NCBI RefSeq assembly: GCF_902506435.1
Contig: NZ_LR733215.1
Span: 2,148,958-2,212,957, forward strand
Source of the DNA: Nocardioides sp. AX2bis
Lineage (GTDB): Bacteria; Actinomycetota; Actinomycetes; Propionibacteriales; Nocardioidaceae
DNA length: 64,000 bases
Direction: 5' to 3'
Shown: positions 1 to 64,000 of the stretch, piece by piece
How the letters are laid out: every line of letters starts with the position of its first letter
Position numbering within the stretch: position 1 is the first letter of the stretch
The notes under the pieces: model-generated
Database searches by the model: none
The model's input: the letters and a program-made list of their open reading frames with translations, nothing else
What the model was told of the DNA's origin: nothing
Translations under genes and position numbers: made by a program

Positions 1-978
1 CTCGCGGCGGCGTTCCCGGTCCGCCTCGCCGTGACCGGTCAGGCGACGGTGGCCGCGGTGCAGCCCGACGTCCCCGGCGCCGGGAACGACATCCTGGCCG
101 GCTTCCGCGAGGTCACCGCCAGCACCGTCCAGGAGACGGTCGACCTTGCCGCCGACGTCGAGGCCGGCAGGGTCCCGCGCCCCGACCTCGTGCTGTGGCC
201 GGAGAACTCCACCGCCGTCGACGATGCCGCCGACCTCGCCTGGATCGTGGAGCGGCTGCACCGGGCCCACCCCGACGTCGACGTGCTCGTGGTCGACGAC
301 GGCTCGCCCGACGGCACCGGCCGGATCGCCGACGGCCTCGCGGCCGCCGACGGTCGGGTCAACGTGCTGCACCGCACCGGCAAGGCCGGCCTGGGCGCGG
401 CGTACCTCGCCGGCTTCCGGTGGGCGCTCGACCGCGGCTACGACGTCGTCGGCGAGATGGACGCCGACGGCTCCCACGCCCCCGAGCAGCTCGACCGGCT
501 GCGGGCGGCGCTGGTCGACGCCGACCTGGTCATCGGCTCCCGCTACGTGCGTGGGGGAGCGGTGCACAACTGGCCGCTGCACCGCCAGGCGCTCTCGCGG
601 GGCGGCAACGCCTACGTACGCCTCCTGCTGGGCCTGCCGGTCCGTGACGCGACCGCCGGCTACCGGCTGTTCCGCCGCAGCGCCCTCGAGCGGATCGACC
701 TCGAGGCGGTGCGCTCGGTCGGGTACGTCTTCCAGACCGACCTCGCCGCGCGGGCCGTCCGGGCCGGGCTGCGGGTGCGGGAGGTGCCGATCGACTTCGT
801 GGAGCGGCTGCGTGGCGAGTCGAAGATGAACGGCTCGGTGGCCACCGAGTCGTTGCGGATGATCACCCGGTGGGGAGTCGCGGAGCGGCGGGCGCAGCTG
901 CGCCGCGCGCTCCGCCGTCCCGGGGCCGCCGCGGCACCGGCCGGCCGGCACGACCAGTCCGCGGCGGGGCGACGATGA
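1..978 (+). CDS. Lnt / polyprenol-phosphate-mannose synthase chimera (5' end outside window)
   Basis: The frame is open from base 1, so the start lies upstream. The first part (ATVAAVQPDVPGAG to LVLWPENS, about bases 40-210) matches the nitrilase fold of apolipoprotein N-acyltransferase up to the WPE glutamate. From about base 226 it becomes a family-2 polyprenol monophosphomannose synthase: AWIVERL, VLVVDDGSPDGTG, the DADGS metal motif, the WPLHR segment and RITRWG-like end. The catalytic Cys half of Lnt and the N-terminal PTYNE nucleotide-binding motif of the mannosyltransferase are both missing at the junction. Mycobacterial Ppm1 naturally fuses complete Lnt and synthase domains, so this looks like an in-frame deletion across such a pair. 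Both activities are doubtful. An assembly collapse is the alternative. It overlaps fxsA by ATGA. Confidence 0.8.
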   Translation, partial: LAAAFPVRLAVTGQATVAAVQPDVPGAGNDILAGFREVTASTVQETVDLAADVEAGRVPRPDLVLWPENSTAVDDAADLAWIVERLHRAHPDVDVLVVDDGSPDGTGRIADGLAAADGRVNVLHRTGKAGLGAAYLAGFRWALDRGYDVVGEMDADGSHAPEQLDRLRAALVDADLVIGSRYVRGGAVHNWPLHRQALSRGGNAYVRLLLGLPVRDATAGYRLFRRSALERIDLEAVRSVGYVFQTDLAARAVRAGLRVREVPIDFVERLRGESKMNGSVATESLRMITRWGVAERRAQLRRALRRPGAAAAPAGRHDQSAAGRR

Positions 979-1568
979 GCAGCACCCGCCCCGGCACGGC
1001 GCCGCGTCGCCGCCGGTGGCTGCCGCTGCTCCTGGTCGTCGCCTTCGTGGTGATGCCGATCGTCGAGATCTACGTCCTGATCCAGGTCGGCCAGGTCATC
1101 GGCGGCTGGTGGACGGTCCTGCTGCTGCTCCTCGGCGGCGTGGTGGGGTCCTGGCTGGTGCGCCGCGAGGGCGCCCGGGCCTGGCGGGCGCTGCAGGACG
1201 CGTTGCGTCGCGGTGCCGTGCCCGGCCGGGAGATCGCCGACGGGGCGCTGGTCCTGGTGGGCGGCACCCTGCTCCTGGCCCCCGGCTTCGTCACCGACGC
1301 CCTCGGGGTGCTGCTGGTGCTGCCGCTCACGCGGCCGTTGTGGCGCCGGCTGCTCGGCCAGGCCATCACCCGTCGCCTGCTGGTCGCCGGGCCGCCTGCC
1401 GGACCGGGCGGGTTCCCGGGGTTCCCCGGGTTCCCCGGCGGTGCTCCGGGCGGTCCCCAGGGTGGTCCGGGTCGGCCCGGACCGCAGCGGCCGGGTCCGG
1501 GGACGACGAACCCCGGACCAGCCGGCTCGGGGCCGGTGGTCCGGGGTGAGGTCGTCGACGACGAGTAG
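975..1568 (+). CDS. fxsA: FxsA family membrane protein
   Basis: This is a 197-residue protein whose ATG overlaps the preceding TGA as ATGA, so it is probably translated in coupling with the upstream gene. The N-terminus has two hydrophobic segments (about residues 15-35 and 38-58), then VRREGARAWRALQDALRRG and a GGTLLLAPGFVTDALGVLLVLPLTR segment. These are the hallmark features of FxsA, a cytoplasmic-membrane protein first known for relieving phage T7 exclusion by plasmid F. The last 60 or so residues are a Gly/Pro-rich tail with FPGFPG repeats, longer than in the enterobacterial protein but common in actinobacteria. Its cellular role is not settled. Confidence 0.9.
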   Translation: MSSTRPGTAPRRRRWLPLLLVVAFVVMPIVEIYVLIQVGQVIGGWWTVLLLLLGGVVGSWLVRREGARAWRALQDALRRGAVPGREIADGALVLVGGTLLLAPGFVTDALGVLLVLPLTRPLWRRLLGQAITRRLLVAGPPAGPGGFPGFPGFPGGAPGGPQGGPGRPGPQRPGPGTTNPGPAGSGPVVRGEVVDDE

Positions 1569-1597
1569 GGGTCACGCCCCTGCTCGGTCGGCTGCGG

Positions 1598-1984
1598 TCA
1601 GGCCGAGGCCTTGCGCTTGCGCGCGTTGGCCCGGTGCAGGTGGGCCGGACCGATCTCGCCGCCACGCAGCAGGTCGAGGCGCTCCTTGAGGATGTCCTCG
1701 AGCTCCTTCTCCGAGCGGCGCTCCAGCAGCATGTCCCAGTGGGTGCGGACCGGCTTCTCGGCCTTCTGCTCCTTGACGATGCCGGAGATGCTGAGGCCCT
1801 CGGCGCCGCAGCGCGGGCACTCCCACACCGCGGGCACGTCGGCCTCGACCGACATCGTGATCTCGAACTCGTGGGACTGGTCGCAGCGGTATCCAACCTG
1901 CTGACGAGCCGCGAACTCGATCCCTCGCTCGTCCTCGAAGCTCTGGCCGCCGAGCCGGGCTCCGCGCAACGTACGCTCCGCCAT
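1598..1984 (-). CDS. rbpA: RNA polymerase-binding protein RbpA
   Basis: This 128-residue protein starts MAERTLRGARLGGQS and has the RbpA core: a YRCDQSHEFEI...WECPRCGAEG domain followed by EKPVRTHWDMLLERRSEKELEDILKERL, the basic linker and sigma-interacting helix. RbpA binds RNA polymerase and the principal sigma factor and stabilises the open complex in actinobacteria. I chose the ATG at 1984 because GGAGGT lies just upstream and the protein then has the family length; a longer frame to 2032 is probably not used. It is monocistronic and convergent with fxsA. Confidence 0.95.
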   Translation of the reverse strand: MAERTLRGARLGGQSFEDERGIEFAARQQVGYRCDQSHEFEITMSVEADVPAVWECPRCGAEGLSISGIVKEQKAEKPVRTHWDMLLERRSEKELEDILKERLDLLRGGEIGPAHLHRANARKRKASA

Positions 1985-2165
1985 GGGGGGCACCTCCACA
2001 AACAGTTGGGCCCGGCTGACCAGGGGTGGCACGGATCGTGTCCGTGGCCCCCGAACGTCGGGTGGACGTCGTCGACGACCGAGATGGTGAACGGTCGTGT
2101 ACCGGGGTGTTGACGGGTCAACGCTACCCAGGCCTCCAACATTCCAACCCCACCGCTCGGGTGGC

Positions 2166-3530
2166 TCACCCCGCGGTCCGGCTCGTGCGCTCCTCCGCCG
2201 CCGGCCCGGCGTGCACCGGGAGCATCAGCACCAGCCCGAGCAGCAGCACCGCCACGACTCCCAGGACGCCGAAGTACTGCGCGTCGTCGGTGCGTGCGGC
2301 GTCGGTCAGCGCCGCGCCGGCGAGGATCGAGACCGAGAAGGCGGCCGGGGCCAGGAAGCTGACCGCGCGGCCGGTGGTGGCGTAGAGCCCGAACACCTGG
2401 CCCTCGCGACCGGCCGGGATGATCCGGGCCAGGAAGGTCCGCGACGCCGACTGGGCCGGGCCGACGAAGGCCGAGAGCAGCAGCCCGAAGCCCCAGAAGA
2501 CGCCGCGGCCCCCGTCGTGGAGGACGAAGACGGCCGTGCCGGACACCACCAGCGCGACCAGCGAGCCGACGATGACCCGCTTGGGCCCGAGCCGGTCGTC
2601 GAGCCAGCCGGCGGCGATGGTCGAGATGCCGGCCACCACGTTGGCGGCGATGCCGAAGACGATGACGTCGCCGTCGGAGAAGCCGAAGGTGCCGGCGGCG
2701 AGCACCCCGCCGAAGGTGAACACCCCGGCGAGGCCGTCCCTGAAGACCGCGGAGGCGCCGAGGAACCGGACCAGGCGGGGGTCCTCGCGCCACAGGTCGC
2801 GGACGCTGGCGAAGAGCCGGCGGTAGGACTCGAGCACGCCGACGCGCGGGGCGCGGCCCGGGGCCTCCTGCGGTGCGTCACGCAGCGTGAGCAGCACCGG
2901 CAGCGAGAACAGCAGCGTCCACCCGGCGCAGAAGAGCATCGTGACCCGGACGTCCAGGCCGTCGGCGTCGGTGACGCCGAAGAGGCCGACCTCGGGGCTG
3001 ATGAGACCGAGGTAGACCACCAGCAGCAGCACGATGCCGCCCAGGTAGCCCATGCCCCACCCGAGCCCGGAGACCCGGCCCACGGTGGCCGGGGTCGCAA
3101 CGCGGTGCAGCAGCGCGTTGTAGTTGACCGAGGCGAGCTCGAAGAAGACGTTGCCGGCGGCCAGCAGCAGCAGGCCGAGCCAGAGCAGGTCCTCCCGGGG
3201 CTCGACGAGGAACAGCGCGGCCGAGAGCACGACCACCACGAGGGTGTTCAGCCCCAGCCAGCGGGTGGGGCGCCCGGAGCGGTCGGCACGCTGCCCGCTG
3301 ACGGGGGCGAGCACGGCCACCAGGACGCCCGCGCCGGCCAGCGCCCAGCCCAGCGAGGTGTCGGCCTCGGGCCCGAAGGAGTCCGAGGTGATGTAGACGC
3401 TGAAGACGAAGGTGGTGATCACGGCGTTGAAGGCCGCCGAGCCCCAGTCCCACAGGCCCCACGCCCAGACCGGCCAGCCGAACCGTCGGCTGCCCGTGCC
3501 GGTCGCCGTCCCGGTCGCGGTCCGGCTCAC
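2166..3530 (-). CDS. MFS transporter, UMF1/Atg22-like
   Basis: A polytopic protein of 454 residues with about 12 hydrophobic segments. The N-terminal WGLWDWGSAAFNAVITTFVF resembles the conserved YDWGNSAFAT opening of UMF1-family major facilitators (related to vacuolar effluxer Atg22). The cytoplasmic loop after the second helix has the MFS-type GQRADRSGRPTRW pattern, with a second copy (GWLDDRLGPKR) in the C-terminal half. The substrate cannot be read from sequence. The GTG start at 3530 overlaps the TGA of the glycerophosphodiesterase gene by four bases (GTGA), so the two form an operon. Confidence 0.88.
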   Translation of the reverse strand: MSRTATGTATGTGSRRFGWPVWAWGLWDWGSAAFNAVITTFVFSVYITSDSFGPEADTSLGWALAGAGVLVAVLAPVSGQRADRSGRPTRWLGLNTLVVVVLSAALFLVEPREDLLWLGLLLLAAGNVFFELASVNYNALLHRVATPATVGRVSGLGWGMGYLGGIVLLLVVYLGLISPEVGLFGVTDADGLDVRVTMLFCAGWTLLFSLPVLLTLRDAPQEAPGRAPRVGVLESYRRLFASVRDLWREDPRLVRFLGASAVFRDGLAGVFTFGGVLAAGTFGFSDGDVIVFGIAANVVAGISTIAAGWLDDRLGPKRVIVGSLVALVVSGTAVFVLHDGGRGVFWGFGLLLSAFVGPAQSASRTFLARIIPAGREGQVFGLYATTGRAVSFLAPAAFSVSILAGAALTDAARTDDAQYFGVLGVVAVLLLGLVLMLPVHAGPAAEERTSRTAG

Positions 3531-4315
3531 CGCACGGCCCCGGTCGGCCACGCGCCGCGCTCGCGCAGCACGTCGCGGAGCAGGTCGGTGCGGTCGGTGA
3601 AGAGGCCGTCGACGCCCAGGTCGAGCAGCTCGCGCATCTCGTCGGGGTCGTCGACGGTCCAGACGTGGACCGGGACGCCGGCGGCGCGGGCACGGCGTAC
3701 GAGCCCGGGGGTCACCACGGTGACCGGACCGCGGCGGCGCGGGACCTGGACCGCCGCCACCCGGCCGCCGGTCAGCAGGCGGGCCAGGCGGCCGCTGGGC
3801 AGGAAGCGGAAGGCGGCCGCCTCGGGCGGCGTCGCGGCCGTGCGGACCCGGCCGCGGGTGCGGCGACGGAAGGCGGCGGTACGGGGGATGCTGAACGACC
3901 CGACCAGGACGCGGTCCCACGCCTGCTCGGCGTCGAGCAGGTCGGCCAGGAGCGCGCCGGCGCGGGCGCTCTTGAGGTCGACGTTGAAGGTCGCCCCCGG
4001 CAGCGCGCGCAGGAGGGCGGCGAAGGTCGGGACCGGTTCCCGCCCGCCGACCCGGGCGTGGCGCACGACGTCGTACGGCAGGCTCTCGACCCGGCCGGTG
4101 CGGTCGGTGACCCGGTCGAGCACCGCGTCGTGGAAGGCCAGCAGGACGCCGTCGGACGTGGCGTGCACATCGGTCTCGAGGTGGGTGTAGCCGAGGTCCC
4201 GCGCGTGCTGGAAGGCGACGAGGGTGTTCTCGAGCCCGAGCAGGTCGGGGTGGGCGGCGCCGCCGCGGTGCGCGAAGGCCAGCACCGGGCCGGGGGGACG
4301 CGGTCGGGCGGGCAC
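3527..4315 (-). CDS. Glycerophosphodiester phosphodiesterase
   Basis: This 262-residue protein carries the GDPD family motifs in order: FAHRGG (metal/catalytic His-Arg), ENTLVAF, ETDVHATSDGVLLAFHD (acidic metal ligands and second catalytic His), and the C-terminal VHVWTVDDPDEM followed by GVDGLFTDR. It hydrolyses glycerophosphodiesters to glycerol-3-phosphate and an alcohol. No signal peptide is seen, so it is probably cytoplasmic. The GTG at 4315 is the first reasonable start. The next gene, an MFS transporter, overlaps by four bases, suggesting a shared catabolic or uptake role, though that link is inferred. Confidence 0.93.
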   Translation of the reverse strand: MPARPRPPGPVLAFAHRGGAAHPDLLGLENTLVAFQHARDLGYTHLETDVHATSDGVLLAFHDAVLDRVTDRTGRVESLPYDVVRHARVGGREPVPTFAALLRALPGATFNVDLKSARAGALLADLLDAEQAWDRVLVGSFSIPRTAAFRRRTRGRVRTAATPPEAAAFRFLPSGRLARLLTGGRVAAVQVPRRRGPVTVVTPGLVRRARAAGVPVHVWTVDDPDEMRELLDLGVDGLFTDRTDLLRDVLRERGAWPTGAVR

Positions 4316-4430
4316 GCAGGCAGTATCCACCCCGACCCCGGTCGACGTCGCGGGCCGCACCGGGCAGGGTGGACCCGATCCCGGCGGTGGCCCCACCGTG
4401 CGGGCCACCGACCCGCAGGAGGACCCCACG

Positions 4431-5180
4431 ATGACCACCGACCTGGCCGGACGCACCGCCGTCGTCACCGGAGCCGCCAGCGGGATCGGGGCCGCCTGCG
4501 CCCGGGCCCTCTCCGCGGTGGGGGCCGAGGTCGTGGTCGCCGACGTCGACGGCGACGGCGCCGCCGCGGTCGCCGCCGAGGTGGGCGGGCGGGCCTGGAC
4601 GGTCGACCTGTCCGACCTCGACGCCCTGGCCGAGGTCAGCCTGGACGCCGACGTGCTGGTCAACAATGCCGGCATCCAGACCGTCAGCCCGTTGCCGGAC
4701 TTCGAGCCCGCGCGCTTCCGGCTGATCGTCGACCTGATGCTGAACGCCCCGTTCCTGCTGACCCGGGCCGTGCTGCCGGGGATGTACGAGCGCGGGTTCG
4801 GTCGGGTGGTCAACCTCAGCAGCGTCCACGGGCTGCGGGCCAGCCCGTACAAGTCGGCCTACGTCTCGGCCAAGCACGGGCTCGAGGGCCTCTCGAAGGT
4901 CACCGCGCTCGAGGGCGGCGGGCACGGCGTCACCAGCAACTGCGTGAACCCCGGCTACGTGCGCACCCCGCTGGTCGAGAAGCAGATCGCCGACCAGGCC
5001 CGCACTCACGGCATCCCCGAGGACCAGGTCGTGGAGAAGATCATGCTCACCGAGAGCGCCGTGAAGCGCCTGGTCGAGCCCGACGACGTCGCCGACCTGG
5101 TCACCTGGCTCTGCGGGGCCTCCGCGGGCATGGTCAACGGCGCGTCCTACACGATGGACGGCGGGTGGACCGCCCGATGA
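4431..5180 (+). CDS. 3-hydroxybutyrate dehydrogenase-type SDR
   Basis: A 249-residue classical short-chain dehydrogenase with TGAASGIG cofactor motif, NNAG, active-site Ser in NLSSVHG and YVSAK catalytic Tyr/Lys. The segments VHGLRASPYKSAYVSAKHG and NPGYVRTPLVEKQI are typical of NAD-dependent D-3-hydroxybutyrate dehydrogenases, which oxidise 3-hydroxybutyrate to acetoacetate in ketone-body or PHB breakdown. ATG 4431 follows a GCAGGAGGA ribosome-binding site. Its TGA overlaps the ATG of the next hydrolase (ATGA). The reaction is assigned from family similarity. Confidence 0.88.
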   Translation: MTTDLAGRTAVVTGAASGIGAACARALSAVGAEVVVADVDGDGAAAVAAEVGGRAWTVDLSDLDALAEVSLDADVLVNNAGIQTVSPLPDFEPARFRLIVDLMLNAPFLLTRAVLPGMYERGFGRVVNLSSVHGLRASPYKSAYVSAKHGLEGLSKVTALEGGGHGVTSNCVNPGYVRTPLVEKQIADQARTHGIPEDQVVEKIMLTESAVKRLVEPDDVADLVTWLCGASAGMVNGASYTMDGGWTAR

Positions 5181-6076
5181 GCGGCGCCACGCCGGCCCCG
5201 CGGCTGCGCACGGTCGAGGTCGACGGCGGCCCGATGACCGTGGGGGAGTGGGGGCCCGAGGACGGCACCACGGTGCTGGCGGTGCACGGGATCACCGCCT
5301 CGCTGGCCGGCTGGTCGCTGCTGGCGGCCGCCCTGCCGGAGGTCCGCCTCGTCGCCCCGGACCTGCGCGGTCGTGGGCGCAGCAACGCGCTCCCGGGGCC
5401 GTACGGCCTGGACCGCCACGCGGGCGACCTCGAGCGGCTGCTCGACGGTCTCGGTCTGGACCGGGTCGCCGTCGTGGGCCACTCGATGGGCGCCTTCGTC
5501 GGCGTGCGGCTGGCCGGGCGCGTGCCCGACCGGGTCTCGGCCCTCGTGCTCGTCGACGGCGGCCTCGCGCTGCCCCCGATGCCGGCCCCGGCGCCCGGGG
5601 CGAGGCCGGAGGACGTCCTCGGTCCGGCGGCGCAGCGACTGACGATGACCTTCGCCGACCGCGCGGCGTACCACGACTTCTGGCGTGCCCACCCCGCCTT
5701 CGCCGGGGCGTGGGGCCCGGCGGTGGAGGCCTATGTCGACCACGACCTGGAGGGGGAGGAGCCGTACCTGACGCCCTCGACGCGGGTCGAGGCGCTGGCC
5801 ACCGACATCCAGCAGCTGGCCGGCGGTCCCGCCCACGAGGCCGGGTGGACGGCGCTGCGCGAGCGGGGCACGCCGGTGACGTTCCTGCGCGCCCCGCGCG
5901 GGCTGATGGACGAGCCGGGTGGCCTCTACCCGCCGGACGCGGCCGCCGGGGTCGCGGACTCGGTCCCGCAGCTGCGTGCGGTCGAGGTCGACGACGTCAA
6001 CCACTACACCGTGCTGCTGGGCGAGCGCGGCGCGGACGCGGTGGCCACCGCGACCCGCGCCGTGCTCGACCGGTGA
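5177..6076 (+). CDS. Alpha/beta hydrolase
   Basis: This 299-residue alpha/beta-hydrolase fold protein has the oxyanion HGITASLAGW region, nucleophile elbow GHSMGAF, and a C-terminal DDVNHYTVLL with the likely catalytic His. It is coupled by an ATGA overlap to the 3-hydroxybutyrate dehydrogenase gene, so a role in hydrolysing a hydroxyacyl ester or oligomer feeding that enzyme is possible but inferred. There is no signal peptide. Confidence 0.87.
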   Translation: MSGATPAPRLRTVEVDGGPMTVGEWGPEDGTTVLAVHGITASLAGWSLLAAALPEVRLVAPDLRGRGRSNALPGPYGLDRHAGDLERLLDGLGLDRVAVVGHSMGAFVGVRLAGRVPDRVSALVLVDGGLALPPMPAPAPGARPEDVLGPAAQRLTMTFADRAAYHDFWRAHPAFAGAWGPAVEAYVDHDLEGEEPYLTPSTRVEALATDIQQLAGGPAHEAGWTALRERGTPVTFLRAPRGLMDEPGGLYPPDAAAGVADSVPQLRAVEVDDVNHYTVLLGERGADAVATATRAVLDR

Positions 6077-6080
6077 CCGG

Positions 6081-6097
6081 GGCGCCGGTCAGGCGCC
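6081..6097. terminator. Short hairpin between convergent genes
   Basis: GGCGCC, loop GGTCA, GGCGCC lies in the 21-base gap between the convergent hydrolase and the XRE-MurA gene. The stem is short and no T-run follows, so it is only a candidate bidirectional terminator. Confidence 0.4.
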
Positions 6098-7624
6098 TCA
6101 GATGTCGCGGAACGGCTCGATGTTCGCGCCGAGCTGGTTGAGCCGCTCCGCGAGGTCCTCGTAGCCGCGGGCGATGACGTAGGTGCTGCGCAGCACCGAG
6201 GTGCCCTTGGAGGCCAGCATCGCCAGCAGGATCACCACGGCCGGACGCAGCGCCGGCGGGCAGACCAGCTCGGATCCGGTGAAGCTGGTCGGGCCCTCGA
6301 TCATCACCCGGTGCGGGTCGAGCAGCTTGACGTTGCCGCCGAGCTTGTTGAGGTCGGTCAGGTAGATCGCCCGGTTCTCGTAGACCCAGTCGTGCAGGAA
6401 GGTCTGGCCCTCGGCCACCGCCGCGATCACCGCGAAGAACGGCAGGTTGTCGATGTTGAGGCCCGGGAACGGCATCGGGTGGATCTTGTCGAGCGGGGCG
6501 TGCAGCGCCGAGGCCTTCGTGGTGAGGTCGACCAGGCGCGTGTGGCCGTTGGCCGCGGGGTACTCCTCGGTGCGGTCGTAGAGGAAGCCCATCTCCTCCA
6601 GCAGCGCCAGCTCGATCTCGAGGAACTCGATCGGGCACCGCTCGATGGTGATCTCGGACCTCGTCACGATCGCCGCGGCCAGCAGCGACATGGCCTCGAT
6701 CGGGTCCTCGCTGGGGGAGTAGTCGACGTCGACGTCGATCGACTCGCAGCCGGTGACCCGCAGCGTGGTGGTGCCGACGCCGTCGATCTGCACGCCGAGG
6801 CGCTGCAGGAAGAAGCAGAGGTCCTGGACCATGTAGTTCGACGAGGCGTTGCGGATGACGGTCTCGCCCGGGTGCAGGGCGGCGGCCATCAGGGCGTTCT
6901 CGGTGACGGTGTCGCCGCGCTCGGTGAGCACGATCGGGCGGCCCGGCACGATCGCCCGGTCGACGCTGGCGTGGTACGACCCGTCGGTCGCCTTGACCTC
7001 GAGCCCGAACGGGCGCAGGGCGGACATGTGGGGCTCGACGGTGCGCGTGCCGAGGTTGCACCCACCGGCGTACGGCAGGTCGAAGCTCTCGGAGCGGTGC
7101 AGCAGCGGGCCCAGGAACATGATCACCGAGCGGGTACGACGGGCCGCGGCCTCGTCGATGTGCTCCAGGTCGAGCTCCCGGGGCGGGATGATCTCGAGGT
7201 CACCGGAGTCGCCGAGCCAGCGGGTCTGCACGCCGAGGCTGGAGAGCACCTCGAGCAGCCGGTTGACCTCCTCGATCCGGGCGACCTTGCGCAGCGTGGT
7301 GCGGCCCCGGTTGAGCAGCGAGGCGCACAGCAGCGCCACCCCGGCGTTCTTGGAGGTCTTGACCGCGATCGTGCCCGAGAGCGTGGTGGGGCCGGTCACC
7401 CGCAGGTGCACGGGGCCGCCGCCGAGGGCGACGATCTCGGAGTCGAGGGCCTCGCCGATCCGGGCGAGCATCTCCAGGGAGAGGTTCTGGTGTCCCTTCT
7501 CGATCCGGTTGATGGCGCTCTGGCTGGTGGACAGGAGCTCGGCGAGCTGCTGCTGCGTCAGCCCGCGGTGCTGGCGGGCGTCGCGGATCAGGTTGCCGAT
7601 GCGGCCCTTGTAGTCGAGAGACAT
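6098..7624 (-). CDS. XRE helix-turn-helix / MurA-like enolpyruvyltransferase fusion
   Basis: 508 residues. Residues 7-65 form an XRE/Cro helix-turn-helix (GLTQQQLAELLSTSQSAINRIEKG). The rest is an EPT-family domain like UDP-N-acetylglucosamine 1-carboxyvinyltransferase: SKNAGVALL near residue 91 (the MurA Lys/Asn motif), AGGCNLG with Cys189 at the position of the catalytic loop Cys, and FPGLNIDNLPF near the active-site Asp. The protein could therefore be both an enzyme and a DNA-binding regulator of cell-wall precursor genes. Such fusions occur in actinobacteria beside an ordinary MurA. A promoter-like TTGCCC-N16-TAGCGT ends seven bases before ATG 7624, supporting leaderless translation from this ATG over the GTG at 7633. 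Confidence 0.88.
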   Translation of the reverse strand: MSLDYKGRIGNLIRDARQHRGLTQQQLAELLSTSQSAINRIEKGHQNLSLEMLARIGEALDSEIVALGGGPVHLRVTGPTTLSGTIAVKTSKNAGVALLCASLLNRGRTTLRKVARIEEVNRLLEVLSSLGVQTRWLGDSGDLEIIPPRELDLEHIDEAAARRTRSVIMFLGPLLHRSESFDLPYAGGCNLGTRTVEPHMSALRPFGLEVKATDGSYHASVDRAIVPGRPIVLTERGDTVTENALMAAALHPGETVIRNASSNYMVQDLCFFLQRLGVQIDGVGTTTLRVTGCESIDVDVDYSPSEDPIEAMSLLAAAIVTRSEITIERCPIEFLEIELALLEEMGFLYDRTEEYPAANGHTRLVDLTTKASALHAPLDKIHPMPFPGLNIDNLPFFAVIAAVAEGQTFLHDWVYENRAIYLTDLNKLGGNVKLLDPHRVMIEGPTSFTGSELVCPPALRPAVVILLAMLASKGTSVLRSTYVIARGYEDLAERLNQLGANIEPFRDI

Positions 7625-7631
7625 GCCGACC

Positions 7632-7659
7632 ACGCTAACTCACATGTGAGATAGGGCAA
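7632..7659 (-). promoter_or_regulatory. Leaderless promoter with palindromic operator, XRE-MurA gene
   Basis: On the minus strand, TTGCCC (7659-7654), a 16-base spacer and TAGCGT (7637-7632) precede the ATG by seven bases. The spacer holds the perfect 12-base palindrome CTCACATGTGAG (7639-7650), well placed for a dimeric repressor. The encoded XRE domain is the obvious candidate for autoregulation. This is inference from position and symmetry. Confidence 0.6.
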
Positions 7660-7716
7660 GACGGCACGCGGGGGTGCGCGTGATCACCCGCGGCGTGGGG
7701 TGGCATCGTGGTCGGC

Positions 7717-8745
7717 ATGCGCGCCACGACGATCCACGCCCCCCGCGACATCCGTCTCTCCGAGGTCCCCGACGCCGCGGTCGAGCTCCCGACCGACGCG
7801 GTGGTGAGGGTGCTGGCCGGGTGCATCTGCGGCTCCGACCTGTGGCCCTACCGCGGCGAGAACGACATCACCGAGGGCGCCACCATCGGCCACGAGTGCG
7901 TGGGCGTGGTCGAGGAGGTCGGCTCCGAGGTCGGCTCGTTCCGGGTCGGCGACGTGGTCGTCGTGCCGTTCTGCCACTGCGACAACACCTGTGCGCACTG
8001 CCGGGCCGGCGTGCAGTCGGCGTGCACCAACCTCGGGATGACCCGCAGCGGCCAGGCCGAGCTGGCCCGCGTCACCCAGGCCGACGGCAGCCTGGTCGCC
8101 GTGCCCGGCGCCTCCGGCGGCACCGTCGACGAGGAGCTGCTGCCCTCGCTGCTCGCGCTGTCCGACGTGATGCCGACGGGGTGGCACGCCGCGGTCAGCG
8201 CCGGCGTCGCGCAGGGCGGTACGGCCGTCGTGGTCGGCGACGGCGCGGTCGGGCTGTGCGGGGTGCTGGCGGCCTCGGTGATGGGTGCGGAGAAGGTGGT
8301 CGCGCTCTCGCGCCACCAGCCCCGCCAGGACATCGCCCGCGCCTTCGGTGCGACCCACGTGGTCGCCGGACGCGGGGACGAGGCGCTGGAGGCGGTGCTG
8401 GAGATCACCGGCGGCCTCGGCGCCGACGCGGTGCTCGAGTGCGTGGGCACCGACCAGGCGATGCGGACCGCCTTCGACGTGGCCCGACCTGGCTCGACCG
8501 TCGGGTTCGTCGGGGTGCCCCACGGCGTCGAGCTGCCGGTCCGCCGGATGTTCTCCAAGAACGTCGGCCTGGCCGGCGGGATGGCGCCCGTGCGCCGCTA
8601 CCTGCCGCAGCTGCTCGACCTGGTCACCTCCCGCGAGATCGACCCGGGCCTGGTCTTCGACCTGACCCTGCCGCTGGCCGACGTCGCCGAGGGCTACCGC
8701 GCGATGGACGAGCGTCGGGCGGTCAAGGTCATGCTGCGGCCCTGA
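7717..8745 (+). CDS. Zinc-dependent alcohol dehydrogenase
   Basis: A 342-residue medium-chain dehydrogenase. GCICGSDLWPYRG holds the catalytic-zinc Cys, IGHECVGVV the conserved His/Glu, and CHCDNTCAHCRAGVQSAC the structural-zinc cysteines. The Rossmann motif VVVGDGAVGLCG is followed by a loop with ALSRHQPR; the Arg suggests NADP preference, which is inference. The substrate is unknown. ATG 7717 is likely leaderless (CATCGT seven bases upstream); an in-frame GTG at 7708 is the alternative. It is divergent from the XRE-MurA gene, and the 13 bases ending at the two ATGs are identical. Confidence 0.9.
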   Translation: MRATTIHAPRDIRLSEVPDAAVELPTDAVVRVLAGCICGSDLWPYRGENDITEGATIGHECVGVVEEVGSEVGSFRVGDVVVVPFCHCDNTCAHCRAGVQSACTNLGMTRSGQAELARVTQADGSLVAVPGASGGTVDEELLPSLLALSDVMPTGWHAAVSAGVAQGGTAVVVGDGAVGLCGVLAASVMGAEKVVALSRHQPRQDIARAFGATHVVAGRGDEALEAVLEITGGLGADAVLECVGTDQAMRTAFDVARPGSTVGFVGVPHGVELPVRRMFSKNVGLAGGMAPVRRYLPQLLDLVTSREIDPGLVFDLTLPLADVAEGYRAMDERRAVKVMLRP

Positions 8746-8761
8746 CCTCTCGCGGGTCGGG

Positions 8762-10066
8762 TCAGCCGGAGCCGACGCTGTTCGTCATCGCGCCCAGGGT
8801 CGGCCCGCTGAAGCCGGGGAAGACCGAGGCCGTGCTCGCACCGAACCGGGTCGAGACCACCTCGGCGAGCACGCTGCGGTAGTCGGTGGTGACGGTGAGG
8901 TCGGAGTAGGCCTGGGTGCCGAGGTCGGGGAACCGGCCGTAGAACCGGCCGCCGCGCACGCCCGCGCCGGCCAGCATCATCATGCTGCCGAACCCGTGGT
9001 CCAGGCCGCGGTTCGGGTTCTCCACGATCCGGCGCCCGAACTCGGTCAGCGTCACCAGGGTGACCGTCCCGGCGCGCGGGCCCAGGTCGGTGAAGAAGGC
9101 GGCGATCGCCTGGGCCAGCTCGGCGCAGCTGCGCTGCATCAGGCCCGAGTCGACGGTGCCGAGCTGGGCGTGCATGTCCCAGCTGCCGTGGTCGACGGTG
9201 AGCACCTCGGTGCCGACGTCCCCGCGGATGATGCGGGCCGCCGTGGCCATGGCGCCCCCGAGGTCGCCGGAGGGGTAGCGGGCACCGTTCTGCGGCCGGG
9301 CCGTGGTCTGACGGGCCGGTGCGAAGTCGGCGACGGCCCCGAGCGCCATCTGTGCGGCGCGGCCCAGGGCGTCGTCGCGCCCGCCCCACAGCGTGCGCAG
9401 CGACGACTCCCGCTGTCGCGGGTCGCCGCCGCCGGCGACGACGACGCTGTCGACGTCCTCGGTGCTCATCGCGGGGGTCGGGCCGACCAGGCTGGAGGGC
9501 AGGGCGCCGGCGTCGAGGTTGACCGCGCGCAGCGGGGTGGTCCGGTCCTCGAGGCCGACCAGCCGGTTCAGCCAGCCGGCGCGGGTGGTCGAGCCGGGGG
9601 CGGCGTCCTCGACCTCCTCCATGGCCGAGAAGTGCGACCGGTTGGGAGCCGGCAGCCCGACGGCCTGGACCGCGGCGAGGCGGCCCTGGGCCCACAGACC
9701 CTGGAGCGGCTTCAGCGCCGGGTGCCACCCGAAGAACCCGTCGCTGCCCCAGAGCCTCTCCGGCTGCACCCCGATCCTCGGCCGGGCCTTGTAGTAGGCG
9801 GGGTCACCGTGCGGGACCACCATCGACAGCCCGTCGGCCGCGCCGCGCAGGGAGAGCACGACCAGGGTGTTGCGGGCGGTGCCGCTGGCGGCCCGCGCGG
9901 TCTGCAGGACGGCATCGCCGACCATGGTGGTGGCGGTGGTGGCGGTGGTGGCCCCGACCAGGCCGGCACCGAGGCCGAGCACCCCGCGGCGCGAGAGCCC
10001 GGCGTACTCGGGGCAGCCGCAGCCGTCGGCGGCGGGGAGGGGGGAGGTCGTCGTCATGGGGGTCAC
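8762..10066 (-). CDS. DUF1501 domain protein, Tat-exported
   Basis: 434 residues. SRRGVLGLGAGLVGATTAT near residue 25 is a twin-arginine signal with a hydrophobic stretch, so export in folded form is likely. The body matches the DUF1501 family: LVVLSLRGAADGLSMVVPHGDPAYY, VDHGSWDMHAQ, TEFGRRIVENPNRGLDHGFG. DUF1501 proteins are distantly related to the alkaline phosphatase/sulfatase fold and have no firm function. The gene follows a DUF1800 gene with a GTGA overlap if GTG 10066 is used; ATG 10057 is an alternative. The two families are routinely encoded together. Confidence 0.9.
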   Translation of the reverse strand: MTPMTTTSPLPAADGCGCPEYAGLSRRGVLGLGAGLVGATTATTATTMVGDAVLQTARAASGTARNTLVVLSLRGAADGLSMVVPHGDPAYYKARPRIGVQPERLWGSDGFFGWHPALKPLQGLWAQGRLAAVQAVGLPAPNRSHFSAMEEVEDAAPGSTTRAGWLNRLVGLEDRTTPLRAVNLDAGALPSSLVGPTPAMSTEDVDSVVVAGGGDPRQRESSLRTLWGGRDDALGRAAQMALGAVADFAPARQTTARPQNGARYPSGDLGGAMATAARIIRGDVGTEVLTVDHGSWDMHAQLGTVDSGLMQRSCAELAQAIAAFFTDLGPRAGTVTLVTLTEFGRRIVENPNRGLDHGFGSMMMLAGAGVRGGRFYGRFPDLGTQAYSDLTVTTDYRSVLAEVVSTRFGASTASVFPGFSGPTLGAMTNSVGSG

Positions 10067-11490
10067 CGGAGGAAGTGTTCGGGGGAGTCGAGGACGGTCA
10101 GCAGCACGCGGGGCATGCCGTAGCGCAGGAGCTTGTGGTCACGGGTGACCTTCTCGGACGGCGAGCTGTCCATCACCTGGCAGCAGGCCCGGACCAGCGC
10201 GGGCGTCGCGCGGCGGTGGAGCAGCTGGTTCGCGAGGTGGTCGACCACCTGCTCGAAGGTCGCGGGCAGCCGCGGCAGCCAGGCGCGCTGCCGTCGGTAG
10301 GTGATGTCGTCGTTCGGGTAGTAGCCGCCGCCGACGACGTGGTGGATCCGGTACGAGGCGAGCATCCGGGCGGGGTTGCACCAGGCGTCGTTGCCGATCG
10401 GTGCGCCGTCGGGTCGGGGCCAGGCCAGGGGCATCAGGCCCATCGACCGGGCCTGCCAGAGGATCGCGTTGGCCGCGGAGGTCTGTCGCGTGGGGCGGGC
10501 GATCCGGGTCCGGGTGAGCCGGTAGGTCGCGACCAGGTCCTCGGCGGGGTCGCGGACCTTGCGCCCGGCGGAGGCTGCGAAGTCGGGGGAGTCGACCAGC
10601 GCCTGCAGGACGGGCACGACCGCGGTGTCGTGGTCGAGGTAGACCTGGGCCAGCCGGTCGACGAAGGCCTCGGACGGGTCGTCGCGCACGAACTTGACGG
10701 CCAGCCGCCGGGCCAGGCGTCGGGCCGTGAGCGGGTGCCGGGCCAGGTGCGCGAGGTAGGCCTCGGTCACCGCGCGCCCGTCCTGGGCCTTGTTGCCGTG
10801 CGTGAAGCCGAGGACCGACACCGTGCCGGTGGCGTGGTGGTCGGGGCGGTAGGACGCCGCCCAGGTCGGGCTCGGGTTCCCCTCGATGGTGTCGACCGCC
10901 CACCCGGTGAGGATCCGCGCCGAGTCCTTGACCTCGGCCTCGGTGTAGGCGCCCAGGCCGACGGTGTGCAGCTCGAGGAGCTCCCGGCCGAGGTTCTCGT
11001 TGGGCTGGCGGGCGGTGGAGCGGGCGTTGTCGAGGTAGACCAGCATCGCCGGGTGCAGGACCGCGGCGCGCAGGATCTCGGCGAACGAGGTGAAGGCCAG
11101 CGACCGCAGGGTGTCGCCGTAGCCGCGGCGGTGGACGTACGACGTCTCGCCGCCGATGGTGGGGACGTTGAGCAGCTGCTCCCAGAACTCGGTCATCACC
11201 TCACGGACCTGGCGGTCGGCACGGATCCGGCGGCACAGCACGTAGCGCTGGTAGTCGTAGGCGAACTGGTGGCTGGCGCTGTCGCGCCACAACCGGACCG
11301 GGTCCCACGACAGGTGGCCCCACCAGCCCTGGCACTCGTCAGCGGCCGGGTCCTCGACGGGGGCGGCGAGCTGCTGGTCGAACCAGGTCCGGGCACCGCC
11401 GGCGCGACGGACCTGCGAGGCCAGGGCCGGGGTCAGCCCGTAGGAGAACCGGGCGGCCAGGAGGCGCTGCTCGGGGGCAAGAAGCTTCAC
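10063..11490 (-). CDS. DUF1800 domain protein
   Basis: 475 residues matching DUF1800: RLLAARFSYGLTP at the start, MTEFWEQLLNVPT, NENLGRELLELHTVGLG, YTEAEVKDSARILTGW and a C-terminal VLDSPEHFLR. DUF1800 proteins of unknown function are nearly always paired with DUF1501 proteins, as here, where the genes overlap by four bases on the same strand. No signal peptide is evident, unlike the Tat-exported partner. Whether the two are co-exported or act in sequence cannot be told from the sequence. Confidence 0.9.
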   Translation of the reverse strand: MKLLAPEQRLLAARFSYGLTPALASQVRRAGGARTWFDQQLAAPVEDPAADECQGWWGHLSWDPVRLWRDSASHQFAYDYQRYVLCRRIRADRQVREVMTEFWEQLLNVPTIGGETSYVHRRGYGDTLRSLAFTSFAEILRAAVLHPAMLVYLDNARSTARQPNENLGRELLELHTVGLGAYTEAEVKDSARILTGWAVDTIEGNPSPTWAASYRPDHHATGTVSVLGFTHGNKAQDGRAVTEAYLAHLARHPLTARRLARRLAVKFVRDDPSEAFVDRLAQVYLDHDTAVVPVLQALVDSPDFAASAGRKVRDPAEDLVATYRLTRTRIARPTRQTSAANAILWQARSMGLMPLAWPRPDGAPIGNDAWCNPARMLASYRIHHVVGGGYYPNDDITYRRQRAWLPRLPATFEQVVDHLANQLLHRRATPALVRACCQVMDSSPSEKVTRDHKLLRYGMPRVLLTVLDSPEHFLR

Positions 11491-11565
11491 GGGGGAGTCA
11501 TCGGCACGCCGGGGGCCGGTGTTGAGGGCGCGCGACAGGCAGGTGGCGGCGTACCGCGGTGCAGG

Positions 11566-13905
11566 TCAGGCGGGGTGCGGGCGGGGGACCTCGCGTGCGG
11601 GGACGACGCCGTCGGGAGCGGCGGGGAGCGTGAGCCGGAAGACGGTTCCGCCGCTGGGGAGGTGGTCGGCCACGACCGTGCCGCCGTGCCGCTCCACGGT
11701 GCTGCGCACGATCGACAGCCCCAGGCCGGTGCCGCGGTAGTCCCCCGCGTGCACCCGGTGGAAGGCGTCGAAGACGGCGTCGAGCTGGTCGTGGGGAACG
11801 CCGATGCCGTTGTCGGCGACCTCGACGACGACCACGTCGTCGGTGCGGCGTCCCTCGACGGTGACGACCGGGACCACACCGTCGGCGACGTACTTCACCG
11901 CGTTCCCGACGAGGTTGTCCAGCACCTGCCGCAGCTGGCCGGCGTCCCCGGCGACCGGGGGGACCGCCCCGACCTCGATCCGGGGCCGGCCACCGCCGAC
12001 CGGCTCCTCCGACCAGCGGGCCGCGACGTCGGCGGCGATCGCGCCGAGGTCCACCGCGTCGCGGGCCAGGGTGGCGTCGCGCGCGGTGACGAAGGTGAGC
12101 AGGTCGTCGATGAGGTCGTGCATCCCGCTGGTCGCGGTCCCGATCCGGGCCAGCGCGCGTGCTGCGGTCGGCGGCACGGGGTCCTCGCCGGCCAGTGCGG
12201 CGACCTGGGTGGCGAGCACCTCCGTCCAGCCCGAGACCGTGCTGAGGGGGCTGACCAGGTCGTGCGCGACGACCCCGGCGAAGGAGGCGAGGCCGTCACG
12301 CTCGCGGCGTTCGGCCGTGACGTCGTGGTAGACGACGAGGGTGGCCCGCCGGCCGCCGCCGACGCTGACCGCGGTGGCCCGGACCTCCAGACGCCGGGAC
12401 TCGCCACCGTCGGCGGGGACCACGACGAGGTCCTGGGGCTCCGAGACGCTGTCGGGGTGGTCGGCGGCGCGCTCGGACTGGGTGCGCAGCAGGGCCTCGA
12501 TGCTCGTCTCCTTGCCGTCGGGGCGCAGCACCTTCATCCGGCGGTGGTCGACGTGGGTCCCGACCGCGGCCGCGCCGCCCCCGGTCAGCCTCACACCGGC
12601 GTCGTTGCGCAGCAGCACCGTGCCGTCGTCGGCGACGAGCAGGACACCCTCCGCCATCGCCCCGAGCACCCGGGACAGCGTCTCGGCCTGGTCCGCAGCG
12701 CCCGATCGGGCGGCGACGAGGTCCGCGTTGAGCCGACGACGCTCGGCGGCGTCGAGGGCCAGCACCATGGTCAGCGCGACCACGAAGGCCACCCAGAGCT
12801 GGGTGACCGAGGCGGCGTCGCGGGCCGGGCCCAGCGGCACGAAGCCACCCAGGCCGAGGACCGCCGAGACCACGACCGCGCTCGCGAGGAGGACGGCGTG
12901 CACGTTGGCCCCCAACGGGCTGAGCCGCAGCCCCGCCCAGACGCTGGTCGCCAGCACCAGGAACGCCAGGGGCAGCCGGTCCTGGGTGGTGAGGACCACC
13001 ACCACCAGCCCCGCGGTGACGGAGTAGAGCGCCAGCAGCTCGACCGGGCTGTCGCGGACGGTCCCCAGGGGCCGGTCGGACGTCGCGGCTCGCGCGGCGA
13101 TCGGTGTCGCGCGCCGGGCGCGGCGCAGCAGCCACCGGTCGCGGGCGAGCAGCACGACCGGGACGATCGCGATGACGCCGGCCAGGTTGCGGACGGCGAG
13201 CTCGAGCCCGGGAGCCGGGTCGCCGCGCAGCAGCGGCTCCCAGGTGATCTCGAAGGCCACCAGGGCCGAGAGCAGGCACGACGACACCCCGGCGACCAGC
13301 ACGAACGCCACGTCCCGGCCGGCGCGCAGGGTGGGGCCGTCGTCGGCCGAGCGTGGGCCGCGGAGCCGGGGTGCGACGAGGCCGAGCACGCCGGAGAAGA
13401 CCAGGCCGAGCGACACCGCGACCAGGCCGAGGTCCCGGGAGAGCGGCCAGGTGGCGCCGGTGGCGAGGTTGACGCTCGCGGCAGCGAGGAAGAGCACGGC
13501 CCCGTCGACGACCAGGGAGCGTCGCCAGCCGAGCACCGCGAACCACACCGCGATCACGCCGTTGGCCGGCCAGATCAGCGCCAGCGACTCGCCCTCGGGC
13601 ACGGTGAGCCGGCCCAGGTAGGCGAAGACCAGGAAGCCCAGCGCGCCGGCGGCGGTGACGGCCCACCGACCGGCGCCCCCTCGTGGTGGCCAGGCCGTGC
13701 GGGAGGGGTCCCCGCCCGGCCCGGTCCGCGGGGACGTCGGGGGAACCGGTGGCACGGCCGCCGCGGGTCCTCCGGCGGCGTACGCCGGTGCCGGCCGGTC
13801 TGGGTCGGAGGCGACGGGCCCGTCCGCGCCGCGCCCCAGCGGCGCCGGCCCCGGCGTCGGGTCCGCGCGGGCGCGACGGCGCGGGCGGGCACTGAGGATC
13901 GTCAT
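11566..13905 (-). CDS. Membrane sensor histidine kinase, MASE1-like
   Basis: 779 residues. After a Pro/Gly-rich N-terminus of about 75 residues come about eight transmembrane helices including SLALIWPANGVIAVWFAVLG and LELAVRNLAGVIAIVPVVLL, a MASE1-like integral sensor. A PAS-like segment (LGAMAEGVLLVADDGTVLLRND) follows, then VVAHDLVSPLSTVSGW with the phospho-accepting His, and an HATPase domain with N, G1 and G2 boxes (LVGNAVKY, VADNGIGVP, GTGLGLSIV). No response regulator is adjacent, so its partner is unknown. ATG 13905 was preferred to the longer frame to 13935. Confidence 0.9.
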   Translation of the reverse strand: MTILSARPRRRARADPTPGPAPLGRGADGPVASDPDRPAPAYAAGGPAAAVPPVPPTSPRTGPGGDPSRTAWPPRGGAGRWAVTAAGALGFLVFAYLGRLTVPEGESLALIWPANGVIAVWFAVLGWRRSLVVDGAVLFLAAASVNLATGATWPLSRDLGLVAVSLGLVFSGVLGLVAPRLRGPRSADDGPTLRAGRDVAFVLVAGVSSCLLSALVAFEITWEPLLRGDPAPGLELAVRNLAGVIAIVPVVLLARDRWLLRRARRATPIAARAATSDRPLGTVRDSPVELLALYSVTAGLVVVVLTTQDRLPLAFLVLATSVWAGLRLSPLGANVHAVLLASAVVVSAVLGLGGFVPLGPARDAASVTQLWVAFVVALTMVLALDAAERRRLNADLVAARSGAADQAETLSRVLGAMAEGVLLVADDGTVLLRNDAGVRLTGGGAAAVGTHVDHRRMKVLRPDGKETSIEALLRTQSERAADHPDSVSEPQDLVVVPADGGESRRLEVRATAVSVGGGRRATLVVYHDVTAERRERDGLASFAGVVAHDLVSPLSTVSGWTEVLATQVAALAGEDPVPPTAARALARIGTATSGMHDLIDDLLTFVTARDATLARDAVDLGAIAADVAARWSEEPVGGGRPRIEVGAVPPVAGDAGQLRQVLDNLVGNAVKYVADGVVPVVTVEGRRTDDVVVVEVADNGIGVPHDQLDAVFDAFHRVHAGDYRGTGLGLSIVRSTVERHGGTVVADHLPSGGTVFRLTLPAAPDGVVPAREVPRPHPA

Positions 13906-14052
13906 GGACTGCCTGTCGCTGGGGGGTGGTTCCACGGCGTCGGGACGGCCACATCATGGCTCACCGGTGGTCCTCCCGACCAGGGTCGCCTGGCACTCGT
14001 GGTGCGCGCCCCGGGTGAGGCGACCCCGGGGGGAGGGCGGTAGGACAGGGGG

Positions 14053-14934
14053 ATGAAGACACGACACCTCGGCAACGACTCCGTCGGCCACGTCCAGGTG
14101 GGCGCGATCGGGCTGGGTCTGATGACCTTCGACCAGTCCGGGGCAGCCCCCCGCCAGCAGCTGCTCGACACGATCCGCACCGCGCTCGACCGCGGGGTGA
14201 CCCTCTTCGACACCGCCGACGCCTACGGCCACGGTGACGCGGGCGCCGGCGCCCAGGGGCAGAACGAGTCCCTCGTCGCGGGCCTGCTCGACGAGCTCGG
14301 GGTGCGCGACCAGGTCCTGCTGGCCACCAAGGGCGGGCACGTGCGTACGGAGGGCGGCGACTGGGGTCTGGACTCCTCGGCCGAGCACCTCCGCTCGGCC
14401 GTCGACGCGAGCCTGCAGCGCCTCGGCGTCGACCAGATCGCCCTGTGGCAGCACCACCGTCCCGACCCGGAGGTGCCCTACGAGGAGGTCGTGGGCACGC
14501 TGCGGGAGATCCACGAGTCGGGCAAGGTCGCGATGGTCGGGCTGTCCAACGCCGACCCCGAGCAGATCCGGCTGGCGCACGAGGTCCTGGGGGACGCCCT
14601 GGTGAGCGTGCAGAACCAGTTCTCGCCCAAGTTCCGCAGCAGCCGGCCCGAGATCACCGTCTGCGAGGAGCTCGGCCTGGCCTTCCTGCCGTGGAGCCCG
14701 CTCGGCGGGCTCAACGACGCCAAGGAGCTGGCGCAGAAGCACCCCGCGTTCGCCGAGGTCGCCGAGGAGCGCGGGGCGAGCGCGCAGCAGGTGGCGCTGG
14801 CCTGGTCGTTGGCGCAGTCGGACTGCGTGATCCCGATCCCGGGGGCCAAGCGGCCCCAGTCGGTGGAGAGCTCGGCCGCGGCGGCCGACCTCGAGCTGAG
14901 CACCGACGAGCTGCGGCGCCTCGACGCCGACTGA
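14053..14934 (+). CDS. Aldo/keto reductase
   Basis: A 293-residue AKR-fold oxidoreductase with FDTADAYG (catalytic Asp/Tyr), LATKGG (Lys), LWQHHRPD (His) and the C-terminal SVESSAAAADLELSTDE cofactor-binding end. It is a cytosolic NAD(P)H-dependent carbonyl reductase of unassigned substrate. TAGGAC lies six bases before the ATG, so the message may be leaderless. A strong bidirectional hairpin follows. Confidence 0.9.
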   Translation: MKTRHLGNDSVGHVQVGAIGLGLMTFDQSGAAPRQQLLDTIRTALDRGVTLFDTADAYGHGDAGAGAQGQNESLVAGLLDELGVRDQVLLATKGGHVRTEGGDWGLDSSAEHLRSAVDASLQRLGVDQIALWQHHRPDPEVPYEEVVGTLREIHESGKVAMVGLSNADPEQIRLAHEVLGDALVSVQNQFSPKFRSSRPEITVCEELGLAFLPWSPLGGLNDAKELAQKHPAFAEVAEERGASAQQVALAWSLAQSDCVIPIPGAKRPQSVESSAAAADLELSTDELRRLDAD

Positions 14935-14950
14935 GCGGCCGCAGCAACGG

Positions 14951-14996
14951 GTCGTGTGCCTGAGCCCGGTCCTGGGGCCGTGCTCAGGCACACGAC
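14951..14996. terminator. Bidirectional terminator hairpin
   Basis: GTCGTGTGCCTGAGC at 14951-14965 pairs perfectly with its reverse complement at 14982-14996 across a 16-base loop. It sits between two convergent genes (aldo/keto reductase and methyltransferase) and would serve both. Confidence 0.8.
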
Positions 14997-15008
14997 TGCC
15001 GGTGGCGG

Positions 15009-15833
15009 TCAGACGACCGCCAGCACCTCGCCGTGCAGCAGGGAGAGCCAGCCGTCCGGGTCCGCCGCCCAGGTCCGCCAGCCGGCGGCGACCCGCTCGA
15101 GGTCGTCGCGGGTGGCCCGGCCCTCCGAGACCAGCTGGTCCGCCAGCGCCGAGGTGGTGATCCGGTCGGCCCAGAGACCGCCCCACCAGGCGCGGTCGTC
15201 CGGGGTCGCGAAGCACCACGTGGCGGAGGACGGGCGTAGGTCGGTGAAGCCGGCCGCGCGGGCCCACGACAGCAGCCGGCGGCCCGCGTCCGGCTCGCCG
15301 CCGTTGGCGCGGGCCGCGTCGCGGTAGAGGTCCAGCCACGCGTCGAGCTCGGGCACGCGGGGCCACCAGGTGAAGGCGGAGTAGTCGCTGTCGCGCACCG
15401 CGACCAGGCCGCCGGGCCGCGTGACGCGGCGCATCTCGCGCAGGGCCTGCACCGGGTCGGCGACGTGCTGAAGGACCTGGTGGGCGTGGACGACGTCGAC
15501 GCTGTCGTCGGGCAGGTCGAGGGCGTGGACGTCGCCGACGACCAGCTCGACCCCGGTGACGCCCTGCGACGCCAGCTCACGGCGGGTCAGGTCGAGCGCG
15601 CCCTCGCCGACCTCGAGCGCGGTGACCCGTCCCGGGGCCACCGCGCGGGCCAGGTCGGCGGTGATCGTGCCGGGCCCGCTGCCCACGTCGAGCAGGTGCA
15701 GGTCGGGACGGCGCGCGGCCAGCTCCGCCAGCGCGGGGAGCAGGTAACCCGCGGAGTTCTCCGCGGTGCGCCACCGGTGCGAGCGCAGGACGGACTCGTG
15801 GTGGCCGTGGGTGTAGACGTGCTCCGGGGTCAT
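15009..15833 (-). CDS. Class I SAM-dependent methyltransferase
   Basis: 274 residues with motif I LLDVGSGPGT, an acidic residue at the next strand (ALEVGEG), VVGDVHALDLPDDSVD (motif II region) and LREMRRVTRPGGLVAVRD, the UbiE/Coq5-like methyltransferase pattern. The substrate is unknown. The ATG lies six bases after TAGCCT, so it is probably leaderless. It is divergent from the YbfF-like gene. Confidence 0.88.
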   Translation of the reverse strand: MTPEHVYTHGHHESVLRSHRWRTAENSAGYLLPALAELAARRPDLHLLDVGSGPGTITADLARAVAPGRVTALEVGEGALDLTRRELASQGVTGVELVVGDVHALDLPDDSVDVVHAHQVLQHVADPVQALREMRRVTRPGGLVAVRDSDYSAFTWWPRVPELDAWLDLYRDAARANGGEPDAGRRLLSWARAAGFTDLRPSSATWCFATPDDRAWWGGLWADRITTSALADQLVSEGRATRDDLERVAAGWRTWAADPDGWLSLLHGEVLAVV

Positions 15834-15839
15834 GGGTCG

Positions 15840-15886
15840 AGGCTAGGACGGCGGGTCGGGACCGCCGGGTCCCGTCTCACTAGGCT
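15840..15886. promoter_or_regulatory. Divergent leaderless promoters
   Basis: Two -10 elements face outwards in the 59-base gap: TAGCCT (minus strand, 15845-15840) six bases before the methyltransferase ATG, and TAGGCT (plus strand, 15881-15886) six bases before the esterase GTG. The spacing puts both transcription starts at or next to the start codons. No clear -35 was recognised. Confidence 0.6.
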
Positions 15887-15892
15887 GGGACG

Positions 15893-16705
15893 GTGAGCAG
15901 CACCGCGGACGACGCCCCCACCATCCACGCCACCGAGGTGGGCGACAGCGGCCCGCGGGTCGTCTTCCTGCACGGGCTCTTCGGGCAGGGCCGCAACTTC
16001 ACGCAGGCCGCGAAGGCGCTCGTGCCGGACCTGCGCTCGGTGCTGGTCGACCTGCCCAACCACGGCCGCTCGGCGTGGACCGAGGAGGCCGACTACGTCG
16101 TGGTCGCCGAGGTGGTCGCCACCTGGCTGCGGACGACGTACGGCGGGGAGCCGGTGCACCTCGTCGGGCACTCGATGGGGGGCAAGGTGGCGATGGTCCT
16201 GGCGCTCGCGCACCCCGACCTCGTCGACCGCCTGGTCGTCGTCGACATCTCCCCGGCCACCAGCGACGGCGCCGGCGAGTTCGAGCACCTGCTGGGGGCG
16301 CTGGCCGGGGTGGACCTCACGATGCTCGAGCGGCGTGGCGACGCCGACGAGCAGCTGCGCGGCACGATCAACGACGAGCGGGTCCGTGGCTTCCTCCTGC
16401 AGAACCTGCGCTCCGGGTCCGGGGACAGCGGCTTCCGGTGGCAGGCCAACCTCGACCTGCTGCGCCGCGAGCTGGCCGACATCGGCGGCTTCCCCGACCT
16501 CGACTCGACCTTCGACCACCCGGTGCTGTGGATGGCGGGGGAGCGGTCTCGCTACGTGCTGCCCGAGCACGAGCCGGCGATGCGGCGGCTCTTCCCCCGC
16601 ACCACCCTGGTCACGATCAAGGGCGCCGGGCACTGGGTGCACTCGGAGAAGCCGGAGGCGTTCGTCTCGGCGCTGCGGGTGTTCCTCACCGCCGCTGACC
16701 GCTGA
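15893..16705 (+). CDS. YbfF-like alpha/beta-hydrolase esterase
   Basis: 270 residues. FLHGLFGQGRNF, DLPNHGRSAWT, GHSMGGKVAM (nucleophile Ser), VVDISPA and GAGHWVHSEKP (catalytic His) match the YbfF/ABHD11 esterase group almost motif for motif. It is a cytosolic esterase or thioesterase with unknown physiological substrate. The GTG start is leaderless (TAGGCT, six bases). Confidence 0.9.
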   Translation: MSSTADDAPTIHATEVGDSGPRVVFLHGLFGQGRNFTQAAKALVPDLRSVLVDLPNHGRSAWTEEADYVVVAEVVATWLRTTYGGEPVHLVGHSMGGKVAMVLALAHPDLVDRLVVVDISPATSDGAGEFEHLLGALAGVDLTMLERRGDADEQLRGTINDERVRGFLLQNLRSGSGDSGFRWQANLDLLRRELADIGGFPDLDSTFDHPVLWMAGERSRYVLPEHEPAMRRLFPRTTLVTIKGAGHWVHSEKPEAFVSALRVFLTAADR

Positions 16706-16775
16706 GGCGGGGCCAGGGCTGCAGCACCGGTGCCAGGTCGACCCGGAACCGGCCGGACCCGCCAGGACGTGCGCC

Positions 16776-16869
16776 AGCACCACGATGGTCGAGGAGCGAG
16801 CGCAGCGAGCGTCACGAGACCCAGCACCACGATGGTCGAGGAGCGAGCGCAGCGAGCGTCACGAGACCC
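16776..16869. repeat. Tandem 47-bp REP-like repeat, two copies
   Basis: Two identical 47-base units (16776-16822 and 16823-16869) lie end to end in the 216-base gap before the tetR gene. Each contains TGGTCGAGGAGCGAGCG followed by CAGCGAGCGTCACGAGACC. A closely related copy lies inside the dnaB intein at 43192-43231, so this is a dispersed family. Similar GGTC...GACC repeats are widespread in high-GC actinobacteria. Confidence 0.9.
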
Positions 16870-16896
16870 TGCGCCACCTCATGCAGTTCGGCTTTT

Positions 16897-16913
16897 GCCT
16901 AATGGTGTTAGGC
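16897..16913. promoter_or_regulatory. TetR operator, GCCTAA-N5-TTAGGC
   Basis: A perfect 6+6 inverted repeat with a five-base centre lies nine bases before the tetR ATG. It overlaps the presumed -10 (TAGGCT, 16909-16914), so TetR binding would block its own leaderless promoter. The N5 architecture matches the operators near 44760 that precede a paralogous TetR operon. Confidence 0.7.
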
Positions 16914-16921
16914 TGATCGGC

Positions 16922-17500
16922 ATGGAGCGAGTGGGGCTGACGACACGCCGGGTGGCCGAGGCCGGGGCGGAGCTTGCCGACGAGGTGGGTTTCGACCGGG
17001 TCACCGTCTCCGACTTGGCCCGACGGCTCGGGGTGGCGACCCCGAGTCTGTACTCCCACGTCGCGGGCTCCGCCGACCTCCGCACGCAGATCGCGCTGCT
17101 GGCGCTGGAGGAGATGGCCGACCGGTCGGCGGAGGCGCTGGCAGGCAGGTCGGGCCGGGAGGCGCTGGCTGCGCTGGGCGGCAGCTACCGGGGGTACGCC
17201 CGCGAGCACCCCGGGCGGTACGCCGCGGCACGCCTGCCGATGGACACCGCCACGGCCGTTGCCAGCGCGGGCCCCCGGCACGCCGCGATGACACGGGCGC
17301 TGCTGCGCGGCTACGACCTGAAGGAGCCCGACGCGACCCACGCCGTACGCCTGCTCGGCAGCCTGTTCCACGGGTGGAGCAGCCTGGAGCTCGCCGGTGG
17401 GTTCGACCACAGCGCGCCGGACGCCGCCACCAGCTGGGAGCGCGTCGTCGACGCGCTGGACCACCTGCTGCGGACCTGGCCGGGGGAGGGGCGGTCATGA
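16922..17500 (+). CDS. TetR/AcrR family regulator (WHG-like C-terminal domain)
   Basis: 192 residues. The N-terminal helix-turn-helix is VTVSDLARRLGVATPSLYSHVAG, and the C-terminal half has the EHPGRYAAARL and LLGSLFHGWSSLELAGGF blocks of TetR proteins with a WHG-type ligand domain. It heads an operon with an SGNH hydrolase, overlapping it by ATGA, and an inverted repeat overlaps its promoter, so it probably represses itself and the hydrolase. It is a paralogue of the TetR at 45637. Confidence 0.9.
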   Translation: MERVGLTTRRVAEAGAELADEVGFDRVTVSDLARRLGVATPSLYSHVAGSADLRTQIALLALEEMADRSAEALAGRSGREALAALGGSYRGYAREHPGRYAAARLPMDTATAVASAGPRHAAMTRALLRGYDLKEPDATHAVRLLGSLFHGWSSLELAGGFDHSAPDAATSWERVVDALDHLLRTWPGEGRS

Positions 17501-18669
17501 CGGACCGGACGTGGGTGACGACGCCGGTCACCGCCGAGCTGCTGCGCGGGGCGCTCGAGGTCGAGCAGACGCCGCGCGGCCTGCTCCCGCACCGGCTGCC
17601 GGCGCGGGCCCGGGCGCAGTGCGCGGACCCGCAGCTGGCGCTGGCCGAGAGCCAGCCGGCCGGCGTACGCCTGGCGCTGCGGACGACCGCCTCGGTCCTC
17701 GAGCTCGACACCGTGCCGACCAAGCGCGTCTACACCGGCCTGCCACCGCGTCCGGACGGCGTCTACGACGTCGTCGTCGACGGGGGCCTGGTCGCGCAGG
17801 GGAGCGTGACCGGCGGCGACGTCCTGGAGATCGACATGAGGACGGGGCAGGTTGCGCTCCGGGAAGGACCTGCCGGGACGCTGCGCGTCGACGGGCTCGG
17901 GCCGGGGGAGAAGGACGTCGAGATCTGGCTGCCGCACGACGAGACGACGATCGTGTCGACGCTGTGCTCCGACGCCGCGGTGTCGCCCTCGCCGCCGTCC
18001 GGGCGCCGGACCTGGCTGCACCACGGCAGCTCGATCAGCCACGGGTCGAACGCGACCAGCCCCACGGGGACCTGGCCGGTCGTCGCAGCACGGCTCGGCG
18101 GCGCCGAGCTGGTGAACCTCGGGCTCGGCGGCAGCGCGCTGCTGGACCCGTTCACCGCGCGAGCGATGCGGGACACCCCGGCCGACCTGGTCAGCGTGAA
18201 GCTCGGGATCAACGTCGTGAACCTCGACCTGATGCGCCGGCGGGCGTTCGGGCCGGCCGTGCACGGGTTCCTGGACACGATCCGCGACGGGCACCCCGAC
18301 GTGCCGCTGGTGGTGGTGACGCCGGTGCTGGCGCCGATGCACGAGGACACCCCGGGCCCGGCGGCGCCCGACCCGGCCGCCTTCGCGGAGGGTCGCGCGG
18401 GGTTCCTCGCCACCGGCGACCCGGCCGACGTCGCGTCGGGACGGCTCACGCTGCGGGTCGTGCGGGAGGAGCTGGCGGCGGTCGTCGCCCAGCGGCAGGC
18501 CGAGGACCCGCACCTGCACCTGGTGAGCGGGCTGGACCTCTACGGCGCGGGCGACCACGACCTGATGCCGCTGGCCGACGGGCTGCACCCGGGCCCGGAG
18601 GCACACCGCTCGATCGGCGAACGGTTCGCGGAGCAGGTCTTCGGCGACGGCGGTGCGTTCACACCCTGA
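17497..18669 (+). CDS. SGNH/GDSL hydrolase with N-terminal beta domain
   Basis: 390 residues. The first 170 or so look like a beta-sandwich accessory domain; then block I reads HHGSSISHG (Ser in a GSS variant rather than GDS), block II NLGLGGSALL, block III LGINVVN and block V DGLHPG with the catalytic Asp and His. A cytosolic esterase/lipase is likely since no signal peptide is visible. It is translationally coupled to the upstream tetR (ATGA), so the regulator's ligand may be its substrate or product. Confidence 0.87.
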   Translation: MTDRTWVTTPVTAELLRGALEVEQTPRGLLPHRLPARARAQCADPQLALAESQPAGVRLALRTTASVLELDTVPTKRVYTGLPPRPDGVYDVVVDGGLVAQGSVTGGDVLEIDMRTGQVALREGPAGTLRVDGLGPGEKDVEIWLPHDETTIVSTLCSDAAVSPSPPSGRRTWLHHGSSISHGSNATSPTGTWPVVAARLGGAELVNLGLGGSALLDPFTARAMRDTPADLVSVKLGINVVNLDLMRRRAFGPAVHGFLDTIRDGHPDVPLVVVTPVLAPMHEDTPGPAAPDPAAFAEGRAGFLATGDPADVASGRLTLRVVREELAAVVAQRQAEDPHLHLVSGLDLYGAGDHDLMPLADGLHPGPEAHRSIGERFAEQVFGDGGAFTP

Positions 18670-18694
18670 GGCCCGGGGTCGGTACGGTCCGGCG

Positions 18695-19219
18695 ATGCGC
18701 ATCGTGCTGCTCGGCGACAGCCACCTGGCCCGGATCACCGACGACCTCGACCGGCTCGGCGACGACGTCGTCAATGCCGCGGTGGGCGGATCGGTCGCAG
18801 CCGACGTGCTCGCGCAGGCCCAGTCGGTCGGGGTGGGCCCGCGCGACGTCGCCGTGGTCTCGGTCGGCACCAACGACGCCGCACCGTGGAACGAGGTGGA
18901 CCCGGACGACTTCCGGGTGCAGCTGGAGCGGCTGGTCGAGTCGGTGCAGCCGTACCGGTGGGTGCACGTCGCGCCGCCAGGGGTCGACGAGCTGCGGATG
19001 GAGCCCGAGATGGACGGGGCCAACGGGCTGCTCGCGCGCTACCAGCGGGTCGGGGGAGTCGTCCTCGGGGAGGCCGGCGCCGAGCTGGTCGACACCCCGC
19101 GGGTGATCGCCCGGCTGGGGTCGGAGGCGTTCGTCGACGACGGGGTGCACCTGTCGGCGGCGGGGTACGCGCTGCTGGTGCCGGCGATCGCTGACGCGGT
19201 CGAGGATGCGGCCGGCTGA
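18695..19219 (+). CDS. SGNH/GDSL hydrolase
   Basis: A compact 174-residue SGNH hydrolase: block I VLLGDSHL, block II AAVGGSVAADVL, block III SVGTNDA and block V VDDGVHLSAAGY. No signal peptide. TACGGT six bases before the ATG marks a leaderless start, so it has its own promoter downstream of the larger SGNH gene. The substrate is unknown. Confidence 0.88.
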   Translation: MRIVLLGDSHLARITDDLDRLGDDVVNAAVGGSVAADVLAQAQSVGVGPRDVAVVSVGTNDAAPWNEVDPDDFRVQLERLVESVQPYRWVHVAPPGVDELRMEPEMDGANGLLARYQRVGGVVLGEAGAELVDTPRVIARLGSEAFVDDGVHLSAAGYALLVPAIADAVEDAAG

Positions 19220-19296
19220 GCCGGTGACGTGAGATGCCTGCACGTTATGTCACGGGTGGTGGTCGCGATGGTCGATGAAGAGTGGAGGGCCGGTCG

Positions 19297-19623
19297 GTGA
19301 GCGAGGTCGTCTTCACCGCGGCCGCGGCGGTGCTCGTCGTCGGCGCCGTGCTGGTGCTGGTCGCCCAGCACCGCAGGGCCCGGGAGGAGCACACCGACCC
19401 GCCGGTAGAAGTCAGCGGACGCGTACGCGCCATCCAGGTCGGTCTGTTCCTGGCGTGGTTCGTGATCCTGGCGGTCGATGCCGTGCGAGACGGTCGGGAG
19501 GTCGGCGCGGTCGTGGCCAGTGTCGGCGCCGTCGTGGCTGCTGTCGTCTTGGTCCGGATCCACCAGAGGAAGAACGTGCCAGACGCCTGGGTCGACCCCG
19601 ATCCACATAGTGCCGATAAGTGA
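19297..19623 (+). CDS. Small membrane protein, unrecognised
   Basis: 108 residues from GTG 19297, chosen because GGAGGG lies about seven bases upstream. Three hydrophobic segments (VVFTAAAAVLVVGAVLVLVA, IQVGLFLAWFVILAV, AVVASVGAVVAAVVLV) are separated by charged loops. I do not recognise a family. Sequences reading ACGTTATGTCA and ACATTATGTCA flank the gene at 19242 and 19623. It lies in a stretch of lower GC than its surroundings. Confidence 0.6.
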   Translation: MSEVVFTAAAAVLVVGAVLVLVAQHRRAREEHTDPPVEVSGRVRAIQVGLFLAWFVILAVDAVRDGREVGAVVASVGAVVAAVVLVRIHQRKNVPDAWVDPDPHSADK

Positions 19624-19636
19624 CATTATGTCAGAT
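19609..19636. promoter_or_regulatory. Palindrome TGACATTATGTCA, dif-like or operator
   Basis: TGACATTATGTCA (19621-19633) is a perfect palindrome around a central T and overlaps the stop codon of the small membrane gene. Together with the preceding CCGATAA it resembles the actinobacterial dif consensus as I recall it (CCGATAA, then ACATTATGTCA). A related half-site lies at 19242-19252. A true dif is unlikely so close to the rpsF-dnaB block, which in related genomes tends to be origin-proximal, so an operator or a Xer-type recombination relic is more probable. Confidence 0.4.
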
Positions 19637-19691
19637 AGAGTCAGCCCGGCACCCTCGTGGGCCCCGACCGTGAATGACAACGGTGTCGTAC

Positions 19692-20148
19692 TCAGGCTCC
19701 GGTCGGAGCGTCGTCCGGCGTCGATCGCCAGGGCCGCCCCGCACTGGTCCGTAGGTAGGCAGAGACGACCAGAGCCATCAGCAGCCCCTGAAGAATCAGC
19801 GACTCGGCCGCGCGCCACGCGATCTCGCCGTCGGCGACCGAGAGATAGATCGTCCATGCGACGGTCGCGGCCACGATGAACACCCACGCCACCAGCAGTG
19901 ACCGCCAGAAAGCCACGTGGTCGCGGTCCTGCCGCGAGCCCACCATGTACGCGATGACCGCGTAGACCATCGCGCTGCCGACGAACGACACCGCGCCGCG
20001 CCAACCGTTTCGTGAGGGCCTCGAGGTTCAGCAAGACCACGACCACCCAGAGCCCGATGGCCCACCGGTGGCGGTTGCGCACGAACGACTCCACAGCGCG
20101 CTCTACGTACGGCTCAACGACCGATGATGTCGTCACGACGTACGCCAA
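19692..20148 (-). pseudogene. Frameshifted small membrane protein gene
   Basis: Two minus-strand frames read as one protein. 20148 to about 20000 encodes VVEPYVERAVESFVRNRHRW and a hydrophobic helix (AIGLWVVVVLLNLEALTKR). From 19991 a second frame continues with VSFVGSAMVYAVIAYMVGSR and two more helices (LLVAWVFIVAATVAWTIYL, LILQGLLMALVVSAYL). The frame changes around 19990-20005 without an obvious second ribosome-binding site, so a one-base indel is more likely than two overlapping genes. No family is recognised. It may be a sequencing error rather than decay. Confidence 0.5.
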
Positions 20149-20224
20149 GCACCGTGCGGCAAGGCCACGTTGGGTGGCCCGTGATTCGCCTCGATCATGG
20201 GCTCGACCGCTGCCGAGTGACAGC

Positions 20225-20755
20225 TCAGCATCGCTTTCGCCAGGTCACCGAGTAGCCGGTAGTGACCGAGAAGGTCTTACCGTCCACCTCGTACTCGATC
20301 CGGACGCCCGAGAGGTCGGCTGAGTCCGGGTCATCCCCGGAGCGAAGGAGAATGACGAGGTTGGCCTGCGAGTTCGGGTCGATTCTCCCGAGAGGTTCGA
20401 AAGCCTGCTTCTGCAAGCGCTCGGCGGAGGGCCATCCCAGCAGTGTGCCCACCAGAGTGTTTCTCGGTGGGCCCTGATAGCTGTCTCTGATCTCGAGGTT
20501 CCGGGCGTCGACGAGCGACACGTCCTTGATCTGCACGACTGAATCAGATTCGTTGTAGAGCACCTCGCTTCCGTGCACGACATCACTGTCGGTCTCGAAG
20601 GCGGGCAGGCACCACTCGCCGCTGCCCTGCGTGACTCCCAGGGGACCCGAATCGGCGTCGCTCAGCGTGCCGACTGTGGAGCATGCGGCCAGGAGGACGG
20701 TGAGGACCAAGCCCACGGCCACGTCCCTGGACCGGAGGGCGGCTCTCCGCGACAT
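20225..20755 (-). CDS. Putative lipoprotein, unrecognised
   Basis: 176 residues from ATG 20755, chosen for the nearby GGGGGACCAGGA ribosome-binding site and because it starts just before a lipoprotein signal: basic MSRRAALRSRD, hydrophobic VAVGLVLTVLLAAC, lipobox Cys followed by STV. The mature part has no domain I recognise; it is about 150 residues with one further Cys and a WRKRC end. Base composition is noticeably less GC-rich than neighbours, suggesting recent acquisition. It is probably anchored on the outer face of the membrane. Confidence 0.65.
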   Translation of the reverse strand: MSRRAALRSRDVAVGLVLTVLLAACSTVGTLSDADSGPLGVTQGSGEWCLPAFETDSDVVHGSEVLYNESDSVVQIKDVSLVDARNLEIRDSYQGPPRNTLVGTLLGWPSAERLQKQAFEPLGRIDPNSQANLVILLRSGDDPDSADLSGVRIEYEVDGKTFSVTTGYSVTWRKRC

Positions 20756-21017
20756 TCCTGGTCCCCCGCCTGGAATCCGATGCTCTTCACCCGGGTGTCC
20801 GAGGAGCGTTGGCGCATTCCTACTAGACGCTGCCTCCTGGAGTTTGCAGAGCTCGCGCCATTCCTCGGCGGTTTGCTTGGCTGCGGCCGGGAGCCGGTGC
20901 GGAGGCCCCTGGATCCACGTGGCGCAGGTCACCCACGAACGGTGTGACGACCGTGCGTGAGCACACGACTAACCAGTGTTCGAAGCAGTCACCGCATTGA
21001 TTCAAGGAGGAATCACC

Positions 21018-21191
21018 ATGGGTATCGCAGACAAGGCCAAGAACGCCGCGCAGGACGCACTCGGCAAGGCCAAGGAGGTTGCCGGCGACGTGACCGACAA
21101 CGACAAGCTCAAGGCCGAGGGCAAGTCCGACCAGACCAAGGCGTCGGCGAAGAAGACCGGCGAGGACGTCAAGGACGTCTTCAAGAACTGA
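21018..21191 (+). CDS. CsbD family stress protein
   Basis: A 57-residue hydrophilic, Lys/Asp/Ala-rich protein: MGIADKAKNAAQDALGKAKE, GDVTDNDKLKAEGKSDQTKA and a C-terminal GEDVKDVFKN, typical of CsbD, a general-stress protein family of unknown biochemistry. The AAGGAGG nine bases upstream is the strongest ribosome-binding site in this neighbourhood and fixes the start; a longer frame to 20976 is unlikely. Two hairpins follow. Confidence 0.88.
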   Translation: MGIADKAKNAAQDALGKAKEVAGDVTDNDKLKAEGKSDQTKASAKKTGEDVKDVFKN

Positions 21192-21197
21192 CGCATC

Positions 21198-21252
21198 GCG
21201 GGCTCCGGCCCGCATCCGCACGACCCGTCCTGGACCTGCCGGGGCGGGTCGT
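21198..21252. terminator. Tandem hairpins between csbD-like and VOC genes
   Basis: GCGGGC-TCCG-GCCCGC (21198-21213) is followed by ACGACCCG (21220-21227) pairing with CGGGTCGT (21245-21252). They occupy the gap between convergent genes and probably terminate both. Confidence 0.6.
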
Positions 21253-21285
21253 CGTCATCTCGACTGCTCTGGCACCAGGTCGTCG

Positions 21286-21702
21286 TCAGGCGGTCGTCAG
21301 CAGGCAGAACGGGTGGCCCGCCGGGTCGGCCAGGACGAAGAGCGCCTCGTCGGGGTCGTCGGACCGGTCCAGCAGGACGGCCGCCCCGAGGTCGACGGCC
21401 CGGTCCTTGTGCCGTTCCAGCTCCGCACGGCTGCTCACGGAGAAGTCCAGGTGCAGCTGCATCGGCACCTTGTGACCCGGCCACGTCGGTCGCGCCAGCG
21501 GCTCGTCGACACGCTGCACGGCGACCGTACGACGTCCGTCGTCGTCAACGAGCACGAGCCAGCTGTCGTCGTCGGCTCCCCCGTCGGTCGGCGGCTCGTC
21601 CCCGGGTCGGTAGTGCCACCCCATCAGCTCGCGGTAGAACTCGGCCAGGCCGCGGGCGTCGTTGGTGTCCAGGGCGGTGTGCATCAGGTGCGGGTGCTCC
21701 AC
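21286..21702 (-). CDS. VOC (glyoxalase-like) family protein
   Basis: 138 residues with the vicinal-oxygen-chelate beta-alpha-beta-beta-beta pattern twice: HTALDTNDARGLAEFYRELMGW and QLHLDFSVSSRAELERHKDRAVDLGA, ending LADPAGHPFCLL. It belongs to the glyoxalase/bleomycin-resistance superfamily; the substrate is not assignable. Its GTG lies six bases after TAGAAC, suggesting a leaderless message. Confidence 0.85.
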   Translation of the reverse strand: MEHPHLMHTALDTNDARGLAEFYRELMGWHYRPGDEPPTDGGADDDSWLVLVDDDGRRTVAVQRVDEPLARPTWPGHKVPMQLHLDFSVSSRAELERHKDRAVDLGAAVLLDRSDDPDEALFVLADPAGHPFCLLTTA

Positions 21703-21770
21703 CGTCCCGTTCTACCCCACGTCCCGGCGGGTCGCGTGACCTGGAGCACACGACGTGGGATGAAGGGTCC

Positions 21771-22298
21771 ATGCGCATCACGAAAGCGGCCGTCGCCGCG
21801 ACCCTGGTCCTCGGCGTGGCCGCCCCGCTCGGCCTCGCCTCCCCCGTCCACGCCGCCACGGAGGTGGTGGTCGACCCGGCCGGCGACGCCGGTGGTCCTC
21901 AGCGCCTCGACGTCACACGCGCCGCGGTGCGCAATGACGACCGTCTCCTCGTGGCGCGGGTCAGCCTCGCTGAGGACCGGAGGGGAGACGTCATCGTGAG
22001 CGTCGACCCCCGTGGCGACTCGGGTCTGCGGCTCGTCGCCACCAAGAAGACTGACGGCTCGGTCCGCGAGCAGATCCTCCCCGGAGCGTTCACCGACGGC
22101 GGCGACGTCGACGGGCCCACTCCGTGCCGCGGCCTGCGCGTTCGCTGGGCTGAGGACGTCGCCCGGTTGGCCATGCCCTCGGCGTGCCTGCACGACGGCG
22201 ACTACGGGGCGGTCCGGTTCTCGGTCCTCACCGAGAATGGAGCCGACTCCGACGTCGCCCCCGACCGTGGCACCTCGGGCTGGATCCCCCGCGGCTGA
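21771..22298 (+). CDS. Secreted protein, unrecognised
   Basis: 175 residues. MRITKAAVAATLVLGVAAPL followed by GLASPVHA is a Sec signal peptide with an AXA-type cleavage site. The mature domain begins TEVVVDPAGDAGGPQRLDVTRAAVRNDDRLLVARVSL, a beta-rich pattern seen in small secreted actinobacterial proteins, with one Cys pair (CRGL, SACL). Function unknown. A long perfect hairpin follows the gene. Confidence 0.75.
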   Translation: MRITKAAVAATLVLGVAAPLGLASPVHAATEVVVDPAGDAGGPQRLDVTRAAVRNDDRLLVARVSLAEDRRGDVIVSVDPRGDSGLRLVATKKTDGSVREQILPGAFTDGGDVDGPTPCRGLRVRWAEDVARLAMPSACLHDGDYGAVRFSVLTENGADSDVAPDRGTSGWIPRG

Positions 22299-22345
22299 GC
22301 TCAACCGCCCCAGATCATGACGAGCCGCCGTGCTGCGCCATGATT

Positions 22346-22384
22346 GCCGCGGATCACTGCGAACAGTTCGCAGTGATCCGCGGC
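22346..22384. terminator. Perfect 19-bp inverted repeat
   Basis: Arms 22346-22364 and 22366-22384 are exact reverse complements with one base between them, so the hairpin is almost uninterrupted. It lies between the convergent secreted-protein and ATPase genes and is the strongest terminator candidate in the window. Confidence 0.75.
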
Positions 22385-22388
22385 ATTG

Positions 22389-23525
22389 TCAGAAGTGGTC
22401 GGGTCGCGACTGCAGGAACTCCCGCAGGTACGGGATCGTGAACCGCAGGTAGCCGCGCCGGCTCGGCTCGACCAACCCGGCGACGATCAGTCGGGCGCGG
22501 TAGCGGGAGACGTACCCGTGGTCCCGGCCCATCCTGCGCTCGACGTCGGCGATCGAGGACTCCCCCGTGTCGTCCTGGGCCATCGCCCACACGAACGCCC
22601 GGTCGCCCTCGGAGAGGTCGTTGATCGCGGGCTCGTGCAGCGCGAACCCGGCCTCGCGGACGGCGGCGGCGACCCCGGCGCGTACGTGGTCGGCCGTGAT
22701 CGTCGGGGCCGCGGGGTCCTGCCGCCAGACCTGGTCGCCGATGACCTGGACGAGGTACGGGTAGCCGTGCGTGGCCAGCGCCATCGCCGCCACCTCGGCC
22801 TCGGCGACCTCGCGACCCGCCTGCAGGATCGGCACCCGGAGCGCCTCCTCGGCGGCGACCGGAGTGAGCGGCTCGAGGACGAAGCGACGGGCGCGGCGCA
22901 GGAAGGTCGAGACGTCGGAGGCCAGCAGGTCCTGGACCGCGGCCGGCAGCCCGGCGGCGGCGAAGGCGACCGGGCGCTCCTCGCGGAACGCGTGCTGGAC
23001 CACGGCGCAGAGCTGGGCGACGTCGGCGCGACCGTCCCGGGCATGGACCTCGTCGAGCGTCACCAGGATGCCCGTGCCGTGCTCGTCGAGCACGTCGGTC
23101 AGCGCGTTGAGCTGGCGGCGCAGTCCGCCGGGACCGGCCTCGGCCGGGAGGTCGAACTCCAGCCCGCCCAGCCCGGAGGGCAGTGAGAACCCGCGGACGC
23201 GGCGGCGCGAGGACGGCGCTTGGCGCATCAGGTCGGCCAGCTCGGGCAGACCGTCCTGCGTGAGCCGGTCGAGGAGCCCGGCCGTGGCTGTCTCGGACAC
23301 GACCAGCCAGCCCCGCTCACGCGCGAGCGCCTCGGCCTCGTTCAGCACGACGGTCTTGCCGATGCCGCGGTTGCCGGTCAGCAGCGCCGCCCGCCCCGCG
23401 GCACCGGGGCCGGCGTCGAGCGCGTCGCCGAGCTCGGCCAGGATCGCGTCGCGACCCGAGACCAGGGGCGGGCTGGTGCCGAAGGACGGGCGGAACGGGC
23501 TACGGGTGGGCGGCACCCCATCCAT
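22389..23525 (-). CDS. AAA/ORC1-like ATPase with winged-helix end
   Basis: 378 residues. GREAT-type N-terminus SGRDAILAELGDAL precedes Walker A GNRGIGKT, Walker B ILVTLDEVH and a sensor region AFAAAGLP. The C-terminal 80 residues (SEGDRAFVWAMAQ, VERRMGRDHGYVSRYRARLIVAGLVEPSRRGYLRFTIPYLREFL) form a winged helix. This STAND/ORC1-like architecture is found in many actinobacteria without a firm role. Four phased TTCATCA heptamers sit directly before the start codon and may be its own binding sites. Confidence 0.82.
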   Translation of the reverse strand: MDGVPPTRSPFRPSFGTSPPLVSGRDAILAELGDALDAGPGAAGRAALLTGNRGIGKTVVLNEAEALARERGWLVVSETATAGLLDRLTQDGLPELADLMRQAPSSRRRVRGFSLPSGLGGLEFDLPAEAGPGGLRRQLNALTDVLDEHGTGILVTLDEVHARDGRADVAQLCAVVQHAFREERPVAFAAAGLPAAVQDLLASDVSTFLRRARRFVLEPLTPVAAEEALRVPILQAGREVAEAEVAAMALATHGYPYLVQVIGDQVWRQDPAAPTITADHVRAGVAAAVREAGFALHEPAINDLSEGDRAFVWAMAQDDTGESSIADVERRMGRDHGYVSRYRARLIVAGLVEPSRRGYLRFTIPYLREFLQSRPDHF

Positions 23526-23527
23526 AG

Positions 23528-23573
23528 TTCATCATCTTTCATCAAGCGTCTAGTGCTTCATCAATCTTCATCA
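23528..23573. repeat. Four phased TTCATCA heptamers
   Basis: TTCATCA (TGATGAA on the coding strand of the ATPase) starts at 23528, 23538, 23557 and 23567: two pairs, each with a 10-base period, 29 bases apart. The stretch is strikingly AT-rich for this genome and separates the DUF1684 stop from the ATPase start. The helical phasing suggests a cooperative protein-binding site, an operator or iteron-like array. Confidence 0.7.
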
Positions 23574-24209
23574 TGCGGGGTGGGCGAGCCGCTCCCCGGC
23601 CTCCACCCGTGCCTCGACCGTGTTGCCCGGCGGGGCCAGGGGGCACTGCCAGCGGGGGTCGTACCGGCACGACGGGTGGTAGGCGAAGTTCAGGTCGAGC
23701 ACGACCTCGTCGCCGTGCCCGCCGAGCCACGCGCCCTTGGCGGTGTCCAGGAGATAGCGGCCGCCGCCGTACGACTCCCGTCCCGCCGTGCCGTCGCGCA
23801 GCGGTACGAAGAGTCCCCCGCCGTACTGCGCCAGGCTCCACACGTCGAGGCTCGCCCCGACCGGGTCCGGCAGCTCGACGACCCCGCTCCGGCGCAGCTC
23901 GAGCGTGCCGTCCTCCCCCACCACGACCGGTCGCGTCTCGGCGGGCGCCGGTCGGACCGGGACCGAGAAGCGGTACGCCGGGTCGTAGTCGAACCACGGC
24001 AGACCGGTCTCGCGCAGCGGGTCGTCAGCCGGCAGCGGCGACTGCGGATGGGTGCGGAACAGGTCGTCGCGAGCCGCCTTCCAGGTGGCGTGACCCCCGG
24101 CCGGGTCCCCCGAGGCCGCGGCGGCGCGGGCGAGTGCGAAGGCCGCGTCCATCCGCTGGCGCCAGTCGACGAGCTCGAGGTGGTCGGCTGCGGAGGGCGG
24201 CGTGGTCAC
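23571..24209 (-). CDS. DUF1684 domain protein
   Basis: 212 residues. WKAARDDLFRTHPQSPLP near residue 44, WFDYDPAYRFSVPV, and the C-terminal block GGRYLLDTAKG...DLNFAYHPSCRYDPRWQCPLAPPGN are diagnostic of DUF1684, a beta-rich family of unknown function. It is probably cytosolic. The GNAT gene ends 11 bases upstream on the same strand, so they are likely cotranscribed. Confidence 0.87.
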   Translation of the reverse strand: MTTPPSAADHLELVDWRQRMDAAFALARAAAASGDPAGGHATWKAARDDLFRTHPQSPLPADDPLRETGLPWFDYDPAYRFSVPVRPAPAETRPVVVGEDGTLELRRSGVVELPDPVGASLDVWSLAQYGGGLFVPLRDGTAGRESYGGGRYLLDTAKGAWLGGHGDEVVLDLNFAYHPSCRYDPRWQCPLAPPGNTVEARVEAGERLAHPA

Positions 24210-24219
24210 GTCGTGGACG

Positions 24220-24765
24220 CTACGCCGGGTGTGAGGTCACCCAGTAGCGCCTCTTCCCCTCCCGCTCGTCCTCCAGGACGCCACCGGCGGACTCGATCGT
24301 GAGCATCGAGCCGACGTTGTCCTCGTCGCACGTCACGAGCACCCGCTCGATCCCGAGGCCGGCCGCCCGAGCCAGGGCCAGCCGCAGCCCCGTCCGGGCG
24401 TGCCCCTCGCGGCGACGGGAGGGTCGGACGGCGTACCCGACGTGACCGCCCCGCTCGAGCAGGAACGGCGTCAACGCATGACGAAGGGCTAGGAACCCGA
24501 CGACCGGGTCCTCCGTGGTCGAGGCGTCGACGAGCCACCAGTGCTCGCAGCGCACCAGGTCCTCGGGCAGCAAGGTCGCCGGGTCGGCGAGTGGTCGCAC
24601 CAGGTCGATCAGGGCGCGCCCCGAGGCCTCGGTCGCCTCGAGCCGGCCCCCGTCCACGAGGAAGTCCCCCGACCCGGGGATCCGGCTGCCACCGAACTCG
24701 GCGACCGCCCGGACCCAGGACGGCAGCAGGTGAGACGACGGGGTCGCGAGCTCGGTCACGGGCAC
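24220..24765 (-). CDS. GNAT family N-acetyltransferase
   Basis: 181 residues. The acetyl-CoA-binding region reads HVGYAVRPSRRREGHARTGLRLALARAAGLG, preceded by VVGFLALRHAL and followed by VLVTCDEDNVGSMLTIESAGG, the GNAT A and B motifs. It resembles the YkwB-like group in having SRIPGSGDF near residue 28. The acceptor substrate is unknown. It probably forms an operon with the downstream DUF1684 gene. Confidence 0.85.
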   Translation of the reverse strand: MPVTELATPSSHLLPSWVRAVAEFGGSRIPGSGDFLVDGGRLEATEASGRALIDLVRPLADPATLLPEDLVRCEHWWLVDASTTEDPVVGFLALRHALTPFLLERGGHVGYAVRPSRRREGHARTGLRLALARAAGLGIERVLVTCDEDNVGSMLTIESAGGVLEDEREGKRRYWVTSHPA

Positions 24766-24855
24766 TTCCTAGCAGCAGCCCGCCGAGGTGACGCTTGCGG
24801 CGCCTCGAGATGACGTTTCCGGACACCCCGCCCGACCCGACCGCGGCCTGTCACC

Positions 24856-24867
24856 GAACGTTTGTTC
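24856..24867. promoter_or_regulatory. Candidate LexA (SOS) box
   Basis: GAACGTTTGTTC matches the Gram-positive/actinobacterial SOS pattern GAAC-N4-GTTC. It lies 76 bases before the DUF222-HNH start, immediately followed by TACTGT, a plausible -10. Some mycobacterial 13E12-family genes are known to be DNA-damage inducible, which supports the assignment. Confidence 0.6.
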
Positions 24868-24942
24868 TACTGTTACTCCAGTGTGGTCGGGAAAGGCGCT
24901 CTGAGCGGCAGGGCTGTCGGCGGTCAGTGCTTGAGTAGACCC

Positions 24943-26322
24943 ATGACCACCACCCACGACACCCACACCGAGGCCGCCGACCTCGGATGTGACGGACCGT
25001 GGGTGCCGGGTCCAGCACGGGTACGTCCCGGGGTCCGCGTCACCGGCGCCCTGCTCGACGCCCGCGGTGCTGTCTCCGCCGCGGCCGGGGTCTCGACCAC
25101 CGCACTATCCAACACCGACCTGACCACCGCAGCCCACGAGATCACCGCCCTGGAGTCCCAGGTCGCGGCCTACAAGCTCGCCGTCCTCGCCGAAGCCCGC
25201 GACCGCGGACAACAAGGCCCCGTCGGCGACGAAGCCGACCCCGACCCCGCCTCCTGGCTCGCCAAGCTCACCGGCGACCCCACCGAGGTCCTCCGCGGAG
25301 GGACCTACATCGCGACCCTCCTGCAGACCCGGTACCACCACACCCGACGCGCCCTCGAAGCCGGAACGCTCAGGCTGTCCCAGGCCAAGGTCCTCGTCCG
25401 CGCCGCCGAACGCGCCCCCAAGGCGTTGACCCCCGCACAGATCGCGTCCGCGGAGGAATCACTCGTCCTGACCGCGACCGGCGAGTCCTCACCCACGAAT
25501 GGCAAGGGCCGACCCATGTCGGCCAAGAGGCTCCGCGACGAGGCACGGCGGGTGTTCGCCAACATGCTCCCGTCGAAGGCCGAGGCCGACACCGTCGAAG
25601 GCGACGACGCCGCTGATGAGGAGCACGAAGCGCACCGGGAGTGCTACCTGTCCCTGAACGACCGGGGCGATGGGACCTTCCGCGGGACGTTCGTGATCCC
25701 CACCCTGCACGGACGGATCCTGCAAGCGGCGTTGGAGAAGCTCACCGCACCGAGGCGTCACACCCGCGACACCGACGGCACGCCCCTCACCGATGAGTCC
25801 GCGCAGCACGGGACCTCCTACGGGGAGAAGATCGGTGCGGGGTTCTGCGAGCTCATCGAGCACCTGCCCACCACGGGCTTCGACCACGGCAACACCATCG
25901 GCCTGCTCATCACCGCAGCCCTCGACAAGATCGCCGCCGGCGTCGGGACCGGGACCCTGGCCACCGGCGAGGTCATCTCCATCCGCTCGATCCGGCGCCT
26001 GGCCTGCAACGCCGGCCACCTCCCCGTCGTCCTGGGCGGGGACTCCATGCCCGTCGATGTCGGGAAGTCCCGGCGCAAGTTCACCCGCCACCAGGGCTAC
26101 GCCCTGAACACCCTGCACGACACCTGCGGCATCGCCGGCTGCGAGAGACCCTTCGCCTGGTGCGAGCTGCATCACCTCCTGGAGTGGTCCCGCGGCGGCC
26201 CCACCGACCTCCGCAACGCGCTCCCCCTGTGCGGACACCACCACCGCAGAGCCCACGACCCCGCCTACGAGATGCGCCGACACCGAGGCCGCGAGTACGT
26301 CCTGAAGAAGATCCGCAGATAA
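24943..26322 (+). CDS. DUF222 / HNH endonuclease, 13E12 repeat family
   Basis: 459 residues. The N-terminal two-thirds is DUF222 (ESQVAAYKLAVLAEARDRG, TLRLSQAKVLVRAAERAP), and the C-terminus is an HNH nuclease motif: CGIAGCERPFAWCELHHLLEWSRGG, TDLRNALPLCGHHHRRAH. This is the 13E12 repeat family, common in actinobacteria and often present in many genomic copies, of uncertain role. ATG 24943 was chosen over the longer frame (24862) because that frame would begin inside the candidate LexA box. Confidence 0.88.
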   Translation: MTTTHDTHTEAADLGCDGPWVPGPARVRPGVRVTGALLDARGAVSAAAGVSTTALSNTDLTTAAHEITALESQVAAYKLAVLAEARDRGQQGPVGDEADPDPASWLAKLTGDPTEVLRGGTYIATLLQTRYHHTRRALEAGTLRLSQAKVLVRAAERAPKALTPAQIASAEESLVLTATGESSPTNGKGRPMSAKRLRDEARRVFANMLPSKAEADTVEGDDAADEEHEAHRECYLSLNDRGDGTFRGTFVIPTLHGRILQAALEKLTAPRRHTRDTDGTPLTDESAQHGTSYGEKIGAGFCELIEHLPTTGFDHGNTIGLLITAALDKIAAGVGTGTLATGEVISIRSIRRLACNAGHLPVVLGGDSMPVDVGKSRRKFTRHQGYALNTLHDTCGIAGCERPFAWCELHHLLEWSRGGPTDLRNALPLCGHHHRRAHDPAYEMRRHRGREYVLKKIRR

Positions 26323-26361
26323 GCCGGTGACCCCGGCCCCTCCAGGTGTCAGGCTCCACCC

Positions 26362-27009
26362 GTGATCGACGACCACTGGCCCTTCTTCGGCCTCGAGGTG
26401 TCGACCCCCTCGCTGCGCCTGCGCGTCCCCCGGGAGGAGGAGCTGGCGGCGTTGGCGGACCTCGCCGCCGGCGGCGTGCACCCACCCGACGAGCGCCCGT
26501 TCCTCACTCCGTGGGCCGAGGGGACCCCGGAGGAGCGTGCGCGGTACGTCCTGCTCGAGCACTGGGACCGCCTCGCCTCGTGGTCCCCCACCGACTGGCG
26601 GCTGGGTCTGGGCATCTTCACCGCCGACGGCGAGGCTCTCGGCGCGATCAGGCTGGCGGCCCGGGACTTCTCCGTCATCCGTGAGGTCACGACCTACACC
26701 TGGCTCGGCCTGGCGCACCAGGGACGTGGGCTCGGGACCGAGGCCCGCCGAGGGGTCCTGTCCCTGGCCTTCGACCACCTCGCCGCCGCCTCGGCACTCA
26801 CCTTCGTCTTCCGCGACAACCACGCCTCCCAGGGCGTCTCCCGCCGCCTCGGCTACCGGCCCGACGGCACCACCCGCGACGCCCGGGGCGACGAGATGCT
26901 CGTCTCGGACCGGCTCCGCCTGGACGCCGCCGACTGGGCCGGGGCCCGCGAGGCCGGGTACTCGGTCACCGGCCTCGATGCCTGCCGCGGGCTCCTCGGC
27001 GCGACGTGA
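26362..27009 (+). CDS. GNAT family N-acetyltransferase (RimJ-like)
   Basis: 215 residues. LRLRVPREEELAALADLA at the start, GAIRLAARDFS, and WLGLAHQGRGLGTEARRGVLSLAFDHL with the acetyl-CoA pyrophosphate loop, then NHASQGVSRRLGY, give the RimJ/RimL-type GNAT pattern. The substrate is unknown. The GTG follows CAGGCT by six bases (leaderless). A kinase-fold gene follows within eight bases. Confidence 0.85.
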   Translation: MIDDHWPFFGLEVSTPSLRLRVPREEELAALADLAAGGVHPPDERPFLTPWAEGTPEERARYVLLEHWDRLASWSPTDWRLGLGIFTADGEALGAIRLAARDFSVIREVTTYTWLGLAHQGRGLGTEARRGVLSLAFDHLAAASALTFVFRDNHASQGVSRRLGYRPDGTTRDARGDEMLVSDRLRLDAADWAGAREAGYSVTGLDACRGLLGAT

Positions 27010-27016
27010 CCGCGAC

Positions 27017-27931
27017 GTGACCGACCAGGGGCCGATGCACGAGCGCCAGCTGACGGTGACCCCCGACCTGGTCCGGCGACTCCTCGACGACCAGCTCCCG
27101 CAGCACCGGCACCTGCCCCTCCGCCCGGTGGCCGGCGGCGGCACCGTGTGCGCCGTCCTCCGGCTCGGCGAGGGCCTGGCGGTCCGGCTCCCCCTCACCG
27201 GCGACGACCCCGTCCAGGTCCGAGCTGGTCTCGAGGCCGAGGCGCAGGCCTCGGCGGCCCTCGCGGCCATCTGCCCCGCCCCCGCGCCACTGCCCGTCAC
27301 CCTCTGCCGTCCCGGCCACGGCTATCCCCTCCCCTGGTCTGTCCAGACCTGGGTGCCCGGCCACGACGCCCTCGTCGAGGACCCGGCCGGGTCGTCCGCG
27401 TTCGCCGAGGACCTGGCCGCCGTCCTCGACGCCTTCCGCACCGCGGACACAAGCGGACGGACGTTCGTCGGTGAGCAGCGCGATGGGCGTGGCGGGCACC
27501 TGCCCGACCACGACGAGTGGGTCGCCCACTGCCTCGGACAGAGCGTGGACCACGACCTCGACACCGCGTCGCTCGCCGGGCTCTGGGCCGACTTGCGAGA
27601 CCTGCCGCCCGCCGGCCCCGACGTGATGACCCACGGGGACCTGATGCCCGGCAACGTCATCGTCACCCACGGCCGCCTCGGCGGGCTGCTCGACACGGGC
27701 GGCTTCGGCCCGGCCGACCGCGCCCTCGACCTGGTCGCCGCCTGGCACCTGCTCCACGCACCGGCCCGAGCCGTACTCCGAGACCAGCTCGGGTGCACCG
27801 ACCTCGAGTGGGCTCGCGGGCGCGCCTGGGCGCTCCAGCAGGCCCTCGGCCTGGTCTGGTACTACGCCCGCACCCACCCCGTCATCTCAGCGACCGGCCG
27901 ACGCACCCTGGCCCGCGTGCTCACGGGCTGA
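27017..27931 (+). CDS. Aminoglycoside phosphotransferase-family kinase
   Basis: 304 residues with the APH/choline-kinase fold: VMTHGDLMPGNVIV (catalytic HGDxxxxN loop) and LLDTGGFGPADRALDLVAAWH (metal-binding Asp region). The family phosphorylates aminoglycosides, macrolides, homoserine or other small molecules, so the name does not prove drug resistance. GTG 27017 was chosen; ATG 27035 is possible. The start region contains a short direct repeat of GCGACGTGACC. It is probably cotranscribed with the upstream GNAT gene. Confidence 0.85.
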   Translation: MTDQGPMHERQLTVTPDLVRRLLDDQLPQHRHLPLRPVAGGGTVCAVLRLGEGLAVRLPLTGDDPVQVRAGLEAEAQASAALAAICPAPAPLPVTLCRPGHGYPLPWSVQTWVPGHDALVEDPAGSSAFAEDLAAVLDAFRTADTSGRTFVGEQRDGRGGHLPDHDEWVAHCLGQSVDHDLDTASLAGLWADLRDLPPAGPDVMTHGDLMPGNVIVTHGRLGGLLDTGGFGPADRALDLVAAWHLLHAPARAVLRDQLGCTDLEWARGRAWALQQALGLVWYYARTHPVISATGRRTLARVLTG

Positions 27932-27987
27932 ACCACGGACGGCCGGGTGAGCCGGGCCCCGTCCACCCGGTCGGCACACTGGGACCT

Positions 27988-28719
27988 GTGACCGCGACCG
28001 AGCCCGACTGGGACACCCGCACCGGCCGTACGCCCGGCCCCGCGATGCGGCTGCTCAACACCGTCGTCCCCGGGGTGCGCCGGGTGCGGGCGCAGGCGGA
28101 CCCGTACGCCGCCGCGTGGCGCGCGCACAATGCCCGTGCCGTCCTCGAGCCGCGCCGCCGCTGGGTCGTGCTCGGCGACTCCATGTCGCAGGGCGTCGGC
28201 GCCTCGGCGCACGACGCCGGCTGGGTCGGCCAGCTCGACCAGCGCCTGCGCGCGGACGGCCACGACCTCGCCGTGCTCAACCTGTCGGCCACCGGCGCCC
28301 GCACCCGCGACGTCCTCGACCGCCAGCTGCCCGTCCTGGACAGCCTGCCCGCCCAGCCGGACGGCACCCCGGCGGCCCTGGTCACCGTGCTGGTCGGCTC
28401 CAACGACCTCTTCGGCGGCCGGGAGGCACGCGCGGCGCTGCCGAGCGCGATGGCCGAGCTGGTCGACCGGCTCCCGGCCGGTTCGCTGGTGACCACGCTC
28501 CCCCAGCCCTCGGCGGCCGCCGACCTCGCCAACGAGCACGTCGTCCGCGCCGCCGCCCGCGGCAAGGTCGTGCTGGTCGACCTGCGCGAGACCGGCCCGA
28601 CCTCGTGGCGGGGCCGGCTGGCGCCGGACTTCTTCCACCCCAACGACCTCGGGTACGCCGCGATGGCCGACGCCCTCGAGCCCGGCGTGCGCGCGGTCCT
28701 GCAGGCGCCTCAGCCCTGA
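27988..28719 (+). CDS. SGNH/GDSL hydrolase
   Basis: 243 residues: block I VVLGDSMSQGVGAS, block II NLSATGARTRDV, block III LVGSNDLFGG and block V DFFHPNDLGY with catalytic Asp/His. There is no signal peptide. It is the third SGNH hydrolase in the window. CACACT seven bases before the GTG gives a leaderless start. Substrate unknown. Confidence 0.88.
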   Translation: MTATEPDWDTRTGRTPGPAMRLLNTVVPGVRRVRAQADPYAAAWRAHNARAVLEPRRRWVVLGDSMSQGVGASAHDAGWVGQLDQRLRADGHDLAVLNLSATGARTRDVLDRQLPVLDSLPAQPDGTPAALVTVLVGSNDLFGGREARAALPSAMAELVDRLPAGSLVTTLPQPSAAADLANEHVVRAAARGKVVLVDLRETGPTSWRGRLAPDFFHPNDLGYAAMADALEPGVRAVLQAPQP

Positions 28720-28729
28720 TCGACCGGCC

Positions 28730-29707
28730 TCAGCGCGGGTAGGCGTCCCCCGCGGCCTGGCGGGCCTGCCAGGCCGACGACACCATGTCGTGCAGGGTGT
28801 GCCGCATCTTCCAGTCCAGGTCGCGCGCGGCCAGCTCGCCGGAGGCGACGATCCGGTCAGGGTCCCCCGGCCGGCGGGGTGCGACGTCGGGGGTGAAGTC
28901 GATGCCGGTCACCTCGCGGATGGTGTCCATGATCTCGCGCACCGACGTGCCGCCGCCGCTGCCGAGGTTGTAGACCCGCTCCACCGGCTCGTCGGCCGCC
29001 AGCCGGCGCGCGGCCGCCACGTGGGCCTCGGCCAGGTCGGCGACGTGGATGTAGTCGCGCACGCAGGTGCCGTCGGGGGTCTGGTAGTCGTCACCGTTGA
29101 TCCGCGGGTTGTCGCCGCGCACGAGCATGTCGAAGACCAGCGGGAAGAGGTTGTGCGGGCTGGTGTCGAAGAGGTCGGTGGACCCCGAGCCGACGACGTT
29201 GAAGTAGCGCAGGCTGGTGTGCTTCAGCCCCGTCGCGCGCCCGGCGGCGCGCAGCATCCACTCCCCGATCAGCTTCGTCTCGCCGTACGGCGACTCCGGC
29301 ATGGTCGGCGTGCTCTCGGTGACCAGGTCGGTGTCGGGCGTGCCGAAGGTCGCGGCGCTGGAGGAGAAGACCAGCTTGTCGGCGCCGACGGCCTCCATGC
29401 ACTGCATCAGGATCACCATCGCCGACACGTTCTGCTCGTAGGTGTGCAGCGGCCGCTGCATCGACACCCCGGCGTACTTGAAGCCCGCGACGTGGACGAC
29501 GCCCTCGACCTGGTGCTCCTGCAGCGTGTGGTCGACGAGCTTGGCGTCCAGCACGCTGCCGTGCTCGAAGGGCACGCCCGGCGGCAGGAACTGCTCGAAG
29601 CCCGACGAGAGGTCGTCGAGGACCACCACCGGGATGTCCGCGGCCTGGAACGCTCGTACGACGTGCGAGCCGATGTAGCCCGCTCCTCCGGTCACCAACC
29701 AGGTCAT
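28730..29707 (-). CDS. galE: UDP-glucose 4-epimerase
   Basis: 325 residues of the extended SDR family: GGAGYIGSH cofactor motif, HVAGFKYAGVSMQ, SSSAATFG, and SPYGETK with catalytic Tyr/Lys, then RYFNVVGSG and VRDYIHVADLAEAH. It interconverts UDP-glucose and UDP-galactose for envelope polysaccharides. It fits its neighbours, a sortase and a GT87 mannosyltransferase. It ends 11 bases from the convergent SGNH gene. Confidence 0.93.
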   Translation of the reverse strand: MTWLVTGGAGYIGSHVVRAFQAADIPVVVLDDLSSGFEQFLPPGVPFEHGSVLDAKLVDHTLQEHQVEGVVHVAGFKYAGVSMQRPLHTYEQNVSAMVILMQCMEAVGADKLVFSSSAATFGTPDTDLVTESTPTMPESPYGETKLIGEWMLRAAGRATGLKHTSLRYFNVVGSGSTDLFDTSPHNLFPLVFDMLVRGDNPRINGDDYQTPDGTCVRDYIHVADLAEAHVAAARRLAADEPVERVYNLGSGGGTSVREIMDTIREVTGIDFTPDVAPRRPGDPDRIVASGELAARDLDWKMRHTLHDMVSSAWQARQAAGDAYPR

Positions 29708-29775
29708 CCGTACCGCTCCTTCGTCCGTGCTCCGAGTCGTGCGTGCGACCCGCAGACGCTAGCGGAGGCGGGCGC

Positions 29776-30510
29776 TCAGGCCGGGCGCGACGCCACGAGG
29801 ACGCCGATCTTGTCGATCCGGTGCTCGGGGTTGCCGTTCTCGTCGGACCAGTAGTTGCCCTCTGCGTGGTCCTCGGGCGTCGCGCAGGTCGACAGCGTGA
29901 TCATCGCCCTCGTCGGCTCGGCACCGGGCCGTCCCGGCACCGCGGCGCGCTGGGCGGTCAGCGACGCGGGCTCGCGGAACGACGTCTCCCGGGTCGTGCG
30001 CACCTCGTAGACGTAGTCGGTCCCGTCCGCCGTCACCGTCACCCGGTCCCCGCGCACCAGCGACGGCAGCTCCAGGAACGGCTCGGTGGAGGACAGCCGG
30101 TGCCCGGTCACCAGGTAGTTGCCGACGCCGCCCGGCCCGACGCCGCCGTCGGGGCCGTACGGGCTGGCCAGGTCGCCGGCGTCCTGGATCACCGTGCCGG
30201 CCACGTCGTCGGTGGTCCCCCGGTAGGCCTGCACCGGGAAGTCGCGCAGCCCGAGGTCCGGCACGCTCAGGGTCGCGGCGCGCGGGGTGCCGTCGGAGGT
30301 CGCCGGCCCGGCCGGCTCCAGCCGCTGCCCGGCCTCGGCTGCCGCCTCCGGCGCCGGCGACGACGGCTGCGGCTGCGGGGCCTGGGTCGACGCGGGTACG
30401 CGGGCCGCCGCGTCCTGCACCCGCTCGGCGGCCGGCTCACGCTCCGGCGCGGCGGAGCAGCCGGTCAGCGCAGCCAGGGCCACGAGCGGGGCGAGCACGG
30501 AAAACCTCAT
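29776..30510 (-). CDS. Sortase with lipoprotein-type signal
   Basis: 244 residues. MRFSVLAPLVALAALTGC is a lipoprotein signal with an LTGC lipobox. A disordered Pro/Ala/Glu-rich linker follows to about residue 75, then the sortase fold: NYLVTGHRLSSTEPFLELPSLVRGD with catalytic His and ITLSTCATPEDH with catalytic Cys, ending HRIDKIG with the Arg. It would act outside the membrane, anchoring proteins to the wall or pili. It resembles class E/F actinobacterial sortases. A lipid anchor in place of the usual transmembrane helix is notable. Leaderless ATG (TACGCT, eight bases). Confidence 0.85.
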   Translation of the reverse strand: MRFSVLAPLVALAALTGCSAAPEREPAAERVQDAAARVPASTQAPQPQPSSPAPEAAAEAGQRLEPAGPATSDGTPRAATLSVPDLGLRDFPVQAYRGTTDDVAGTVIQDAGDLASPYGPDGGVGPGGVGNYLVTGHRLSSTEPFLELPSLVRGDRVTVTADGTDYVYEVRTTRETSFREPASLTAQRAAVPGRPGAEPTRAMITLSTCATPEDHAEGNYWSDENGNPEHRIDKIGVLVASRPA

Positions 30511-30564
30511 GCCGTCCGAGCGTAGCCAGGCCGCGGTGGGGCCGGCCGTACGTCGGCAGGCACG

Positions 30565-32094
30565 ATGGTGGTGTGTCCCGCCCCTCCCCCGCCGGTGCCG
30601 GCGGTGGGCCCAGCCCGGGCCCGGGCGGTGGCTGACCCGGGTCGGGTGCCGCGCCACGTCCACCCGACCCAGGACGACCCCGTCGTTGCCGCCCTGTCCG
30701 AGGGCGTCGGCGGCCCGGTCGGGCCGCGGGCCGCGCGCAGCCGCTGGTGGAGCCCCACCGCGGTGGTGCTGCTGCTGGCCGCGCTGACCTTCGCGCTCGG
30801 CACCCTGCAGAAGGCGCCGTGCGCGAGCGACGCCTGGGCGGACGGGCAGACCCGCTACTCGGCGATGTGCTACTCCGACCTGCCCTACCTCTACACCGGC
30901 CGCGGCTTCGTCGAGCACGAGTGGCCCTACTCCGACGACGCCGGGGTGCGCGACCGCTTCGAGGCCATGGAGTACCCCGTCGGGATCTCCTACTGGGCCT
31001 GGGCGTCGAGCTGGGCCACGCACGCGGTGGTCGGGTTCCCCGACCTCGCCCCGCGGTACGCCACCCCGGCCGACGAGCTCTTCGGCCAGCCCGAGGTGGC
31101 GCGCGAGGTGGTGCTGTTCACCGCGGTGAACGCCTTCGGCCTGGCCCTGCTGACCCTGGGCGCGGCGTGGTTCCTGACCCGCGCGAACCCCGGGCGGCCC
31201 TGGGACGCCGCGGTGTTCGCCGCCTCACCGACGCTGGCGCTGACCGGGCTGATCAACTGGGACCTGCTGGCCGTGGCCCTGGTCGCGGCGGCGCTGTGGT
31301 CGTGGTCGCGCGGGCGCCCGCTGCTGACCGGCGTGCTGCTGGGGCTGGGCACGGCGGCCAAGCTCTACCCGGGGCTGCTGCTCGGCCCGGTGCTGGTGCT
31401 GCTGGTCCGCGCCCGGCGCTGGCGCGAGGCGGGGCTCGTGGTGGCGGGGGCGGCCGGGGCCTGGCTGCTGGCCAACGCTCCGGCGTACCTCACCGGGCCG
31501 GAGGCCTGGGGCGTCTTCTGGGGGTTCAACGCCGAGCGTGGCGCCGACCTCGGCTCGGTGTGGACGATGGTCTCGCAGGTCGGCGACGTGACGTTCTCGG
31601 CCGGCACGATCAACCTCGTCTCGCAGGGCTTCCTGGTCGTGTGGTGCCTCGGCGTCGCGGCGCTCGGGCTGCTCGCGCCGTCCCCGCCCCGGCTGGCCCA
31701 GCTCGGTCTGCTCGTGGTCGTCGGCTTCCTGCTGGTCAACAAGGTCTACTCCCCGCAGTACGTCCTGTGGCTGCTGCCGCTGGCCGCGCTGGCCCGCCCG
31801 CGGTGGCGCGACCAGGTCGTGTGGCAGGCCGGCGAGGTCTTCTACTTCGCGGTGGTCTGGTGGTACCTCGGCGGCTACCTGCGCCCGGGCGCGGCGGGGG
31901 AGGGCGAGGCGTACGACGCCCCGGTCTACTGGCTCGGGATCGTGCTGCGGATGCTCTGCGAGCTCTACCTGGCCGCCGTCGTGGTCCGCGACGTGTGGCG
32001 GCCGGACCGGGACCCGGTGGCCCGCACGGAGCCGTTGACGCTGCCGGTGCGGTCTCAGTCCACCAGCACGCGGTCGAACGACGTGGTCGTGTAG
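30565..32094 (+). CDS. GT87-like polyprenol-dependent mannosyltransferase
   Basis: 509 residues with about 11 transmembrane helices. VHPTQDDPVVAALSEGVGGPVG near the N-terminus and DLPYLYTGRGFVEHEWPYSD are typical of the actinobacterial DUF2029/GT87 proteins that transfer mannose (or arabinose) from polyprenyl phosphate outside the membrane. In the syntenic Streptomyces region a similar gene lies near rpsF. The start could be ATG 30565 or the following GTGs (30568, 30571); GTG 30628 is also possible. Its 3' end overlaps the convergent alanine-racemase-like gene by 40 bases. Confidence 0.83.
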   Translation: MVVCPAPPPPVPAVGPARARAVADPGRVPRHVHPTQDDPVVAALSEGVGGPVGPRAARSRWWSPTAVVLLLAALTFALGTLQKAPCASDAWADGQTRYSAMCYSDLPYLYTGRGFVEHEWPYSDDAGVRDRFEAMEYPVGISYWAWASSWATHAVVGFPDLAPRYATPADELFGQPEVAREVVLFTAVNAFGLALLTLGAAWFLTRANPGRPWDAAVFAASPTLALTGLINWDLLAVALVAAALWSWSRGRPLLTGVLLGLGTAAKLYPGLLLGPVLVLLVRARRWREAGLVVAGAAGAWLLANAPAYLTGPEAWGVFWGFNAERGADLGSVWTMVSQVGDVTFSAGTINLVSQGFLVVWCLGVAALGLLAPSPPRLAQLGLLVVVGFLLVNKVYSPQYVLWLLPLAALARPRWRDQVVWQAGEVFYFAVVWWYLGGYLRPGAAGEGEAYDAPVYWLGIVLRMLCELYLAAVVVRDVWRPDRDPVARTEPLTLPVRSQSTSTRSNDVVV

Positions 32095-33125
32095 CGGACC
32101 CGTACGTCGAGCTCGTCGCCCACCTCGGGCACCCGGGCGCCGGCCGGCAGCAGCAGCATCGAGGCCTGCATGTGCGGCGGCTCGGCGAACAGGCGCTGGC
32201 GGCCGTCGACGGTGAACGGGGAGCGGGCCAGACCGGCGGCGTCGAGCCCGCCGCGCGCCAGCACGGCCGCGCGGGCGCGCAGCCGGCTCTCACCGGCCGG
32301 GGCGGTCAGGCCGATGCCGTGGGCGGTGCCGCCGCTGACCACGAGGAGGTGCCCGGCGCGGGGGGCGGTGCGGCCGCGGTAGCCGTACACCTGGCCCCGG
32401 CGCAGCGGGTGCACGTCGAGCACGGTGGAGGTGACCCGCAGCGCACCGCGGTCACCGAGCCAGAGCCCGGTGCCGACCCGGGGTCGGACGGTGTAGTCGG
32501 CATAGGTCCGCCGCAGCGTGGCCAGCTCGTCGGCCGACAGGTGGCTGATCCACAGCGTGCGGGTCGGCAGGTCGGCGGCGACCACGTCGTCCATCAGCTG
32601 CAGGACCTCGGCGAGGTGCGAGCCCTGGTCCAGCGGGAGGTGGAACGCCACGCCGGCCACGGAGGCCGTACGCCGTCCACGCAGCAGCCGTCCCGCGGCC
32701 CGCAGCCCGTCGGCGTCGAAGCCGTGACGCAGCATGCTGGTGCGTCGCTCGAGCACGACCCGGGCGGCGGGGTGCCGGTCGAGCAGGTCGACCAGGTCCT
32801 CGAGGCGGCCGACGGTGTGGACGACGCGACGCTCCAGCGCCTCGTCGAGCTCCAGCTCGGGCCCGAAGGGACGCCACGGCGTGAGCACGAGCAGGTCGCC
32901 GTCGAAGCGGCTCGCCACGGTCTCCAGCTCGGAGTAGGTGCCGACCGCGATCGTGTCGACGTCGTGGCCCTGCTCGCGCAGCCAGCCGGCGCGGCGGGCC
33001 AGCCGCGGCAGCGTCAGGCCGTACCCGTTGCCCTTGACGACCGGCGCCAGGCCGGGGTTCGCGGTCGCGACGGCGTCGAGGTGGGCGCGCCAGCGGGCGC
33101 CGTCGACGTGGAGGGTCAGGGTCAT
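32055..33125 (-). CDS. Alanine racemase-like PLP protein
   Basis: 356 residues. PVVKGNGYGLTLPRLA holds the PLP-binding Lys, as in alanine racemase, with GVAFHLPLDQG and RVGTGLWLGDRGALRVTST in the barrel and a C-terminal beta domain. It diverges from standard Alr, so the enzyme may be an amino-acid racemase of other specificity or a regulator of peptidoglycan precursors. It lies four bases after femX on the same strand, a pairing also seen in Streptomyces, suggesting a role in wall cross-bridge supply. Confidence 0.82.
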   Translation of the reverse strand: MTLTLHVDGARWRAHLDAVATANPGLAPVVKGNGYGLTLPRLARRAGWLREQGHDVDTIAVGTYSELETVASRFDGDLLVLTPWRPFGPELELDEALERRVVHTVGRLEDLVDLLDRHPAARVVLERRTSMLRHGFDADGLRAAGRLLRGRRTASVAGVAFHLPLDQGSHLAEVLQLMDDVVAADLPTRTLWISHLSADELATLRRTYADYTVRPRVGTGLWLGDRGALRVTSTVLDVHPLRRGQVYGYRGRTAPRAGHLLVVSGGTAHGIGLTAPAGESRLRARAAVLARGGLDAAGLARSPFTVDGRQRLFAEPPHMQASMLLLPAGARVPEVGDELDVRVRYTTTSFDRVLVD

Positions 33126-33129
33126 GCGG

Positions 33130-34305
33130 TCACCGCCGGCTCATGTAGAGGTCGAAGGCGCGATAGAGCGCCCGGTTGAGCGGGAGGTCCCACTCGCCGA
33201 CGGTCTCGACGGCCTCGCCGCCGGTGCCGACCTTGAACTGGATCAGCCCGACGTGGGAGTCCTCGGGGTCGAGGGTGTCGGTGATCCCGCGCAGGTCGTA
33301 GACGTGGGCGCCGGCGGCGAGCGCGTCGCGCACCATCGCCCACTGCACGGCGTTGGACCCGCGGACCTCGCGCTTCTCGGTGGAGGAGGCGCCGTAGGAG
33401 TACCAGGCGTGGGTGCCGACCCGGATGGCGATGGTCGAGGCGACGAGGTCGCCGTCGTGGCGGGCGGCGAAGACCCGGAACCGGTCACGGTCCTCGGCGC
33501 CGAGCGCCTCGGCCATGGTGCGGAAGTACGACAGCGGGCGCGGGGTGAAGTGGTCGCGCTCGGCGGTGTGGACGTAGAGCGCGTGGAAGGCGGCCAGCTC
33601 GTCGGCCAGGCCGGCGGGGTCGCCGGCGTCGGCGGTGGTGACCTCGACGCCCTCCTTGGCGGCCTTCTTGATGTTGCGCCGCCAGAGCTGGTTCATGCCC
33701 TTGAGGACCTCGTCCTCGGTACGGGCGGTGCCGTCGGGGTGGACCAGCGGGACCTGGAAGACGTACTGCGGCTGGCCCGCCGCGAACCCGCCCTCGGCGC
33801 CCTGGTGCCGCCAGCCGAGGCGACGCAGCCCGGAGACGACGGCGGCGCCGAGCGGCTCGCGCACCGACGGGGCGAGGTCGGCCAGCCGGGCGGTGGTGTC
33901 GTCGGCGACACCGTCCTTGACCTGCTGCGCGCTCCACCGGCGGGTGACCACGGGCGGGCCGATCCGGACGCCGAAGGCGCCCTGACCCTTGACGTGGGCC
34001 GTCAGCGGGTCGAGCCAGGCGGCGAGGTCCTCGGCGGCGTCGTCCCAGTCCAGGACGGGTCCCTCGGGCAGGTAGGCCAGGAACCGCTTCACCTTCGGCA
34101 GCTGGCGGTAGAGCACCAGCGCGGCGCCGACCATCTCCTCGGCACGGTCGGGGGAGGACCGGAACCAGCCCAGCGACTCACGGCGCCACTCGCTCTTGAC
34201 CCGGCCCCAGGCCGGCGTCTGCAGGAAGCTGGCCGACGGGCGTGAGCGCAGGTGGGCGAGGTGCTCGTCCTCGGTGACGGGTCGGACGGTGAGGGCGGCA
34301 GGCAC
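33130..34305 (-). CDS. femX: FemX-type peptidoglycan bridge aminoacyltransferase
   Basis: 391 residues of the FemAB family: FLQTPAWGRVKSEW at the start, RFLAYLPEGPVLDW, then QLWRRNIKKAAKEGVEV and YSYGASSTEKREVRGSNAVQWAMVRDAL, and a DLRGITDTLDPEDSHVGLIQFKVGTGGE end. FemX adds the first amino acid, from aminoacyl-tRNA, to the lipid II stem lysine or diaminopimelate. Leaderless GTG (TAGCCT, six bases). Followed by an alanine-racemase-like gene. Confidence 0.9.
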   Translation of the reverse strand: MPAALTVRPVTEDEHLAHLRSRPSASFLQTPAWGRVKSEWRRESLGWFRSSPDRAEEMVGAALVLYRQLPKVKRFLAYLPEGPVLDWDDAAEDLAAWLDPLTAHVKGQGAFGVRIGPPVVTRRWSAQQVKDGVADDTTARLADLAPSVREPLGAAVVSGLRRLGWRHQGAEGGFAAGQPQYVFQVPLVHPDGTARTEDEVLKGMNQLWRRNIKKAAKEGVEVTTADAGDPAGLADELAAFHALYVHTAERDHFTPRPLSYFRTMAEALGAEDRDRFRVFAARHDGDLVASTIAIRVGTHAWYSYGASSTEKREVRGSNAVQWAMVRDALAAGAHVYDLRGITDTLDPEDSHVGLIQFKVGTGGEAVETVGEWDLPLNRALYRAFDLYMSRR

Positions 34306-34350
34306 GGATCGAGGCTACCGGCGACCGGGCGGTGGGCCCGACCGGGCGGG

Positions 34351-35154
34351 TCAGAGGCGTTCGCGGAGCCAGGCGAAGTCGGCGACGTGGGCCTCGGCCG
34401 GGCCGGGGGTCTCGCAGACGACCGGGGCGCCGGCGTCGCGCACCACCTGGGCCAGCAGGTCGGGGTCGATCCGGCCCTGGCCGAAGTTGGTGTGCCGGTC
34501 GGCGCCGGAGTCGAACTCGTCACGGCTGTCGTTGGCGTGCACCAGGTCGATCCGGCCGGTGATCGCGAGCACGTCCTGGACCACGGTCGTCAGGTCGTTG
34601 CCGCCCGCGTGGGCGTGGCAGGTGTCGAGGCAGAACCCGACCATGTCGGCGCCCTCGGCCGAGGAGATCGCGTCCCACACCCGCCCGATCCGCTCCAGGT
34701 AGCGGGTCATCGCGTTGTCCCCGCCGGCGGTGTTCTCGATCAGCAGCGGGAGCTTGAGGTCGGTGGCCTCGACGGCCTTGCGCCAGTTGTCGAACCCGGT
34801 CTCCGGGTCGTCGGCCTTGTTCACGTGCCCGCCGTGCACGATCAGGCCCTTCGCGCCGATCTCGGCCGCGGCGTCGACGTGCTTCTGGAGCAGCTTGCGG
34901 CTCGGGATCCGGATCCGGTTGTTCGTGGTGGCGACGTTGACGATGTACGGCGCGTGGACGTAGAGGTCCACGCCGGCCGCCTCCGCGTCGGCCCGCAGCC
35001 CCTCGGCGCCCCCGGCGTAGGCCACCTCGGGGCCGGCGTAGCCCTGCGGGTCGCCCAGGAACATCTGCACCAGCGGCGCCCCCCGCTCCCGGGCCTCGGC
35101 CAGCGGGTCGGTCTGGTCGACGTGGGCGCCGATGGCGATCGTGGTGCTGCTCAT
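34351..35154 (-). CDS. nfo: Deoxyribonuclease IV (AP endonuclease)
   Basis: 267 residues. The TIM-barrel metal site of endonuclease IV is present: IGAHV, LYVHAPYIVN, LIVHGGHVNK, LLIENTAGGD, GFCLDTCHAHAGG, LVHANDSRDEFDSGADRHTNFGQG. It cleaves DNA 5' to abasic sites in base-excision repair. The ATG is preceded by TACCCT seven bases upstream (leaderless). A repeat element lies between it and the patatin gene. Confidence 0.93.
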   Translation of the reverse strand: MSSTTIAIGAHVDQTDPLAEARERGAPLVQMFLGDPQGYAGPEVAYAGGAEGLRADAEAAGVDLYVHAPYIVNVATTNNRIRIPSRKLLQKHVDAAAEIGAKGLIVHGGHVNKADDPETGFDNWRKAVEATDLKLPLLIENTAGGDNAMTRYLERIGRVWDAISSAEGADMVGFCLDTCHAHAGGNDLTTVVQDVLAITGRIDLVHANDSRDEFDSGADRHTNFGQGRIDPDLLAQVVRDAGAPVVCETPGPAEAHVADFAWLRERL

Positions 35155-35188
35155 GCGGGCCAGGGTAGGCGGGCCGTCCGGGGGTGCG

Positions 35189-35264
35189 GGAAGTCCCCGG
35201 TCGGCCGGGGACTTCTGAACATGTCGGGCTTTGCAAAGGCCGACAAGTTCGAAACCTGCCCGTC
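35189..35264. repeat. 76-bp double-palindrome repeat, copy A
   Basis: GAAGTCCCCGG-TCGG-CCGGGGACTTC (35190-35215) is followed by a near-perfect 28-base palindrome (35220-35247, centred on TTTGCAAA) and a TTCGAAACCTGCCCGTC tail. Copy B at 56118-56193 has the same length and differs at only four positions. Here it lies downstream of the patatin gene and upstream of nfo, and can act as a terminator. Confidence 0.85.
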
Positions 35265-35273
35265 CAGTCCGGC

Positions 35274-36578
35274 TCAGCCGACCGGGGCCTGGATCGGCCC
35301 GGTCTCCCACAGGTCGGGGTGCTCGGCCAGCCAGGTCCGCGCGTCCCGGCGGCCGAGGTCGCGGGCGGCGTCGAAGAAGTCGGGGTCGAACAGCAGGTAG
35401 CTCAGCAGCTCGCCCTGCAGCGGGCTGTCGCTGCCGAGCAGCCGGTGCACCACCTGCAGGTCGGGGTCGGACAGGGTGCCGCGCCACGACTTGTGGTTCT
35501 CGCGGAACACCTCCAGCGCCGTGTCGGCCAGGGCGTCGCCCCGCTCGGGGGCGATCGCGACGTAGGGCACGACGCGGTACCCCGGCTTCCCCCGCGACGA
35601 GCGGTGCCGGTCGAGCGCGGGGCGGAGGTCGTCGTCGGCGGCCATCGCGTTGGTCTCGGCCAGTCGACGGAGGTCGTGGCGCATCGGGTCGTCCATCACC
35701 GACCCGAGCAGGGTGGCGCCGCCGTCGCCGAGGTCGACCGGGGCGCGGTCGAGGGCCGGGTCGGCCGGGCGCGGGTGCAGGCTGCCGGTGCCGACGGCCA
35801 CGACCCGCTCGGCGCCGAGCTCGAGCGCGGGGGCCAGCGGCACCCGGCGGCGGGTGGCGCCGTCGGCGTACCAGCCTGCGGCCTCCTCCGGGGAGTCCAC
35901 CCGCACCGAGGGGAACAGCGTCGGGATGGCCGAGGAGGCCATCAGGTGCTCCACGCCGAGGCGGGTCCGTACGAACCGGCGGTAGCCGTCCGGCGTCGGG
36001 GAGCCCGGCAGGTCGGTGTGGTCGGGACCGGTCTCGGTGAACATCACGACCTCACCGGTGCGGACGGCCGTGGCCACCACCGACAGGGCGTGCACCCGGC
36101 CCTGCTCGAGGTTGTCGTGCAGCGAGTCCCAGGTGATCGCCCGGCCCAGGGTGCGGGCCAGCGGAGCCGTGCCGAACAGCCCGCGCAGCCGGAAGACCGA
36201 CAGGCCCAGGGTCTCGGAGGCGTAGCGCAGCGCGACGACCGGGACCTGCTGCCACAGCGGGCGGATCACGTGCCGCTTGGTGGCCTGGCCGAGGGTGGCC
36301 ACGAGACGCTCGACCTGCTCCTCGGCGTCGAGGTGCGCGGTCGAGGTGAGTGCGGCGGCGAGCAGCGCGCCGGCGCTGGTGCCGAGGTGCAGGGTCGGGT
36401 GCACCCCTCGGCGCTCGAGCTCGGGGAGGAGGACCTCGAGCACCCCGACCTGGTACGCCGAGCGGGCGCCGCCGGCGTCGAGCACCAGGGCGACCTCACC
36501 GTCCGTCCCCGCCCCGTCGCGCGGGGACCCGTCGGGACGGGCGGGACGGGAGGGGCGGCGGGGCTCGGCAGGGGGCAC
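35274..36578 (-). CDS. Patatin-like phospholipase
   Basis: 434 residues. The oxyanion loop [17 protein letters not shown], nucleophile motif [13 protein letters not shown] (GXSXG) and DGATRRR (catalytic Asp) mark a patatin-like Ser/Asp acyl hydrolase. There is no signal peptide. The frame extends to 36722, but GTG 36578 lies seven bases after TAGCAT and gives a leaderless start, whereas the longer form would run into the rpsF leader. Confidence 0.88.
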
Positions 36579-36645
36579 CCGCCGGATGCTAGACGGTGCG
36601 CCCGGGCCTGGGGACGATGATTTCGGCACCTCGGCGACACGCTGG

Positions 36646-36765
36646 TACCTTGTGCTGTCCTCGCGACCAGCCGGACCCGCAGACCGGGTCCGCGCCCCGA
36701 GGAGCACAGGCCCTCCTGCCACGGAGATTCCGTGGCCACCTAGCCCACAGGAGGTGGAGACAGCC
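36646..36765 (+). promoter_or_regulatory. rpsF leader with SD-sequestering structure
   Basis: TACCTT (36646-36651) is a plausible -10. The leader holds hairpin CGGACCC/GGGTCCG (36672-36678, 36686-36692), then CCTCCTG (36712-36718), complementary to CAGGAGG (36748-36754), which is the rpsF ribosome-binding site. Between them CCACGGA/TCCGTGG (36719-36725, 36729-36735) forms an inner hairpin. This would hide the Shine-Dalgarno and resembles the known S6:S18 autoregulatory leaders, though I could not match the protein-binding bulge. Confidence 0.6.
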
Positions 36766-37056
36766 TTGCGCGCTTACGAAGTCATGGTCATCCTTGACCC
36801 CAGTCTCGACGAGCGGACTGTCGAGCCGTCGCTCGACAAGTACCTCAACGTCATCCGCAAGGACGGCGGCACGATCGACAACCTCGACGTCTGGGGCCGT
36901 CGGCGCCTGGCCTACGAGGTCAAGAAGAACGCCGAGGGCATCTACGCCGTCGTCACGCTGCAGGCCGAGCCGGCCACGGTCAAGGAGTTCGACCGCCAGC
37001 TCACCCTGAACGAGTCGATCCTGCGTACCAAGGTCCTCCGGCCCGACGCCCACTGA
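36766..37056 (+). CDS. rpsF: 30S ribosomal protein bS6
   Basis: 96 residues: [53 protein letters not shown] and [15 protein letters not shown] are the full bS6 sequence. The start is TTG 36766, preceded by AGGAGGT at the expected distance; the longer frame upstream is the leader. bS6 binds 16S rRNA together with bS18. It leads the rpsF-ssb-rpsR-rplI operon. Confidence 0.97.
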
Positions 37057-37073
37057 TCGCAGCCCTGCCTGTG

Positions 37074-37093
37074 GACAGCCGCTGACGGCTGTC
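37074..37093 (+). other. Hairpin in the rpsF-ssb spacer
   Basis: GACAGCCG-CTGA-CGGCTGTC is a perfect eight-pair hairpin between rpsF and ssb. It could be a processing or attenuation site that sets the ratio of bS6 to SSB. There is no T-run. Confidence 0.45.
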
Positions 37094-37160
37094 GGCGCGG
37101 CACGGCACGATCGGCGGACACCGCTCCGGACACCGCACCACCTCGACCCAGGAGAACCCC

Positions 37161-37763
37161 ATGGCAGGCGAGACCGTCATCACCGTCGTCGGCAACCTCG
37201 TCGACGACCCCGAGCTTCGCTTCACGCCCTCCGGGGCGGCCGTGGCGAACTTCCGGATCGCGTCGACTCCGCGGACCTTCGACAAGAACACCAACGAGTG
37301 GAAGGACGGCGAAGGCCTGTTCCTCTCCTGCTCGGTGTGGCGTCAGGCCGCGGAGAACGTCGCCGAGTCCCTCCAGAAGGGGATGCGCGTGGTCGTGCAG
37401 GGGCGGCTCAAGCAGCGCTCCTACGAGACCCGTGAGGGCGAGAAGCGCACCGTCGTCGAGCTCGAGGTCGAGGAGGTCGGGCCGTCGCTGAAGTACGCCA
37501 CGGCCAAGGTCGCCCGAGCCAGCCGCTCCGGCGGCAACGGCCAGGGCGGCGGCGGGTACGGCGGGGGCGCCCCTCAGGGCGGCTCCGGCGGCCAGGGCAA
37601 CCAGGGTGGTTCCGGCGGCGGCGGTTCGTACGGCGGGGACGACCCGTGGGCGACCCCGGCTCCCCAGCAGGGGGGTCAGGGCGGCCAGCAGCGTCCCGCC
37701 GGTGGCCAGCAGGCCGACCCCTGGGGGGCTCCGGGCGTCGGCTCGGAAGAGCCCCCCTTCTGA
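37161..37763 (+). CDS. ssb: Single-stranded DNA-binding protein
   Basis: 200 residues. The OB fold spans residues 1-115 ([74 protein letters not shown]), then a Gly/Gln-rich linker of about 70 residues and the acidic partner-binding tip ending EEPPF. It protects ssDNA and recruits repair and replication proteins. Its place between rpsF and rpsR is conserved. AGGAG lies at 37151. Confidence 0.97.
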
Positions 37764-37832
37764 TCCAGCACCCATCCACCATTCCGGTCCGGACACCACA
37801 ACGGACCGGGCTCATCGAAGGAGAGCACCGCA

Positions 37833-38069
37833 ATGGCCAAGCCAGTGGTCCGCAAGCCGAAGAAGAAGGTTTGCCAGTTCTGCAAGGAGAAGGCGACCGG
37901 TGTCGACTACAAGGACGCCGCCCTGCTCCGCAAGTTCATCTCCGACCGCGGCAAGATCCGCGCGCGTCGGGTCACGGGCAACTGTGTCCAGCACCAGCGC
38001 GACGTCGCCACGGCCGTGAAGAACGCCCGTGAGGTCGCCCTGCTGCCGTACACCGCGACCGGTCGCTGA
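37833..38069 (+). CDS. rpsR: 30S ribosomal protein bS18
   Basis: 78 residues: [46 protein letters not shown] is bS18 with the zinc-ribbon cysteines (CXXC and NC), i.e. the C+ form. Actinobacteria often carry a second, Cys-free paralogue used under zinc limitation; none is visible here. bS18 pairs with bS6 in the 30S platform. Confidence 0.97.
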
Positions 38070-38082
38070 GAGGACTGACGAC

Positions 38083-38529
38083 ATGAAGCTCATCCTCACC
38101 CAGGAGGTCGACGGCCTCGGTGCCCCCGGGGACGTCGTGGACGTCAAGCCCGGCTACGGCCGCAACTACCTCGTCCCGCGCGGCGAGGCCCTGGTCTGGA
38201 CCCGCGGTGGCGAGAAGACCGTGGAGTCCATCAAGGCCGCCCGCGGCGCCCGCGCCGTGCGTGACCGCGACCACGCGGTCGAGGTCAAGGCCTCGCTCGA
38301 GGGCTCGACGGTCGACCTGCCGGTGCGCGCCGGTGCCGGGGGCCGTCTCTTCGGCGCCGTCACCACCGGTGACATCGCCTCGGCGATCGGCACCGCGTCC
38401 GGCGAGAAGATCGACAAGCGCACGATCGTGCTCGGCAACCCGATCAAGTCGCTCGGCAGGCACACCGTCGGTGTGCGCCTCCACGAGGAGGTCTCGGCCA
38501 CGGTGACGCTCAACGTCGTCCCCGCCTGA
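38083..38529 (+). CDS. rplI: 50S ribosomal protein bL9
   Basis: 148 residues: [36 protein letters not shown] is the bL9 N-terminal domain, followed by the connecting helix and a C-terminal domain with [13 protein letters not shown]. The ATG follows rpsR by 13 bases. A terminator hairpin lies downstream. Confidence 0.97.
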
Positions 38530-38558
38530 CCGAGCCACCCGCACCACCCGCAGTACCA

Positions 38559-38590
38559 CGACGGCCGTCCCCCTCGGGGGGCGGCCGTCG
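38559..38590. terminator. Terminator of the rpsF-rplI operon
   Basis: GACGGCCG and CGGCCGTC pair around a further CCCCC/GGGGG stem, giving a long GC-rich hairpin 30 bases after rplI. It also lies just downstream of the convergent secreted-protein gene. Confidence 0.75.
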
Positions 38591-38604
38591 TCGCGTCCGG
38601 GCGG

Positions 38605-39780
38605 TCAGCGCGCCACGAGGCCGTCGAGGACGGCGGGTCGCTGCGCGCTCACCGTGCCTGCGCGGAGCTGGAGACGGCCGCTGGTCGGGCGGTCGTAGGC
38701 GGCCAGCACGACCACCTGGGCCTGACGGGTCCGCTCGGCGCGCTGCGGCACCACCGCCCACCGACCGCGGTCCAGCCGCCACTCGACGACCCCCAGGCCG
38801 GGCCCCGTGGGCGCCACGACCCGCAGGTCGCGCACCCCGGTCAGCCGGGTGCTCAGGACGGCCCCGCGGGTCCGGGTCACCAGCACGTCCCCGCCGAGGG
38901 CACCCTTCGTGCCGCGGGTCGCCCAGCCGGCGGGGGCCGCCAGCTCACGGGGGACGTGGAACGCGCGGCGCTGGGGCGTGGGGTCGGTGTTGCCCGCGAC
39001 GTCGGTGGCCGTCGCGGTGACCTCGTGGTCGCCCGCGGCGAGCCGACCGAGCCGGAGGGGCCCGCCGGCGCACTCACGCGCGACGCCGTCGAGGGCGCAG
39101 GTCCAGGTGACCGGGGTCGTCCGCGTCCCCTCGTCGGCGCCGACGAAGACCCCCGGCTTGAGCGTGGCCTGCACCGGCGAGCCCGGGGTGACGGGGTCCG
39201 GGTCCAGGCCACCGACCCGGGTCTCGGGCGCCCGGGTGTCGGAGCGCCAGGTCGCGGTGGCCGGGGAGGCGCTGTCGTCGTCGGGGGCGGTCTCGCGGCC
39301 CGGCTGCAGGAGGCTGCCACGCCAGTCGACCGGGGCGTCGCCCTCGTCGACCGCGTGGACCTCGAACCGCCAGGGGCCCTGGCCGCTCCCGACCTGCGTG
39401 TCGGGCAGGTCCTCGTAGGTCACCGGGCTGGTGCAGGGCTCGAGGTCCGTGGTCACCGCCCCGACGACGCGGCAGCGGAAGCCCCACGGGCCGGCGTCGC
39501 CGTCCTCGACGACCTCGTGGAACTCGAAGGTCACGGTGTCCTCGGCGATCCAGCCCGCGGCGTTCGGCACGAAGCTGCGGCCGGTGATCTCGGTGTCGGG
39601 GGGCGTGGTGTCGTCGCAGCCGGGATCCAGCAGCGGGAGGTCCTGGCGCTCGGTCAGGCAGCCAGGGGCGGCGGCCTGGCTCGCGGGAGGGACCGCGGTG
39701 GCGAGGGACAGGCCGAGGGCGAGCGTCGCCACGGCGGCGAGGCCTCGAGGGGTACGTGCGGGGTGGACCGTGCGAGCCAT
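38605..39780 (-). CDS. Secreted protein with Ig-like segments
   Basis: 391 residues. MARTVHPARTPRGLAAVATLALGLSLATA plus an AXA site is a Sec signal. The mature protein holds PPDTEITGRSFVPNAAGWIAEDTVTFEFHEV and a later APETRVGGLDP...GDHEVTATATDVAGNTDPTPQRRAF, which resemble the bacterial Ig-like modules of surface proteins, with a C-terminal domain of about 90 residues that I do not recognise. No anchor or catalytic motif was found. Function unknown. Confidence 0.72.
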   Translation of the reverse strand: MARTVHPARTPRGLAAVATLALGLSLATAVPPASQAAAPGCLTERQDLPLLDPGCDDTTPPDTEITGRSFVPNAAGWIAEDTVTFEFHEVVEDGDAGPWGFRCRVVGAVTTDLEPCTSPVTYEDLPDTQVGSGQGPWRFEVHAVDEGDAPVDWRGSLLQPGRETAPDDDSASPATATWRSDTRAPETRVGGLDPDPVTPGSPVQATLKPGVFVGADEGTRTTPVTWTCALDGVARECAGGPLRLGRLAAGDHEVTATATDVAGNTDPTPQRRAFHVPRELAAPAGWATRGTKGALGGDVLVTRTRGAVLSTRLTGVRDLRVVAPTGPGLGVVEWRLDRGRWAVVPQRAERTRQAQVVVLAAYDRPTSGRLQLRAGTVSAQRPAVLDGLVAR

Positions 39781-39837
39781 GAGGACTCCGGGGGGCGAGG
39801 GGCGGGGGAGACCGGTCCCGAGGCCGGTGCGGTCACC

Positions 39838-40389
39838 CTAGGAACGCGGCGGGCCCGGCGCAGCCGTCCGTCTCGCCCACGAGCGACCGGCGTAGACCAG
39901 CAGCACGACCACGGATCCGACCGCGGCCAGCAGCGCCAGTCCGGCGGTGGGGCCGGCGAGCGCGTCGACCCCGGCGCCGAGCACCACCGCCGGCAGCACG
40001 GCGACCGCGACGGTCAGGGTGCGCACCGAGCCGAGCCAGCCGGCAGCGGCGGGGTCGCCGGCCTCGCGGGCCGCCGCGGTCAGGGAGTGCATCAGGGTGC
40101 CGGTGGCGGCGAGGGCCGGCAGCGAGACCGCCCAGGCCAGCGCCGGGTCGGCCCTGAGGTCGGAGGTCAGGTCGGGCGCGACGAGCACGGCCGACGTCAG
40201 CCCGGCGAGGACGACCAGGGCCAGCGCGGCGGTGCGGTGGGGCAGGTCCCGCGGCAGCCGGACGACGGCCAGCAGCACCAGTGCCCAGCCGAGCGGGTCG
40301 GGGGTGGCGTCGACCCCGCCGGTGTCCACCCGGAGCGTGACCAGGAGGAGGCCGAGCGCGGCGACCAGCAGCGGCTGCACGGCGCTCAT
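39838..40389 (-). CDS. Multi-pass membrane protein, unrecognised
   Basis: 183 residues with five or six hydrophobic segments (VQPLLVAALGLLLVTLRV, PLGWALVLLAVVRL, TAALALVVLAGLTSAVLV, AVAVLPAVVLGAGV, AGLALLAAVGSVVVLLVY). The start ATG 40389 lies 34 bases after the MATE gene stop on the same strand, so it is probably cotranscribed with that pump. No family recognised. Confidence 0.65.
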   Translation of the reverse strand: MSAVQPLLVAALGLLLVTLRVDTGGVDATPDPLGWALVLLAVVRLPRDLPHRTAALALVVLAGLTSAVLVAPDLTSDLRADPALAWAVSLPALAATGTLMHSLTAAAREAGDPAAAGWLGSVRTLTVAVAVLPAVVLGAGVDALAGPTAGLALLAAVGSVVVLLVYAGRSWARRTAAPGPPRS

Positions 40390-40423
40390 GCTGGCACGCC
40401 CGGGACGGGCGGCGTGGGGCCGC

Positions 40424-41794
40424 TCACCGGCCGGCGCCGGTGACCAGCCAGGCGCCGCCGCGCTCGCGGTGCACCAGGGCGAGCCCGCGGGCGCCCATGA
40501 AGACGAACGAGAACACCACCCAGACCCCGACCAGGCCACCGCCGGCACCGGCCACGAGCAGCACCACCGGGGCGTGCGCCAGCAGGACCAGCGTCCCCGC
40601 CCGGGCGAGGTAGGCCCCGTCCCCGGCACCGATCAGCACCCCGTCCAGGACGAAGACCACCCCGGCCAGCGGCTGGGCGAGCGCGGCGACCAGCAGCACC
40701 GGGACCAGCCGCTCGTGCACCTGCGCGTCGCTGCTGAAGAGCGGACCGAGCAGGGGCGCGGCGACGGCCAGGAGCACCCCGGTGACCAGCCCGCTGAGCA
40801 GTCCCCAGCGCAGCATCCGCCGGGTCACCGCCCGCGTCCCCTCGACGTCCCCGGCACCGAGGTAGCGCCCGGTGATCGCCTGCGCGGCGATCGCGATGGC
40901 GTCGAGCACGAACGCCAGGAACGTCCACAGCGTCATCGCCAGCTGGTGGGTGGCGAGGTCGACGGTGCGCTCGGCGGCGGGGGCGATCGCGACGGCGTAC
41001 GTCGTGACCAGCAGCGCGGCGCGCAGCGTCAGGGTCCGCACCACCAGCGGGCCCGCGGCCCGGGCCGCCTCCCGGACCCCGCGGGTGTCGGGGCGCAGCG
41101 AGGCGCCCTCGCGGCGGGCCCCGCGGACGACGACCGCGACCAGCGCCGCGGCGCTGAGGACCTGGGCGACCACCGAGCCGATCGCGGAGCCGGCGATGCC
41201 GAGCGCCGGCAGCGGGCCGGTGCCGAAGACCAGCAGGACGTTGAGGACGAGGTTGACCACGTTGCCGGCGACGGCGACGACCAGGGGGGTGCGGACGTCC
41301 TGGAAGCCGCGGAGCACGCCGGTCGCGGCCAGCATCACCAGCAGCGGGGTCGTGCCGAGCGCGGCGATGCGCAGGTAGGTGAGCGCTGCGTCCTCGACGG
41401 CCGCCTCCGCCCCGAAGATCCCGACGAGGGGTCCGGCGAGCGCCAGCAGGACCGCGGTGGCCGCGACGCCGATCAGGACGGCCAGCCAGATCCCGTCGAC
41501 GCCCTGGGCCAGGGCCCCGGCCCGGTCGCCGGCCCCGACCCGGCGGGCCACGCTGGCGGTGGTGCCGTAGGCCAGGAAGACGCAGAGCCCGACCACGGTC
41601 TGCAGCACGGTGGCCGCGACCCCGAGTCCGGCCAGCGGGATCGTGCCCAGGTGGCCGACGACGGCGGCGTCGCCGAGCAGGAACAGCGGCTCCGCGACGA
41701 GGGCCAGGAAGGCCGGCACCGCCAGTCGCACGATCTCGGCGTCGTGGCGCCTGCGGTGTCGTCGCAGGTCAGCGCGGGCGGGTGGGGTGCGCAC
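40424..41794 (-). CDS. MATE family efflux transporter
   Basis: 456 residues with 12 hydrophobic segments in two repeats: EIVRLAVPAFLALVAEPLFLLGDAAVVGHLG opens the first and GPLVVRTLTLRAALLVTTYAVA the second, typical of NorM/DinF-type MATE antiporters. GTG 41794 follows AGGAG; a TTG at 41812 is the longer option. A MATE gene between rplI and dnaB is conserved in Streptomyces, supporting chromosomal synteny. Confidence 0.9.
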   Translation of the reverse strand: MRTPPARADLRRHRRRHDAEIVRLAVPAFLALVAEPLFLLGDAAVVGHLGTIPLAGLGVAATVLQTVVGLCVFLAYGTTASVARRVGAGDRAGALAQGVDGIWLAVLIGVAATAVLLALAGPLVGIFGAEAAVEDAALTYLRIAALGTTPLLVMLAATGVLRGFQDVRTPLVVAVAGNVVNLVLNVLLVFGTGPLPALGIAGSAIGSVVAQVLSAAALVAVVVRGARREGASLRPDTRGVREAARAAGPLVVRTLTLRAALLVTTYAVAIAPAAERTVDLATHQLAMTLWTFLAFVLDAIAIAAQAITGRYLGAGDVEGTRAVTRRMLRWGLLSGLVTGVLLAVAAPLLGPLFSSDAQVHERLVPVLLVAALAQPLAGVVFVLDGVLIGAGDGAYLARAGTLVLLAHAPVVLLVAGAGGGLVGVWVVFSFVFMGARGLALVHRERGGAWLVTGAGR

Positions 41795-42241
41795 CTGGCT
41801 CCTGCTTGACAAGGGCCGGATCGGCCCGGTGGATAACGGGGGTCAGTCTGTGGAAAGTCTGACTTAAGTCCGGCCCCGTGGTCGACCGGCAGAGGGTCTT
41901 GACATGGACGGCCGGTGAACGTAGGTGGGACCGAACTTTTTCAGTTCCACATGCTGTCAGACACATCGCAGCAGGTCAGAGTGGGTGTCGGGGATAGGAA
42001 CGGCGTGTCGTCCACAGGGTCGCTCACACTCACCCCACAGGTTCGGGCGGGTCTGCCGGAGTTGTCCCCAGGTTATCCACAGGACCTGTGGACAACGGAA
42101 TAGGTCGGGGCCGTCGACGGGCCGTACGGTCGCGGTTCCGGTCGATCCGCCGAGGCCTGTCGGCGCTCCGTCCTAGCGTCGGTCCCGAGGTCGTCCAGCA
42201 GCCCCCGACCTGACCAGCCGACCCGCCGAGGAGGGCGCCGC
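41795..42241. other. 447-base intergenic region with DnaA boxes
   Basis: No gene is supported here. The region contains a perfect DnaA box TTATCCACA (42073-42081) facing TGTGGACAA (42087-42095), together forming the inverted repeat TCCACAGG-A-CCTGTGGA. Weaker boxes lie at 41828 (TTATCCACC, reverse), 41849, 42008 and 42062. DnaA titration or DnaA control of dnaB is likely; a secondary origin is less likely since no clear AT-rich unwinding element is present. Confidence 0.6.
41899..41927 (+). promoter_or_regulatory. dnaB: Candidate dnaB promoter
   Basis: TTGACA (41899-41904), 17 bases, TAGGTG (41922-41927) is the best sigma-70-type match in the gap. It would give a leader of about 300 bases that contains most of the DnaA boxes. 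Confidence 0.5.
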
Positions 42242-44113
42242 GTGAGTGTGACCGAGTCCCAGGACCGCTTCGCCGAACCCCCCTTCGAGGAGTGGGGCGA
42301 CGGGCCCATGCCCTACGCGCCGGGCGAGGCCCCGTCGTCGTCACCGGGCGCTCGTACGCCCCCGCAGGACATGGCCGCCGAGCAGTCCGTGCTCGGGGCG
42401 ATGCTGATCTCCAAGGACGCCATCGCCGACGTCTCGGAGGTCCTGCGCGGACCGGACTACTACCGCCCCTCGCACGAGACGATCCACGACGCCGTCATCG
42501 ACCTCTTCGGTCGCGGCGAGCCGGTCGACATGGTCACGGTCTCCGCCGAGCTGCAGCGCCAGGGTCACCTCCAGCGCGTCGGCGGCGCGCCGTACCTCCA
42601 CACCCTGGCCTCCAACGTCCCGATCGCTGCCAACGCCCAGTTCTACGCCGAGATCGTGCGCGAGAAGGCGATCCTGCGCCGCCTCGTCGACGCCGGCACC
42701 AAGATCGTGCAGATCGGGTACGCCGGCGAGGGCCAGGTCGACGACGTCGTCGACCGCGCCCAGGCCGAGATCTACACCGTCACCGACAAGCGCAGCAGCG
42801 AGGACTTCGCCCCGCTGGCCGACATCATGGACGGCGTCCTCGACGAGATCGAGGCGATCGGCAACCGGGAGGCCGGGCTCTACGGCGTGCCCACCGGATT
42901 CGCCGACCTCGACGACCTGACGAACGGTCTGCACTCTGGGCAGATGATCATCGTCGCGGCTCGTCCTGCCATGGGGAAGGCGCTCGCGCTCGACACCCCG
43001 CTCGTGACACCGACCGGCTGGACCACGATGGGCGATGTCGCCGTGGGTGACGACCTCGTCGACGCCCAGGGCAAGGCGACACGAGTCGTGGCGGCGACCG
43101 ACGTCATGGTCGACCGGCCCTGCTACGAGGTGACCTTCTCGGACGGCACGACGATCGTGGCCGACGCCGAGCACCAGTGGCTGACGGAGACGGTGGTCGA
43201 GGAGCGAGCGTCAGCAAGCGTCTCGAGACCCTCGCAGCCGACCTCCCGTATCCGCACCACCGAGCAGATCGCGCAGACGCTGGACCGGATCCACACCATC
43301 TCGATGCCGGACGGCTCGTCGGTCAAGGTGGGGTCCGTACGCCCCGTCGCCTCTGTTCCGGTGCGGTGCGTCCAGGTCGACAACGACGACCACCTCTACC
43401 TCGCGGGCGAGTCGATGGTTCCGACCCACAACTCGACGCTGGCGCTGGACTTCTGCCGCGCGGCCTCCATCCACAACAACCTCTCCAGCGTCTTCTTCAG
43501 CCTCGAGATGACGCGCTCGGAGATCACGATGCGGCTGCTCTCGGCCGAGGCGAAGGTGCCGCTGAACCACATCCGCAACGGCAAGATGGACCAGGCCGAC
43601 TGGGACAAGCTCGCCCGCCACATGGGCCGGGTGTCGTCGGCGCCGATGTTCATCGACGACTCGCCCAACATGACGATGATGGAGATCCGGGCCAAGGCCC
43701 GCCGGCTCAAGCAGCGCCACGACCTCAAGCTGATCGTGATCGACTACATGCAGCTGATGACGTCCGGCCGCAAGGTCGAGTCGCGCCAGCTCGAGGTCTC
43801 GGAGTTCTCCCGCCAGATCAAGCTGCTGGCCAAGGAGCTGCAGCTGCCGATCATCGCGCTGTCGCAGCTCAACCGTGGGCCGGAGCAGCGCGGCGACAAG
43901 CGCCCGATGATGAGCGACCTTCGCGAATCGGGCTCGCTCGAACAGGACGCCGACATGGTGATCCTGCTGCACCGCGACGACGCCTACGAGAAGGAGTCGA
44001 CCCGCCCTGGCGAGGCCGACCTGATCGTGGCCAAGCACCGCAACGGCGCGACCCGTGACATCACGGTGGCCTTCCAGGGCCACTACTCGCGCTTCGTCGA
44101 CATGGCGCACTGA
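42242..44113 (+). CDS. dnaB: Replicative DNA helicase DnaB with in-frame mini-intein
   Basis: 623 residues as read; 472 after removal of the intein (247-397). The N-domain spans about residues 40-150 (PQDMAAEQSVLGAML) and the RecA-like domain follows (GVPTGFADLDDLTNGLHSGQMIIVAARPAMGK, then STLALDF). Walker A is split by the intein; Walker B is LIVIDYMQLM, with SQLNRGPEQR and the SDLRESGSLEQDAD motif. The enzyme unwinds DNA ahead of the fork and requires splicing to restore GKST. GTG 42242 follows GAGGAGGG. Transcription probably starts near 41930. Confidence 0.96.
   Translation: MSVTESQDRFAEPPFEEWGDGPMPYAPGEAPSSSPGARTPPQDMAAEQSVLGAMLISKDAIADVSEVLRGPDYYRPSHETIHDAVIDLFGRGEPVDMVTVSAELQRQGHLQRVGGAPYLHTLASNVPIAANAQFYAEIVREKAILRRLVDAGTKIVQIGYAGEGQVDDVVDRAQAEIYTVTDKRSSEDFAPLADIMDGVLDEIEAIGNREAGLYGVPTGFADLDDLTNGLHSGQMIIVAARPAMGKALALDTPLVTPTGWTTMGDVAVGDDLVDAQGKATRVVAATDVMVDRPCYEVTFSDGTTIVADAEHQWLTETVVEERASASVSRPSQPTSRIRTTEQIAQTLDRIHTISMPDGSSVKVGSVRPVASVPVRCVQVDNDDHLYLAGESMVPTHNSTLALDFCRAASIHNNLSSVFFSLEMTRSEITMRLLSAEAKVPLNHIRNGKMDQADWDKLARHMGRVSSAPMFIDDSPNMTMMEIRAKARRLKQRHDLKLIVIDYMQLMTSGRKVESRQLEVSEFSRQIKLLAKELQLPIIALSQLNRGPEQRGDKRPMMSDLRESGSLEQDADMVILLHRDDAYEKESTRPGEADLIVAKHRNGATRDITVAFQGHYSRFVDMAH
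42980..43432 (+). other. Class 3-type mini-intein in DnaB
   Basis: Residues 247-397 (151 residues). Block A starts with Ala (ALALDTPLVTPTGWTTMGDV) rather than Cys or Ser. Block B reads ADAEHQW (Trp313), block F VRCVQV (Cys376), and block G PTHN before Ser398 (Thr395, His396, Asn397). The Trp/Cys/Thr set with no N-terminal nucleophile is the signature of class 3 inteins, known from mycobacteriophage DnaB. There is no homing-endonuclease domain; a repeat-derived peptide sits where one would be expected. Confidence 0.88.
43192..43231 (+). repeat. REP-like repeat embedded in the intein
   Basis: TGGTCGAGGAGCGAGCG, then TCAGCAAGCGTCTCGAGACC, is the same family as the tandem repeat at 16776-16869, with a one-base insertion and a few changes. 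It is read in frame as VVEERASASVSRPS (intein residues 72-85), between blocks B and F, and keeps the DnaB frame open. Confidence 0.85.
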
Positions 44114-44162
44114 CCTCGGGTCGACGACCGGCCACCGACGCCCGTCGCGGCTAGCGTGCCGT

Positions 44163-44759
44163 ATGCCCGAGTTCACCTGGCGACCGGCCAACCAGTCCAC
44201 GACCGAGGACGTCGAGGCGGTGTTCGACGCCGGCGGCGCCGGGAAGTGCCGCTGCCAGGCCCTGAAGGCCCCGGGCTGGATCTGGCGCGATACCACCCAG
44301 GAGCAGAGGGAAGCAGCCCTGCTGGAGCAGACCGGTTGCGGCACCGACGGGCCCACGTCCGGTCTCGTCGGCTACCTCGACGGTGAGCCGGCCGGCTGGG
44401 TCGCGGTCGAGCCGCGGGAGGACTACCCCAGGGTGTGGAGCCGGAAGGCGCCGTGGATGCGGATGGACCCCGACCTCGAGGGCGTCTGGTCGGTCACCTG
44501 CTTCGTGGTGCGCAAGGGCTTCCGTCGCCAGGGGCTGATGTACGAGCTGGCCGCCGGCACCGTCGAGTACGGACGGCAGGTCGGCGCCCGCGTCCTGGAG
44601 GGCTACCCCACCGAGCCGGTGCCCGGGAAGACGGTGATCTGGGACGAGGCCTCGGTGGGGCTGCTCCAGGTGTTCCTCGACGTCGGGTACGAGGTGGTGG
44701 CCTCGCCGACCCTGCGGCGGAGGGTCGTGCGGCACCGACTCCTTGACCCGACCGGCTAA
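44163..44759 (+). CDS. GNAT family N-acetyltransferase
   Basis: 198 residues. It opens MPEFTWRPANQSTTEDVEAVF with a CRCQ stretch, and the acetyl-CoA region is VTCFVVRKGFRRQGLMYELAAGTVEYGRQVGARVLEGYP. The acceptor is unknown. The ATG is leaderless (TAGCGT, five bases). Its TAA stop overlaps the first TetR operator of the next operon. Confidence 0.82.
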   Translation: MPEFTWRPANQSTTEDVEAVFDAGGAGKCRCQALKAPGWIWRDTTQEQREAALLEQTGCGTDGPTSGLVGYLDGEPAGWVAVEPREDYPRVWSRKAPWMRMDPDLEGVWSVTCFVVRKGFRRQGLMYELAAGTVEYGRQVGARVLEGYPTEPVPGKTVIWDEASVGLLQVFLDVGYEVVASPTLRRRVVRHRLLDPTG

Positions 44760-44790
44760 TGTGATTAGCCTCAGGCTAAGAGCATTAGCC
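44754..44790. promoter_or_regulatory. Double TetR operator
   Basis: GGCTAA-TGTGA-TTAGCC (44754-44770) and GGCTAA-GAGCA-TTAGCC (44774-44790) are two perfect inverted repeats with centres exactly 20 bases apart, so dimers would bind on the same face of the helix. They end 17 bases before the hydrolase ATG. The downstream TetR (45637) is the probable ligand-responsive repressor. Confidence 0.78.
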
Positions 44791-44807
44791 ACCCACCAGG
44801 AGACGCC

Positions 44808-45644
44808 ATGACCCACCACCTGCCTCTCGACGGGAACCACCTCGCCTACGACCTGGAGGGGGAGGGACCCCTGGTCGTCCTCGCGCACGGCATGGGGGAC
44901 ACCCGGCACTCGTACCGCTTCGTGGTCCCCGCCCTGGTGGCGGCCGGCTACCGGGTCGCCAACGTCGACCTGCGCGGCTGCGGCGACTCCAGCCTGGGCT
45001 GGGACGGCTACAGCCGCACCGACATCGCCGGCGACCTCGTCGCCCTCATCCGCCACCTCGGCGGCCCGGCCGTCATCGTGGGCCAGTCCATCAGCGGCGG
45101 TGCGACGTCGATCGCGGCCGCCACCGCGCCCGACGTGGTCGTCGGCGTCATCGAGCTGGCGCCCTTCACCCGTACGCAGTCCGTCAGCCTCGGCGGCCTG
45201 CTGCGGAACCGGCGCTACCGCACCGGGACGCTCCGGCTGGTGTGGGCCGTCACCACGGGGAGCTCGCGCGGGTGGGGGAGGTACCTCGACCTGGCCGTGC
45301 CCGAGAAGCCGGCCGACTGGGACGCAGAGCTGGGACGGATCGTGGCGAAGCTCGACGAGGACGGGCGGATGAAGGTCCTCAGGGCCATGGGCGGTTCGAG
45401 CCCGGCGGACGCCGGCGCGCGCCTGCCGGACGTCTCCTGCCCCGTGCTGGTGGTGGAGGGCAGCCTGGACCCCGACTGGGCGGACCCGGTGGCCGAGGCG
45501 GAGCTGATCCTGGCCGACCTCCCCGACGGCGTGGGCGAGGTCGCCGTCATCGAGGGCGCCGGGCACTACCCGCACACGCAGACCCCCGACGAGGTCGTCG
45601 CGCTGGCGCTGCCCTTCCTGGCCCGGACGCTCCCGCGTGCCTAG
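44808..45644 (+). CDS. Alpha/beta hydrolase, first gene of TetR-UvrA-like operon
   Basis: 278 residues with LAHGMGDTRHSYR, DLRGCGDSS, the nucleophile elbow GQSISGGA (Gln in place of the usual His), and EGAGHYPHTQTP with the catalytic His. Its Shine-Dalgarno CAGGAG is close behind a double operator. The next gene (TetR) starts eight bases before this stop, so expression is coupled. A role in degrading a toxic ester or lactone is inferred from context. Confidence 0.87.
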   Translation: MTHHLPLDGNHLAYDLEGEGPLVVLAHGMGDTRHSYRFVVPALVAAGYRVANVDLRGCGDSSLGWDGYSRTDIAGDLVALIRHLGGPAVIVGQSISGGATSIAAATAPDVVVGVIELAPFTRTQSVSLGGLLRNRRYRTGTLRLVWAVTTGSSRGWGRYLDLAVPEKPADWDAELGRIVAKLDEDGRMKVLRAMGGSSPADAGARLPDVSCPVLVVEGSLDPDWADPVAEAELILADLPDGVGEVAVIEGAGHYPHTQTPDEVVALALPFLARTLPRA

Positions 45645-46215
45645 GGCCGGCCTGGCACCGGCCACGGTCGTCGAGGCGGCCGCCGACCTGGCCGACGAGA
45701 CCGGGTTCGACCACCTCAGCATGGGGAAGGTGGCCGAACGGCTCGGCGTCCGGGCCCCCTCCCTCTACAAGCACGTCGAGGGACTCGACGACCTCGCCCA
45801 CCGGATCGCGGTCCTGGCCGCCCACGAGCTCAGCGACGCCATCCGCGACGCCACCCAGGGCCGCTCGGCCCGCGAGGCGCTCGCCGCCGCCGCCCGCGCG
45901 ATGCGCGCCTTCGTGAACGAGCACCCCGGTCGGTACGCCGCGATCAACGCCGCCCGCCGTACCGGCGCCGACGACCCGCTGGAGGTCCCCACCGCACGGT
46001 TCCTAGCCTCGCTCTCCGCCGTGCTGCACGGCTACCGGGTGGACCCGGCCCAGGAGGTGCACGCGATGAGGATGCTGCGCAGCATGCTCCACGGGTTCGC
46101 CGACCTCGAGCTGGCCCGCGGCTTCCAGCTCGACACCGACGTGGACGAGAGCTTCACCTGGCTCCTCGACTTCGTCGACCGCGGGCTGCGGGCGCTCGTC
46201 GCGGAGCTGCCATGA
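45637..46215 (+). CDS. TetR/AcrR family regulator
   Basis: 192 residues, starting at GTG 45637. The helix-turn-helix is LSMGKVAERLGVRAPSLYKHVEG, and the ligand domain shows EHPGRYAAINA and MLRSMLHGFADLELARGF. It resembles the TetR at 16922 along its length. It is the second gene of a four-gene operon, and probably controls it through two inverted repeats at 44754-44790. Confidence 0.9.
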   Translation: MPRAGLAPATVVEAAADLADETGFDHLSMGKVAERLGVRAPSLYKHVEGLDDLAHRIAVLAAHELSDAIRDATQGRSAREALAAAARAMRAFVNEHPGRYAAINAARRTGADDPLEVPTARFLASLSAVLHGYRVDPAQEVHAMRMLRSMLHGFADLELARGFQLDTDVDESFTWLLDFVDRGLRALVAELP

Positions 46216-46756
46216 GCATCACGACCGCCCGGCTGCGGTTCCGACCGTTCGTGAGCGCCGACCACACCTGGCTGCACCCGATCGCCTCCGACCCGGTCGT
46301 CACCCGCTACACCGACTGGGGCCCGAACACCGTCGACGACACCACCGACTTCCTGGCCGACGCCGCCACGGAGGGGGCCGGGCCGTCGCCCTGGACCTGG
46401 GCGGTGACCCAGGCCGACGGCACGGGCATCGGCTCGGCGAGCCTCGACGTCGTCAGCGCCCCCCACCGCCGGGCGCGGATCGGCTACCTGGTCGGACCGG
46501 CGCACCAGGGCGCCGGCTACGGCACCGAGATCGCGACCGGGCTGGTCTCGCGCGCGTTCGACCACCACGGGATCCGCCGCGTCGAGGCCACCTGCCACCC
46601 CGACAACACCGCGTCGGCCCGGGTGCTGGAGAAGGCGGGCCTGCTCCTCGAGGGGCGCATGCGCAGCCACCTCCTGGCTCGCGGCGCGTGGCGGGACAGC
46701 CTGCTCTTCGCGACCCTCGACACGGACCCCCGCGGCGGACGAGACTCACGAGCGCC

Positions 46757-46760
<4 letters not shown>
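46212..46760 (+). CDS. GNAT family N-acetyltransferase
   Basis: 182 residues. MSITTARLRFRPFVSADHTWL and IGYLVGPAHQGAGYGTEIATGLVSRAFDHHGIRRVEATCHPDNTASARVLEKAGLLLEGRMR give the RimJ/RimL-type GNAT motifs. It is linked by ATGA overlaps to the TetR gene before it and to the UvrA-like gene after it. Acetylation of a drug or toxin is suggested by the operon, not shown by the sequence. Confidence 0.87.
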
Positions 46761-49120
<2,360 letters not shown>

Positions 49121-49146
49121 CTGGACGTCCTCCCGTGCGGGCGCGC

Positions 49147-50619
49147 CTACATCAGGGCGGCCGTCAGCCGGCACACGTTGTCGACGTAGCGCCGGTGCCA
49201 CGGGCGCTGCTGCCACTCGGTGACCGTCAGCACCCGGGACGCCGCACGCTGCTCGTCGTCGTGCTCCTGCAACCGGCGGACGAGGTCGCCGCCGAAGCCG
49301 AGCAGCATCACCTCGTAGGTGAGCGCGAACGAGCGGAAGTCCATGTTGGAGGAGCCGATCACCCCGACCGTGTCGTCGACGGTGAGGTACTTCGCGTGCA
49401 GCACCGCCGGCGCCGGGTAGAGGTGGATGACGACCCCGGCCTCGAGCAGCCCGCTGTAGTAGGACCGCTGGGCGTGGCCGACCAGGAACTGGTCGGCCTC
49501 CTCGCCCACGAACAGCTCCACCCGCACCCCCCGGTGCGCCGCGGTGGTGATGGCCGACATCAGCGCCTCGTCCGGCACGAAGTAGGGGCTGGTGATCGAG
49601 ACGCGCTCGGTGGCCAGGTGCACCAGCGAGGTGAACAGGCGCAGGTTCGGCTCGCTCGGGAAGCCCGGCCCGGACGCCACCACCTGCATCGCGTTCGCGC
49701 GTCCGTCGAGCCCGCCCGGCAGCAGGTCGGGCTTGTCGACGAAGTGGGTCTCGAAGTCGAGCACCTGGCCGGTCTCGGTGTACCAGTCGGTCGCGAAGAC
49801 GGCCTCGACCGACAGCACGACGTCACCGCTGACCTGCAGGGTCAGGTCCTTCCACCGCCGCCCCTCGCGCGCGTTGCGGGCGCTGCCGTACGCCGGGCCG
49901 ATCAGGTTGTGCGAGCCCACGAAGGCGGTCTGGCCGTCGACGACGAGCAGCTTGCGGTGGTTGCGCAGGTCCGGGCGGCGCCACTGCCGGCGCAGGGGGC
50001 GGATCGGCATCATCAGCTCCCACGCGACGCCGGCCGCGGTCAGCCGCCGCTGCAGGTCCTTCCAGCCGGGGTACGAGCGGGAGCCGAGGTGGTCCATCAG
50101 CATCCGCACCTCGACCCCCCGGCCGGCGGCCGCGCACAGCGTGGTGAAGAAGGCGTCGGTGGCCTCGTCCCACGAGGCGATGTAGAACTCGACCTGGACG
50201 TAGTGCCGGGCGCCCGCCACGGCGTCGGTCATCGCCGCGAACGCCTCGGCGGTGTCGCCGAACAGGCCTTCGTCGGCCCCGGTCACGCACGGGATGCCGG
50301 TCAGGTGCCGGTTCATCCGCAGGATGCTGGCCAGCCCCGGTGACGGCTCGGCGCCCCAGGGCACCGTCGGCAGCATCCGGGTCTGCTCGCCGATGAAGCC
50401 GGTCGCCTGCCGCTGGACCTCGATCCGCCGCCCGCGCACCCACGGGCTGCCGATCAACCAGTAGAGCGGGAACCCGACCACCGGGACGAAGAGGATCAGC
50501 AGCAGCCAGGCCGACGACGACGCCGGGCGCCGGCCCTCGGGGACGGTGCCCACCGCGGCGAGCTTGAGGACGTACTCGGTGGCGAGCAGCACCGCGGTGA
50601 TCATCGCCGTCCAGCTCAT
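49147..50619 (-). CDS. cls: Cardiolipin synthase
   Basis: 490 residues. Two N-terminal transmembrane helices (ITAVLLATEYVLKLAAVG, AWLLLILFVPVVGFPLYWLIG) precede two phospholipase-D HKD motifs: NHRKLLVVDG and LHAKYLTVDD, each followed by GSHN or GSSN. It joins two phosphatidylglycerol molecules to make cardiolipin at the membrane. Leaderless ATG (TAGGCT, six bases). Confidence 0.93.
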   Translation of the reverse strand: MSWTAMITAVLLATEYVLKLAAVGTVPEGRRPASSSAWLLLILFVPVVGFPLYWLIGSPWVRGRRIEVQRQATGFIGEQTRMLPTVPWGAEPSPGLASILRMNRHLTGIPCVTGADEGLFGDTAEAFAAMTDAVAGARHYVQVEFYIASWDEATDAFFTTLCAAAGRGVEVRMLMDHLGSRSYPGWKDLQRRLTAAGVAWELMMPIRPLRRQWRRPDLRNHRKLLVVDGQTAFVGSHNLIGPAYGSARNAREGRRWKDLTLQVSGDVVLSVEAVFATDWYTETGQVLDFETHFVDKPDLLPGGLDGRANAMQVVASGPGFPSEPNLRLFTSLVHLATERVSITSPYFVPDEALMSAITTAAHRGVRVELFVGEEADQFLVGHAQRSYYSGLLEAGVVIHLYPAPAVLHAKYLTVDDTVGVIGSSNMDFRSFALTYEVMLLGFGGDLVRRLQEHDDEQRAASRVLTVTEWQQRPWHRRYVDNVCRLTAALM

Positions 50620-50739
50620 GCGACGAGCCTAGGGAGCCGCGACAGGGCGTAGGTCCCGTGTCCCTTGACACCCGGACCGCCACGCGTCAGGTTCGCGCTA
50701 CCGGCCGGGGTGTCCCCGGGGGTGCCCAGGGAGATCACC

Positions 50740-53700
50740 ATGCGTACACGGTCCCGTCTCGTCGTCCTCCCCGCGATCGGCGCGCTCGTCGTCGGCGCCC
50801 TGGTCGGGGCCCCCGGCTCCACCGCGGCCCCGCCCCCGGCCACGCCCGCCGTCGCGTCCGCCGCGGCGCCCGACGACGGGGGCCTGGAGGTGTACGTCGG
50901 GGAGGTCGGCGCCGGTCAGCTGCCCGACCTCGTGGCGCTCGGGATCGACCGCCACGAGCTGGAGCTGGCCCCGGTCGCGGGTGGCCAGGACGATCTCGGT
51001 GGCAAGGGCCTGGTCGAGGTCGAGGTCGTGCTCAGCGCCGACCAGGCAGAGCAGCTCGCCGCGCAGGGTCTCGACCTCCAGGTCAAGCAGGTCGACGGGC
51101 AGAGCGTCACCGAGCGCGCCGACGCCCGGGCCGCCGAGGGCTACGAGGTCTGGCAGACCTACTCCGGCGACGGTGGCATCGCCGAGGAGCTGCGGCAGGT
51201 CGCGGCCGACAACCCGCGGATCACCAAGCTGGTCACCGCCGGGCAGACCGTGCAGGGCCAGGACATCCTGGCGCTCAAGGTCACCGACCGCGCGCGTCGT
51301 ACGCCTGACGGGTCCCGCCCCGCGGTGCTCTACCTCTCCGCCCAGCACGCGCGCGAGTGGATCACCCCCGAGATGACGACCCGGCTGCTCGCGCGGGTCG
51401 TCGAGCGGTACGCCGCGGGCGACCGCGGCACGCGCCGGCTGCTGGCCTCCACCGAGCTGTGGTTCCTGCCGGTGGCCAACCCCGACGGGTACGACTACAC
51501 CTTCACCGAGGGCAACCGGCTGTGGCGCAAGAACCTGCGCGACAACGACGGGGACGGCACGACGGCGCCCGGTGACGGCGTCGACCTGAACCGGAACTGG
51601 CCCTACCGGTGGGGCTACGACAACGAGGGTTCGTCGCCCGACCCGGCGAGCGAGACCTACCGCGGCCGTGGACCCGCCTCCGAGCCCGAGACGCAGGCGC
51701 TGGACGCGCTGGCCGACCGCGTCGGCTTCGAGTTCCTGGTCAACTACCACTCGGCCGCCGAGCTGCTGCTCTACGGTACGGGCTGGCAGGTGGCCACGCC
51801 CTCGCCGGACGACCTGGTCTACGAGGCCCTGGCCGGTGACGACGCCGAGCCGGCCGTCCCCGGTTACGACCCCGACCTGTCCGCCGAGCTCTACACCACC
51901 AACGGCGACACCGACAGCGGCATCACCGAGGAGTACGGCGCGCTCGGGTTCACCCCCGAGATGTCGACCTGCGAGGCCGCCTCCGGGGTCGACCCCGACG
52001 ACGAGTGGCTCGCCGAGGACTGCGGCAGCGGCTTCGAGTTCCCCGACGACGAGCAGCTGGTCCAGGGCGAGTTCGAGAAGAACGTCCCGTTCGCGCTCTC
52101 GGTGGCCCGCTCCGCCGGGGACCCCGACGAGCCGCGCTCCTCGCTCGGCCTCGAGGCGCCGGCCTTCGAGGTCGACTCCTTCGACGTCTCCTACGGCGAC
52201 CCGCAGACCGTCGCGGTCGACGCCCGGCGCTCGATCCGTGACAAGGAGCTCCGCTTCCGTGTCGACGGCGGGCCCGTCCGGCGCACCTCGGTCGCGCGCT
52301 GGCGCGGCGGGGAGACCTACGGCCGGGACAACGACGTCTACTACGCCGAGTACCGCGGGACGGTCCGCGGCACGCAGGTCGGCGACCGCGTGACCGCCTG
52401 GTTCACCGGACGGGACGGCGCCACCCGCCGCGACCCGGGCACCCCGGTGCGCAGCGAGCGGTTCCGCTACACCGTCGAGTCCGACAGCGGGGCCGACGTG
52501 CTGGTCGTCGCCGACGAGGACTACACCGGGGTCAACCCGACCTACCCCGCCGGCACCGACGCCCCGGCGTACGCCGCGGCGCACGTGCGCGCGGTCGAGG
52601 ACGCCGGTTACACCGCCGACGTCTGGGACGTCGACGCCCAGGGCGTGCCGCACGACCTCGGCGTGCTCGGGCACTACGACGCGGTGCTGTGGTACCTCGG
52701 CGACAACCGGCTCACCCAGGACCCCGAGGACGAGGAGACCGACACGCCGTTCGGCCCGCTCCCCGACGTGTCGGTGGCCGAGCGTGCCCAGGACCTGACG
52801 ATCGCGGTCCGCGACTACCTCAACGAGGGCGGCAAGCTCGTGCACGCCGGCGAGACCGCGCAGTACCAGGGCCTCCCGGGGATCAGCGACGCCGTGGGCG
52901 GGCTCTACTACGGCCTGAACGGCGACCCGACCGCGGAGTGCGTCGTCGACGACCAGGCCGGGTTCTTCGAGGACTGCCTGATCCTGGCCGACGACTTCCG
53001 GCAGTACTGGCTGGGCGCGGTCAACCGGTTCGACACCACCGACCCCGGGGCGGTGGAGGGTCTCCCGGGCCCGCTGGGGGGCTTCCTGGGCGTGCTGGGC
53101 GGTCCCGTCGTCGAGGGCAGCAACCCCCTCGACGAGGCCGGCAGCTTCCAGGTCACCAGCGACGTGCTGCCGGTCGAGGACTTCCCCCAGTTCGCCAGCC
53201 GCGGCGCCGCGACCTACCCGGTGCAGCCGGGCGACCCGCTCAGCCCGGTCGAGGGCCAGCGGTACGCCGGGGTGCTCCACGCCGACAGCTCCTGGGCGCG
53301 GCTGACCCGGACCATCGACCTCACCGGCGCCACGTCGGCGGAGCTGCGGATGGCGACGTCGTGGAACACCGAGGAGGGCTACGACCACCTCGTGGTGGAG
53401 GCCCGTACGGCCGGTGGCAGCGACTGGACCACCCTGGCCGAGGTCGGCGGGGCCACCTCGACCGCGCCGCCCAGCGAGTGCGAGGCCGGCTTCTTCGTCG
53501 AGATCCACCCGTTCCTCGGCTCCTACCTCGGCGGCGCCGACTGCACCGGTCCCGGCAGCACCGGCACCTGGAGCTCGCTGACCGGGGTGGGCGGCTGGGA
53601 GGACCTCGCCTACGACCTCTCCGCCTTCGCCGGTGACGAGGTGGAGGTCTCGGTCGGCTACGTCACCGACCCCTCGAGCGGGGGGATCGGCGCCTTCGTC

Positions 53701-53976
53701 GACGACACCCGGGTCGAGGTCGACGACGCCGACCGGCCCGACCTCGCCGACGGCTTCGAGGGCGCCACCAGCCTCTGGGCGCCGGGCACCACCCCGCCGG
53801 GCAGCCCGCCGACCTCGACCGACTGGCAGATCGGGGGGCCGCTGGTCGAGAGCGTGGCCGCGACCTCGACCGACGACACCCTGCTGCTCGGGTTCGGGCT
53901 GGAGCAACTGGCCTCCGACCGGGATCGGGAGCGGCTCGTGAGGCGCGCGCTGGCCGGTCTGCTGGGCAGCTCCTGA
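50740..53976 (+). CDS. Secreted M14 zinc carboxypeptidase
   Basis: 1078 residues. MRTRSRLVVLPAIGALVVGA plus an Ala-rich cleavage region is a Sec signal. The M14 domain (about residues 120-470) has SAQHAREWITPEM (first His and Glu zinc ligands), LNRNWPYRWG, VNYHSAAELLLYGT (second His) and LGFTPEMSTCE (catalytic Glu). The C-terminal 500 residues contain a beta-rich module and a segment like the immune-inhibitor-A/MAM type domain (TWSSLTGVGGWEDLAYDLSAFAG). It degrades extracellular protein. GGGAG precedes ATG 50740. Confidence 0.9.
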   Translation: MRTRSRLVVLPAIGALVVGALVGAPGSTAAPPPATPAVASAAAPDDGGLEVYVGEVGAGQLPDLVALGIDRHELELAPVAGGQDDLGGKGLVEVEVVLSADQAEQLAAQGLDLQVKQVDGQSVTERADARAAEGYEVWQTYSGDGGIAEELRQVAADNPRITKLVTAGQTVQGQDILALKVTDRARRTPDGSRPAVLYLSAQHAREWITPEMTTRLLARVVERYAAGDRGTRRLLASTELWFLPVANPDGYDYTFTEGNRLWRKNLRDNDGDGTTAPGDGVDLNRNWPYRWGYDNEGSSPDPASETYRGRGPASEPETQALDALADRVGFEFLVNYHSAAELLLYGTGWQVATPSPDDLVYEALAGDDAEPAVPGYDPDLSAELYTTNGDTDSGITEEYGALGFTPEMSTCEAASGVDPDDEWLAEDCGSGFEFPDDEQLVQGEFEKNVPFALSVARSAGDPDEPRSSLGLEAPAFEVDSFDVSYGDPQTVAVDARRSIRDKELRFRVDGGPVRRTSVARWRGGETYGRDNDVYYAEYRGTVRGTQVGDRVTAWFTGRDGATRRDPGTPVRSERFRYTVESDSGADVLVVADEDYTGVNPTYPAGTDAPAYAAAHVRAVEDAGYTADVWDVDAQGVPHDLGVLGHYDAVLWYLGDNRLTQDPEDEETDTPFGPLPDVSVAERAQDLTIAVRDYLNEGGKLVHAGETAQYQGLPGISDAVGGLYYGLNGDPTAECVVDDQAGFFEDCLILADDFRQYWLGAVNRFDTTDPGAVEGLPGPLGGFLGVLGGPVVEGSNPLDEAGSFQVTSDVLPVEDFPQFASRGAATYPVQPGDPLSPVEGQRYAGVLHADSSWARLTRTIDLTGATSAELRMATSWNTEEGYDHLVVEARTAGGSDWTTLAEVGGATSTAPPSECEAGFFVEIHPFLGSYLGGADCTGPGSTGTWSSLTGVGGWEDLAYDLSAFAGDEVEVSVGYVTDPSSGGIGAFVDDTRVEVDDADRPDLADGFEGATSLWAPGTTPPGSPPTSTDWQIGGPLVESVAATSTDDTLLLGFGLEQLASDRDRERLVRRALAGLLGSS

Positions 53977-54518
53977 GCACCGGCGGTCGGACGTCGGCGG
54001 GTGACGGGCCGGCGTACCTGCTCTTCTGGGGCCACCGGCCGCAGCCGGACGGGACGCTCGGACCGTCGTGCCTGAGCCAGTGGTGGCCCGCGCCCTTCGT
54101 CGTCGACGGACGCCGTTACGCCACCGCGGAGCACTGGATGATGTGGCGCAAGGCGGTGCTGTTCGGTGACGCCGACGCGGCTGCGCAGGTGCTGGCGTCG
54201 GACTCCCCGGCGGAGGCCAAGGCGGTCGGCCGCGGGGTGCGCGGCTTCGAGAGCCGGACCTGGGTGCGTCACCGCTGGGAGGTCGTGGTGGCGGGGTCGG
54301 TGGCCAAGTTCGGGTCCGACCCGGCGCTGCGGGACTACCTGCTCTCGACCGGGGACGCGGTGCTCGTGGAGGCCTCGCCCGACGACCTGGTCTGGGGCAC
54401 CGGTCTGGCCGCGGCCCACCCCGACGCGACCGTCCCCGCGCGCTGGCCGGGCCTGAACCTGCTGGGACAGGCCCTGGTCGAGGCGCGCTCCCGGCTGCGG
54501 GACGCCGTCCGGGGGTAG
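53973..54518 (+). CDS. NADAR family protein with probable CTG start
   Basis: 181 residues from CTG 53973. YLLFWGHRPQPDGTLG, CLSQWWPAPFVVDGRRYATAEHWMMWRKA, GRGVRGF and VWGTGLA match the NADAR/YbiA family (N-glycosidase acting on riboflavin intermediates or ADP-ribose). No ATG, GTG or TTG lies between the M14 stop and this conserved N-terminus, but a CTG overlaps that stop as CTGA, the same geometry as ATGA overlaps elsewhere. Starting at ATG 54138 would remove a third of the fold. Confidence 0.78.
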   Translation: MSTGGRTSAGDGPAYLLFWGHRPQPDGTLGPSCLSQWWPAPFVVDGRRYATAEHWMMWRKAVLFGDADAAAQVLASDSPAEAKAVGRGVRGFESRTWVRHRWEVVVAGSVAKFGSDPALRDYLLSTGDAVLVEASPDDLVWGTGLAAAHPDATVPARWPGLNLLGQALVEARSRLRDAVRG

Positions 54519-54568
54519 GTTCGCCGGGGTCGACGACGAGGTCGGCCGGGGCGAGAGGGAGCGTGGTC

Positions 54569-56110
54569 GTGGAGCCGTCGCAGATGCTGACCAGTCCGAC
54601 CGGGCAGTCGCTGGCGCGGCTCGCCGCCGACGCGTGGGAGCGGTGGGGCGAGGACACGACCACCGTCTTCGAGGGCGCGCGGTGGACCTCGGCCGAGCTG
54701 GGCCGCCAGGCCCGGGCCGTGGCCGGCGGGCTGGCCGGGCTGGGCGTGCGGCCCGGCGACCGGGTGGTGGTGCTGATGGCCAACTGCCCCGAGGTCACCG
54801 TCAGCTACCAGGCGGTCTGGTGGCTGGGTGCGGTCACCACGCCGGTGCTGTTCCTGGTGAGCGAGGACGAGCTGCGCCACGTCCTGGTGGACAGCGAGGC
54901 GGTGGTCGTGGTGACCACCCCGGAGTTCACCGGCAAGGTGCTCGGCGCCGCCCGGGGGGTCGTGACGCTCCGGCACGTCGTGGTCGCGGGGGAGCCCGTC
55001 GAGGGGACGGTCGCCTTCGCCGACCTGGTCGGCCAGGCCGAGGCGGCGCCCGCCGACGTCGACCCGACGGGTCTGGGGGCGCTGCTCTACACCGGCGGGA
55101 CCACCGGGCGGTCCAAGGGCGTCATGCTCAGCCACGACGCGCTGTCGGCGGCGGCGTGGGCCTCGACCCTGAACTCCACCGACCCGCGGCACACCGTCTC
55201 GATCCTCCCGCTGCCGCTGGCCCACGTCTTCGGGCTGATGGTCTCGACGATGGGCCTGCACGCGACCCAGGCCGGCACGACGGTGCTGATGCGGTGGTTC
55301 GAGCCGGCCGCCTACCTGCGCCTGGTGGCCGCCGAGGGCGTGCACGTCGGCCCCGTCGTCCCGGCGATGCTCCGCTCGCTGCTCACCCAGCCGCTGGAGG
55401 AGCACGACCTGTCCACGCTTCAGCGGCTCTCCTCGGGCAGCGCCCCCCTGGCCGAGGAGGTCGTCGAGCAGCTGGCCCGCCGGCTGCCGCAGGTGGAGGT
55501 GGCCGAGGGCTACGGGTGCACCGAGACCGCGGCGCTGATCTCCAGCACCCCGCTCGGGGCGGTGCGGCGCGGGAGCGTCGGCCGACCGGTGCACGGCATC
55601 TCCGTGAGGATCACCGCCCCCGACGGTCGCGAGGTGCCGACCGGGGAGGACGGGGAGATCTGCGTGCAGGGCCCGTCGCTGATGCAGGGCTACTGGCGGG
55701 CCCCGGACGCCACCGTGAGCACGCTGCGCGACGGGTGGCTGCACACCGGCGACGTCGGCCGGGTCGACGCCGACGGCTACCTCTACGTCGTCGACCGGAT
55801 CAAGGACCTGATCATCCGCGGCGGCTTCAACGTCTACCCCCGCGACGTCGAGGAGGTCCTGATGGCCCACCCCGACATCGCCAACGCCGCCGTCGTGGGT
55901 CGCCCCGACGACGTCCACGGCGAGGAGGTCGTGGCCTACGTGCAACCGGCCGCCGGCGCGACGCTGGACCCCGACGCGGTGCGCGCGTACGCCCGCGAGC
56001 ACCTCTCCGCGGTCAAGTACCCCCGCGAGGTCCACGTCGTCGAGCAGATCCCGCTGACGTCGGTGGGCAAGCTCGACCGCAAGCGGCTGCGGGCGTACGG
56101 GGCGGGCTGA
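54569..56110 (+). CDS. AMP-binding acyl-CoA synthetase
   Basis: 513 residues of the ANL superfamily: YTGGTTGRSKGVMLSH (P-loop), GYGCTETAALI, TGDVGRVDADGYLYVVDRIKDLIIRGGFNVYPRDVE (hinge) and PLTSVGKLDRKRL (catalytic Lys). It activates a carboxylate, probably a medium or long fatty acid, as an acyl-AMP and then acyl-CoA. GTG 54569 was chosen over 54563 because the GAGGGAG ribosome-binding site is then at proper distance. A repeat element follows. Confidence 0.9.
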   Translation: MEPSQMLTSPTGQSLARLAADAWERWGEDTTTVFEGARWTSAELGRQARAVAGGLAGLGVRPGDRVVVLMANCPEVTVSYQAVWWLGAVTTPVLFLVSEDELRHVLVDSEAVVVVTTPEFTGKVLGAARGVVTLRHVVVAGEPVEGTVAFADLVGQAEAAPADVDPTGLGALLYTGGTTGRSKGVMLSHDALSAAAWASTLNSTDPRHTVSILPLPLAHVFGLMVSTMGLHATQAGTTVLMRWFEPAAYLRLVAAEGVHVGPVVPAMLRSLLTQPLEEHDLSTLQRLSSGSAPLAEEVVEQLARRLPQVEVAEGYGCTETAALISSTPLGAVRRGSVGRPVHGISVRITAPDGREVPTGEDGEICVQGPSLMQGYWRAPDATVSTLRDGWLHTGDVGRVDADGYLYVVDRIKDLIIRGGFNVYPRDVEEVLMAHPDIANAAVVGRPDDVHGEEVVAYVQPAAGATLDPDAVRAYAREHLSAVKYPREVHVVEQIPLTSVGKLDRKRLRAYGAG

Positions 56111-56117
56111 GGTCGCC

Positions 56118-56193
56118 GGAAGTCCCCGGTCGGCCGGGGACTTCTGAACTTGTCGGCCTTTGCAAAGGCCGACAAGCTCGAAACTTGCCCGTC
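56118..56193. repeat. 76-bp double-palindrome repeat, copy B
   Basis: GAAGTCCCCGG-TCGG-CCGGGGACTTC (56119-56144) is followed by a perfect 28-base palindrome (56149-56176). Copy A is at 35189-35264 with four differences. Here it fills the gap between the convergent acyl-CoA synthetase and VWA genes and probably serves as a terminator. Confidence 0.85.
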
Positions 56194-56221
56194 AAGTACC
56201 GCCGCCCGACCAGCCGACGAC

Positions 56222-57196
56222 TCAGCCCGACCCGTCCCCCAGCAGCAGGTCGAGCGCCGGGGGGAGGTCGTCGAGGCGCTCGATGCTGGCCACCCGGGCG
56301 TCGACCGAGCGGGCGAAGCGGCGGGCCTCCTCGTCGTCGTCGGCCGGCGCGAGCACCACGAGCTCGTCCAGCGCCCGGGCCGCGGCCGTGGGGTCGAGGT
56401 CGTCGGTCGCGCGGCAGTCCGAGAGCAGCACCGTGACCCGCCGTGCCGCCCGGGCCGGCGCCAGCTGGTCGCGCGCCGCCCGCAGCGCCGCGTCCAGCGA
56501 CGTCATCCCGTGGCCCCGCAGGCCGAGCACCCGCTCGACGGTCTGCAGCGGGGGTACGGGCGCCAGCAGCTCGACCACCACCTCGGTGCGCCGGTCGAAG
56601 GCGACCACGGCCAGCTCGCCCGAGGAGCGCAGCGCGACCGCGGCCGCCGCCATCGCCGCGGTGACCAGGCGCGGGCCGTCCATCGAGCCCGACCGGTCCA
56701 GGAGCAGGCAGACCGCGGTGTCGGGCCGCTGCCACGACGTGGCCACGAGGTCCTCCAGCGAGGGCCGGGTGCCGGCCGCCCGCGCGCCCGCGATCGCCTC
56801 CAGCGAGGCGTCGACGTCGAGGTCGCCACCCAGGTGCGCCGGGCGCCGTCGGAGCCGGCCGGAGCCCGTACGCCCCCGCGACCCCGACCGGGCACGGTCC
56901 AGCACCAGGCGCGGCACGAGCGCCTGGACCTTCGCCCGCAGCTGAGCGTCGGTGGCCCGGCTCATCGCCGCGAGCAGCGGCAGCACCTCGTCGGGGTCCT
57001 CGCCCAGCGCCTCACGGAGCGCGTCGACGTCGAGCTCGCCGAGCTCGGGGGAGAGCTCGGCGAACCGGGCGTGGCCGGACAGCTCGGCCCGGGGGGTGGA
57101 GCGCTCGGGGCGTCCCCGGCGTGACTCGCGCGGCTCGCCCGGGGCGGGGCTCGGCGGCGCGGCGGAGGGGCCCGCCCCGGCAGGGGGCGGGCTCAG
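56222..57196 (-). CDS. VWA domain protein, partner of the MoxR ATPase, probable CTG start
   Basis: 324 residues from CTG 57196. The C-terminal half is a von Willebrand A domain with an intact MIDAS: CLLLDRSGSMDG, GLRGHGMTSLDAAL and LLSDCRATDD. No ATG, GTG or TTG precedes the conserved part except far inside the MoxR gene, while a CTG overlaps the MoxR stop as CTGA. VWA and MoxR-type AAA proteins act together (as in CbbQO, NorQD and RavA-ViaA) to activate or insert metal into target enzymes; the neighbouring alcohol dehydrogenase is a possible client. Confidence 0.85.
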   Translation of the reverse strand: MSPPPAGAGPSAAPPSPAPGEPRESRRGRPERSTPRAELSGHARFAELSPELGELDVDALREALGEDPDEVLPLLAAMSRATDAQLRAKVQALVPRLVLDRARSGSRGRTGSGRLRRRPAHLGGDLDVDASLEAIAGARAAGTRPSLEDLVATSWQRPDTAVCLLLDRSGSMDGPRLVTAAMAAAAVALRSSGELAVVAFDRRTEVVVELLAPVPPLQTVERVLGLRGHGMTSLDAALRAARDQLAPARAARRVTVLLSDCRATDDLDPTAAARALDELVVLAPADDDEEARRFARSVDARVASIERLDDLPPALDLLLGDGSG

Positions 57197-58113
57197 GCTT
57201 CCCCCGGCGGCTCGCCCTCCCCGCGCTCGTCGGAGCCGTCGTCGGGGCGCGGACCGAAGTGCTCGACGTAGAGCTCCTCGATGACCTGCTCGGGGGTCCG
57301 GTGCGACGCCTCGTCGACCCGCACCCGCCCGCTCAGCGCGACCAGGGCGGAGTCGAGGCCGGCGTCCCAGTCGCCGGGCTCGACCCCGCGCGACCGGGCC
57401 AGCTCGTGGGCCATGCCGGCGAGGTCGATCGCGCCCCGCACCGACGACCCCACGCGGATCTCCGGGTGGTCGCGGGTGGCCCGCACCAGCGCGACCGCGG
57501 ACGCGCCCCACCCGGGCGAGGGCAGCGCGCAGCGGCCGGCGACGATCTGCTCCTCGGCCTCCGCGGACTGGTAGCCCATGGTGATCCGGCAGGTGCGGTC
57601 GTACACGGCGCTGGAGACGCGGGCGGTGCCCACGGCGTCGTACGGGTTCATCGCGGCGACCATGCCGAAGCCGGGCTCGGCGCGGACGACCCCGAGCCGG
57701 GGGACGGTGATCTCGCGCTCCGACATCACCGTGAGCAGGGTGTTCAGGGTCTCCTCGGGGACGCGGTTGAGCTCCTCGACGTAGAGCAGGCCGCCCCCGC
57801 GCAGGGCGTCGAGCAGGGGACCGTCGACGAACACGTCGACGGCGTAGCCGCGCTCGAGCACGAGCGCGGGGTCGAAGTGGCCCACCAGGCGGGCCGGGGT
57901 CAGCTCGGCGTTGCCCTCGACCAGCACGAAGGCGGAGTCACGGCGGCGGGCGACCTCGCGCAGCAGCGTCGACTTGCCGGTGCCCGGGGGGCCCTCCAGC
58001 ACGACGTGGGCGCCGCTGCGCAGGGCGGCCTCGAGCAGCTCGCTCTCCCGCGCCCGGCCGACCACCTCCGGGGCGGGGGTCGAGCCCGCCGCCCCGGAGG
58101 GGAGTCTCGTCAT
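57193..58113 (-). CDS. MoxR-type AAA+ ATPase
   Basis: 306 residues: Walker A EGPPGTGKSTLL, Walker B GGGLLYVEELNRVPEETLNTLL, the MoxR-type SEREITVPRLG and sensor-1 VAAMNPYD. The C-terminal lid includes VRGAIDLAGMAHELAR. MoxR ATPases act as remodelling chaperones with VWA partners, which is encoded immediately downstream. It starts 31 bases after the alcohol dehydrogenase gene ends, on the same strand, so the three are probably one operon. Confidence 0.9.
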   Translation of the reverse strand: MTRLPSGAAGSTPAPEVVGRARESELLEAALRSGAHVVLEGPPGTGKSTLLREVARRRDSAFVLVEGNAELTPARLVGHFDPALVLERGYAVDVFVDGPLLDALRGGGLLYVEELNRVPEETLNTLLTVMSEREITVPRLGVVRAEPGFGMVAAMNPYDAVGTARVSSAVYDRTCRITMGYQSAEAEEQIVAGRCALPSPGWGASAVALVRATRDHPEIRVGSSVRGAIDLAGMAHELARSRGVEPGDWDAGLDSALVALSGRVRVDEASHRTPEQVIEELYVEHFGPRPDDGSDERGEGEPPGEA

Positions 58114-58144
58114 CGGTGTCGGTCCTCCTGGCCTGTCGGGGCCG

Positions 58145-59257
58145 TCAGTGGCTGTGGACGACGACGCCGCGGACGTTCTCGCCGTTGAGCAGGTCGTCGT
58201 AGCCCTCGTTGACCTGGTCCAGGGTGTAGGTACGGGTGATGATCTCGTCCAGCTTGATGTCGCCGGACTGGTAGAGACCGAGGATCCGGGGGATGTCGGT
58301 GGTCGGGTTGCAGTCGCCGAACAGGCTGCCCTTGAGCTGCTTGCGGTAGAGCGTCATCACGGTGCCGGGGAGCTGGACGTTGACCTCCTCGACCTTGTTC
58401 AGGCCGGTGAGCACGACCACCCCGCCCTTGCCGACGGCGTTGAAGCCCTCGGCGACGATCTCGGAGGTCATCAGGCCGGGGGTCAGGATGGCGGAGTCGG
58501 CCATCTGGCCACGGGTCAGGTTGGTCAGCGTCTCCATCGCCTCGCCGGTGCTGGCGAAGGCGTGCGTGGCGCCGAGCTCCATCGCCTTCTCGCGCTTGTT
58601 GGCCAGCGGGTCGACCGCGATCACGTTCTTCGCACCCGACAGCGCCGCACCCTGCACCGCGTTGATGCCGATGCCGCCGATGCCGATCACCACGACGGTC
58701 TGGCCGGCCTTGACGTCGGCGGTGTTGACCGCCGCGCCCCACCCGGTGGGCACGCCGCAGCCGACGAGCACCGCCTTCTCGAGCGGCAGGTCGTCGTCGA
58801 CGGGGACGCAGGAGTTCTGGTGGATCACGCCGTACTGGCTGAAGGTGCCGAGCATGCACATCGCGCCGTAGTCACCGCGCGGCCCGGTGATCGGGAACCG
58901 GCCGCCGGGCAGGTAGCCCTCGAGGATCGTCGCGCCCATGTCGCAGATCGACTGCTGGCCGTTGGCGCAGTAGCGGCACGACCCGCAGTTGGGGATGAAG
59001 GAGCAGACCACGTGGTCGCCGACCTTCACGCGGGTCACGCCCGGGCCGACCTCCTCGATGATCCCGGCACCCTCGTGACCGAGCACCATCGGCAGGCGGG
59101 CCTCGAGGTCGCCGTGGGAGACGTGGATGTCGGAGTGGCAGAGCCCGGCGTGGGTGTAGCGGATGAGGACCTCGCCCGCCTGGGGCTTGTCGAGGGTGAG
59201 CTCCTCGATCTCGATGCGCTTGCCTGCTTCGTAGACGACGGCGGCCTGGGTCTTCAT
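58145..59257 (-). CDS. NDMA-dependent (mycofactocin-type) alcohol dehydrogenase
   Basis: 370 residues. MKTQAAVVYEAGKRIEIEEL, GLCHSDIHVSHGDLEARLPMVLGHEGAG, the structural-zinc CGSCRYCANGQQSIC and VVVIGIGGIGINAVQ are typical of the NDMA-dependent (nitrosodimethylaniline-dependent) alcohol dehydrogenases, whose NAD stays bound and is reoxidised through mycofactocin. No mycofactocin biosynthesis genes are in the window. GAGGAG lies before the ATG. The adjacent divergent AcoR-type regulator suggests alcohol-inducible control. Confidence 0.9.
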   Translation of the reverse strand: MKTQAAVVYEAGKRIEIEELTLDKPQAGEVLIRYTHAGLCHSDIHVSHGDLEARLPMVLGHEGAGIIEEVGPGVTRVKVGDHVVCSFIPNCGSCRYCANGQQSICDMGATILEGYLPGGRFPITGPRGDYGAMCMLGTFSQYGVIHQNSCVPVDDDLPLEKAVLVGCGVPTGWGAAVNTADVKAGQTVVVIGIGGIGINAVQGAALSGAKNVIAVDPLANKREKAMELGATHAFASTGEAMETLTNLTRGQMADSAILTPGLMTSEIVAEGFNAVGKGGVVVLTGLNKVEEVNVQLPGTVMTLYRKQLKGSLFGDCNPTTDIPRILGLYQSGDIKLDEIITRTYTLDQVNEGYDDLLNGENVRGVVVHSH

Positions 59258-59303
59258 GCGTGCTCCTCTGGTCGGGGACCGGTACGCCGCGGTCCGCGAC
59301 GCT

Positions 59304-59317
59304 GTGACTCCCGTCAC
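59304..59317. promoter_or_regulatory. Palindrome in the divergent adh/regulator gap
   Basis: GTGAC-TCCC-GTCAC is an exact inverted repeat 47 bases before the alcohol dehydrogenase start, in the 178-base gap shared with the AcoR-like gene. It may be the regulator's binding site. A -10-like TACTGT lies further towards the regulator gene. Both are candidates only. Confidence 0.4.
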
Positions 59318-59435
59318 CGTCGCAGGTCGTGGGGTGCGTGGGTGTTCAGCTTCTGGACAGGCGGTCGGGACCGCGGGCTACTGTGACCGCGACCACACCA
59401 GCACGGCTCGGACGTCAGGCACGAGGGGGACGCCG

Positions 59436-61052
59436 GTGAGCCTCACCGACGAGATGCGCGCACCGATCGCCGACTCGTGGCGTCGCGCCGGCCTGGCCGG
59501 CGTCGACCCGGCCTCGGCCCTCGAGAGGCTGACCTACGCCGAGGTCGACCTGAGGAGCCCGCTGATGGCCGCGGCCACGCCCGTGCTCGACGACCTCGGC
59601 GACCAGCTCAGCGAGACCGTCTTCAGCACCCTGCTGGTCGACCGGGACGGCCGCGTCGCCCAGCGGTGGTGCGGCACCCGCGGCCTGGAGCGCGCCTTCG
59701 ACGACCTGGGGGTCGCCGTCGGGGTCAGCATGCTCGAGGAGGCGGTCGGCACCAACGCCCCCGGCACCGTGCTGGAGACCCGGGAGCGGATCGCGGTGCA
59801 CGGCTCGGAGCACTACGCCGTGCCGCTGCGCGACTTCAGCTGCTACGGCCACCCGATCTTCCACCCGGTCACCCGCCGGATCGAGGGCGTCCTCGACATC
59901 ACCTGCGTCGCGACCTCCGCCGACCCCCTGCTGCGGCCGGTGGTGGCCCGGGCGGTCGCCGACATCGAGCAGCGGCTGCTCGACAGCAGCCGGGTCAGCG
60001 AGACCGAGCTGCTGCACGCCTTCCAGGCCGCCTCCGGGCGACGCCGGGCCGTCGTGGCGATGCTGGACGACCTGACCATGTCGAACCGGACCGCGCTCGA
60101 CCTGCTGGGCCAGGTCGACCTGACGCTGCTGCGGATGCTGGCCCAGGACGTCGGCAGCAGCGGGCTGTCCCGGGAGCTCACGCTGGAGTCCGGGGTGGCG
60201 GCCCGGGTCCGCGTGGAGCACGTGCCGCGCACCCGCGGCGGTTCCCTGGTCCACGTCGAGCCGTTGGCCCGCCCGCGGAGCCCCCGCAACCGGACCACCC
60301 CGGTGAGCCGGGTCGCGACCGGCCCCGCGCTCGTCGCGGGCGCGCCGGGCACCGGCCGCACGACGTACGCCGCCCGCCTCGCCGGCGACCGCCGGGTCGC
60401 CGTGCTGACCGCGGCCCGCGCCCTGCTCGACGGACCGGCGACCTGGTCGCACGACTTCGTCTCCCTGGTCCGCGCCGGGCAGGGCACGGTGTGCGTGGAC
60501 GGCATCGACCTGCTCCCCGAGCAGCTCGTCGACCTCGTCGCCTCCCACGTGGCCACCGGTGCCGCGCCCCGGGTGGTGCTGATCTCCGGCCCGGTCGACG
60601 ACCTGGTCGGACGGGCCGCCGCGCTGGTCTCGGCCTGCACCGACCGCACCGAGCTCGCCCCGCTGTCCGCCCGCACCGCCGACCTGCCCGACCTGGTTGC
60701 GACCCAGCTGGCCGACCTCGGCTGCGACGCCGCGGCCCACCTCGCCCCCTCCGCCCTGGCCGCGCTCGGCGCGCAGCCCTGGCCCGGCAACCTGCGCGAG
60801 CTGCGCGCCGTGCTCGAGCACGCCGTGCGCGGCCGCGGGCTCGGTCCGGTCACCGTTGACGACCTGCCGGAGGCCTACCGCTCCCGCGACGGCGCCCGCA
60901 CCCTCGCCCCGATCGAGCGGGCCGAGCGCGACGCGATCGTCGCCGCGCTCGACCAGCACGGAGGCAACAAGGTCCGCGCGGCGGCGGCGCTGGGCATCTC
61001 GCGCACGACGCTCTACGCCAAGCTGCGGACGCTGCGGATCACGGCGTACTGA
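59436..61052 (+). CDS. AcoR/MimR-like Fis-family activator with degenerate AAA domain
   Basis: 538 residues. A GAF-like sensor domain spans about residues 60-180 (DLGVAVGVSMLEEAVGTNAPGTVLETRERIAVHGSEHYAVPLRDFSCYGHPI). A P-loop remnant GAPGTGRTT follows near residue 305 without the GAFTGA sigma-54 loop, then PWPGNLRELRAVLEHAVRG and a Fis helix-turn-helix (NKVRAAAALGISRTTLYAKLRTL). Actinobacteria lack sigma-54, so such proteins must act otherwise, like MimR. It is divergent from the alcohol dehydrogenase and is likely its activator. Confidence 0.88.
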   Translation: MSLTDEMRAPIADSWRRAGLAGVDPASALERLTYAEVDLRSPLMAAATPVLDDLGDQLSETVFSTLLVDRDGRVAQRWCGTRGLERAFDDLGVAVGVSMLEEAVGTNAPGTVLETRERIAVHGSEHYAVPLRDFSCYGHPIFHPVTRRIEGVLDITCVATSADPLLRPVVARAVADIEQRLLDSSRVSETELLHAFQAASGRRRAVVAMLDDLTMSNRTALDLLGQVDLTLLRMLAQDVGSSGLSRELTLESGVAARVRVEHVPRTRGGSLVHVEPLARPRSPRNRTTPVSRVATGPALVAGAPGTGRTTYAARLAGDRRVAVLTAARALLDGPATWSHDFVSLVRAGQGTVCVDGIDLLPEQLVDLVASHVATGAAPRVVLISGPVDDLVGRAAALVSACTDRTELAPLSARTADLPDLVATQLADLGCDAAAHLAPSALAALGAQPWPGNLRELRAVLEHAVRGRGLGPVTVDDLPEAYRSRDGARTLAPIERAERDAIVAALDQHGGNKVRAAAALGISRTTLYAKLRTLRITAY

Positions 61053-61111
61053 CCTCCCCACCCGGACCGGTCGCTCACCGGGCTCTCAGCCACCCCGGGC
61101 ATCCTGGTCCG

Positions 61112-61957
61112 GTGACCACCGCCGCCGCGACGTCCCGGCCTCCTCGTCTGGCCCGCGCCCGCGCCGCGCTGCGGCGCGACAGCCCCGTCCCCGGTGGCGT
61201 GCCCGAGCTGGCCCGGGCGGTGCTGGTCCTCGAGGTCGTCCTCGTGCTGCTGCTCTCGCTGGGCCGCTCGGCGGTCTACTCCGTGGTCAACCTGCTGGAG
61301 GCCGTCACGGCGCCGGGCGCGCTGTCGGAGCAGGCCGCGACGCTGAACAGCTCGGTCACGCCGGACCGGCCGTGGTTCGACCTCGCCTACCAGCTGCTGC
61401 GGATGGGGTTCGCGGTCATCCCGGTGCTGCTGTGCGCCTACCTGCTCGTGCGCTCGGGGACCCGGGTGCGCGAGGTGTGGTTCCGCGGCGCCGGGTGGCG
61501 CGACCTCGGCTCCGGGGCCGTGATCGCGCTCGGCGTCGGGTCGCTTGGCGTCGTGTTCTACCTGGCGACGTTCGCGCTCGGCACCAACCTCACCGTGGTC
61601 GCCCAGGGCCTGCCCGAGGAGTGGTGGCGCTACCCCGTCCTGGTCCTGTCGGCGCTGCAGAACTCCGTCGTGGAGGAGTTCGTCGTGCTCGGGTTCGTCC
61701 AGGTCCGGCTGCGCCAGGCCGGCCTCGGTGACGCGAGCGCGATCGGGCTGGCCGCGCTGCTGCGTGGCAGCTACCACCTCTACCAGGGCCTCGGGGGCTT
61801 CGTCGGCAACCTGGCGATGGGCCTGCTCTTCGGCTGGCTCTACCGCCGCTGGCAGCGCGTGACCCCGCTGGTGGTCGCCCACACGTTCCTCGACATCGGT
61901 GCCTTCGTCGGGTACGCCGTGCTGGCCGGCCAGGTGGACTGGCTGCCCACCCTCTGA
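61112..61957 (+). CDS. CPBP family intramembrane metalloprotease
   Basis: 281 residues with about eight hydrophobic segments. NSVVEEFVVLGFVQVRLRQ (EEXXX(X)R-type motif 1), GSYHLYQGLGGF (motif 2 His) and VVAHTFLDIGAF (motif 3) place it in the CPBP/Abi family. Bacterial members process prenylated or bacteriocin-related substrates in some cases; the role here is unknown. CATCCT six bases before the GTG suggests a leaderless start. Confidence 0.85.
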   Translation: MTTAAATSRPPRLARARAALRRDSPVPGGVPELARAVLVLEVVLVLLLSLGRSAVYSVVNLLEAVTAPGALSEQAATLNSSVTPDRPWFDLAYQLLRMGFAVIPVLLCAYLLVRSGTRVREVWFRGAGWRDLGSGAVIALGVGSLGVVFYLATFALGTNLTVVAQGLPEEWWRYPVLVLSALQNSVVEEFVVLGFVQVRLRQAGLGDASAIGLAALLRGSYHLYQGLGGFVGNLAMGLLFGWLYRRWQRVTPLVVAHTFLDIGAFVGYAVLAGQVDWLPTL

Positions 61958-61987
61958 CCCCGCGCCGACGACCCCGCGCCGGCCGGG

Positions 61988-62641
61988 TCAGAGCAGGGTG
62001 ACCCAGAAGTCCCAGAACCGCTCGAGGATCGCGCCGGCGAGCAGGAGGTACCACCCGAGCACGATCAGGTACCGCACGTTCCACAGCTTCTCCACGACGC
62101 GGGGCGAGCGCGAGGTGCCGGCACCGGCGGCCACCAGCGTCGACCACACCGCCGTCGGGATCGTCACCGCCCACACCACCAGGCACCACGGGCACAGCGC
62201 GTTGATCTCGTAGAGGGTCTGGAAGGCCAGCCAGTGCACGAACACGAGCCCGGCCAGGCCGCCGAGGGCGAGCCCGGCGAGCACCGTGCGCGGCAGCCGG
62301 GCGCCGAGGGCGAGGGAGAGGCCGAGGGTCACCACGGCCGCGAAGCCGATCAGCCCGAGCAACGAGTTCGGGAACCCGAACACCTCGGCCTGGTCGCTGG
62401 CCATCACCGAGCCGCAGGACACGATCGGGTTGATGTCGCAGGCCGGCGTGAACGACGGGTCGGCGAGCAGCTTCAGCTTGTCGACGGTCAGCGTGAAGGC
62501 GGCGAGCAGCCCGAGGGCGCCGAGCACCACGAGGCCCACGCCGTACGGCCGCAGGCTGATGTCGTAGGCGGACAGGTCCTCCTCGGGGCCGTCGACGTCA
62601 TCCGGGGTGCCGACGGGGTGCTGCTGGTCCACCGCGTTCAT
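61988..62641 (-). CDS. Vitamin K epoxide reductase family protein
   Basis: 217 residues with about five transmembrane helices. The VKOR pattern is present: ACDINPIVSCGSVM (loop cysteines), FGFPNSLLGLIGF and NALCPWCLVVW (CXXC redox centre). Bacterial VKOR proteins reoxidise DsbA-like partners using menaquinone. No thioredoxin domain is fused and no DsbA gene is adjacent. Leaderless ATG (TACGCT, six bases). Confidence 0.9.
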   Translation of the reverse strand: MNAVDQQHPVGTPDDVDGPEEDLSAYDISLRPYGVGLVVLGALGLLAAFTLTVDKLKLLADPSFTPACDINPIVSCGSVMASDQAEVFGFPNSLLGLIGFAAVVTLGLSLALGARLPRTVLAGLALGGLAGLVFVHWLAFQTLYEINALCPWCLVVWAVTIPTAVWSTLVAAGAGTSRSPRVVEKLWNVRYLIVLGWYLLLAGAILERFWDFWVTLL

Positions 62642-62743
62642 GGCGCCAGCGTAGGGCGGTGACGTACAGCCGCGGCTCAGAAACCGGGTCTAGGCTCGCC
62701 GGGCCGGCGTGACCGCGACGGCGCGCCACGAGAGGAACCTGCG

Positions 62744-63550
62744 TTGCACGCACGCGTCACCGAGACCCGCTGGCTCACCCCGACCCTGGTCCGGGTGGTG
62801 CTCGGTGGCGACGACCTCGCCGGCTTCGAGGTGGGGCCGGAGACCGACGCCTACGTCAACCTCGCCCTCCGGCCGGACGGGTCGCCGTACGACGCGGTCT
62901 TCGATCCTGCCGCGGTGCGCGAGGAGCACCCGCGGGAGACGTGGCCGGCGCGGCGGCGCTACACCGTGGCCGACTGGGACGCCGAGCGGCACGAGCTGAG
63001 CATCGACTTCGTGGTGCACGGCGACACGGGTGCGGCCGGGCGGTGGGCGGCGACGGCCGGTCCGGGGGACGTCCTCGTCTGGGAGGGCCCGAGCGGCGGC
63101 TACCGGCCCGACCCGGCCGCCGAGGTGCACCTGCTGGTGGGCGACGAGTCCGCCCTGCCCGCGATCGCGGCCTCGCTGCGGGTCCTCCCGCCGGGGGCGC
63201 GCGCGGTCGTCCGCCTGCTCTGCGACGGGCCCGCGCACGAGGTGGCGCTGGAGTCGCCCGGCACGCTGGACCTGGTGTGGCTCCACCGACGCGGAGACGA
63301 TGGGGACGTCGACCTCCTGGCCGGGGCGGTCCGGGCCGCGGACCTGCCCGCTGCGGCCGCCGGGCGGGTGCAGGCGTTCGTGCACGGCGAGGCCGACGAG
63401 GTACGCGCGGTGCGCCGCCACCTGCTCGCCGACCGGGGGATGGCCCGCGCCGACATGTCCTGCTCGCCGTACTGGCGGCGGACGATGACCGACGAGGCCT
63501 GGCGCGCGGTGAAGCGCGACTTCGTCGCGGCCATGGAGGCCGACGCCTGA
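62744..63550 (+). CDS. Siderophore-interacting protein (ViuB-like)
   Basis: 268 residues. TPTLVRVVLGGDDLAGF, RRRYTVADWDAERHELSIDFVVHGDTGAAGRWA (FAD-binding) and VHLLVGDESALPAIAASLRVLP, ending DMSCSPYWRRTMTDEAW, match the siderophore ferric reductase family that releases iron from imported complexes. The start is TTG 62744, with GAGAGGAA upstream. A TAGGCT promoter element at about 62690 gives a short leader. Confidence 0.88.
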   Translation: MHARVTETRWLTPTLVRVVLGGDDLAGFEVGPETDAYVNLALRPDGSPYDAVFDPAAVREEHPRETWPARRRYTVADWDAERHELSIDFVVHGDTGAAGRWAATAGPGDVLVWEGPSGGYRPDPAAEVHLLVGDESALPAIAASLRVLPPGARAVVRLLCDGPAHEVALESPGTLDLVWLHRRGDDGDVDLLAGAVRAADLPAAAAGRVQAFVHGEADEVRAVRRHLLADRGMARADMSCSPYWRRTMTDEAWRAVKRDFVAAMEADA

Positions 63551-63558
63551 CGCGTCGT

Positions 63559-63600
63559 CGACCGGGCGGGACACGACCGGGCGGCACACGACCGGGAGGG
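63559..63600. repeat. Short tandem repeat, 15-base unit
   Basis: CGACCGGGCGG followed by GACA or CACA is repeated almost three times in succession in the gap before the aquaporin gene. It has no recognisable function and may be slippage of simple sequence. Confidence 0.6.
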
Positions 63601-63723
63601 CGGCCTGTGGGCGGGCTCACGCCACCGCGCGCGTGACCACCGGCGGGTGGGGGACGACTGATCGTCAGCCGGCCGCGCGCCGGACCCACCCGAGCGGGAC
63701 GACGGCGTCCCCAGGAGGCACCG

Positions 63724-64000
63724 ATGAGCACCCGGAACCCCACCGCACCCCCCACCGAGACCACGCCCCCGTCGCTGGTCCGCCGGCTGCCCGTGGAGGC
63801 GCTCGGCACCTTCTGGCTGGTCCTCGCCGGCTGCGGCACCGCCGTCCTGGCCGGGGACGAGGTCGGGTTCGTCGGCATCGCGCTGGCCTTCGGCCTGGCC
63901 GTGCTGACCATGGCCTACGCGGTGGGCCACGTCTCCGGGGCGCACTTCAACCCGGCCGTCTCCGTCGGTCTCGCCGTCGCCGGCAGGTTCGCCTGGAGGG
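63724..64000 (+). CDS. Aquaporin (3' end outside window)
   Basis: The first 92 codons: a Pro/Thr-rich start, then [21 protein letters not shown] and [33 protein letters not shown], the first half of the MIP fold with its NPA motif and the AqpZ-like GH(V/I)SGAHFNPAV sequence. It is a membrane channel for water or small solutes. CAGGAGG precedes the ATG. The second NPA lies beyond base 64000, so water and glycerol channels cannot be told apart. Confidence 0.93.

Follow-up and report, generated by a model that had tools for sequence, protein, structure and literature searches.

The leader of rpsF in Nocardioides sp. AX2bis is, with high probability, a member of the widespread S6:S18 r-leader family (rpsF_leader), for which we predict autogenous feedback through masking of the Shine-Dalgarno sequence. 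Such leaders are very widespread in bacteria and resemble the S6:S18 site in rRNA (PMC7247131), and very little is known about feedback by ribosomal proteins in Actinobacteria (PMC8470358). The leader lies in a stretch of 64,000 nucleotides (the window), to which all coordinates refer. It precedes rpsF in an operon with rpsR, holds the Shine-Dalgarno in its outer stem, contains a hairpin with compensatory changes, keeps the cytosines contacted by S18 and is homologous to leaders of the B. subtilis type; it departs from the family in the S18 box, where the third base is not G, and does not score at the gathering cut-off of RF02893. Its position, structure, compensatory changes, CC(G) box and homology to the Bacillus leader, which is reported to bind S6:S18 (PMC4647458), support the preliminary description, which had proposed an S6:S18 feedback leader.

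Structure and position of the leader

Read from the window sequence, the leader runs from 36711 to 36768 as CCCTCCTG CCACGG AGATT CCGTGG CCA CCT AGCCCA C AGGAGG TGGAGACAGCC TTG, with all features on the forward strand. The S6:S18 leader element proper (36711–36754) consists of an outer stem (P1), an inner hairpin (P2) and an internal loop that carries the S18-recognition box and the AGNCC element, and it was delimited on the basis of a covariance model match (R1, described below; 69.6 bits over 36711–36768), the fold z score and pair counts. The 5' strand of P1, CCTCCT (36712–36717), pairs with 36749–36754, that is, with the Shine-Dalgarno, so the nearly invariant 3' strand AGGAGG is itself the Shine-Dalgarno (AGGAGGTG in its extended form, 36749–36756). 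Enclosed by P1, P2 is a perfect hairpin (36719–36735, CCACGG-AGATT-CCGTGG), with its strands at 36719–36724 and 36730–36735. The box follows at 36736–36738, recognized from column counts and a genus-wide pattern search, and reads CCA in the window. The conserved AGNCCA element, AGCCCA in the window (36742–36747), is present in Bacillus leaders too. Eleven nucleotides separate the element from the TTG start codon of rpsF at 36766. Taken with one further pair, the arms are the 7-nt CCTCCTG (36712–36718) and CAGGAGG (36748–36754); their pairing around an inner hairpin, 5' of a TTG start, had been noticed beforehand and is borne out by sequence and fold and, decisively, by the covariation of the inner hairpin.

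The isolated 44-nt element has a predicted energy of −21.1 kcal/mol (z = −4.25), a stability equalled by none of 200 shuffles, and the P1/P2 structure described above is exactly what minimum-energy folding returns. Over 174 leaders from Actinobacteria the mean predicted probability of P1 was 0.64.

The feature had originally been given as 36646–36765. The element does lie inside this span, but the position 36646 is the start of the probable −10 hexamer of the rpsF promoter (TACCTT, 36646–36651, forward strand), and the element proper is therefore restricted to 36711–36754. The hexamer was assigned from sequence, with similar TAnCCT/TAnCTT motifs at the same place in relatives, and a sigma-70 consensus search at the rpsF promoter gave no hit. 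Towards the leader's 5' end, a second hairpin (GGACCCGCAGACCGGGTCC, 36674–36692) is found in a stretch that is variable among relatives.

Downstream of the leader, curated models identify the gene order rpsF-ssb-rpsR-rplI, all on the forward strand: rpsF, for ribosomal protein S6 (36766–37053; TIGR00166, 84.5 bits), whose orthologues start at the same place; ssb (37161–37763; NF005851, 272 bits); rpsR, for ribosomal protein S18 (37833–38069; TIGR00165, 98.9 bits); and rplI, for ribosomal protein L9 (38083–38529; TIGR00158, 116.5 bits). By alignment, the S18 encoded in the window retains the residues that match K60 and R63 of E. coli S18. The TTG start had been regarded as rare and as lowering basal translation. 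It is not rare at rpsF: of 174 leaders, 112 are followed by ATG, 41 by TTG and 21 by GTG, and TTG is used at 33 of 114 sampled loci of the genus. Nothing links TTG to regulation, and given its frequency we rejected it as a specific regulatory feature. On the other side of the leader lies a divergent patatin-like gene (35274–36584, minus strand), which matches the models for CBASS lipase and RssA only weakly, far below their cut-offs.

Conservation and covariation

We located S6 genes in three sets (39 relatives, 147 genomes from the genus, 296 from the class) and took 174 actinobacterial leaders from the fetched loci and stretches; the leader pattern is present in all 174, and the 111 distinct leaders make up our alignment (A1). 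The check for covariation that had been suggested gave a clear result for the inner hairpin. P2 is paired in every cell of the alignment, with two-sided compensatory changes at all six pairs. P1 showed no compensatory changes, with 99.7% of its cells paired and four of its six pairs free of any variation. This near-invariance is expected because the 3' strand of P1 doubles as the Shine-Dalgarno, and taken alone it is neither for nor against P1. Of all cells, 99.8% pair; the covariation score is 0.150, compared with 0.081 ± 0.003 in shuffled alignments and at most 0.057 in slid versions; the observed values were reached in none of 500 shuffles. Both P1 and P2 were recovered unaided by RNAalifold from the alignment. 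The result is a clear and testable structure for the rpsF leader across the class.

Conservation extends to the internal loop. In the AGNCCA element (columns 41–46) the A, G, C and C are invariant in 111 of 111 leaders, matching the CCG box in invariance, and no role for this element was found stated in the literature examined. Three leaders carry an extra hairpin between the CCG box and AGNCC (L143:129-223, L160:115-223 and L154:58-136, the last on the minus strand). The inner hairpin is enlarged in L143 and L160, and box and AGNCC are unchanged in all three. The linker between box and AGNCC thus seems free to carry inserts.

Distribution of the motif

The covariance model R1 was built from A1, that is, from actinobacterial leaders only. 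Searched against the genome, it returned the window site as the single strong site, the next scoring 19.8 bits. With strict filters, 88 of 298 genomes of the phylum were matched, 49 from the same class and 39 from outside it; the 210 misses are from outside the class, and no genome of the same class is among the misses listed. All 39 out-of-class sites lie next to an S6 gene of the same orientation, with offsets of −9 to +4 nt. In Bacillaceae, R1 matched 25 of 26 rpsF leaders directly before rpsF, with E values from 8e-5 to 0.12, the weakest of which are marginal taken singly. The alignment shows GCCGC and AGNCCA to be common to the actinobacterial and Bacillaceae leaders. A feedback leader is indicated, as in the preliminary description, but not the distinct actinobacterial version that its wording suggests, since the same widespread motif is found by R1 in Bacillaceae.

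The search with the known motif, also suggested beforehand, turned out differently. Rfam gave no match on the window leader, either at the gathering cut-off or at E values up to 10, RF02893 included. RF02893 did not match the Bacillus leaders, nor did R1 match the E. coli rpsF leader. As a positive control, RF02893 scored 110.1 bits on the E. coli leader, and the silence of Rfam on the window leader is attributable to RF02893 fitting the E. coli type. The Rfam family for the rpsF leader therefore misses the Gram-positive form.

A variant S18 box

The window leader departs from its relatives in the box itself. Among the 111 aligned leaders the box is CCG in 107 and TCG in three, and CCA is found only in the window, so that every leader but that of the window (110 of 111) has G in third place, and the window has A. 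The second cytosine is present in 111 of 111 leaders and the first in 108, and the window keeps both (36736–36737). A pattern search for a non-G third base in 216 genomes of the genus, with the hairpin fixed at 17 nt so that leaders of other hairpin size are missed, gave no second case at rpsF; its other matches lack the sequence of the leader. Six leaders of the genus have a TCG box (L064, L070, L071, L081, L101 and L103); whether C or U, the first base of the box is able to pair with the G preceding the hairpin, as G-C or G-U. A compensating change in 16S rRNA was considered and rejected, as the 16S of this genome still carries CCG (ACCGG) at the S6:S18 site.

We regard CCA as a departure within the family and not as grounds for exclusion, since in E. 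coli regulation was abolished by a box mutant in which both cytosines were altered and the G was left (PMC4647458); the leader is placed in the family by descent and structure. The change may tune or weaken the response to S6:S18, although an assembly error could also account for it. With the 16S unchanged and the leader otherwise intact, there is a modest chance that mRNA and rRNA here have come to differ in their affinity for S6:S18, a natural retuning of the feedback. The variant offers a natural mutant for testing the role of the third box base.

A rival reading is that the leader is an S6:S18 leader by descent in which the G-to-A change caused recognition by S18 to be lost or weakened in this species, leaving a hairpin that lowers basal translation only. 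The uniqueness of CCA, both among the 111 leaders and by pattern among the genus genomes, and the intact CCG of the 16S site speak for it. Nonetheless, both S18-contacted cytosines are kept and the structure is intact, the substitution has little effect on the predicted fold (for P1, a probability of 0.77 with A against 0.82 with G), and the six TCG relatives indicate that the box tolerates some change. We consider this loss or weakening unlikely.

Unlikely alternatives: masking without a ligand and other pairings

The stem might also mask the Shine-Dalgarno without any protein ligand and thereby fix translation at a low rate. In the predicted folds of the leaders, the stem alone does leave most of the Shine-Dalgarno paired, with a mean unpaired fraction of 0.13. 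Plain masking, however, needs neither the CCG box nor AGNCC, both of which are near-invariant and common to Bacilli, and such constitutive attenuation is very improbable.

An even smaller likelihood attaches to a different masking structure, an alternative hairpin CCACC/GGTGG that joins 36736–36740 with 36753–36757. It pairs perfectly in the window and, allowing G-U, in relatives, and pairing of the CCAC/GTGG type competes in folds of longer stretches around the element, where competing folds bring z to about −1.8. It shows no covariation, however, with 204 of 500 shuffles pairing equally well, and its pairs at columns 31/55 and 30/56 are broken in 20 and 13 of the 111 leaders, respectively. 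We therefore rejected it as a functional hairpin.

Finally, chance complementarity or mere conservation of the Shine-Dalgarno, with no RNA structure, could be suspected from the lack of covariation in P1 and from the arm pattern, which by itself is not proof since it is found at five places in the genome, compared with two in the control. Within the window the pattern occurs once, where shuffled sequence would yield 0.02 occurrences. The absence of structure is refuted by the P2 pair counts and by the matches that R1 places at rpsF leaders of the phylum and of Bacillota.

Proposed mechanism

Autogenous repression by masking of the Shine-Dalgarno is the best explanation of the window leader, because it shares the known anatomy and S18 has kept the equivalents of K60 and R63. 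What the analysis shows directly is the fold with its conservation and covariation, where it lies, its homology to the Bacillus leader and the retention of these S18 contact residues; that S6:S18 binds and represses in this species is inferred. If production of S6 and S18 outran that of 16S rRNA, the S6:S18 dimer would bind the box beside P2, which would imitate its 16S site. Binding would stabilize P1, which holds the rpsF Shine-Dalgarno, and translation of rpsF would fall. Translation of ssb-rpsR-rplI would probably fall as well, by coupling or mRNA decay. With CCA instead of CCG, the window leader may respond more weakly.

Comparison with known S6:S18 leaders

Repression by this type of leader is documented in E. 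coli, where S6 and S18 together repress an rpsF fusion fourfold, at translation, and where mutating the stems, the box cytosines or K60/R63 of S18 abolishes or weakens repression (PMC4647458). Both the B. subtilis and the E. coli leaders bind S6:S18, the B. subtilis RNA in vitro, according to the same study, which cites Fu 2014 (PMC4647458). In the S6:S18 leader the CCG sits in a bulge between the stem and the hairpin (PMC10931766).

The S6:S18 leader of Chlorobi shares with the window leader the operon and the proposed ligand, but is reported as a separate motif without rRNA resemblance (PMC7247131). The E. coli leader (RF02893) is likewise an rpsF leader with GGAGG in an outer stem, an inner hairpin and conserved cytosines. 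It differs in that Rfam draws the conserved CC on the 5' side of the inner hairpin (L055:237-321), whereas it lies 3' in Actinobacteria and Bacilli; this is either a rearrangement or a matter of modelling. The 16S site of S6:S18 (C719 C720 G721 beside helix 23a; ACACCGGTGG in this genome) also places CC(G) next to a helix, although the element in the mRNA is far smaller and incorporates the Shine-Dalgarno. With the B. subtilis rpsF_leader the window leader has in common the outer stem with the Shine-Dalgarno, the inner hairpin, CCG-C, a short linker and AGNCCA, directly before rpsF; it differs in its longer, GC-rich P2 (6 bp, CCACGG/CCGTGG), in CCTCCT where Bacillus has GCTCCTT, and in its CCA box.
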